A stretch of DNA of 36,715 nt from Deltaproteobacteria bacterium. Its GTDB lineage: Bacteria; Desulfobacterota; Syntrophia; Syntrophales; Smithellaceae. The stretch spans positions 1-36,715 of the forward strand of contig JAKLDS010000021.1 of NCBI GenBank assembly GCA_022703375.1, in the 5' to 3' direction. Positions 1-36,715 of this stretch are shown here, piece by piece. The notes beneath the pieces are model-generated. The model saw only the letters and a list, made by a program, of their open reading frames with translations, made no database searches and was not told the DNA's origin. Numbering within the stretch: the first letter of the stretch is position 1; every line of letters begins with the position of its first letter. Made by a program: the position numbers and the translations under genes.

Positions 1-18
1 AAAAAATAGTCAATAAAT

Positions 19-1962
19 TCATTTTGCAAAATACCCTTTAACTTTCTCCGCCAGTTCTTTACCAATTCCCGGAACTTTCTGCAATTCCTCAATCGATGCT
101 GACTGGATAATGTTTGATGAGCCAAAATGTTTGAGCAGCGCTTTTTTGCGTTCCTCTCCGATATCGGGAACGCTGTCCAGCACAGAGAGAAAATCAGCCT
201 TTTCTTTTAAATTGCGATGATAGCTGACCGCAAAGCGATGGGCTTCATCCCGTACCCTTTGCAAAAGAGCGAGTGCATGCGGCCACCTGGAAAGATAGAC
301 AGGATCCTTACGTCTCGGAAGGAAAACGCGATCTTCCGATTTTGCCGCAGCCTTCCGTACATTTTCTTCTTCTTCGACAGCCTGCCCGGCGGATGCCGGG
401 GGAGAGGGGCAGGGTGAGGGTAAAATTTCTTTTATGCCCCCTCCCCTCAATCCCCTCCCGCCAGGGGAGGGGAAGTTTCTCAGGGATAGGCTGCGCTCTT
501 CTTTGGCCAGGCCGATGGCAGCCACATTGATTCGTAATTCCTTCAATACTGCCAGCGCGACATTCAACTGGCCTTTCCCGCCGTCAACGACAATCAAGTC
601 CGGCAAATTATCGGAACGGGCAAATCTTCTGGTCAAAACTTCCCGCATCATTCCGTAATCGTCGGCGCCCGCTACGGTCTTTATCCGGAAGCGGCGGTAA
701 CCTGATTTATCGGGCTCGCCATCCTGCAACACAACCAGGGAGCCCACTGCATTAGCGCCGCTGATATTGGAAATATCATAACATTCTATCCGGCGCGGGG
801 GTTTTTCCAGTGATAATTTCTCCTGCAATATCTGCAGTGCGGTTATCTTTTGCTCATCTTTTTTATGTTGCTGCTCCCAGGTACTGCGGGCATTGCTTTG
901 CGCCAATTCCAAGAGATTCTTTTTATCACCCTTGACGGGCACGGTTAAAATAACTTTTTTTTCTTTTTTCTCCGAGAGCCATTCCTCAATTACTTTGCTG
1001 TCCGGCAGGTTTACCGGAACAATTATTTCGGGCGGTATGTCAGCGCCGCCGTCGTAGTACTGCTCGATAGCCGCTGCAACCACTTCATTGAGGTCTGCCT
1101 GACTTTTAACCGGCACAAAGGACTTTTTCCCGGAAAGTTTACCTTCGCGGATAAGCAATAAGCATAATTGAAAATGACCATTCGTTTCATAAGCGCCAAA
1201 TACATCCTGATTGCGGCCGGCCGCCCAATCCACATTTTGTTTTTCTAAAGCATGATCCAGCGCGGCAATGCGGTCGCGCAAACGGGCTGCTTCCTCATAA
1301 TCCAGATTCTGCGCTTTTTCCGCCATTTGTTTTTTCAAGTCTGCAATCAGCGGACGGCCGCGTCCTCCCAGAAAATCAAGAACACCATCTACCAACTTTT
1401 TGTAGGCTGTTTCATCAATAAGTTTGGCGCAGGGTGCGAGACAACGGCCGATCTGATATTCCAGGCAAGGGCGGCGGCGCAATTTGAAATCGCGATCACG
1501 GCAGGTGCGCAGAGGAAATACCGATAAAACAAAGCGCAAAGTCTCTTTGGCAGCCAAGCCAGATGGATAGGGCCCGAAATAACGCGCCTTTTTATTTTGC
1601 ATCTGGCGCACCAGCTGCAGGCGGGGAAAAAAAACATGTGGATCAAGTCCCAGATGATAATAAGTTTTGTCGTCGCGCATAATCACATTGTAGCGCGGGT
1701 GATGCTGCTTGATTAAATTATTTTCCAGAATGAGCGCTTCTTTTTCTGTTGCCGTGGTGATGAATTCAATATCGGCAATTCGCGCCAACAGAAACGGCGC
1801 CATCGGTCTCGTATCTTTGCCGGTAAAATATTGACTGACGCGATTCTTCAGATCATTGGCCTTGCCAATATAGATAATTTTACCAGCGGCGTCTTTCATC
1901 AGATAGACGCCCGGAGAGCGCGGGGCAAGGTCAACTTTTTCTTTCAGGGACTTATCTTCCAT
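19..1962 (-). CDS. uvrC: UvrABC excinuclease subunit C, with an in-frame repeat insertion
   Basis: UvrC makes the two incisions around UvrB-bound DNA damage in nucleotide excision repair. The GIY-YIG nuclease domain is at the N terminus (GVY at 18-20, YIG at 31-33). Cysteines 154, 166, 174 and 178 sit where UvrC iron-sulfur ligands are known. A UVR (UvrB-binding) helix lies near 205-240, followed by the RNase H-like second nuclease (VVDGGKGQL; RDEAHRFAVSYHR) and C-terminal helix-hairpin-helix motifs. The length is 647 residues against about 610 in the family. The excess is a low-complexity Pro/Gly/Arg/Ser stretch at about residues 495-533, encoded by a palindromic repeat inside the second nuclease domain, between the VVDGGKGQL motif and FLPRRKDP. 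The frame is kept and all flanking motifs are intact. No clear Shine-Dalgarno precedes the ATG; a dispersed repeat begins about 7 bases upstream. The family call is secure; activity with the insert is inferred. Confidence 0.97.
   Translation of the reverse strand: MEDKSLKEKVDLAPRSPGVYLMKDAAGKIIYIGKANDLKNRVSQYFTGKDTRPMAPFLLARIADIEFITTATEKEALILENNLIKQHHPRYNVIMRDDKTYYHLGLDPHVFFPRLQLVRQMQNKKARYFGPYPSGLAAKETLRFVLSVFPLRTCRDRDFKLRRRPCLEYQIGRCLAPCAKLIDETAYKKLVDGVLDFLGGRGRPLIADLKKQMAEKAQNLDYEEAARLRDRIAALDHALEKQNVDWAAGRNQDVFGAYETNGHFQLCLLLIREGKLSGKKSFVPVKSQADLNEVVAAAIEQYYDGGADIPPEIIVPVNLPDSKVIEEWLSEKKEKKVILTVPVKGDKKNLLELAQSNARSTWEQQHKKDEQKITALQILQEKLSLEKPPRRIECYDISNISGANAVGSLVVLQDGEPDKSGYRRFRIKTVAGADDYGMMREVLTRRFARSDNLPDLIVVDGGKGQLNVALAVLKELRINVAAIGLAKEERSLSLRNFPSPGGRGLRGGGIKEILPSPCPSPPASAGQAVEEEENVRKAAAKSEDRVFLPRRKDPVYLSRWPHALALLQRVRDEAHRFAVSYHRNLKEKADFLSVLDSVPDIGEERKKALLKHFGSSNIIQSASIEELQKVPGIGKELAEKVKGYFAK
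380..480. repeat. GC-rich palindromic element inserted in frame in uvrC
   Basis: Two inverted repeats lie side by side. One has arms CCTGCCC/GGGCAGG enclosing CCGGC-ggat-GCCGG (about 381-413); the other has arms CCCCTCCC/GGGGAGGGG (about 453-473). The sequence resembles the short palindromic repeats scattered between genes in many environmental genomes, but here it is translated within UvrC (about 39 residues). It contains no stop in the uvrC frame. Confidence 0.8.
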
Positions 1963-1968
1963 TTGACT

Positions 1969-2042
1969 GCCGGGTGTTCAGGAAGGAAGGGGCTTAGATT
2001 GAAAACTGTCTTTTCAAGCCCCGACCTTATTTCCTTCCTTTC
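1969..2042. repeat. Dispersed imperfect-palindrome repeat, copy 1 (upstream of uvrC)
   Basis: It shares most bases with 4592-4658, including a common core from GGGGCTTAGATT through AAAACTGTCTTTTCAAG. This copy can fold into a long imperfect hairpin: GGAAGGAA, GGGGCTT and TTGAAAA on the left, TTTTCAA, GCCCC and TTCCTTCC on the right. It starts about 7 bases from the uvrC start codon, so it forms the uvrC leader or promoter region. Confidence 0.7.
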
Positions 2043-2130
2043 CTTCGCGGATGTATGTTTAATGTTTATTCTATGTACAGGATTCGACATCAAAAATAAA
2101 TTATTATAATCCGGATACTAAACAATCAAA

Positions 2131-4128
2131 CTAATTAAGAATGATTTCCTGCCCGGGATAGATGTCGTCGGCAGGCGACATCTTGTTTAGTGTTAACAGC
2201 TTTTGCAGCGTAACCCCGTTTTTTCTGGCGATTGTGTAAAGACTGTCTCCTTTTTTAACTTTATATATGGTGCCGTTAGTTTTAGCGGAACCGCCGCCGG
2301 TCCCAATTTTCAGGACCTGTCCAATTTGTATTGTATCAGTTTTTAAATTATTAATACTTTTGAGGGCACTGATGGAGATACCGTATTTATTGGAAACCGT
2401 GGAAAGGTTATCGCCCTTTTTCACCTTGTAAAAGCTTGCTTTCTTAAGAGTAATTTTAGCTTTTGTGGTTACATAGACTTTTTTGCTGACGGGTATCTTT
2501 AATGTTTGTTTTACATATAAAACGCTCTTCTTTGATAATTTATTGGCTGCGCGTATTTTTGCAATAGAGGTATGATATTTATTTGCTATAGACCATAATG
2601 ATTCTCCGTTGCGCACTCTGTGTTTGATGTAGGCGCGCCGCACGGTTTTATAAGATACGCGGGGTATCTTTGCATCGGGTATGTCAGCAACAATCTGAAG
2701 CAGTTTCTGACCTGTGCCTTGCGGCACCTTCAAATTGTATGGTTTGTCCGGAGTTATCTTATGTCTTAGTTCGGCATTTAAAAAGTGGAGAATTTTCCCC
2801 GATGTCTCCAGTTTTAAGGCTATATCCTTCAAATGCATAGGCCTGTTTGTCTGCACATTCTCATAGTCGGAAAGAGCGGAGTGATTATTATCCGATTCCA
2901 GATCAAAACCGTATTTTTGCGGATTTTTGATAATGAGAAGCGTAGCAAGAAAACGGGGAACATATCTTGCTGTTTCGTTCGGCAGGCGATGGTACATATC
3001 CCAGAAGTTATCCAGATAATTTATGTGCTGCGAGGCAATTGTCCGCATTATTCTCCCCTCGCCGCAATTGTAAGCGGCAAGAGCAGTGAGCCAGTCTCCA
3101 AACATAGAGTGGAGTTCGCTAAGGTAGGCGATGGCCGCTTTGGTGGATTTTTCAAAATCGAGCCGTTCATCTATCCAAAAATCCCTGCCCAGCCCGAACT
3201 TGTATCCGGTGGATGGTATAAATTGCCAAAGTCCCAAAGCACGGGCCGACGACATGGCATTAATTTTAAAACCGCTTTCCACCAGAGGCAACCAGGATAG
3301 CTCTTCGGGCAAACCGGACTTCTTTATTGCAGCAGAAATAACAGGACGATAAATCATCGAACGTTGATACGATGAAATAAAATAATTACGTTCCACAGTT
3401 TGAAATAAACGTATTTCTTTTTCAACATCGTCGTTGGATATTAATGGTATCTCTCCGCGTATTCCCTTGGCCGGAGATTGACTGGAATTATATATCGCCA
3501 ATATTTTTTTGGCGATCATCAGGCGAAGATCGTCTTTCTGCCTTGCTATTTCTGGATTTCCATTGACATCCTTCAGCAAAACGTAAGCCTCGTCAAGCAG
3601 CTGCAAGGCATTATCAATATCCCCTTCGGTCCAGTGCTTGTGAGACTCTTCCAAAAGAGCAAGGGCTTCTTCCATTGCGTCTTTTTCCTTTTCATCATTT
3701 TCATGGTTTGGCTTGCCGGAAAGAGCGGTATTGGAATCCGAAAAAGAATGTTCGTCTGTTTCTTCATCTTCAGCTTCAGCAAGACGCTTCGTTGCGGCGA
3801 TAATTTTATCGGTGTTTAACCGTTGTTTTAATTCTGTTGATTTGTCTTTTCCAGTGGGGGAACCTTGACTTATGGTGGAAGTATTTTCCTTAATGCGGGT
3901 AAGTGATTTACCGGATTTTGTTTCGGGCGTAATGGTGTTTTCACCAGTTGCAATAATTGGTGTCTGTACGGAGGCCGATTGAGAGACAAGTTGATCGGAA
4001 GAATATGTTTTGCCCATAGTAAGATTATCAGCAGTCTTCATCGTTGAACAGGAAAAGAGCATAAAGATGGTCAGGCATAAAAAAAGTAATGTCCTTAACG
4101 TGATATTCAAATTCTTTGTGCAGTGCAT
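2131..4128 (-). CDS. mltD: MltD-like membrane-bound lytic transglycosylase lipoprotein with three LysM repeats
   Basis: The enzyme cleaves the MurNAc-GlcNAc bond of peptidoglycan in the periplasm, producing 1,6-anhydro ends. A lipoprotein signal peptide ends in LFS-C with the lipidated Cys at 27. A long, charged, low-complexity linker (30-225) includes helical TPR-like sequence near 150-205. The SLT (GH23) domain spans about 260-400, with the catalytic Glu284 in LVESGF and the supporting AAYNCGEGRI motif. Three LysM peptidoglycan-binding modules follow at about 503-546, 567-608 and 622-664. The length (665) is longer than E. coli MltD (about 450) because of the N-terminal linker and the extra LysM. 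It appears to be transcribed alone. Family assignment is firm; the exact paralog name is by similarity. Confidence 0.93.
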   Translation of the reverse strand: MHCTKNLNITLRTLLFLCLTIFMLFSCSTMKTADNLTMGKTYSSDQLVSQSASVQTPIIATGENTITPETKSGKSLTRIKENTSTISQGSPTGKDKSTELKQRLNTDKIIAATKRLAEAEDEETDEHSFSDSNTALSGKPNHENDEKEKDAMEEALALLEESHKHWTEGDIDNALQLLDEAYVLLKDVNGNPEIARQKDDLRLMIAKKILAIYNSSQSPAKGIRGEIPLISNDDVEKEIRLFQTVERNYFISSYQRSMIYRPVISAAIKKSGLPEELSWLPLVESGFKINAMSSARALGLWQFIPSTGYKFGLGRDFWIDERLDFEKSTKAAIAYLSELHSMFGDWLTALAAYNCGEGRIMRTIASQHINYLDNFWDMYHRLPNETARYVPRFLATLLIIKNPQKYGFDLESDNNHSALSDYENVQTNRPMHLKDIALKLETSGKILHFLNAELRHKITPDKPYNLKVPQGTGQKLLQIVADIPDAKIPRVSYKTVRRAYIKHRVRNGESLWSIANKYHTSIAKIRAANKLSKKSVLYVKQTLKIPVSKKVYVTTKAKITLKKASFYKVKKGDNLSTVSNKYGISISALKSINNLKTDTIQIGQVLKIGTGGGSAKTNGTIYKVKKGDSLYTIARKNGVTLQKLLTLNKMSPADDIYPGQEIILN

Positions 4129-4591
4129 TTTGACTCCCTAATTTTAACGATTATTTGATTGAATCCAGATTTAAAACAGAAAACATTTTTTCCCCTTCAA
4201 TAACTTGTACAATGAAACTATTCTTTCGTGCAAAATAATTTTCCGGATGAAGCTTCATTTTCCTTTCCGCGGCTGCCTGCTATGTCTGTCGGGAATAATC
4301 TTGCTTGGTTTAACTGAAATACACCTTAAGAAATTTACCGCTGGTGCATTACTTGAACGCAAAACAGGAGAAATAAAGCGCAATTCTGTTTTTTCAGAAA
4401 GGCTATAGTAAAAATGATCCTGTCTTTTTTTATTTTAATAAGACATTACTTTTTTATGGTTGAACTATAAGAATTTCGTTCTTGTATGTCAAGGGAATCT
4501 TGATCACAAAATGCAGAGCACGATAAAAATGACTGCGTTCAAGGCACATCACGACATCTGTTCTTATGAGAAATCAGCTTACCATTGGGCC
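4129..4591. other. Intergenic region with no supported gene
   Basis: This is AT-rich sequence upstream of mltD. A 67-codon frame at 4205-4408 lacks a ribosome binding site and resembles nothing I recognise. No tRNA, convincing terminator or mobile-element gene is seen. The mltD promoter should lie in the first 100-150 bases, but no convincing -35/-10 pair stands out. Confidence 0.5.
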
Positions 4592-4658
4592 GCCGGATGT
4601 TCAGGAATGCCGGGGCTTAGATTAAAAACTGTCTTTTCAAGACCAGACCCTACCTCCC
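4592..4658. repeat. Dispersed imperfect-palindrome repeat, copy 2
   Basis: This is the second copy of the element at 1969-2042. The core is nearly identical (GGGGCTTAGATT, AAAACTGTCTTTTCAAG), but the right arm has diverged (AGACCAGACCC instead of AAGCCCCGACC), so the hairpin is weaker. It directly abuts the gene remnant at 4663-4827. Confidence 0.7.
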
Positions 4659-4662
4659 CCTG

Positions 4663-4827
4663 GCCGCGACATCTGCGTGCATTGCGGCAGTTCTGGCCTA
4701 CAACGGAGCAGAACCGGTGCAATTAGGGGAAAAGCTTTGGGCTTTGGGCGCTGCCGTTGTCACTGGACTTGTCATAGGGGAGTTTCGCAGAGGAAGTATT
4801 CGTTGGGGTGGCTGCAAAAGGATATAA
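4663..4827 (+). pseudogene. Possible 3' remnant of a small membrane-protein gene
   Basis: An open frame of 54 codons ends in TAA. It encodes a hydrophobic, Ala/Val/Leu-rich segment (about ACIAAVLAY, then ALGAAVVTGLVIG) with a charged tail (EFRRGS). This looks like real membrane-protein sequence rather than noise. No start codon or ribosome binding site is available, because the frame runs upstream directly into repeat copy 2, as if the repeat had replaced the 5' end. The family is not recognised; a phage or small-membrane-protein origin is only a guess. Confidence 0.3.
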
Positions 4828-4911
4828 AGCTATGCGGAAGAGTTGCCGCAATCGAAGACCAGCTAAGGTGAGCCAATCAAAGACCCCCTATTTCTACTTT
4901 TAACTTGTTTA

Positions 4912-5946
4912 CTATTCTATACCTGCCCATCTGCGCCATTTTTCAAAATTAGAGCGACCATACCACGCTTCTGTATAAGGGATTTTACCAATTTTTTTGA
5001 AAAGCGATTTAGCCGTTTCTTTGTCTCCCGCAATGCAGGCAAACAGGCAAAAGGAATTAAGATTATAAAATGAATCAGGATATGCTTTTTCCATATCCAG
5101 AAATCCTTGTTTCATCTTTACCCAGGAAACACTGGGATCGTTAAAATCTTTGAATTCCTTGTTGTATCCCCACATCGATCTTAGTATACGCGTGTACATC
5201 CCCATGCCTTCTGATTCTGGAGTCATTTTTACTGCATCTTCGGCAAATTGTTGCCATTCACCTTTAAATCCTCCCCAGCGTGGCATTATATAATGGGCTT
5301 TTACCATATAATAAGAATAAAATCCCGGTTCAAAAGATACTGCTTCACGGAAAAGCGCATCAAATTTTTCCCTATCCCATCCCTGTCCCATAGCAATTCT
5401 CATCAATGCATGATAGCGTCCCTGACAATCCATTAAAGGTTCTAGAGGATTGTCTTTTACGAGTTGATAAGCTTTTTCCAGCCTGTCATGCATAAGTTTC
5501 CATCCTTGTTCCGCTACAGTATTCGCATAATCACCACCTCTCGCTTTCCAGGCATAAGTCAGCCAGGCATTGCCGGCAGCGATTTTTGCCGTTATTGAAT
5601 TTGGATGTTTAGACATCCATTTCTCAAGGTTACGAATGTATTCATTGCATTGAACATCGTTTTTGTTCGTCTCGAAAAGATCGAAAGACATATAAAAATA
5701 CGTCAATTTCCAAACACCATCTGGAAATTTTGTTTTATTTATCCGAAATTCGTTTGCCATTTTTTCGAGCTCGTCGAATTTTTCTTGTTCAAATAGAAGT
5801 TGAACTTCTCTTTCTATTTTTTTCTGGGCTATGGGACCGTCAAGTATTTCAATGGTAAATCCGTTTCTGACTATAATAAAAGACATAAATATCATTACAA
5901 ATATTAATGGTAAATTTTTCCATCCGGTGGATAAATATTCTCTCAT
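4912..5946 (-). CDS. Membrane-anchored or secreted helical repeat protein, possibly DUF4034-like
   Basis: A hydrophobic N-terminal segment (about residues 13-29, LPLIFVMIFMSFIIV) suggests a signal anchor or signal peptide. The rest is rich in Trp, Tyr and Phe and reads as helical repeats (FEQEKFDELEKMANEFR; FPDGVWKLTYFY; SNFEKWRRWAG at the C terminus). The pattern of a FDELE-type helix followed by a FPDGxWKL motif recalls DUF4034 proteins, whose function is unknown; I cannot confirm this without a profile search. A strong Shine-Dalgarno (AAAGGAGG) precedes the ATG. The gene lies 42 bases downstream of the TPR protein gene on the same strand, so the two are probably co-transcribed and may act together in the envelope. 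Confidence 0.75.
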   Translation of the reverse strand: MREYLSTGWKNLPLIFVMIFMSFIIVRNGFTIEILDGPIAQKKIEREVQLLFEQEKFDELEKMANEFRINKTKFPDGVWKLTYFYMSFDLFETNKNDVQCNEYIRNLEKWMSKHPNSITAKIAAGNAWLTYAWKARGGDYANTVAEQGWKLMHDRLEKAYQLVKDNPLEPLMDCQGRYHALMRIAMGQGWDREKFDALFREAVSFEPGFYSYYMVKAHYIMPRWGGFKGEWQQFAEDAVKMTPESEGMGMYTRILRSMWGYNKEFKDFNDPSVSWVKMKQGFLDMEKAYPDSFYNLNSFCLFACIAGDKETAKSLFKKIGKIPYTEAWYGRSNFEKWRRWAGIE

Positions 5947-5988
5947 TTACTTTAGCCTCCTTTTATAACTTGGCAATAATTTCATTTT

Positions 5989-7185
5989 TTAGTTCCTTGG
6001 CTTGCAGTTCTCAACGTCTTTTTTCAGCGGTTCAAATATTTGCGGATAAAGTTTATATTGAACATCAAATTCTTCCTTAGCCTTTTTGCATGTTTTAAAT
6101 TCAAGATGTTTCTTTATTCGCCTTTGCCAAATTTCGATGCAGCGGTTATCCTTAAAGTGAGAACAGACTTCCAGCAGATCCTTATCGGAGGCAGCTAATG
6201 GACTAATGGAAAGCAGCTTATTGAAATCTTCGTATGCTTTGCCATATTTCTTCTGCTGTAAATATAATCTACCTCGATTACTATAAAGTTGCATGGAATC
6301 AATTTCCAAATTCAATGTCTTTTTTGCTTTGTTGATAGCCATTTCTGCATTGTTGAGATCATCTAATGAACTTCTTTGAAGTAAGACCCAAACATAATTG
6401 CGATACGACCACGGTGAATATGGTTTATTATCTAAACTACTCTTGAAGTATTCTATTGTCGAGTCATAATCTTTGGATAAACTCAGGATACTCCAAAGTA
6501 GTACGTAAGCATTATGATCTATGTTATCTTGATTCCTGTTTTGAAGACATTCCAGATAATCAGTACTTTCCAGAATTGCAGAATCCTTATCTGAAACATC
6601 TTTTTTCTGACGGAACTTTTCATAGTAAATTCTAGATTTCAAAAAATGAGCTAAACAACCATTACTTGTTTCTTGAATTCTTTCAGCTTCTCGAATTGCG
6701 TCATCATAATTTTCTAAGCCGAGTTGTATCTCGCTTCTCATATATATCATGTTAAATATATCAGTATTTATCAATCCAGACTTTTTAATCAAATCCAGTG
6801 ATTCCTGACATGACTTTTTATTATAATATAAATACGATCTGTCTCCGCCTCTGATTAGATTTATTTTAGCTAATCCAGCAACTGCATCTGCATTATATTG
6901 GTCAAATTTAATTGCTCTGTTAAAAAGTAATTCTGCACGATTCAATCTTGCGATGGTTATCTGATTCTTTAATTCCCAATCCCATTTCGTATAACCAACT
7001 ATTTTCCATCCTTCTGATGCCAATAATGAAGGGCTATTCATATCACCTTCAGACAGATTGTTACGGTTAGTGCTTTTAATATTATTTATTTTATTCAGTT
7101 GAGTCGGTGCTTCCTTTTGAGAGCTGAAACAACAAATAAGGTTAAGTAGAGCAATAATTGAAAACAGAAATAATAACTTTTTCAT
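5989..7185 (-). CDS. TPR-containing putative lipoprotein
   Basis: The N terminus (KKLLFLFSIIALLNLICC) is a signal peptide with a lipobox-like LICC; the Cys at -1 is not the usual Gly or Ala, so lipidation is plausible but unproven. The remainder contains tetratricopeptide-like helices, for example an AELLFNRAIKFDQYNADAVAGL pattern near residues 84-106 and a YLQQKKYGKAYEDFNKLLSI pattern near 300-325. TPR proteins are protein-interaction scaffolds; no enzyme motif is visible. Start support is a good AAAGGAGG site. It is the first gene of a probable two-gene operon with the helical repeat protein downstream. The specific function is not recognised. Confidence 0.78.
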   Translation of the reverse strand: MKKLLFLFSIIALLNLICCFSSQKEAPTQLNKINNIKSTNRNNLSEGDMNSPSLLASEGWKIVGYTKWDWELKNQITIARLNRAELLFNRAIKFDQYNADAVAGLAKINLIRGGDRSYLYYNKKSCQESLDLIKKSGLINTDIFNMIYMRSEIQLGLENYDDAIREAERIQETSNGCLAHFLKSRIYYEKFRQKKDVSDKDSAILESTDYLECLQNRNQDNIDHNAYVLLWSILSLSKDYDSTIEYFKSSLDNKPYSPWSYRNYVWVLLQRSSLDDLNNAEMAINKAKKTLNLEIDSMQLYSNRGRLYLQQKKYGKAYEDFNKLLSISPLAASDKDLLEVCSHFKDNRCIEIWQRRIKKHLEFKTCKKAKEEFDVQYKLYPQIFEPLKKDVENCKPRN

Positions 7186-7349
7186 GGGAGATTCCTCCTT
7201 TAAGTATCAATAGCATCGTGGGCAATGGGGACGCTGTTAACTCATTAACTTCTGCATGGAGCAGGCTTCGTACGCAAATTTCGATCTTAGATCTCTTGTT
7301 AAAAGCCTAAGCTAACTCCCCTGGCTTCCGGCCTGCCGGAGGAAATGAT

Positions 7350-10300
7350 TTAATTGCGTTGTCCGAAAATATCCCGGCATTTCCGGCGCGCCAGCTCCAG
7401 AGCCTCGATCAGATGCCGCCGCAGGTCTTTGATATCCGGTATCGTCCAGTCCACCAGACCGGTGGCCAGCGCGTCGTTTTTCGCTTTGGCTTTTTCCAGA
7501 TATTTCGAATAGAAGCCATCCTTCATTTCCGCCGCTTTTTGCGTTTCTCCGGCGGCGATAAGCTGATTATATTTGGCGCCGTTTAAAAGATCAAAAGCCG
7601 CGGTGACGCCGATAACCGCCATAATTGCCGATTCCAGCGCGATATAGACAATGCCCGGCCGCAGGAATTTATTGAAGGCCTGAATGAGACGCCCTCCGTA
7701 ATTCTGATTCAGAACAACCGAAACAACCGGAATTTGTCCCAGAATGTTGGCATCGAGCGATTCGGCGCCGATGGCCTGAATGCGGTAACGCTCCTGCCGC
7801 GAGCCCGGCACAAAACCGGATGAATTGGAGAGCATGAATAACGGAATATTATGTTCATTTAAAAATTGTGTGAATACGCGGAATTTTTCGGTGCCCGGCG
7901 CATCCGCTCCCCCTCCCTTGTACAGCGGCTGGTCGGCGATGATGCCCACCGTCTGCCCGCCTAGAGTGGCCAGACCCGTAACCAGACTGGGCCCCGCCAG
8001 AGGATTGTTCATCTCTTTGTAAAATTCTATGAAGCTGTCGCGGTCAAAAGCCCGGGTAATAACTGAGTCAATGATGTCGTAAGGCTGGGCGGTATCGGCG
8101 GGAATAGCCGGCGCCTGTTCGGGCGGCTGAAAGCATGATTCCTTTTCCTGCGGATAAAGCAGGTTGATGACCCGGGCTGCCAGATCAAAGGCTTCGGCAA
8201 AGGAAGAAACCATGAATGTTGAATTCTTCTTCGCGAAGGCTAAAGCTGTGGGCGACATGCCTTCGTCCCGGACGAAAATTATCGCATCCGCGCCGTTGTT
8301 GATTTCGAAACATTTCAAACCATCGCCGTAGGTGATAATGTGGATGCGCGCCCCTTCCTTGTGCTGCAGCGCGGCCATAAAATCCAGCCAGTCGCGCATG
8401 TTGATGTTTTCATGGTAATTGGGACGTTCCTGCCATTTTTTGCCGAAAATGATTATCTGGTTCGCCGCCGTGCGGTGGGCTATTTTCAGCAGTTCCCGGG
8501 CTTTGATAATCGAAGCCGCCGAACGCAGCCCCGAATGGGTGCGCGGTCCCAGAACCAGTGCGCGCCGGCCGGCTATTTTTACGAAGCCGCCAATGAGCGC
8601 CTCCGAGGCGTAATAATCTTTTTTAAAAGTGAGGAATATTCCGTCGTCAACATTGTTGCGGACGATGGCTTCGGTGAAGACCAGCAGGTTCTGGCCGCTG
8701 CGGCTTTCGCTTTGGGTGTGTTTATTGCTGGCAACCCTTCGAATGGCCGGCAATTGTTCGTCCCGATAAAAGAAACGGTGCAGTTCGCGGATATTGCCCA
8801 GCAGATGAATTTTATCCGCGGCAACAATATCCACGATGCCCGTCCATTTGCCCAGAATCTTCGCGCCGCCGATATCATAATTGGAAATGTCTTCTCCCAT
8901 TACCGAGCGGATAACGTTGGAGCCGGTCAGCACCCGGTAGGAGCTTTCCGAATCCAGCAGCAGCTGGATGGTCGCCTGACTGGAGCCGTAAACGTCCAGG
9001 CCCGCCGAAGAACCGACGCCCAGGGCAATCAATCTTGCTGAACGGCGCACATCCTGCCCGGAAGGAACACTGAAATTATATTCCGCGTCGAGTTCACGAA
9101 ACACCTTTTTCAACTCGGGATTTCCGACATTATCAGTATAGAGCCGGAAAGTCTGATAATCAACATTGGCGGAAAGCAGCGCGTTCATCATGAAACCTTC
9201 TCCGCCGCGGTTCAGGGAAACAACACCTTCCATGATATTGGCGCCGGCGCTGTCGTTCCAGACATAGAGCGGCCAGCTTTTATGGTAAGATATGTAAGCC
9301 GCCGCCAGGTATTTCAAGCCTTCCCGATTGCCGGTTGAGCCGCCGGAGATGCGGGAATCCTTCATGTAGAAACATGCTTCCCGCCCTTCGATTTTACCGT
9401 AATAAATTTTTGCGCCTACCGGCCGGTGGGCCGGCTTGCCCTCGGTGGTTGATATTTTTTCCATGCCGTCAATGGCCGCGATTGTTATTTCGCGCGCCGA
9501 GCCGGGATCAAGGCATTCTTCAGCCCAGAATTCGACCGGCCATTTGTCATTATCGAGCAGCTTCTGATTACTGACGTTTATTTTATCTTCATCGTAATAA
9601 GGATTACGGCTGTCGGAATCAAAGAGGATATCGAGCGCGATCGAACGGCCTTTTTGATAAAATAAAACTTTTTTCGCCTCCGGCCTGTCGCTTTGATAAT
9701 ACCGGACATTGAGGTTAAAGATGCCGTGCGCCAGCGTTTTATCATTGAAAAAAGCCAGCATCGAGGAACAAATGTGATGCAGTTTCGCATAATCAAGCAA
9801 AGTATCTTCATTCAGTCTGAGATTCCAGGAAGCGGGACAGTCGGTTATTATTTCAATCCAGTTTTGCTTTCCCTTCTGCACGTGCTGATAAGCGGCTACT
9901 ATGGCTGCCGCCTGCAGGCAGGAATTCTCCATCTGCGCCAGATTTTCTTCCGAGGCAGAGTCAACATCGGCAAAGGCAAAGGCCGCGTAGCTATGATTGC
10001 CGTGGTCTTTTCCGGCCAGACGGTAAACACAAAAATCATCCGCCGGAGAAAAAAGGCGTTGTATCTGAAATCGTTTCTCCAGAAAGGCCAATCTGGTTTT
10101 TAAAGCATCGGCCAACTTCCCTGACAGGTTGTCCGGCAGCAGAGTTTTTTCGGGATGTTCGACGGCCTTCCGGCATTGCCGCAGCAGCAAGCGGGTAGCG
10201 GATAATTTTTGTGCGGGCAGGGACCTGCCGTTCAACTCATCATCGCTCATTTCATATAAATGAATCGAACGGTCGGGAAAATGTTCCAGAATTACTTTTT

Positions 10301-13229
10301 TAATATAGCGCGAAAGGGAATCATCCAGCTCCGATTGTTCCTGATCGAACAGCCTGGCCAGCGTGTTTAAGTTTTCTTTGGAGCTACCCAGATCGACATT
10401 CATGTGCACCAGCGCCTTGATGATTTCCGGATGATCGAGGCATATTTCATAAGAGCGCTTTAAAAGCATGAAAGCCAGTTGCAACTGCATAGCATGCATT
10501 TCCGAGCGCTGGCTGCCGATGTCGGCGATGCCGTAGGAACCAAGCAAGGGGCTGATCACATTATTGAAATAGCGCGACATTTCCAGCTGGGGATTGTGCC
10601 ACTGAGTGATGAAATGGTTCAGTTCTTCCACAAGCGACAGGCCGTTTGAGTAAACAACAGCCGAAAATAATTTCTTGATGCCGATATATTGCAGAATAAT
10701 TTCGTTGATTTTTTCCGCCGTGTCCCTTTTGGTGTGTTTTGACCAGTCTGCAGTCGCAATTCCGGCGAGCGCCTTTTCCAGTTTTTCTATCATGGCCGGT
10801 TGTTCGATAAAGCCCTGAATTACCGCGGCGAGCAGCTCCATCAGGACTTTGATATGTTTTTCCGAATCAGCGGCGATTATCTCGGGAAAATTCGGCGCCA
10901 TCAGAATTTCCAGCGTGCTACCGGAAACCGGATAGGATATTTCAGCAGTGCCGGCGTTGGTTTCCCTGGAGGATTTTTCTTCAGCGCTGAATTCTCTTTC
11001 AATGATAACCAGTTTTTCTCCTTCCTGGAAACTTTTTGTCGCCGGATGTCCGGCGGAAGGCTTGACGTTGTGCAGCGCCGAAGCGTCTCCGTTCATCACG
11101 ATGTAATTGATTGTTCCGTCAATCGGCGAATGGATGGTTGTCTCCATCTTCATGGAAGAGAGAATTATCAGTGGTTCGCCCGTCCGCACTTTTGCTCCGG
11201 GCTTTAAATCATTGCGGCAGAACGCCACAAAGTTCCCCTGAAACGGCGAATAGACAATTCCGGTATCATCATCTTCCGCAATTCCTTCCGGCGCGACGTG
11301 CAAGCGGTGATAATTAATTTTGCCGCTGTCATCTTTCATCCGGATAATAATATAGTTGGCCTGGCGGTCTATCCGGATACGGTAGGAGCTGTTGCCGAAG
11401 ATAAGCTGGATATCGTCAAAGCGGTCGTTGAATGTATTGAGAAAGGCTTTACCGTTATAGATGCCATTGACATAAATATGAAAAGCATTCAAGGTTGTCT
11501 GGATATATTCAAGACAATATTTTTGCCTGTCGTACTCGATTATGTAACGGCCGGGAACTTTCAGCACGCGGGTGTTGATAATCCCTTCAATGTGAGCAAT
11601 GATTAATGATTCAGTGACCGACTGATAGAGCAGTTTGACATGTTCCGCGAGACCTCCGAAGTGAATGTGCCGGGCGCTGCGGTGATCGCCTACAACCCTG
11701 CCGGCCTGCCCGCTATCCTGAAAATTCAAATCGGGGTTATTCAGAAGAAGATTGTTGGAGTAATCGCCTTTGATAAATTCGGGGTGCCGCACAATGCGCA
11801 AAAGTTGATTGGCGTTGGTTTTCACGCCGCTGATATAGAGTTCCTGCAGCGCCCGGTCCAGACGAATCAGCGCTTCGCGCCGCGTCGGGCCGTTGGCGAT
11901 TATCTTGCCGATCATGGGATCGTACATCGGCGAGATGTTATCGCCCTTGCTGTAGCCGAAGTCACAGCGAATGCCGTTAAAAGTCGGCAGGTCAATTTCC
12001 TGAATGACGCCCGGTGAAGGCAGATAGTCGTTTTCCGGCTCTTCCGCGTATATCCGGCATTCGATGGAATGATCGTTTTTGGCAATATTTTTGCGTAACA
12101 AATCCAGTCCGATTATTTCCTTTTCCCGGCCGTCATAATAAAGTATCTGCCACTTGGCGAGATCAATGCCCAGAGACTGGTCGGTTACGGCGTATTCCAC
12201 CTGCAAGCGAGTGTTTACCTCCATGAAACCGAATTTCCCGGTATCTCCGTCAATCAGAAATTCCACCGTTCCTGCTCCGCCGTTCCGGCTGTAGCCCGAA
12301 ACCTTGGCTATTTTTTCGGCGGCAGCCAGCATTTCCGTTGCCAGCTTTTCTTCCAAAAAAGAATGGCCGCTTTCTTCGATAATTTTCTGGTTGCGGCGCT
12401 GCACGGCGCATTTCCGGATGCCGATGGCCCGGCCGTTGAAAATCTGCACTTCAATGTGCGTCGGTTTGGTCAGATATTTTTCGATGTAAAATGACGTGTC
12501 GCCGTAAAGTTCGCGGCCGATGCGGCAGCAGGAATCAACGGCCCGGTCCAGCTCATTTTCATGGAAAACGGTGTACAATCCCTTGCCGCCGCCGCCGGAG
12601 GCCAGTTTTATCATAACCGGATAGCCGATGCGTGACGCTTCCTTTCTGGCCAGATTTTTACTGCGGTCGGAGAGAACCTGCGAACTTTCGAACAACGGAA
12701 TATTATGAGCAGCAGCCAGCGCGCGGGCATTGAGCTTGTTGCCCACCTGTTTCATGGTTTTGTAATCGGGCCCCATGAACAGAATTTCATGTCCGCTGCG
12801 CCGGGAAATCGCTCCCAATCCCTGCACAAACTCGGAACTTTCCGAGAGAAAACCATAACCCGGATAAATGGCGTTGGCGCCGACAAGCTGTGCGGCGGCA
12901 ATAATTACCGGAATACTGGAATAATTATGACGATCGCCGATAAAAACAATTTCGTCGGCGAATTCATACCATGATTGTTCTCTGTCCACGTCGGTGACAA
13001 CGGCCACGGAAGGAATGCCTTCTTCATGCAGCGCCAGAAAAAAGCGTTTGGCGATTTCCGCGCGGTTAGCAACCAGCACTTTTTGCAGCAGATGAGGCCT
13101 TTTGCGGGAGACGGACTGCTGATCTCCTGAGCGGCGGCCGAAAATATTCGTATTTAATTCCAGCAGGGAGTCGAGAGCTTTGTTTAATTCTTTTTCCAGG
13201 GTATTGACGTTAGTCATTTTGCCATCCAT
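7350..13229 (-). CDS. Giant single-chain biotin-dependent acyl-CoA (acetyl-CoA-type) carboxylase
   Basis: One 1959-residue chain carries every activity of an acyl-CoA carboxylase. The biotin carboxylase begins at about 51 (VLVANRAEIA), with the ATP-grasp glycine loop GGGGK at 212-216 and the MEVNTRLQVEYAVT active-site motif. A linker and BCCP domain follow, with the biotinyl Lys694 in SSMKMET. About 500 residues of helical central region come next. The carboxyltransferase N-half starts near 1250 (D1291 SRISGGSTG) and the C-half runs about 1700-1940 (LATLGGQTVG; SGFVPGSRQER). It would convert acetyl-CoA or another acyl-CoA to the carboxylated product using ATP and bicarbonate. The domain order matches eukaryotic ACC rather than bacterial AccABCD, but the CT C-half motifs look more propionyl-CoA-carboxylase-like, so the substrate is uncertain. 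The start is uncertain: no clear ribosome site precedes Met1, and Met5 (13217) is an alternative. It is probably monocistronic. Confidence 0.93.
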   Translation of the reverse strand: MDGKMTNVNTLEKELNKALDSLLELNTNIFGRRSGDQQSVSRKRPHLLQKVLVANRAEIAKRFFLALHEEGIPSVAVVTDVDREQSWYEFADEIVFIGDRHNYSSIPVIIAAAQLVGANAIYPGYGFLSESSEFVQGLGAISRRSGHEILFMGPDYKTMKQVGNKLNARALAAAHNIPLFESSQVLSDRSKNLARKEASRIGYPVMIKLASGGGGKGLYTVFHENELDRAVDSCCRIGRELYGDTSFYIEKYLTKPTHIEVQIFNGRAIGIRKCAVQRRNQKIIEESGHSFLEEKLATEMLAAAEKIAKVSGYSRNGGAGTVEFLIDGDTGKFGFMEVNTRLQVEYAVTDQSLGIDLAKWQILYYDGREKEIIGLDLLRKNIAKNDHSIECRIYAEEPENDYLPSPGVIQEIDLPTFNGIRCDFGYSKGDNISPMYDPMIGKIIANGPTRREALIRLDRALQELYISGVKTNANQLLRIVRHPEFIKGDYSNNLLLNNPDLNFQDSGQAGRVVGDHRSARHIHFGGLAEHVKLLYQSVTESLIIAHIEGIINTRVLKVPGRYIIEYDRQKYCLEYIQTTLNAFHIYVNGIYNGKAFLNTFNDRFDDIQLIFGNSSYRIRIDRQANYIIIRMKDDSGKINYHRLHVAPEGIAEDDDTGIVYSPFQGNFVAFCRNDLKPGAKVRTGEPLIILSSMKMETTIHSPIDGTINYIVMNGDASALHNVKPSAGHPATKSFQEGEKLVIIEREFSAEEKSSRETNAGTAEISYPVSGSTLEILMAPNFPEIIAADSEKHIKVLMELLAAVIQGFIEQPAMIEKLEKALAGIATADWSKHTKRDTAEKINEIILQYIGIKKLFSAVVYSNGLSLVEELNHFITQWHNPQLEMSRYFNNVISPLLGSYGIADIGSQRSEMHAMQLQLAFMLLKRSYEICLDHPEIIKALVHMNVDLGSSKENLNTLARLFDQEQSELDDSLSRYIKKVILEHFPDRSIHLYEMSDDELNGRSLPAQKLSATRLLLRQCRKAVEHPEKTLLPDNLSGKLADALKTRLAFLEKRFQIQRLFSPADDFCVYRLAGKDHGNHSYAAFAFADVDSASEENLAQMENSCLQAAAIVAAYQHVQKGKQNWIEIITDCPASWNLRLNEDTLLDYAKLHHICSSMLAFFNDKTLAHGIFNLNVRYYQSDRPEAKKVLFYQKGRSIALDILFDSDSRNPYYDEDKINVSNQKLLDNDKWPVEFWAEECLDPGSAREITIAAIDGMEKISTTEGKPAHRPVGAKIYYGKIEGREACFYMKDSRISGGSTGNREGLKYLAAAYISYHKSWPLYVWNDSAGANIMEGVVSLNRGGEGFMMNALLSANVDYQTFRLYTDNVGNPELKKVFRELDAEYNFSVPSGQDVRRSARLIALGVGSSAGLDVYGSSQATIQLLLDSESSYRVLTGSNVIRSVMGEDISNYDIGGAKILGKWTGIVDIVAADKIHLLGNIRELHRFFYRDEQLPAIRRVASNKHTQSESRSGQNLLVFTEAIVRNNVDDGIFLTFKKDYYASEALIGGFVKIAGRRALVLGPRTHSGLRSAASIIKARELLKIAHRTAANQIIIFGKKWQERPNYHENINMRDWLDFMAALQHKEGARIHIITYGDGLKCFEINNGADAIIFVRDEGMSPTALAFAKKNSTFMVSSFAEAFDLAARVINLLYPQEKESCFQPPEQAPAIPADTAQPYDIIDSVITRAFDRDSFIEFYKEMNNPLAGPSLVTGLATLGGQTVGIIADQPLYKGGGADAPGTEKFRVFTQFLNEHNIPLFMLSNSSGFVPGSRQERYRIQAIGAESLDANILGQIPVVSVVLNQNYGGRLIQAFNKFLRPGIVYIALESAIMAVIGVTAAFDLLNGAKYNQLIAAGETQKAAEMKDGFYSKYLEKAKAKNDALATGLVDWTIPDIKDLRRHLIEALELARRKCRDIFGQRN

Positions 13230-13243
13230 TATCAGAAATATAA

Positions 13244-13299
13244 CCGATTAAAATATGATTGCCGATTAATGGCTGTTTCTTACCAATTTTTTCATTGGT
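13244..13299 (-). promoter_or_regulatory. Candidate control region of the carboxylase gene (direct and inverted repeats)
   Basis: Two copies of TTAATCGG (minus strand), at 13244-13251 and 13262-13269, are 18 bases apart start to start. A perfect inverted repeat, ACCAAT-N6-ATTGGT, lies at 13282-13299. All are within 70 bases of the carboxylase start. They could be regulator sites; no convincing -35/-10 pair was found. Confidence 0.25.
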
Positions 13300-13350
13300 T
13301 GTCCATACCGGAAGCTTCTTCATCTATGACGCTCCCGGGAGTTCCTAATA

Positions 13351-14049
13351 ATGCACAGATTGGATGACGAACGATGTTTTTACATATTTATTTGTTCCCC
13401 TCTTGATTTTCGGGAAAAAATGATGGTAAAACATCACAAAAGCTTTTTATACAGACAGTCAACAGAGAAATATCGGGAATTAATTAACCATTCGGCAAAC
13501 GGTGTCGGGGAAATGATAAAAAAAATTATTGATGTTTTACAAATAATTGCCACTTCCTTATTCTCCGTGCTCTTCGGCTTGTTTTTAACGCCGGTTTTAG
13601 TCTGGATGTATTTCCGGTTGTTTTCCCCCATCCCGGAAAAGCTGAGTGTTTTTTTTATCGTCATCGTTTTTTTGGCTTTGCTGCTGACGGCATTAATAAT
13701 ATTGTTATTCATCAGGAAAAAATATCTCTGGGCAATTGCTGTTCTGGGAACGGCGGCAATTCTTTATATTCTCGGCATTCCGCTGTTTATCATTGAAAAC
13801 AATAATGAGCTGTGGCTGGAGAAGGTTTTCCGTAAACCCGGCCCCGCCTATTTTGTCGAATATTCTCCGGCGGTAATGGACCTGCTGAAAGATGTGATTG
13901 CCTTGCGGATACGTGTCTGGGATGCCATTTACTGGTTTGCCTATCCCTATCTTGTTATTTTTCCGGGCGCCCATTTTTACTTCTGGAAATACCGGCCGGC
14001 GCAGAAAGAAGAGAAGAAAAAACCTCTCTGGACAACTCCTCAACGATGA
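13351..14049 (+). CDS. Hypothetical integral membrane protein
   Basis: The product is 232 residues with a polar N terminus and four probable membrane segments, at about 60-85, 97-119, 123-147 and 193-214, ending in a Lys/Glu-rich cytoplasmic-looking tail (RPAQKEEKKK). No family is recognised. The ATG at 13351 has GGGAG nine bases upstream, which supports this start; Met24/25 and Met55 are alternatives that would leave only the hydrophobic part. The gene is divergent from the carboxylase and converges with the M23 peptidase gene, with 20 bases between the two stops. A role in the envelope is only a guess from topology. Confidence 0.65.
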   Translation: MHRLDDERCFYIFICSPLDFREKMMVKHHKSFLYRQSTEKYRELINHSANGVGEMIKKIIDVLQIIATSLFSVLFGLFLTPVLVWMYFRLFSPIPEKLSVFFIVIVFLALLLTALIILLFIRKKYLWAIAVLGTAAILYILGIPLFIIENNNELWLEKVFRKPGPAYFVEYSPAVMDLLKDVIALRIRVWDAIYWFAYPYLVIFPGAHFYFWKYRPAQKEEKKKPLWTTPQR

Positions 14050-14069
14050 AAAAATAATTAACGGAAAAG

Positions 14070-14933
14070 TTAATCGGGCATTGCTTCGACAAAAAGCAGA
14101 GGATTAACCAGAGCGCCATTGAGAGCAATTGACCAATGCAGATGCGGACCTGTTGACCGGCCGGTCTGGCCGACCTTGCCGATAAGCTGTCCCTGCGTAA
14201 CTGTCTCACCGGTTTTGACGTCAAATTCACTCAAGTGGCAATACATCGTAACCAGACCCTGACCGTGATCAATAAACAGTGTTTTGCCGTTAAAAAAGAA
14301 ATTACCGGAATCAATTACTACACCGTCGGCGCAACTGACAACAGCAGTTCCCGTCGGCGCCGCCACATCAATTCCATTATGCGACTGCCGTGGCCTGTTG
14401 TTGTAAAAACGGCGTAAACCGAAAGAAGAAGAAATGCGCCCATTGACCGGCCAGATCAGACCTTTTTTCAGGGGCTCAGCCATACTGAAACGCCGCAGGG
14501 CCTTCCAGCTGCGGGCCCTTTCAGCCTTGTATCTTCTCAGATCTGCCCTGCTTAAACGCAGATGACGATTTGTCGCGAGGCTGATCTGTTGTTCGTCGTA
14601 TATTTTTTCTTCAATGATAAAGGACATGGACTTTTTTCCGGAGCCGGCGGTTCTTACTTTAATCACTGCTTTTCCCGGCTTTGCGAGCAGGGGAATGCCA
14701 ACCATAGCTTCCCATTGGCCATCCCGCTGGAAAACAAACAGCCGCGAATTTTTGAAAAAAGCCCGGGGCCGACTTTCGCTTTCGCCAAGATTAACAAAAG
14801 CGATTCCCCCCGGCACGGCTTCGGCGCGGGGAAGAATGATTTTATTTTCTTCCGCCTGCAGTGGCGGAAGAAAAAATAATATTGCCGCTGCGATGAAAAA
14901 AAGCATGAACAGGCGGATAAAAAAATGTCTCAT
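14070..14933 (-). CDS. Secreted M23 (LytM-type) peptidase
   Basis: This is a probable zinc endopeptidase or peptidoglycan-binding regulator acting in the periplasm. A signal peptide covers residues 1-27 (cleavage after LQA). An N-terminal beta-rich region near 30-115 precedes a short helical linker. The M23 domain spans about 160-285, with metal ligands H185 and D189 (HNGID) and the HLH motif at 264-266 (TGPHLHW), all present, so it is likely catalytically competent. The length, 287, is normal for single-domain secreted M23 proteins. AAAGGAA precedes the ATG. It appears to be a single-gene unit. Confidence 0.93.
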   Translation of the reverse strand: MRHFFIRLFMLFFIAAAILFFLPPLQAEENKIILPRAEAVPGGIAFVNLGESESRPRAFFKNSRLFVFQRDGQWEAMVGIPLLAKPGKAVIKVRTAGSGKKSMSFIIEEKIYDEQQISLATNRHLRLSRADLRRYKAERARSWKALRRFSMAEPLKKGLIWPVNGRISSSFGLRRFYNNRPRQSHNGIDVAAPTGTAVVSCADGVVIDSGNFFFNGKTLFIDHGQGLVTMYCHLSEFDVKTGETVTQGQLIGKVGQTGRSTGPHLHWSIALNGALVNPLLFVEAMPD

Positions 14934-15216
14934 GTAAATTTCATTCCTTTAATAATAAAACCTAATTTGTACGGAGCCGGTCATCTCTTACCTGTGAGAT
15001 GCCAATTTTTACCGGGAAGGAAACACGGAGATTTCCCTTAACATAAGTTGCCGCAATCCGGGTAACTTTATTTTCGGGGAGCGCTATTGAGAAAAACATT
15101 CCTCACCGGCCGATGGCTGTCAGCAGGTCAAAGGGAACGACTGCTTTGACCGGCGCCAATTTTCCTGACTTTGCAAAGACGGTTTTTCGTGATATGGGAG
15201 TTCCCGCGATTAACGG

Positions 15217-17745
15217 GTGATTATGCGGTACGATAACCTATATGTGGCATACAGTGAGCTGTGCCGGCGCCATGCCGGTCGCTCTCTTTTCGTAAATGAG
15301 AATATTTCTTTCGCTGAAACGTGGCGTCGGGCAAGAATTCGGGCATCCTTCTTAATAAATGAAGGGTATGGCCGGGGTGATATTATCGCGATTCTTGCAG
15401 TAAATTCTCCCGAATGGTGCATTACCTATATGGCCATTACAGCGATCGGTGCAATTGCCCTCCCGCTCGACAATAATCTTACCCCGGATAACTACCGGAA
15501 CATGCTCCAAACAGTTTCGGCGCGTGCGGTTTATGTATCGGGGAATTTTTGCGGTATTTTTCAGGATGTAAAGGTTTATGAAATCGAAAAAAACACGGAA
15601 ACGTCCGGTGATTACCAGCCGGGTGCAGCGACTCTTGCGGAAAATGATGTCGCCTCATTGCTTTTTACTTCAGGTACGACCGGAAAACCGAAAATCGTTG
15701 CCCTGACTCACGGTAATATTCTCCATGTTGCCGGGGTCTGCACTGAGCTGGAAGAATATGTGGAAAACGATGTAACGCTGGCGATGCTCCCGCTTTATCA
15801 TGTCTATGCCTTCGAATCTACTTTTATGGCTCCTCTGCTGACAGGAAGCTCCATTGTTTTTCAGCACTCTCTCAAGGGGCCTGATATCATCCGGACGTTG
15901 GCAGACAAAAAAATTACAATTTTTCCGGCGGCGCCGCAAATGTGGGAGCTTTTTTTCGATGCCCTGCTGGCCAAAATTAAAGCTCAATCCATTGTTAAAT
16001 ATCGTCTTTTCCGTTTCTTTCTTCAAGCGGCGCCTGTCCTGAAAAATCTCGGCATGAATTTTGTTTTGCAGAAAATATTCGGACCCGTTCACGATGTTTT
16101 CGGACGGCAGATGAGGTTTTTTATCAGCGGCGGCGCCCCGTTGAAAAAAGAATATTTCCAGTATTATCGCCGCATGGGATTTTATATTATGGAAGGCTAC
16201 GGGTTGACGGAAACAACCGGTCCTATAGCTATTCCCTACTACAAAGATGCGGCGGCCGGAGCCGTAGGACCGCCAATTGCCGGCAATGAGGTCAAAATAA
16301 AAAATACCAATGCCGATGGTATCGGAGAAATATGGCTGAAGGGAAAAGCCGTGATGGCCGGATATTACAAAAATGACGAGGCCAACGCCGCAGTTTTTGA
16401 TGATGACAATTTTTTTAATACGCAGGATTTGGGCTTTGTTGACCGGCGGGGACATATTCACATTACCGGCCGTGAAAAAAATGTAATCGTTCTGGATTCG
16501 GGAAAGAACGTGTATCCGGAAGAACTGGAGCTTTATTTCCGTTCTTCACCGCTGATCGCCGAAATTGCGGTTTTCGGAAGGAAGATGGAAGGCCGGGAAA
16601 CTGTCTATGCCGTGATTGTTCCAGCAGCCAAAGGCGCGGGAAGTTATGAAGCCGTGCGGGAAGCAATAAACCGTCTGAACAAAGGCCTGCCTCCTTATAA
16701 GACGCTGACGCATTTTGCTCTTTCCGCCGATCCGCTGCCCCGTAACTCCACCCGAAAAGTTCTCGTTGATGAAGTTAAACGGCTGCTCGATGGTGGTGTC
16801 TATCAAACCGATCCCTCCGGCACCGCGCTCGCCCGGAATATTCTTCTGCCGGCAAGCATCCATGAGGAAGAAATCATCGGCATTATCGGGAAAAAACTCA
16901 AAACGGAAGTTCTTCATGCCAACAAAACGCTGACAGACTATCAGATTGATTCACTGGGAATTATTGATTTGATTGTTTATCTGGAAGAAGCCCTCGGCAT
17001 AGCCATTGATACGGAGAAGGTAAATCCCCTGCTGACGCTGGAAGAATTTGTCCGTTACCTGGCTTCTTGCGAACAGAGCTCCGGGGCCAATCTTGATGAA
17101 ATGATTCTCCGGGGACCGGTAACAACAAAGGCAATTACTTTTCCCAATCCTTTAAGTGAGCTGATTATTTTTCTTGTTCGCGAAATATCCCGTATCTGCT
17201 GGGGTTTTCGGGCAATCAACAGGGATTTCTTGATTCCGGAAAATGTTATTATTGCCGTTAACCATCAATCCTATCTTGATATTCCGTGGGTTCTGGGCGC
17301 AATGCCCTATAAGTTGCGCAAGCGGCTTTACATCACCGGAAAAAAGGAACTATCCTTTTTGCGTTATCCTTTCTGGGGTTCGCCTATTCTGTTTGTTGAC
17401 CGCAGGGGAAATGTGGCGCCGGCACTTAAAGCCGCTGCTGATGTCCTGCGTAACGGCGACTCTCTGATTATTTTCCCGGAAGGAACACGCACCAGTGATG
17501 GCTTCATGGGAAAATTTCGATCGGGAGCCGCTTATCTGGCCCATCATCTCGGTAAAAAAATTATTCCGGTAACTGTCAGGGGCGCTTTTACAATTATGCC
17601 GCGCCACACCATAATACCCCGTTTTTTCTCCGGAGCAAAAGGCAGTATCATTGTGGGCAAGCCGGTTGATCCCGGCAGCTTTGCCACAATTAATGAGCTC
17701 AATGATTATTTGCGCGGAATTATTGAAAAGCAGCTAAACGGCTGA
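15217..17745 (+). CDS. Acyl-ACP/CoA synthetase - ACP - PlsC acyltransferase fusion
   Basis: One 842-residue protein combines three lipid functions. An AMP-forming acyl-activating domain occupies about 1-530, with the P-loop TSGTTGKPK at 151-159 and a GYGLTETTGP motif. An acyl carrier domain follows at about 545-615, with the phosphopantetheine Ser579 in IDSLG. A C-terminal PlsC/LPLAT domain spans about 640-840, with the catalytic H683/D688 in NHQSYLD and FPEGTR at 753-758. It could activate free fatty acids, load them on its own ACP and transfer them to lysophospholipid or glycerol-phosphate acceptors, as in Aas, but with domain order reversed relative to E. coli Aas and with an ACP built in. 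Initiation is GTG at 15217 or, more likely, ATG at 15223, preceded by GGGTGA. It converges with tyrS 29 bases away. Confidence 0.93.
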   Translation: MIMRYDNLYVAYSELCRRHAGRSLFVNENISFAETWRRARIRASFLINEGYGRGDIIAILAVNSPEWCITYMAITAIGAIALPLDNNLTPDNYRNMLQTVSARAVYVSGNFCGIFQDVKVYEIEKNTETSGDYQPGAATLAENDVASLLFTSGTTGKPKIVALTHGNILHVAGVCTELEEYVENDVTLAMLPLYHVYAFESTFMAPLLTGSSIVFQHSLKGPDIIRTLADKKITIFPAAPQMWELFFDALLAKIKAQSIVKYRLFRFFLQAAPVLKNLGMNFVLQKIFGPVHDVFGRQMRFFISGGAPLKKEYFQYYRRMGFYIMEGYGLTETTGPIAIPYYKDAAAGAVGPPIAGNEVKIKNTNADGIGEIWLKGKAVMAGYYKNDEANAAVFDDDNFFNTQDLGFVDRRGHIHITGREKNVIVLDSGKNVYPEELELYFRSSPLIAEIAVFGRKMEGRETVYAVIVPAAKGAGSYEAVREAINRLNKGLPPYKTLTHFALSADPLPRNSTRKVLVDEVKRLLDGGVYQTDPSGTALARNILLPASIHEEEIIGIIGKKLKTEVLHANKTLTDYQIDSLGIIDLIVYLEEALGIAIDTEKVNPLLTLEEFVRYLASCEQSSGANLDEMILRGPVTTKAITFPNPLSELIIFLVREISRICWGFRAINRDFLIPENVIIAVNHQSYLDIPWVLGAMPYKLRKRLYITGKKELSFLRYPFWGSPILFVDRRGNVAPALKAAADVLRNGDSLIIFPEGTRTSDGFMGKFRSGAAYLAHHLGKKIIPVTVRGAFTIMPRHTIIPRFFSGAKGSIIVGKPVDPGSFATINELNDYLRGIIEKQLNG

Positions 17746-17774
17746 AAGCTCCGCTTGATTTCCTGAGGAGTAAA

Positions 17775-19055
17775 TTAGACCAGTTCCACTATCAGATATT
17801 TTTTTTTGCCTTTTCTGATTCGCAATTCGCCCGCTTCATTAAAATCGGCCTCGGCCAATTTTTCATCAACTGATTTTACCTGCCGGTCATTAATATAAAT
17901 ACCGCCCTGCTCAATCAGGCGCTTGGCTTCCGACATGGATTGCGTCAAACCTGATTTAGCGCAGACTGAAGAAATCAGGATGCACGCCGACTCCTTGCGG
18001 GAAACCCGATAACGGGGAATGGCGGAAGTATCAACGGTCGGTGCGCTGCGCGGGATGGTGCTTGACGGGAATAAATCAGCTTCCACCGGTTTGGCATGGA
18101 AAGCTTCCACTGAGGCGCGCCAGGCGGCCTCGGCAGCTTTGGCCCCGTGAGTGATTTTTGTCGCTTCGAACGCGAGCACGGCTTTGGCCATGTTCAATTG
18201 AGCATCGGCCAGTTTTTTCACTATGCTTATTTCGGCAAGCGGCAGGAAAGTGAAGAGCTTGAGGAATCTTTCGACATCGGCATCCTCGGTGTTAATCCAA
18301 TACTGGTAGTATTCATAAGGGCTCGTGAGCGCGGCGTCAAGCCAGATGGTGCCCTTCTCGGTCTTGCCCATCTTGTGTCCCAGCGATGTGGTAATCAGCG
18401 GAAAAGTAACGGCGTGGGCGTCTTTGCCCTCCACCTTGCGAATCAGTTCCGTTCCGGCCAGCATGTTGCCCCACTGATCATTGCCGCCCATTTGCAGGGC
18501 GCAACCGTAATTTTGAAACAAATGCAGGAAATCATAGCCCTGCAGCAGCATATAATTGAATTCAATAAAATTGAGCCCCTTCTCCAGGCGAATCCTGTAG
18601 CTTTCCGCCGCCAGCATCCGGTTGACGCTGAAATGACGGCCGATATCGCGCAAAAATTCAATGTAGTTGATTTTGGTAAGCCAGTCGGCATTGTTGAGCA
18701 GCAGTGCCCTGTTATCCGTGAATTCAATGTAACGGGAAAGCTGCGCGCCGAGGCATTGAGCGTTGTAATCAATTTTTTCGCGGGTAAGAATCTGGCGCAT
18801 TTCGGTTTTGCCGCTGGGATCGCCGATTAAACCCGTGCCTCCGCCGACGAGCGCGATGGGCTTATGGCCGTTTAACTGCATATGCGCCAGAGACATGATG
18901 GGAACAAGGCTGCCGATATGCAGACTGGTAGCGGTGGGATCAAAACCGATGTAGCAGGTCACAGGCCCTGCGGCAAAAAGCTTTTTGATTAAAGCCTCAT
19001 CTGTGACCTGTTCGATAAAGCCCCTTTCTTGCAATACATCAAAAGCGCTTTTCAT
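17775..19055 (-). CDS. tyrS: Tyrosine--tRNA ligase
   Basis: It charges tRNA-Tyr with tyrosine. This is a class I synthetase: HIGS at 46-49 is the HIGH motif and KMGKT at 228-232 is the KMSKS motif, counted from the chosen start. An S4 RNA-binding domain is at the C terminus (about 360-425). The start is placed at 19055, giving 426 residues, the usual length. GGGAGG lies nine bases upstream, whereas the in-frame upstream extension to 19127 lacks homology and a ribosome site. It is the last gene of the zapB-zapA-6S-rny-ymdB-tyrS series, about 109 bases after ymdB. No T-box is visible in that gap. Confidence 0.96.
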   Translation of the reverse strand: MKSAFDVLQERGFIEQVTDEALIKKLFAAGPVTCYIGFDPTATSLHIGSLVPIMSLAHMQLNGHKPIALVGGGTGLIGDPSGKTEMRQILTREKIDYNAQCLGAQLSRYIEFTDNRALLLNNADWLTKINYIEFLRDIGRHFSVNRMLAAESYRIRLEKGLNFIEFNYMLLQGYDFLHLFQNYGCALQMGGNDQWGNMLAGTELIRKVEGKDAHAVTFPLITTSLGHKMGKTEKGTIWLDAALTSPYEYYQYWINTEDADVERFLKLFTFLPLAEISIVKKLADAQLNMAKAVLAFEATKITHGAKAAEAAWRASVEAFHAKPVEADLFPSSTIPRSAPTVDTSAIPRYRVSRKESACILISSVCAKSGLTQSMSEAKRLIEQGGIYINDRQVKSVDEKLAEADFNEAGELRIRKGKKKYLIVELV

Positions 19056-19164
19056 TTCCTCATGCCTCCCAATTTGATTTTTGCAAGTGTTAAGCAAAGC
19101 AAAAATCTTAGTCGAATTGTCCCGCAATGCGGAGAGGATGACCCCATGAGCCTGTCTTGGGGGT

Positions 19165-19959
19165 TCATTCCCGCGATTCTTTCAGCTTCAAGCTGATTCT
19201 TTCAATAGAATTGGCCTTGCCGGTGCCGGCATCAATATCCAGCAGGGCGGCCTGCAGCCTCACATCACCTTTGGCTACGTCAAATTTATTCGGGATCATG
19301 GTTAGAAATCTCTCAATAACGGCATCTTTCTTCACGCCGATTACCGAATCAAAGGGGCCGGTCATGCCCACATCGCTCAAATAGGCGGTGCCGGAGGGCA
19401 GAATTTCCTCGTCAGCGGTTTGCACGTGAGTGTGCGTGCCCAGAATGGCGCTCACCTCGCCGTCAAGATACCAGCCCAGCGCCTTTTTTTCCGATGTCGC
19501 TTCGGCATGAATATCAACAACAATAATGTTTGTTTTTTTCTGCAATTCGGCAATTTGAGATTTGGCCGTGACAAAGGGGCAATCCAGCGGCGGCATGAAG
19601 ATTCGTCCGGCCAGATTGAGCACGCCGACGTAATCTCCCGAGGCGGTCGGCATGGCTACGGTGCCTCTGCCTGGTGTCCGGGCCGGATAATTGGCCGGCC
19701 GCAGAAGGGTTTCGTAATCGTTTATGAACGTCAGAACTTCTTTTTTATCCCAGATATGGTTGCCGGAAGTCAGAACGTCAATTCCGCTTGCGAAAAGTTC
19801 TTCCACTATTTCTCTGGTGATGCCGAAGCCGGCTGCGGCATTTTCACAATTGGCAATGACAAAATCAATGCCCCGCTCGGCAAGCAGCCCCGGCAGCAAT
19901 TCGCCTACCGCCCGGCGTCCCGGTTTTCCAACAATATCGCCGATAAATAAAATCTTCAT
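19165..19959 (-). CDS. ymdB: YmdB-family metallophosphoesterase (TIGR00282 type)
   Basis: A calcineurin-like phosphodiesterase fold with a dinuclear metal site: GDIVGKPGR at the N terminus, GNHIWD, DIHAEATSEK and the C-terminal GTHTHVQTAD supply the metal ligands. B. subtilis YmdB hydrolyses 2',3'- and 3',5'-cyclic AMP and influences RNase Y activity and cell fate. The gene starts 16 bases after the rny stop, the same pairing seen in Firmicutes, supporting a joint role in RNA turnover. The length, 264, is normal. Substrate in this organism is inferred. Confidence 0.93.
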   Translation of the reverse strand: MKILFIGDIVGKPGRRAVGELLPGLLAERGIDFVIANCENAAAGFGITREIVEELFASGIDVLTSGNHIWDKKEVLTFINDYETLLRPANYPARTPGRGTVAMPTASGDYVGVLNLAGRIFMPPLDCPFVTAKSQIAELQKKTNIIVVDIHAEATSEKKALGWYLDGEVSAILGTHTHVQTADEEILPSGTAYLSDVGMTGPFDSVIGVKKDAVIERFLTMIPNKFDVAKGDVRLQAALLDIDAGTGKANSIERISLKLKESRE

Positions 19960-19975
19960 TAATTCGCCTTGCCTT

Positions 19976-21541
19976 CTATTTCGCGAAGGAAGATACTCGC
20001 GTTTCCCTGATTACCGTGACCTTAATCTGTCCCGGATAGGTCAATTCATTTTCAATTTTCTTAATTATGTCATTGCAGAGCATGACGGCATCGTTGTCCG
20101 ATATTTTTTCATTTTCCACGAGAATCCGGATTTCCCGCCCGGCCTGAATGGCATAGCATTTATCAACTCCGTTGAAAGAGTGGGCTATTTTTTCCAGCTC
20201 TTCAAGGCGATGGACGTAAGTTTCCAGCATTTCCCGGCGGGCGCCTGGTCTCGCCGCGGACAGAGTATCGGCTGCCTGCACCAGAACGCCCAGCAGGGTG
20301 TTGTTGCGCCCGTCGTCATGGTGGGTGGCAATGGCCTGAACGATGCGCGGATTTTCGCCGAAGCGTTTGGCGAAATCGGCGCCGATGGCGGCATGCGGCC
20401 CTTCTATCTTGTGGTCAATGGCTTTGCCGATATCATGCAGCAGGCCGGCGCGTTTGGCTTCTTTAATATTCATTTTTAATTCCGCAGCCATTAAACCGGT
20501 GAGATAGGCGACGTCAATGGAGTGCTGCAGAACGTTCTGGGAATAACTGGTGCGGTATTTCAGGCTGCCCAGCAGAGTGATTATTTCCGGATGAATGTCA
20601 TGGACTCCCACATCGAAAGAAGCTTTTTCCCCTGTTTCCCGGATAATCTGATCCACTTCCGTCCGGACTTTCTTGACAATTTCCTCGATGCGTCCCGGAT
20701 GAATCCGGCCATCCTGGATTAAGCGCTCCAGTGATATTCTGGCCACTTCCCGCCGCACGGGATCAAAAGAAGATAAGACAACGGCTTCCGGCGTATCGTC
20801 AACAATCAGGTCAATGCCCGTGGCGGCTTCAATGGCGCGGATGTTACGGCCCTCGCGGCCGATAATGCGCCCCTTCATTTCCTCGCTGGGCAGGTTCACT
20901 ACGGAAACAGTACGTTCCGCCACATAGTCACCGGCGTAACGCTGAATTGAGTAAGCAATGATTTCCCGCGCCTTGCGGTCGGCGGTCAGTTTGGCTTCGT
21001 CCTCTATTTTCCGAACCGTTGCCGCGGCGTCGCGTTTGGCGTCTGATTCCATGGATTGAATTAACAAGGTCTTTGCTTCATCGGAAGATATGCCGGCGAT
21101 TTTTTCTAGCTTCTCGCGCTGCTCATCAATCATTTCGTCAATCTTGCGATGTTTTTCTTCCATGGCCGCTTCTTTAGCTTGCAGCGATTTTTCCCTGTTT
21201 TCGATATTGTTTTCTTTCTGTTCGAGTTGATCAATCCTTTTATCGAGGTTCTCTTCTTTCGAGCGAATTCTTTTCTCCAGGCCGTCTAATTCGCTTTTTC
21301 TTTCTTTGGATTCCCTGTCAAAATCGGTTTTCTGTTTCAGAAGGTTTTCTTTGGCCTGCAGAATCGCTTCCTTCTTGATTGTTTCCGCTTCCTTTTTGGA
21401 TTCTTCGACAATTCTTTTCGCCAGGCTTGTTGATGATTTGATTTTCTTTGCCGTGGAAACATGCTTTAAAATAAAGCCGAAAATACCACCGACGATTAAA
21501 GCTGCCAGTATTCCGACCAATAATAAATTGCTGTCTAACAT
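19976..21541 (-). CDS. rny: Ribonuclease Y
   Basis: A membrane-anchored endoribonuclease that initiates mRNA decay. One N-terminal membrane helix (residues about 6-25) is followed by a long charged coiled coil (about 40-195), a KH RNA-binding domain (about 220-285, with [12 protein letters not shown]) and an HD phosphohydrolase domain (about 335-430; catalytic H369-D370 in [12 protein letters not shown]). The length, 521, matches the family. A strong GGGGGAGG site lies eight bases before the ATG. It is followed closely by ymdB and preceded by 6S RNA. A stable hairpin in the leader (21652-21684) may affect transcription or message stability. Confidence 0.97.
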
Positions 21542-21585
21542 TGAGATTACCTCCCCCTTGCCCTGCCGCGGGTTATTCCGCTTAC

Positions 21586-21624
21586 GGCTTTCTCCGGCGC
21601 CTGAACAATCAGGCTTTCTCCGGC
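21586..21624. repeat. Direct repeat with internal hairpin in the rny leader
   Basis: Two identical 13-mers, GGCTTTCTCCGGC, lie at 21586-21598 and 21612-21624. Between and overlapping them is a perfect hairpin, GCCTGA-acaa-TCAGGC (21599-21614). No T-run follows, so it is not a typical terminator. It would be transcribed in the rny leader if transcription starts upstream. Confidence 0.5.
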
Positions 21625-21651
21625 AAAAGCCAGAGCAGAGCTATATTTAAA

Positions 21652-21684
21652 CCTCCCGGTATACAGCCGTAGCTGCACCGGAGG
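21652..21684 (-). other. Stable UACG-tetraloop hairpin between 6S RNA and rny
   Basis: On the minus strand the sequence folds into CCTCC, GGT, CAGC on one side and GCTG, ACC, GGAGG on the other, capped by C(UACG)G, a member of the very stable UNCG tetraloop class, with small bulges. It lies about 110 bases before the rny start. The following TTTAAAT is only a weak U-tract, so it could be a weak terminator, an RNA-processing or stability element, or an mRNA leader structure. Confidence 0.55.
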
Positions 21685-21732
21685 ATTCATTGCTTATTAT
21701 TTTTTCAAGGCAGTATTGAGGTGGGAAAGGGA

Positions 21733-21764
21733 TAAAAGGGCATAAAAAAGCCCCCGCTTATGCC
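21733..21764 (-). terminator. Probable terminator at the 3' end of 6S RNA
   Basis: On the minus strand, arms GGCATAA/TTATGCC (7 bp) are followed by CTTTTAT. It overlaps the T6 stretch after the 6S closing stem. The U-tract is short, so read-through into rny is possible. Confidence 0.45.
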
Positions 21765-21942
21765 GTGTTAATCACCTTTTTTGAACCTTTTTACTAAGTG
21801 GGCGCCGGTGTTGTTGTTTCAGGCTTTCTACCTCCCGACCAGCGTTGCAGAGGTTGACTTGCACACCACAAACAAGAAATGGCTCCCAGATTCAAAATGT
21901 TGGCTCAAAAACAAATGCTAATCACGCACATCGCAGGGGCAA
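21744..21942 (-). ncRNA. ssrS: 6S RNA
   Basis: 6S RNA binds housekeeping RNA polymerase holoenzyme by mimicking an open promoter. The gene sits between zapA and rny; 6S follows zapA in many proteobacteria. The ends pair as expected: GCCCCTGC at the 5' end with GCGGGGGC at the 3' end (eight consecutive pairs), then TGC-GTG with CACGGCA. Between them are the typical 6S stretches: TTGAGCCAACATTT and GGGAGCC, GGTGTGCAAG, then GGTCGGGAGG and AGAAAGCCTGAAAC, comparable to E. coli TGAGCCGATATTT, GAGCATGCTCGGTCCG and GAAGCCTTAAAAC. The length is about 190-200. A T6 stretch ends the RNA. Exact ends are uncertain by several bases. No profile search was possible. Confidence 0.82.
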
Positions 21943-21970
21943 ATAAACTTTATTTAACTTGCGTTTTCAA
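21942..21970 (-). promoter_or_regulatory. Candidate 6S RNA promoter
   Basis: On the minus strand, TTGAAA (-35, 21965-21970) and TTTATT (-10, 21942-21947) are separated by 17 bases. The -35 lies in the last codons of zapA. The predicted start falls within a few bases of the 5' arm of the 6S closing stem. Confidence 0.4.
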
Positions 21971-22232
21971 TCAGTTGAATCAATTTTTCGGCTCTGTCTT
22001 CCAGTTGACCGCAGAGCTCATTGTTAACTCCCTTTAATTTCAAATACTCTTCTGAAATGTTTAGCGCTGCCAGTATGGCAACATCCAGAGTTTTAAGACT
22101 TTTCGTTGATCTCATAACCTCATTCATTTTTTCGTTCACAAACAGGACAACACTGTTGACATATTCTTCTTCTGCATCGCTGGAAACCGCAAGATCCTGT
22201 CCTAAAACGCTGATGTTATAATTCTTTTTCAA
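21954..22232 (-). CDS. zapA: Cell division protein ZapA
   Basis: ZapA binds and bundles FtsZ protofilaments at midcell. The 92-residue length and the N-terminal globular part (YNISVLGQDLAVSSDAEEEYVNSVVLFVNEKM) followed by a C-terminal helix suited to coiled-coil dimerisation (about 60-90) fit the family. The start is TTG, with AAGGTAG about eight bases upstream. It follows the zapB-like gene by 18 bases and precedes 6S RNA by roughly 12. Confidence 0.9.
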   Translation of the reverse strand: MKKNYNISVLGQDLAVSSDAEEEYVNSVVLFVNEKMNEVMRSTKSLKTLDVAILAALNISEEYLKLKGVNNELCGQLEDRAEKLIQLIENAS

Positions 22233-22250
22233 AACTGACTACCTTAAAGC

Positions 22251-22481
22251 TTATTTTGCCAAGTCTATATCCGCAAGCAAATCTAATAATGAATCCACCC
22301 TTGCGCGTACGCTGTTCCTCTCCTCGTCTAATGCCTTTAATTTATCGCTTAAAACACCTAACTCCGATTCTTTATTTTTTAGCGTTTCCTCCAATGTATA
22401 TATCTTATTTTTTAATATAACCTGTTCATTTACCACATTTTTAATTTTATCTTCCAGTTGCTTGAATTTTGCCAATTCCAC
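22251..22481 (-). CDS. zapB: ZapB-like coiled-coil cell division protein
   Basis: A 76-residue protein that is almost entirely an amphipathic coiled coil with heptad Leu/Ile/Val (KFKQLEDKIKNVV through VDSLLDLLADID). Small coiled-coil proteins directly upstream of zapA in deltaproteobacteria are usually annotated ZapB-like; in E. coli ZapB stabilises the Z ring through ZapA. Sequence alone cannot prove orthology because any short coiled coil would look similar; the 18-base spacing to zapA is the main support. The ribosome site is weak (AAAGTGGA). Confidence 0.75.
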   Translation of the reverse strand: MELAKFKQLEDKIKNVVNEQVILKNKIYTLEETLKNKESELGVLSDKLKALDEERNSVRARVDSLLDLLADIDLAK

Positions 22482-22542
22482 TTTAATTTTTTACCCTTTC
22501 CCGCGACAGATATTTTAACGCAAAAGATTTTTTTCGGCTTTT

Positions 22543-22571
22543 ATTTTGTCAATTTGCGGCTGAAAAGTCAA
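22543..22571 (-). promoter_or_regulatory. Weak candidate promoter for zapB-zapA
   Basis: On the minus strand, TTGACT (22566-22571) and CAAAAT (22543-22548) are 17 bases apart, about 60 bases before zapB and immediately after dusB. The -10 is a weak match. Confidence 0.3.
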
Positions 22572-22617
22572 GGCATTATTTGCAGACGAAAAGGCAGGGA
22601 GACGTCATTTGTCATGT

Positions 22618-23628
22618 TCATTGTTGCGGAGAAACAATGCCCGCAGCAGAGTGTTTTTTGCCGGTCAGTAAACCGGTAAAATAGCTGTCCAGCTCCTTCT
22701 GCAGGCTATCCTTGTTCGGCAACTGCCCCAATTTCTGGCGGAAACTGCATGCGCCATCCAGACCCTTTGTGTACCAGATGAGGTGTTTGCGGAAGTTTCT
22801 TTCGGCCGTTCTGAGACCGCAGTATTCGGTGTCCATCTCCCAGTGTTTCTTAATTATTTCATACCTTTGCGTTATAGTGGGCAGAAAATCGGCAGGCCTG
22901 CCGTTCAATAATTGATTTATTCCCGCAAAAAGCCACGGATTGCCCAGCGCCCCTCTGCCTATCATCACGGCATCACAGGCCGTCTGGCTAATCATGGCCA
23001 GAGCATCCTGCGGCAGGTGGATATCGCCATTGCCGATAACCGGAATCTTTACGGCATTCTTAACCGCGGCGATAATTCTCCAGTCGGCTTTTCCGCTATA
23101 GCCCTGATCGGCAGTGCGGGCATGGACGGCGATGGCGGCGACGCCGGATTCCTCCGCGATGCGTGCCACTTCCACGGCATTGATGGATTTGCCACTCCAG
23201 CCCGAACGAATTTTTACGGTGATGGGAAGGGCAACCGCCTTTTTAACGGCGCTGATAATATCACAAATCAACCGCGGATCTTTGAGCAGCACTGCTCCCG
23301 CCCCGGTGCGAACAACTTTTTTTACCGGGCAGCCCATATTAATATCAATCAAATCAGCGCCCATATCCTGCGCCATCCTGGCTGCTTCAGCCATTACGGC
23401 CGGGTCGGCGCCGAAAATCTGCATGCCCAGGGGTCTATCAGCTTCACCCGTTTTCAGATATTCCAGTGTTTTTTGCGTCTGCCGGACAAGGCCGTTGGCG
23501 CTGATCATTTCAGTGTAAGCCAGCGCGCATCCGCAAGAACGTGCAATCAGCCGAAAAGGCAGGTTGGAAATGCCCGCCAGCGGTGCGAGCAGAGCCTTGT
23601 TTTGCAATTTTTTAATGATATCGGACAT
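22618..23628 (-). CDS. dusB: tRNA-dihydrouridine synthase, DusB type
   Basis: An FMN-dependent enzyme that reduces uridines in the tRNA D-loop. It has a TIM-barrel with LAPLAGISNLPFR at the N terminus, the catalytic Cys100 in INMGCPVKKV, and the phosphate-binding GNGDI and MIGRGALGNPW motifs; a helical tRNA-binding domain lies at the C terminus (about 240-320). The length, 336, matches the family. It starts 12 bases after the stop of the CNNM-GlmU fusion gene with no obvious ribosome site of its own, so translation is probably coupled. Confidence 0.95.
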   Translation of the reverse strand: MSDIIKKLQNKALLAPLAGISNLPFRLIARSCGCALAYTEMISANGLVRQTQKTLEYLKTGEADRPLGMQIFGADPAVMAEAARMAQDMGADLIDINMGCPVKKVVRTGAGAVLLKDPRLICDIISAVKKAVALPITVKIRSGWSGKSINAVEVARIAEESGVAAIAVHARTADQGYSGKADWRIIAAVKNAVKIPVIGNGDIHLPQDALAMISQTACDAVMIGRGALGNPWLFAGINQLLNGRPADFLPTITQRYEIIKKHWEMDTEYCGLRTAERNFRKHLIWYTKGLDGACSFRQKLGQLPNKDSLQKELDSYFTGLLTGKKHSAAGIVSPQQ

Positions 23629-23640
23629 AGGTGGACTTTT

Positions 23641-25701
23641 TCAGGTAGCCGCCAGATAAGCGCCGGCCTGCTGCAATTGCTCAACGGTATTTATTCCCAT
23701 GACCTCCAGATAATCCGGCGCTATATGAGCTCTGACAATTTGTCCCTCGCGGCAGGCTATCTCGACAATATCCGTCAAATAGTACTCCTGTTGACTATTG
23801 TTGTTTTTCACTTTGCCCAGAGCGGCAAAAAGAAAAGGCGTAGCGACGCAGTAAATTCCGGTGTTGATTTCCCCTATTTGTTTTTCTTGTTCGGTTGCAT
23901 CGCGCTCTTCTACTATTTTGCAGATGTTGCCATTGCCGTCTTTCACAACCCTGCCGTAACCTTTAACCTCGGCCGGAAAGGTGGTAAGCACAGTCAGGCA
24001 CGCCCGGAAACGGATATGCTCCGCCACCAGAGCCTTGATGGTTTCCACCTGCAGGAGCGGGACATCGCCGCAAAGAATAACCGTCAATCCCGGATAACCG
24101 GCCAGGGCCTCCCTGGCCTGCATTACGGCATGGCCGGTGCCCAGTTGCGGTTTCTGTTCGGCAAAAATCAAATCACCATCGGCAAAGATTTCTCTGATCT
24201 TTTGCGCCTGATGGCCGATAATCACGACAATTTTTTCCGCTCCGGCATGCCTTGCTGCCGCCACGGAGTAGTAAAGCAGCGGCTTTCCCGCCAGTTCATG
24301 AAGAACTTTTGCCAGATTCGATTTCATGCGGGTGCCGCGGCCTGCCGCCAGAATTACCGCGGAGAATTTATTTTCTTTCACTTTTTTTGCCAGTTCCCTT
24401 TCCTGTTTCTTCAGTAATTCTTCCCGTTCCGGCAGCTCTGGTAACGCCACCAGAATTTCTCTGATGGATTTATGATCGGCATTTTCAATGATGAAGGTCA
24501 CCCCTTTATATGTATGGCTTTCTTTCCTTTGGGGAATTCTGCCCAGAGTTTGCATCAGGTAACCGCCCAGCGTTTCATAATTGCCGGATGGTATTTTGAC
24601 ACCAAGGAGTTCGCTTAAATCATCAATGTTGATGCGGCCGTTTACCATAAATCTGCCGGGAGCTATTTTTTTATAAAGTTTTTCACCCGTCGTATATTCG
24701 TCATCTATGCTGCCGATTATTTCCTCTCCGATATCCTCGCTGGTGACAATACCGACCGCGCCGCCGTACTCATCCACAACTATGGCCATATGCTCGCGCC
24801 TCTTTTGCATATCCATCAGCAGTTCGCTGGCTTTTTTTGTTTCCGGCACATAGAAAATTTCGTTTTGCAGGCAGGATGCGATGGTCTGGGCCACCGGAGG
24901 AGATGTTAGTTTTTCCCTGGCGCTGTGTAAAACAGCCAGCAAATCAAAGTAATGCAAAATACCTACAATATTGAAAATCTGTCCCTGATAAACAGGTATG
25001 CGCAAATATTTCTTGCCGGCGACTATTCTGGCCGCCTCTTCAATATCGGTGGTAATGGGCAAAGCAGTCATAGCCGAAAGAGGAATCATTATTTTGTCAA
25101 CGGTTACTTCCGAAAAATCAAAAACGCGGCTGACCATTTCCCTTTCCGTTTTCAAAATATCGCTGCCCTGGGTATTCTTGCGTAAAATGAATTTCAGACC
25201 CTCCTTTGTTATATAAGAGGGATTTTTAATATTTTCGCCCGTTGAAAAACGAACAGTTTCCCGGGAGACCAGGGCGATGATGTAAGCCACCGGATAAAAT
25301 AACACGGAAGAGACACGGATGAAAAATGCTGTCCGCATGGCCATGGCTTCCGCATGATGCTGAAAAACAGTACGGGCGATAATCATGAAAAAGAGGGTAG
25401 GCAGCATTATCAGCATTGATAATTGGGCGCCCTGTTTTGTGCCGAAAGCATCTATCAGAAGGCCGGCGGTTAAAGTGGAACTGACAATAATCGAAAGATT
25501 GGTGCCGATAATTGTAGTTGAAATAAACCACTCCGGCTTTTCCATAAGTTTCAGGGCCTGTCGGGCGGAAAAAGAGCCACGGCGGGCGAAGAACCTTATT
25601 TTATTGATATCCGAAGAAATCAAAGCTATTTCACCGCCGGAATAGAATGCTTCCAGGACGAGGCAGAAAAATATTACAGCGATGATTAAATAAATACTCA
25701 T
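23641..25701 (-). CDS. CNNM/CorC transporter-like protein fused to a GlmU-type uridylyltransferase domain
   Basis: Residues 1-440 are a complete CNNM/HlyC-CorC protein: DUF21 membrane domain (about 1-145), a CBS pair (about 200-325, with RIPVYQG and [17 protein letters not shown]) and a CorC_HlyC domain (about 345-420). Such proteins act in Mg2+/divalent ion transport or sensing. Residues 446-686 are a nucleotidyltransferase like the GlmU N-domain ([25 protein letters not shown]), which makes UDP-GlcNAc from GlcNAc-1-phosphate; the GlmU acetyltransferase domain is absent. At the junction is a seven-A tract followed by GTGA (24378-24388). With six A the first part would stop at residue 440, overlapping a GTG start for a separate 246-residue transferase. 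The fusion is therefore real as sequenced, but one base decides it. The start overlaps the upstream paralog stop (ATGA). Confidence 0.9.
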
Positions 25702-27005
25702 TGTTCCTCTGCTTCCGTTACCGTCTTTTCCACTCTGATTTTCAGGATCCGCGCTTTTCCCACGCTTTCGACTATAAATCTGTATCCGTCAGAGCTTACG
25801 GATTCTCCCCGGGCGGGAAGTTTTCCGAACAGGTGCAGCACAAAGCCGCCGACCGTGTCAAATTCAGGCTGGGTGATATCGCCGTGAATTAAAGCATTGA
25901 ACTGTTCCATGGACATTTTTCCGGGCACTACCATGGTTTTTTCATCTATCAGTTCACAGCCATCCTGCAGATGAACGCAATCGGCGATTTCTTCTTCGAA
26001 CAAATGTTCCATGATGTCTTCGAGAGAAACAAGGCCGGAAACGCCGCCGTATTCATCAACAACTATAGCTATTTGCATACGGTTTTCCCGGAAATCGTGC
26101 AACAGCCCGTTGATGGTTTTATCCTCGGGAACAAAGTAAGGTCTTTTGAGCAGCGCGGCGATGCTTCTGATTTCAGTTTCCTGCAGGGCGGCATGGAGTA
26201 AATCACGGGCATAAATAATTCCTATGATATCGTCGCGGTCGCCTTCATAAACCGGCACCCGTTCATGCCGTTCCCTGACAACTGCGGCGATAACTTCCGT
26301 CATTGGCAGATGCGCAGGAAGGCAGAACATGTCTACGCGGGGCACCATGATATCGGTAACCGGTTTATCGCCCAGTGCGAAAATTCTGTTAATCAGTTCT
26401 TTCTGCGCTTCTTCGACAACACCTTCACGGCTGCCGACATCAATGAGCGTTTTAAACTCTTCTTCCATTACGGGATCAGCGGCGCTCCGGCTGCTGCCGT
26501 GGACATAACGCCTTAAGATAAAATCAGAAACTTTTTCCAGGCTGATAACTATGGGATACACCAGACGGGAAAAGATTGCCAGCAGCGGAGAAACGGCTGA
26601 AGATATCGGCATCGGGTAGGTTACGCCAAAAGTTTTGGGAACAGCCTCGCCGGTGATAAGTACCAGGCTGCTGGTAAAAGCAATGGCAACCCACTCACCG
26701 TTCATTCCCAGCAAACCGATAAACAAGGACGCCGCGACAACCGACAGGCCGATATTAACCGCATCATTGCCGACAACAATGGTAATTAAAAGACGGCGCG
26801 GCTTGGCAAGCAGTTCCGAAACAAGACGTAAAAACGGATAGCGGTCCATTTTCATCTTATGGCGGTGCAGTTCGGTGAGTGAAAACAAAGCGGCTTCGGA
26901 AGAGGAAAAGAATCCCGAAAGTAAAAGTAATATTAAAATTATGGTTATTTGAAATGTTAAATCCAAAGCAAATATGTTCCTGAATACTTTATTTGTCTTT
27001 GGCAA
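25698..27005 (-). CDS. CNNM/HlyC-CorC family membrane protein
   Basis: An inner-membrane protein of the group linked to Mg2+/Co2+ efflux or ion homeostasis. A DUF21 domain with about four membrane segments (about 17-150) carries the family signature SGFFSSSEAALFSL. A CBS pair follows (about 205-325; RVPVYEGDRDDIIGIIYARDL; VVDEYGGVSGLVSLEDI), then the C-terminal CorC_HlyC domain (about 345-425). It is a paralog of the downstream fused protein and overlaps it by four bases (ATGA), so they are co-translated. The frame opens with TTG at 27005 without a good ribosome site; TTG at 26966, preceded by CAGGAA, is an alternative that removes a polar leader. The start is therefore uncertain. Confidence 0.92.
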   Translation of the reverse strand: MPKTNKVFRNIFALDLTFQITIILILLLLSGFFSSSEAALFSLTELHRHKMKMDRYPFLRLVSELLAKPRRLLITIVVGNDAVNIGLSVVAASLFIGLLGMNGEWVAIAFTSSLVLITGEAVPKTFGVTYPMPISSAVSPLLAIFSRLVYPIVISLEKVSDFILRRYVHGSSRSAADPVMEEEFKTLIDVGSREGVVEEAQKELINRIFALGDKPVTDIMVPRVDMFCLPAHLPMTEVIAAVVRERHERVPVYEGDRDDIIGIIYARDLLHAALQETEIRSIAALLKRPYFVPEDKTINGLLHDFRENRMQIAIVVDEYGGVSGLVSLEDIMEHLFEEEIADCVHLQDGCELIDEKTMVVPGKMSMEQFNALIHGDITQPEFDTVGGFVLHLFGKLPARGESVSSDGYRFIVESVGKARILKIRVEKTVTEAEEQ

Positions 27006-27072
27006 TTTACCAGATTAGAGAGGGAAAAGACAAATACTTTATCGGGCGGTATCTTTGCTCTTTTCATAAAAA

Positions 27073-27101
27073 TTGACTTGCCATGAGTTTTCCGGTATTT
27101 G
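27073..27101 (+). promoter_or_regulatory. Candidate purD promoter
   Basis: TTGACT (27073-27078) and TATTTG (27096-27101) are separated by 17 bases, about 30 bases before the purD start. The -10 matches only half of the consensus. Confidence 0.4.
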
Positions 27102-27132
27102 TGCAAACGATAAGTTCAGGAGGATTTGATTT

Positions 27133-28461
27133 ATGACGAATGTGCTTTTAGTCGGCAACGGGGCGCGGGAACATGCGCTGGCCGAAGCCATTTTACTATC
27201 AAAGGAAAATTCCCGTCTGTTTTCTTTTATGAAGGCAAACAATCCGGGCATCGCCAAATTATCGGAAAAAACCAAAGCTGGAAACTATTCCGACCTGCCG
27301 GCAATTGTTAATTTTGCCCGGGAAAACAAAGTGGAATTCGCCGTTATCGGCCCGGAAGATCCCCTGAACAACGGCGTTGTGGACGCGTTGGCGCAGGCCG
27401 GTATCGCGGCGGTAGGCCCGACTAAAAGTCTGGCGCGTCTGGAAACATCCAAATCGTTCACCCGCAATCTGGTCAGCAAATATAACATTCCGGGCAATCC
27501 GCAGTTTAAAGTTTTCAATGCAACAGCCGGCCTGGAGGCATTTCTTGATGAACTGGAAGGCATCGTGATTAAACCCGATGGCTTAACCGGCGGCAAGGGA
27601 GTGCTGGTGCAGGGAGACCATTTTGTCACGAAGCAGGAAGCCCTGTCTCTGTGCAAACAAATATTGGCGGAAAGCCAATCGGTTATTGTAGAAGAAAAAT
27701 TCGACGGCGAAGAATTTTCGCTGCAGTGCTTGTGCGACGGCAAGACTGTTGTTGCCACTCCCCTGGTGCAGGATCATAAAAGAAGATTCGCCGGAGACAG
27801 TGGCCCCAATACCGGCGGCATGGGCTCCTATTCCTGTCCCGACCATCTGTTGCCCTTTCTGCAGCCGCAGGATTTGGCGGAAGGGTTGGCAATCACGCAG
27901 AAAGTGGCGGAAGCGCTGCTGGCGGAAACGGGCAGCCCCTATAAAGGCGTGATGTACGGCGGATTTATCGCGACAAAAAAAGGAGCGAAACTGCTGGAAT
28001 ACAATGCCCGCTTTGGCGACCCCGAAGCCATGAATATTCTGCCTCTGTTAAAAACTGATTTTGTGGAAATCTGCCGCCACATTATCAACGGCACACTCGA
28101 TAAACTGAAAATCGAATTCGAGCATAAAGCCACCGTCTGCAAGTATGTTGTTCCCCGGGGATACGGCCTGCCCGCCTCACATCCCGATGCGGCATCATCA
28201 CGCGCCAGGATTGCAATTGGCGATGTGGGGAAAGCCAGACTTTATTATTCTTCCGTTGACCAGCGCGCGGATGGTTTGTATCTCAGCTCTTCTCGCGCCA
28301 TCGGCATTGTCGGCATTGCCGGCACTTTACAGGAAGCCGAGAAGATTGCGCAGGATGGTGTTAAAGCCGTGCAGGGCCCCGTTGCCTGCCGCACCGACAT
28401 CGGCACACAGGAACTGATTCAAAAACGCATTGATCATATGAAAAAACTGCGGGGAATTTAA
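27133..28461 (+). CDS. purD: Phosphoribosylamine--glycine ligase (GARS)
   Basis: Second step of de novo purine synthesis: phosphoribosylamine + glycine + ATP to GAR. It has an N-terminal domain with LLVGNGAREHAL, an ATP-grasp domain with KPDGLTGGKGV and VEEKFDGEEFS, the signature GPNTGGMGSYS, and a metal-binding region with EYNARFGDPEA. The length, 442, is slightly longer than the usual 420-430. AGGAGG lies about ten bases before the ATG. The gene stands alone, 5-8 kb from the other purine genes in this window. No obvious terminator follows. Confidence 0.97.
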   Translation: MTNVLLVGNGAREHALAEAILLSKENSRLFSFMKANNPGIAKLSEKTKAGNYSDLPAIVNFARENKVEFAVIGPEDPLNNGVVDALAQAGIAAVGPTKSLARLETSKSFTRNLVSKYNIPGNPQFKVFNATAGLEAFLDELEGIVIKPDGLTGGKGVLVQGDHFVTKQEALSLCKQILAESQSVIVEEKFDGEEFSLQCLCDGKTVVATPLVQDHKRRFAGDSGPNTGGMGSYSCPDHLLPFLQPQDLAEGLAITQKVAEALLAETGSPYKGVMYGGFIATKKGAKLLEYNARFGDPEAMNILPLLKTDFVEICRHIINGTLDKLKIEFEHKATVCKYVVPRGYGLPASHPDAASSRARIAIGDVGKARLYYSSVDQRADGLYLSSSRAIGIVGIAGTLQEAEKIAQDGVKAVQGPVACRTDIGTQELIQKRIDHMKKLRGI

Positions 28462-28669
28462 AAAACAGCTATCTGGTTCTTGCGCATTTTCTGATTGGAA
28501 AAAAGCGATACCGCTTCAACCTGACGCATTTGTTGCATCTACAAACAAACGACTTTACAACTTCTTGAAGTTGAGAATTGCCATTAGCAAGGCTCAATGT
28601 TGGACAGCAACGATGCAAGCAGCCGTCGGAATGCGTTAATGTTTATCAGTATTACAGCGGTTTCATTTT

Positions 28670-29914
28670 TTAATCATGGCGCGTAGTTTTGATTCCAATG
28701 ACACACAGGATGGCAAGCGAATTCATTATCGCCAGAAAGATAAAAGCCCAACTATAGCTTGAAGTCACGTCAAAAATTTTACCCACGACAAATGGTCCAA
28801 ATGCTCCCGCATTAAGTAAAAAGTATGCAATACCGAAGATTGCCCCAAGATATCTCAGCCCGAAAAGTTCGGCCAGATAAGGCACTTGGATAACTGCAAA
28901 TCCACCATAACCAAAGGCAAAAATTACTGCAAAGACATATAACACCCAGAGGGCATCTGAAAGTTGTATGATGATAAGCGATGTTAACATCAGAGCAGCA
29001 ACTACGAGGGTGACCCGTCTGATTCCCCAACGGTCCACTGCCATACCTGAAGCCACTTTACTAATAATGCTGATGCCGCCAATTACGGAAATAATTGTGG
29101 CAGCAGTTACGGGCGAAATGCCGATATCCATTGCATGAGGTGCGATATGCACCAATACGGAATATAGACATGCCCCCATAAAAAGAAAGCTGGTTCCCAG
29201 CAACCAGAATTGCGCGGTGTGCAATGCTTCTCTCAAGGTAAAACTTGATGAATTATCATCTTGATGTTGTGAACCGCCCATCGCAGATTGCCCGATCCGG
29301 GAGGGATCATTTTTTAACATCTGAGCGCTAATAATTATCAGCACCAGCATGGCCATGCCAATTATAATATATGTTGTGCGCCAGCCTAAGTTTGATATCA
29401 GGTAGCCGGACAGGGGAGGTATAATCATTGTTCCGGCACCAACTCCAGCTGCAGCAATACCAATCATTAAGCCTCTTCGGAAAACAAACCATCTGGCTAT
29501 TGTTGAAATTAAAGGAACCCAAGAACCGGCGACACCAATACTGGCGATTATTCCAAAAACGATATAAATCTGCCAGACCATCTGCACCTGGGACATTAAT
29601 AAATAGCTGCCCCCGAGAAGTGACCCGCAGACGGTTACCACTATCCGTGATCCGTACTTGTCGCTAAGTTTACCTGTGAAAACGGAAGCTACTGCAAGCA
29701 CTACTAAATTTACCGAATAGGCGCCGGAAAGAATTGCTCTGGACGTACCAAATTCATTCAGCATCGGTTTGAAAAAGACACCGAAACTGTATTGTGCTCC
29801 CCAAACTATCAGCAGTATCAGAAAGCTACACAATACGATAACGTAACCATAGAAGAAGCCCGGCTTGCTGGAGGGAGAAGGTGAAGATTCTTTTATTTTA
29901 TCGGAGCAGCTCAT
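28670..29914 (-). CDS. MFS transporter, OFA/monocarboxylate-type
   Basis: A 414-residue major facilitator with about 12 membrane helices. The loop motif GKLSDKYGSRIV (about 81-92) between helices 2 and 3 and its half-repeat DRWGIRR are MFS signatures. The N-terminal GFFYGYVIVLCSFLILLIVWGAQYS pattern is typical of the oxalate/formate antiporter (OFA) and related monocarboxylate carriers; a small organic acid is the likely substrate but cannot be fixed from sequence. A polar, Ser/Pro-rich leader (1-18) precedes helix 1. AAGGAAA precedes the ATG. It is a single gene with its own promoter. Confidence 0.88.
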   Translation of the reverse strand: MSCSDKIKESSPSPSSKPGFFYGYVIVLCSFLILLIVWGAQYSFGVFFKPMLNEFGTSRAILSGAYSVNLVVLAVASVFTGKLSDKYGSRIVVTVCGSLLGGSYLLMSQVQMVWQIYIVFGIIASIGVAGSWVPLISTIARWFVFRRGLMIGIAAAGVGAGTMIIPPLSGYLISNLGWRTTYIIIGMAMLVLIIISAQMLKNDPSRIGQSAMGGSQHQDDNSSSFTLREALHTAQFWLLGTSFLFMGACLYSVLVHIAPHAMDIGISPVTAATIISVIGGISIISKVASGMAVDRWGIRRVTLVVAALMLTSLIIIQLSDALWVLYVFAVIFAFGYGGFAVIQVPYLAELFGLRYLGAIFGIAYFLLNAGAFGPFVVGKIFDVTSSYSWAFIFLAIMNSLAILCVIGIKTTRHD

Positions 29915-29981
29915 GCTATTTATATTTCCTTGACAAAGAATTACTCTTCATTAGATAGGAGCTCAGTTTTCATGCGAAGGA

Positions 29982-30010
29982 ATCTAGAAAATATGTCAAT
30001 GTATGTCAAT
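29982..30010 (-). promoter_or_regulatory. Candidate MFS gene promoter with duplicated -35
   Basis: On the minus strand, TTGACA (30005-30010) and TAGATT (29982-29987) are 17 bases apart. A tandem direct repeat (ATGTCAATG at 29994 and 30004 on the plus strand) places a second perfect TTGACA ten bases closer. Confidence 0.4.
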
Positions 30011-30305
30011 GAGAAGTTTGCCGCAAAATATGAGTTATGGCGCTGATGTTTATCGTCAGGCGTGAACTGTGCTCATTACGGATTGAAGTATTTCGTTTTA
30101 GCCGCTGTTGACGATTTGTGGATAAAAGGAAGGAAAATTCTTGCTCGATCTTTGCATCTGCTGTCAGGATAGCTTTGTTCCAGAGGACTTCATTTTCTCC
30201 ATTAAGCCATTTTTTACAAGACTAGCGCAGCACACTCGTTCAAAACAAAATCCTTGCCGCCTCCATCTCCATGCCCCCCCAAGCCATCCCATTGATAACT
30301 GCCAT

Positions 30306-30329
30306 AAAAAGCGCTGAACTCCGTTCCAG
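30306..30329 (-). terminator. Probable terminator of the cyclophilin gene
   Basis: On the minus strand, an imperfect stem of CTGgAAC and GTTCAG with a three-base loop is followed by CGCTTTTTA, about 40 bases after the stop codon. Confidence 0.4.
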
Positions 30330-30366
30330 TATTTGCCGGACTAAAGACTTTGAACGCTGCACTTTT

Positions 30367-30909
30367 TTATCCTGTCACTTTCGGCAGCTGCGGGAAACGC
30401 TGATCAATTATTTTATTCCAGACGCTGACTTTGGGAGCCGAAAGAGTCATCAGTTCGGAGATGTCTCCCTCGATTGTTATGGAACGGATTTTGTCGCCCT
30501 GAGCAATTTGATTGACAATGTTCTGGTCAACTTCGCTCATTACTTCGCCAAACACCGTATGTTTGCCATCCAGCCAGGGAGTTGCCACATGGGTGATAAA
30601 AAACTGGCTGCCGTTGGTCTGCGGCCCGGCATTGGCCATCGAAAGCATCCCCGGTTTGCTGTGCCGCAGTTCCTTCACAAACTCATCTTCAAATTTATAT
30701 CCGGGTCCGCCGCGCCCATCGCCATCAGGGCAGCCGCCCTGAATCATAAAATCTTCGATGACCCGGTGAAATTTCAGATTATTATAATAACCGCGCCTGG
30801 TCAGATTGACGAAATTTGCCACGGTGACCGGGGTTTGTTCGGCAAACAAGCGCAGACGGATTGTTCCTTTATCGGTATCAATCACAGCTACCAGTTTATT
30901 TTTCATCAC
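30367..30909 (-). CDS. Peptidyl-prolyl cis-trans isomerase, cyclophilin type
   Basis: It catalyses proline isomerisation during protein folding. The 180-residue single cyclophilin domain carries the signature [19 protein letters not shown] (active-site Arg in FHRV), [15 protein letters not shown] and [12 protein letters not shown]. There is no signal peptide, so it is probably cytoplasmic (PpiB-like). AAAGGAG precedes the ATG; Met1 and Met2 are both possible starts. It is monocistronic, with a near-consensus promoter and a probable terminator. Confidence 0.95.
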
Positions 30910-30936
30910 ATTCTCCTTTATTCAGAAATATTCGTA

Positions 30937-30965
30937 ATTTTAGATATTTCCAATCGTCATGTCAA
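30937..30965 (-). promoter_or_regulatory. Cyclophilin gene promoter
   Basis: On the minus strand, a perfect TTGACA (30960-30965) and TAAAAT (30937-30942) are separated by 17 bases. The start of transcription would fall about 20 bases before the ATG. Confidence 0.6.
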
Positions 30966-31047
30966 GGTAAAAACACGGGGATATATACTTGACACAAGAA
31001 AATAATGGGAGCACTATTCTTTCTACTTCTTTTATGGGGGAGAGAAT

Positions 31048-31335
31048 ATGTGGGAGAACATTATATTCGCAGTTCTTTTTGGCGGATCTTTTGCTATTGG
31101 AGGTATTGCGATGACTCTAACACCTCCCGAATTTACATTAGCTCGTGCCTGTTTTATATTCGCTGCTCTTGTTATTTTAGGCCGTATTTGTTGGTGGATT
31201 TCGGCTGAATTAAAACCTGTAAATACAATGTTTTTTATTTCGTTAATAATTTCCTTTTTTGTCATTGGCTCTGTTTTAGCAGGTGGTTTAGGAAATATCA
31301 GGGACGAAATATCAGGGACGGTTCTAATTAATTAG
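31048..31335 (+). CDS. Small integral membrane protein
   Basis: A 95-residue, strongly hydrophobic protein with about three membrane helices (about 4-22, 31-53, 60-80) and the motif TLTPPEFTLARACF between helices 1 and 2. GGGGGAGAG lies just before the ATG. The last residues (NIRDEISGTVLIN) are encoded by a 14-base tandem duplication and do not look like the rest, so the native 3' end may have been altered. Function not recognised. It lies between the divergent cyclophilin gene and the acyltransferase gene. Confidence 0.6.
   Translation: MWENIIFAVLFGGSFAIGGIAMTLTPPEFTLARACFIFAALVILGRICWWISAELKPVNTMFFISLIISFFVIGSVLAGGLGNIRDEISGTVLIN
31293..31320. repeat. Perfect 14-base tandem duplication
   Basis: AAATATCAGGGACG is present twice without spacing (31293-31306, 31307-31320), at the 3' end of the small membrane protein gene. 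Because 14 is not a multiple of 3, the duplication shifts the frame of whatever followed. Confidence 0.9.
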
Positions 31336-31471
31336 CTCAACCTCGCAAAGCCCCGCCAATTCTAGCTTCCTGCCAGAAGATTGCCACCCGGCATACGCCA
31401 TGCAGGCTGTTCACTGTTGTGACCTTGCAACGACAAATAGAGCAATATTCAGAACGGCCACTTTAATTTTA

Positions 31472-31499
31472 TTGATTATAATTTCACTTTAGTTATAAT
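31472..31499 (+). promoter_or_regulatory. Candidate promoter of the acyltransferase gene
   Basis: TTGATT (31472-31477) and a perfect TATAAT (31494-31499) are 16 bases apart, about 45 bases before the start codon. Confidence 0.45.
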
Positions 31500-31544
31500 T
31501 CCCCACCAGCTTCGACAATCTCAAAAAATCCGGAAGGAATTAAA

Positions 31545-32954
31545 ATGGAAACCGACCAAACACGCCTCGTGTATCTGGATAATATTCGCAACTTCCTGGT
31601 GTACAATGTTGTTCTATTGCACATTCTTCAAATCTTTGCCTATCCGCTGCTTTTCTGGTGGGCGGTTATTGATAAAGCGGGATCGTCCAGATTTTATGAG
31701 ACAGGCTTGATTGCCATGGACATTTATTTGATGCCCTGCCTGCTGTTTATTGCCGCGCTTTTCATCTTTCCTTCATTGAAAAAAGTAACTCCCCTTGAGT
31801 ACATGAAAAATAGATTTCTGCGGCTTTGTGTGCCGGTTATCGTTTTTCTCTTTTGCGCAGGTGATATCTTTTTCCAGCTCCTCTTAACAAGGTTAAACAG
31901 TATCCCGCCAACCTATTTAGAGACATTCCTCAACTTCTGGCGTTCATTTGCTAATATGCCGGCAATATATTTTTCCGGCTCCGAAAAAACATTGTATGAC
32001 TTATCATTTAACTTTCAGTATGCTTGGTTTTTGACCTTTCTCTTTTTTATAACACTTGTGGTTGTTTTATTAAGCCTGCCTTTTAGAAGAAAAAACAGTG
32101 CACCGAAAGAAGCGGACAGCAGAAATAAAATTATATTTAAAACGATTATCTTTGCTGCAGTGCTGGGTTTCGTTTATGTGGCGGCCATGGTGTATTATGT
32201 CGGCCATCATATTAATTCCAGTTGGTGGTTGATTATTGGTAAAGTGGTGCAGTTTAGACTCAATTCTATCTGGCTTCTCCTCCCGCTGTTTTTAGGCGGC
32301 TTGTATGTGTATAAGAAAGAGTGGCTCACACGGGGCGATATTGGAAGCTGGAAGATATGGGGAGGAATGTCTTTCATTCTTCTCGCAATATATGCGTTAT
32401 TGTATCATGTCCGCATCCTGCCGGTATTTGATGAAATATTAAAAGTTTTTGAACATAATATGATGTTTAACGATAAAATGGCTATGCCTGTTGTGACGCT
32501 TTCCGTTAAACATGTAATTTTAGTTACCTGGATTTTATTGCCGTTGATCTGCGTTTTCCTTTTGATGTTTTTTCTTTCTTTTGCCAAAAGGTTTTTCGAT
32601 AAACCGAATGCGATAACAACATTTTGTTCAAAGCATTCCATCAATGTGTATATTCTTCATTATATCCCTGTTCTTCTTTTGCAATATGCTTTTATGAATG
32701 TGCCCATTCCACCGATTGTAAAAATTATATTGATGACAATCATCATCATTCCCGCGTGTCTGTGGCTTAGCCATCGTCTGGTTTATCCGTATCCTAAAAT
32801 AGCTATTGCGTTCTTTATCGCCCTGAAGTTGATTGCGCTTGCCGCCGGATTTACCTTTTACTACTTCGCGCTGCTGGCTCTGATTTTCATTTCTTTTACC
32901 GGCGCAGTATATGAATCAGCAAGATACATGGTTGTCCGCAAGCAAATTAAATGA
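31545..32954 (+). CDS. Acyltransferase-3 family integral membrane protein
   Basis: Members of this family (OafA-like) transfer acyl groups to surface sugars or lipids in the inner membrane. The N terminus shows the family pattern RLVYLDNIRNFLVYNVVLLH, with a conserved His at about 26 at the end of helix 1. About ten to twelve membrane helices follow, and HSINVYILHYIPVLL near 365-380 is the typical late motif. The length, 469, is somewhat above the usual 350-400. AAGGAATT precedes the ATG. It is low in GC relative to neighbouring pur genes, as is the small membrane gene upstream, which may mark a transferred pair. It converges with purH 13 bases away. The substrate is unknown. Confidence 0.82.
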   Translation: METDQTRLVYLDNIRNFLVYNVVLLHILQIFAYPLLFWWAVIDKAGSSRFYETGLIAMDIYLMPCLLFIAALFIFPSLKKVTPLEYMKNRFLRLCVPVIVFLFCAGDIFFQLLLTRLNSIPPTYLETFLNFWRSFANMPAIYFSGSEKTLYDLSFNFQYAWFLTFLFFITLVVVLLSLPFRRKNSAPKEADSRNKIIFKTIIFAAVLGFVYVAAMVYYVGHHINSSWWLIIGKVVQFRLNSIWLLLPLFLGGLYVYKKEWLTRGDIGSWKIWGGMSFILLAIYALLYHVRILPVFDEILKVFEHNMMFNDKMAMPVVTLSVKHVILVTWILLPLICVFLLMFFLSFAKRFFDKPNAITTFCSKHSINVYILHYIPVLLLQYAFMNVPIPPIVKIILMTIIIIPACLWLSHRLVYPYPKIAIAFFIALKLIALAAGFTFYYFALLALIFISFTGAVYESARYMVVRKQIK

Positions 32955-32967
32955 TGAATTGCTAATC

Positions 32968-34146
32968 TTAATGATGGAACAGGCGCAGGCCGCAAAAAGC
33001 CATCACGATGCCGTATTTGTTGCAGGTGTCAATTACCTGCTGGTCGCGGATGGAGCCGCCGGCTTCGACGATAGCAGAAACCCCGCTGCGATGCGCGCGC
33101 TCAATGTTGTCACCAAAGGGGAAGAAGGCATCGCTTCCCAGGCAAACGCCCGTAACTTTGCCAAGCCACTTTTTCCTCTGCGCCTTCGTGAGCGGTTTGG
33201 GCTGACGGGTAAAGGTTTGAGCCCAAACGTTGTCACCGATGACATCTTCCGGTGTCTCGCCCAGATATACATCAATGGCGTTATCGCGGTTGGGTTTGGC
33301 AACATCGTCGCGGAAAGGCAGATTCAACACTTTGGGCATGTGGCGCAACTGCCAGAGATCGGCCTTCTGACCGGCGAGCCTCGTGCAGTGGATACGGCTT
33401 TGCTGGCCCGCGCCCACGCCGATGACCTGGCCATCCTGCACATAGCAGACGCTGTTGGACTGCGTGTATTTCAGGGTAATGAGCGCCAGCACCAGATCGC
33501 GTTTTTGCGCATCGGTTAATGTCTTTTTCTCAGTGACAATGTTTTCCAGCATCCGGCTGTCTATTTTTAAATCATTGCGTCCCTGTTCAAAAGTAATGCC
33601 GTAAACCTGTTTGTGTTCCAGAGAAACGGGCACATAGGAGGGAGAGATTTCCACCACATTGTAATTGCCGCCTTTTTTGGATTTCAGGATTTCCAGCGCC
33701 TGCGGCTCATAGCCCGGCGCAATGATGCCGTCGGTAACTTCGGATTTGATAATCTGCGCCGTCGGCACATCGCAGATATCGGAAAGCGCTATCCAGTCGC
33801 CGAAGCTGCTCATGCGGTCGGCGCCGCGGGCGCGAGCGTAGGCGCAGGCCAGCGGCGATAATTTCATTTTAGCGGGAATGTGATACATCCGGCGCAAAAC
33901 ACCGTTCAGCGGAAATCCGAGCGCCGCGCCGGCGGGAGAAACATGCTTGAACGAAGCCGCCGCTACCAAGCCGGTATTTTCCTTGAGTTCTTTCACCAAC
34001 TGCCAGCTGTTGAACGCATCGAGAAAATTGATATAGCCGGGCTTGCCGTTTAACACCTCGACCGGCAGGGAACCGCCGTCCGCCATAAAAATACGGGCTG
34101 GCTTTTGATTGGGGTTGCAGCCGTATTTCAGTTGTATTTCATTCAT
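32968..34146 (-). CDS. purH: AICAR formyltransferase, single-domain PurH
   Basis: It converts AICAR to FAICAR with 10-formyl-tetrahydrofolate, the penultimate step of purine synthesis. The protein starts directly with the formyltransferase domain (LKYGCNPNQKPA), with the catalytic Lys67-His68 in SFKHVSPAGAA and the C-terminal GSDAFFPFGDNIERAHRSGV. The N-terminal IMP cyclohydrolase (MGS-like) domain of ordinary bifunctional PurH (about 510-530 residues) is absent; the protein is 392 residues. The missing activity is supplied by purO, which ends three bases upstream. Its GGAGGAA ribosome site overlaps the purO stop, so translation is coupled. Confidence 0.95.
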   Translation of the reverse strand: MNEIQLKYGCNPNQKPARIFMADGGSLPVEVLNGKPGYINFLDAFNSWQLVKELKENTGLVAAASFKHVSPAGAALGFPLNGVLRRMYHIPAKMKLSPLACAYARARGADRMSSFGDWIALSDICDVPTAQIIKSEVTDGIIAPGYEPQALEILKSKKGGNYNVVEISPSYVPVSLEHKQVYGITFEQGRNDLKIDSRMLENIVTEKKTLTDAQKRDLVLALITLKYTQSNSVCYVQDGQVIGVGAGQQSRIHCTRLAGQKADLWQLRHMPKVLNLPFRDDVAKPNRDNAIDVYLGETPEDVIGDNVWAQTFTRQPKPLTKAQRKKWLGKVTGVCLGSDAFFPFGDNIERAHRSGVSAIVEAGGSIRDQQVIDTCNKYGIVMAFCGLRLFHH

Positions 34147-34149
34147 GGA

Positions 34150-34881
34150 TTATTCCTCCACCGTTTTGTATTTGTTGATAATGACATCTTTATATTCTTT
34201 AGTTGAGAGATCAATGGCGCGGATAAACAGGCTGACCTTATTGTCGTTATTCAATGCCTGCCATATTTTTGCGGCGCAGGCATCCGGGTCATCCTCGTCA
34301 ATGGCCGTGTGCAGGGGTTCGCCCGCAAAACTGGGCAGCGGCGAGCCGTTGCCCTGATAAGTGCTGATAAAATGCCCCTCGCCCGCCAGTGGTTCGGCAT
34401 AATCAAAAGTAAAGCGCTGGACGCTTTTTTCATTGCCGTCACAGCTCTTCAAAATGCTGATTTGATAGGCACCGGTTTGCATATTCACTATGCAGGAAAT
34501 GCGCGGCGTCCAGTTGGGTTTGTCGTCCTCAAAGGTGCGGGTGTTAAGAGCGGCTGCAAAATTGAAGCCGGGGAACTCATTACGGGATAAAAAATCATAG
34601 ATGGTATTGGTCTGATCGCCGTTGGTGACGATTGAGTAATTCTGATAAGTCAAAACCGGATTATAAATAATCAGATGCGGGTCGGTCATTTGGGAAGGGT
34701 CGGCGGCTTTAGTGCAAATGCCGCCTTTGATGGCAGAAAAAACGCGATTGCGGCTGTTGACGCTGCGCCCCATGATAAAGTAGGCAATCATGGCCTTTTT
34801 ACCGCCGGGGGCAATCCCCGCGCAAATGCCGCGTCCGGGATAATCGTTTGCGGCCAGATATTCGTAAAGATTGATTTTCAT
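34150..34881 (-). CDS. purO: IMP cyclohydrolase, archaeal-type PurO
   Basis: It closes FAICAR to IMP, the last step of de novo synthesis. The 243-residue sequence matches the PurO-type fold (IMP_cyclohyd), for example YLAANDYPGRGICAG, YFIMGRSVNSRNRVF and NPVLTYQNYSIVTNGDQT, rather than the unrelated PurH N-domain. PurO was first known from methanogenic archaea and is found in scattered anaerobic bacteria. GAGGAGT precedes the ATG. It is first gene of a two-gene purO-purH operon with a near-consensus promoter, divergent from purE. Confidence 0.92.
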   Translation of the reverse strand: MKINLYEYLAANDYPGRGICAGIAPGGKKAMIAYFIMGRSVNSRNRVFSAIKGGICTKAADPSQMTDPHLIIYNPVLTYQNYSIVTNGDQTNTIYDFLSRNEFPGFNFAAALNTRTFEDDKPNWTPRISCIVNMQTGAYQISILKSCDGNEKSVQRFTFDYAEPLAGEGHFISTYQGNGSPLPSFAGEPLHTAIDEDDPDACAAKIWQALNNDNKVSLFIRAIDLSTKEYKDVIINKYKTVEE

Positions 34882-34928
34882 ATATTATTTTCACTCCTCA
34901 TTTTTGTTTATCCAGTTTTGGTGGCGCG

Positions 34929-34957
34929 AGTATATGAAGAGAAGATACATATGTCAA
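34929..34957 (-). promoter_or_regulatory. purO-purH promoter
   Basis: On the minus strand, a perfect TTGACA (34952-34957) and TATACT (34929-34934) are separated by 17 bases, about 48 bases before the purO ATG. Its -35 is about 20 bases from the -35 of the divergent purE promoter. Confidence 0.65.
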
Positions 34958-34977
34958 CCCGGAAAAATATAATTTGC

Positions 34978-35011
34978 TTTACAGGTAACATGAAGTATTT
35001 TATAAGTTACC
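34978..35011 (+). promoter_or_regulatory. purE promoter overlapped by an inverted repeat
   Basis: TTTACA (34978-34983) and TATAAG (35001-35006) are 17 bases apart. The inverted repeat GGTAAC (34984-34989) and GTTACC (35006-35011) frames the promoter spacer and -10, so a bound dimer could block RNA polymerase. The regulator is unknown. Confidence 0.55.
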
Positions 35012-35058
35012 GCAATTTAATGACGAAAAATTTTTGAGCGCATATATTGAGGGGGCTT

Positions 35059-35565
35059 ATGAACAAGAAAAAAGATGTAATGGTCAGCATTGTCATGGGC
35101 AGCGATTCGGATTTGTCCATTATGGCCGAAGCTGCCAAAACGCTCGATGAATTCGGCATATCACATGAATTGTTTTTGACTTCCGCCCACCGTTCGCCGG
35201 AAAGGACAGCTTCCTTTGCCGAATCGGCCGCGGCACGCGGCGTCAAGGTTATCATCGTCGGCGCGGGAGCGGCAGCTCATCTGGCAGGGGTCATTGCGTC
35301 CAAATCGGCGCTGCCTGTTATCGGCGTTCCGATTGACGCCACAGCCCTGCACGGACTCGATGCCCTTCTTTCCACAGTGCAAATGCCCGGCGGCATTCCC
35401 GTGGCTACAATGGCCATCGGCAAAGCGGGCGCCAAAAATGCGGCTCTTTTTTCCGTGCGGGTACTGGCGCTGGAAGATAAGAAATTAAGCGCCAAACTTT
35501 CCGCCTATATTCAAAAAATGGCGCTGGATGTGGAAAAGAAGCAGGAAAAATTGACAACTTCGTAA
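35059..35565 (+). CDS. purE: N5-carboxyaminoimidazole ribonucleotide mutase
   Basis: It rearranges N5-CAIR to CAIR in de novo purine synthesis (class I PurE). Key motifs, counted from the chosen start: GSDSD at 14-18, SAHR at 42-45, and GAGAAAHLAG at 68-77 with the conserved His. The length, 168, is normal. The ATG at 35059 is preceded by GAGGGGG; a TTG four codons upstream lies inside that ribosome site and is unlikely. No purK is in this window. The gene is divergent from purO-purH. Confidence 0.95.
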   Translation: MNKKKDVMVSIVMGSDSDLSIMAEAAKTLDEFGISHELFLTSAHRSPERTASFAESAAARGVKVIIVGAGAAAHLAGVIASKSALPVIGVPIDATALHGLDALLSTVQMPGGIPVATMAIGKAGAKNAALFSVRVLALEDKKLSAKLSAYIQKMALDVEKKQEKLTTS

Positions 35566-35587
35566 AAAAACCGGATGCGGAGTTTAT

Positions 35588-35649
35588 CCTGAGTTTACCG
35601 AAGGGTTGCGCTGCACCCCTCGTCGTTGCGACCCTTCGGCGAACTCAGG
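35588..35649. repeat. Long inverted repeat (hairpin) after purE
   Basis: Arms CCTGAGTT-TA-CCGAAGGGT (35588-35606) and ACCCTTCGG-CG-AACTCAGG (35631-35649) are 17 of 19 complementary, separated by 24 bases. It lacks a U-tract and resembles intergenic REP-like palindromes. Confidence 0.75.
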
Positions 35650-35673
35650 GCAGGCTCTATACTGATTATTTGT

Positions 35674-35696
35674 CATGGTGAGCTTGTCGAACCATG
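35674..35696. repeat. Short inverted repeat of a common dispersed type
   Basis: CATGGT and ACCATG flank GAGCTTGTCGA. This GTCATGGTGAGCTTGTCGAACCATG-type sequence is a short intergenic repeat seen in many bacterial genomes (from general knowledge, not searched here). It lies 24 bases after the preceding hairpin. Confidence 0.6.
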
Positions 35697-35776
35697 CGCG
35701 CCTTGCCTGCGGTCTTTCTACAAAGTCGTCTGAAATTCAATAATTATATAACTTCTAACTATACAGGAACTTTTTC

Positions 35777-36421
35777 ATGCCGCAAATCCTCAAAACGGGA
35801 GAGAAGATATCCGAAGCAGAAGTGCTGGAGCAGGCAGCGCAAATTCTGGCGGCCGGCGGCATCATTGCCTACCCCACGGAAACTTTTTACGGTCTGGGGG
35901 CTGATGCCGCCAACGAAGAAGCCATCAGGAAAATCTTCGCAATCAAAGGCCGGAATTTTCACAATCCGATTTCCGTAATTATCAGCGACGAAAAGAATCT
36001 TAATCCGCTCGTGCGCGGGGTTTCGGATAATGCAAAAAAACTGATGACCGCCTTCTGGCCGGGCGCGCTGACGCTTGTTTTTGCCGCAGCAGACCGGGTA
36101 TCGTTACTGTTAACGGCAGACTCCGGCAAAATCGGCATTCGCCTTTCCGGTCATCAGGCTGCCAGGGAAATTGCCGCCCGTCTCTCTCATCCTGTTACCG
36201 CCACCAGCGCCAATCTGTCCGGCGCACCCGAATGTTCGACGGCTGCAGAGGTTGCCGCGCAAATAGGATATGAAATTGATGCCATTGTTGATTGGGGAGA
36301 AACCCCGGGCGGCAGGGGCTCCACTATTATTGATACGACAAGCACTCCCCCGGCTGTAATTCGGGAGGGCGCAATAAGCCGCTCCCTGATTGAGCAAAAT
36401 ACCGGCATTATTTTTAAGTAA
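35777..36421 (+). CDS. tsaC: L-threonylcarbamoyladenylate synthase (YrdC/Sua5 family)
   Basis: It makes threonylcarbamoyl-AMP from threonine, bicarbonate and ATP for the t6A37 modification of ANN-decoding tRNAs. It is a single YrdC domain with AYPTETFYGLGADA starting at 31, KGR at 57-59 and SANLSG at 144-149. At 214 residues it lacks the C-terminal Sua5 domain, so it is TsaC-like. AGGAA lies eight bases before the ATG. A pair of palindromic repeats separates it from purE. Confidence 0.94.
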   Translation: MPQILKTGEKISEAEVLEQAAQILAAGGIIAYPTETFYGLGADAANEEAIRKIFAIKGRNFHNPISVIISDEKNLNPLVRGVSDNAKKLMTAFWPGALTLVFAAADRVSLLLTADSGKIGIRLSGHQAAREIAARLSHPVTATSANLSGAPECSTAAEVAAQIGYEIDAIVDWGETPGGRGSTIIDTTSTPPAVIREGAISRSLIEQNTGIIFK

Positions 36422-36563
36422 TTTTCCCTCCGCCGCCTTTCCTCAGAAATATATTTTTCGTATTGACTTTAAAGCAAAATTGTATGAAAAATAACCAGCA
36501 TATTAAAATTTTTATCAGAGTTACTAAAAGACGTCTTTCAATATTTCATATGGGAGGAACTCC

Positions 36564-36715
36564 ATGAAGAAGGCCTTCTTGTTATCATTCTTTACGATTT
36601 TTATATTATCAACAATATCGAGTGGTTACTGTCAGGAGAAATATCCTTTGCTGCAGGAAGGAATAAAAGAATACCAGGCGGAAAATTACGAAGAAGCCAT
36701 TGTTGTTCTGGAGAA
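36564..36715 (+). CDS. Secreted TPR-type protein, N-terminal fragment cut by window end
   Basis: The first 50 codons are visible. A signal peptide (MKKAFLLSFFTIFILSTISSGYC; cleavage near residues 21-24, or lipidation at Cys23, uncertain) is followed by LQEGIKEYQAENYEEAIVVLE, a typical first TPR helix pair. GGGAGGA precedes the ATG. The remainder lies beyond the window, so family and function cannot be given. Confidence 0.7.
   Translation, partial: MKKAFLLSFFTIFILSTISSGYCQEKYPLLQEGIKEYQAENYEEAIVVLE

Follow-up and report, generated by a model that had tools for sequence, protein, structure and literature searches.

On the minus strand of the window (by which we mean the whole stretch of 36,715 nucleotides analysed, from contig JAKLDS010000021.1), a CNNM-type membrane protein that resembles magnesium transporters, here called CNNM-B, and GlmU-N, a GlmU-type uridylyltransferase domain for the synthesis of a cell-wall building block, are encoded by one uninterrupted open reading frame (ORF). 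We consider this ORF to be probably a genuine, lineage-specific gene fusion that arose through the loss of the CNNM-B stop codon. The fusion was seen in one genome only; it is most likely recent and confined to one lineage and, as far as can be seen, private to this genome among the genomes compared. CNNM and GlmU-N form a novel pairing of domains, whose interest is modest pending confirmation, and among the papers searched none mentions CNNM and GlmU together.

The reading frame and its domains

The fused ORF starts with ATG and has no internal stop across its 686 codons (Table 1). The CNNM, CBS and CorC domains span residues 1 to about 425 and the GlmU-type uridylyltransferase residues 444-683; precisely, Pfam assigned CNNM to residues 9-181, two CBS domains, CorC_HlyC to 345-420 and NTP_transferase to 448-661. 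The preliminary description had a CNNM protein reading in frame into a sugar-nucleotide transferase domain, and both the open frame and the Pfam order agree with this. In the predicted structure a helix at residues 425-442 bridges the junction and the GlmU-N fold is of high confidence; the model of the whole fused protein is weak (pTM 0.43, with the CBS region below 50) and its overall domain arrangement is unreliable.

Table 1. Coordinates of the fused ORF, of its parts and of the related genes. Positions are those of the window unless a locus is given.
Feature	Position	Strand	Basis or remark
Fused CNNM-B + GlmU-type uridylyltransferase ORF	23641-25701	minus	686 aa
CNNM-B part (DUF21/CNNM TM domain, CBS pair, CorC_HlyC), aa 1 to ~440	24382-25701	minus	Pfam
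GlmU-N domain (aa ~441-686), catalytic motifs intact, without LbH	23641-24381	minus	Pfam, NCBIfam, alignments
Codon 436 GAA, at the place of the CNNM stop in G017 (TAA) and G008 (TAG remnant)	24394-24396	minus	Junction comparison
A7 tract, in-frame AAA AAA (Lys-Lys)	24382-24388	minus	Sequence
GTG codon 441, GlmU-N start position in relatives	24379-24381	minus	Junction comparison
CNNM-A, upstream paralogue of CNNM-B, ATGA overlap with CNNM-B start	25698-27005	minus	ORF, Pfam
dusB (tRNA dihydrouridine synthase), downstream of fused ORF	22618-23628	minus	Pfam, NCBIfam
GlmU-C-like protein, 433 aa	L061:1393-2694 (G000:C88)		Best matches are the GlmU acetyltransferase half
glmM	L061:2691-3698 (G000:C88)		Start overlapped by four bases by the GlmU-C-like protein

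The ATGA overlap between CNNM-A and CNNM-B is present in the sequence as it had been described. Elsewhere in the window, a 1959-aa ORF lies on the minus strand at 7350-13229.

The structural relatives of CNNM-B in the PDB are MtCorB (7m1t/7m1u), TpCorB (7cff/7cfg) and 4hg0. CNNM-B has the same length as MtCorB and TpCorB and the same order of DUF21, CBS pair and CorC_HlyC, but three residues of the TM3 pi-helix, Glu, Pro and Lys, are missing from it and it bears an added C-terminal enzyme domain. In the alignments, IIART replaces GEIxPK in CNNM-B, whereas CNNM-A keeps the GE-x-x-PK motif, as GEAVPK. These positions vary little or not at all, and CorB proteins mutated there transport less Mg2+ (PMC8242095). 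Judging from its sequence, CNNM-B probably no longer transports Mg2+ and has kept the CBS/CorC regulatory part; since the motif is lost in CNNM-B and kept in CNNM-A, the former may assist the latter in a regulatory or anchoring role. The protein had been called ion-responsive, which is doubtful for the membrane part, given the lost pi-helix motif; the CBS/CorC parts remain. Among tandem CNNM paralogues, the motif is lost in CNNM-B of the window family and retained in some more distant CNNM-B relatives.

The top NCBIfam match of GlmU-N was GlmU PRK14355 (ORF residues 444-683, model positions 1-242 of 459); against TIGR01173 the domain scored 263 bits, under the family cut-off of 366.85, and the LbH acetyltransferase domain was absent. 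GlmU-N corresponds in sequence, length and pyrophosphorylase motifs to the N-terminal half of GlmU (TIGR01173/PRK14355; PDB 9dqf, 1hm0, 1fwy), and it differs from bifunctional GlmU in being without the LbH half and in being joined N-terminally to CNNM, while it is free-standing in relatives. The motifs GxGTRM...K, QLGTGHA, GDVPL and EINTGIY and the final GIN, the known catalytic motifs of GlmU, were all intact in the alignments (eight relatives, read through their stop codon, are rows of the final full-length alignment). The domain was not accelerated, with 6 unique changes in the window versus 5 in the closest relative (G005); synonymous sites were saturated in the dN/dS comparison.

The junction and the origin of the fusion

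Seven A at 24388-24382, then GTG at 24381-24379 and A at 24378, form the junction exactly as previously placed, and in the zero frame it is read GCA AAA AAA GTG. With six A, as had also been stated, the frame hits TGA immediately, and this stop shares bases with the GTG in GTGA; in the -1 frame the sequence gives SERK and then TAA. Both alternative frames past A7 are in fact closed within five codons, and an AGGGA element is located a few bases upstream of the tract.

The first set of relatives consisted of 59 genomes, all with matches, and the source genus was represented in the comparison by this genome alone. For 25 of the 59, each with both genes on one stretch, the junction was examined nucleotide by nucleotide. 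CNNM-B and GlmU-N were separate genes in all 25, with a CNNM-B stop codon (TAA, TAG or TGA) followed by the GlmU-N start, the gap being usually within about 100 bases. The preliminary description would count two separate overlapping genes in all close relatives as evidence against it; this was borne out as regards the separation and not as regards the overlap, the genes being mostly adjacent and non-overlapping. No second uninterrupted CNNM-GlmU frame was present among the matches listed for 155 class genomes and for 395 genomes sampled from the phylum. On these sequences, the two-gene state of the relatives rules out that a fusion or a switch is conserved, but it does not exclude a fusion in the source genome itself. 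Large "open frame" values made G022 and G049 candidates for more fusions, which we rejected on the basis of the stops present in the DNA between the genes. At two loci (L041 in G033 and L032 in G022), 0.9-2.5 kb of other sequence separates CNNM-B from GlmU-N, hence adjacency is not strict.

Near relatives have the DNA flanking the junction in common with the window, and close relatives stop CNNM-B by TAA, TAG or TGA directly behind "KKQER" or close to that position, where the window has GAA. The closest relative, G005, reads AAACAGGAAGGG-TGA and the window AAACAGGAAAGG-GAA, the stop position being now sense codon 436; G017 has AAAC(A/T)GGAAAGG and then TAA, and in G008 (TAG) and G013 (TAA) the junction sequence is recognisable, with the CNNM stop in use slightly upstream. 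Both the length of the CNNM-B tail and the position of its stop differ between relatives, therefore the tail seems free to change. Importantly for the origin of the fusion, the two genes are already in the same frame in G017, G020, G045, G041 and some others, so that one stop-codon change would suffice for a fusion, or nearly so, and an error in A7 is not required. The preliminary description considered the fusion to be decided by one base in the A7 tract; we favour instead the loss of the CNNM stop at codon 436. A real fusion, which was among its options, is the best supported of them in the form of a lineage-specific stop loss, and not as a conserved fusion, the relatives having separate genes.

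In the course of events that we propose, CNNM-A, CNNM-B and GlmU-N would have been adjacent separate genes of an ancestral operon, and the CNNM-B stop position would have become GAA, leaving both genes in one frame. The ribosome would then continue into GlmU-N across a short, charged helix (residues 425-442, approximately), and the product would be a membrane-tethered UDP-GlcNAc pyrophosphorylase whose active domain, carried by the CNNM tail, lies in the cytosol. Initiation at the former GlmU-N start codon, the GTG at 24381, may still supply some free enzyme.

A one-base error of assembly or sequencing, with a true tract of six A, CNNM-B ending at TGA and GlmU-N starting at the overlapping GTG as the second of two coupled genes, appears unlikely. 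Two genes are present in all the relatives examined, the closest relative has a possible GTGA-type stop/start overlap like the six-A arrangement of the window locus, and homopolymers are the usual place for indel errors. However, an error needs an extra event, as the ancestral stop is lost too (codon 436 is GAA either way), and A7 is ordinary in this genome, where 246 runs of at least seven are within ORF interiors in 479 kb. Near ORF 3' ends there was no clear excess of such runs, with 28 of at least seven within 30 nt and 17-24 expected, as estimated from the background density. We found 0 frameshifts in 29 reference-supported genes, a small sample that bounds the error rate loosely; the completeness of the source genome is 95%. 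Considering the in-frame homopolymers and the lack of frameshifts in these genes, the assembly seems to handle homopolymers well.

A further alternative accepts the fusion in the DNA and takes it as incidental, translation of the functional enzyme starting within the frame, at GTG 24381. The Shine-Dalgarno-like pairing ahead of this codon is kept (-5.5 kcal/mol, inside the range of the relatives), hence we dropped the argument that a lost Shine-Dalgarno sequence before this codon would prove the fusion. Because this pairing is not lost, the GTG could still serve as an internal start and a separate GlmU-N is possible; moreover, the enzyme domain is presumably essential. The upstream frame is without a stop, though, so some fusion is made wherever CNNM-B is translated, and we regard a merely incidental fusion as improbable.

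Least credible, and in our judgement very improbable, is the slippage-controlled pair of the preliminary description, in which transcriptional slippage or -1 frameshifting at A AAA AAA would yield, as in dnaX, the fusion together with a short-ended CNNM-B (ending at once, by SERK-TAA in -1 and TGA in +1): stops within five codons in both other frames and the AGGGA element just upstream of the run are in its favour, but the relatives have stop codons and no comparable A-tract at the junction, A7 runs are common in this genome, and seven A are short for transcriptional slippage, for which nine is the usual length. In many genomes, selection against A/T runs typically sets in at nine (PMC1088944). 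A downstream stem-loop was rejected as frameshift stimulator, the RNA being no better folded than its shuffles (z about +0.4). The slippage genes dnaX of Thermus and E. coli likewise have an A-run and nearby stops in both other frames, but the run is of nine in Thermus and of seven here, where the tract is unconserved and without a supporting structure. By analogy, A7 might act as a dnaX-like partition point between membrane-tethered and free forms of the only GlmU-type UDP-GlcNAc pyrophosphorylase of the cell, with the CBS/CorC sensor in control, which we hold to be just as improbable.

GlmU in the source genome and significance of the fusion

No full-length GlmU above the family cut-off was found in the source genome or in 56 relatives (57 genomes), and the GlmU-N of the window is the only strong GlmU uridylyltransferase match in its genome. 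The GlmU-C-like protein of this genome (Table 1) has a homologue beside glmM in 6 of 10 relatives, the other four having no glmM match within the stretch taken. Since a full-length GlmU was not found and a GlmU-C-like protein is beside glmM, GlmU looks split in the order Syntrophales, the CNNM operon carrying the uridylyltransferase and an acetyltransferase-like protein lying next to glmM. The window domain is likely the only UDP-GlcNAc pyrophosphorylase of the cell; accessory uridyltransferases, such as GlmR, are known elsewhere (PMC10128056).

The fusion is interesting mainly because it is in a genome that has no full-length GlmU and no second strong match to GlmU-N. Should the fused protein be produced, UDP-GlcNAc synthesis would have its final step tethered to the membrane by way of a CNNM-type CBS/CorC protein, on whose tail the enzyme sits. 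As a hint of interaction, the fusion makes a functional link between CNNM and GlmU plausible, though it does so in a single genome. The finding also draws notice to the widespread linkage of a CNNM pair with a free-standing GlmU uridylyltransferase in the order Syntrophales, and it points to a GlmU activity apparently split over two operons.
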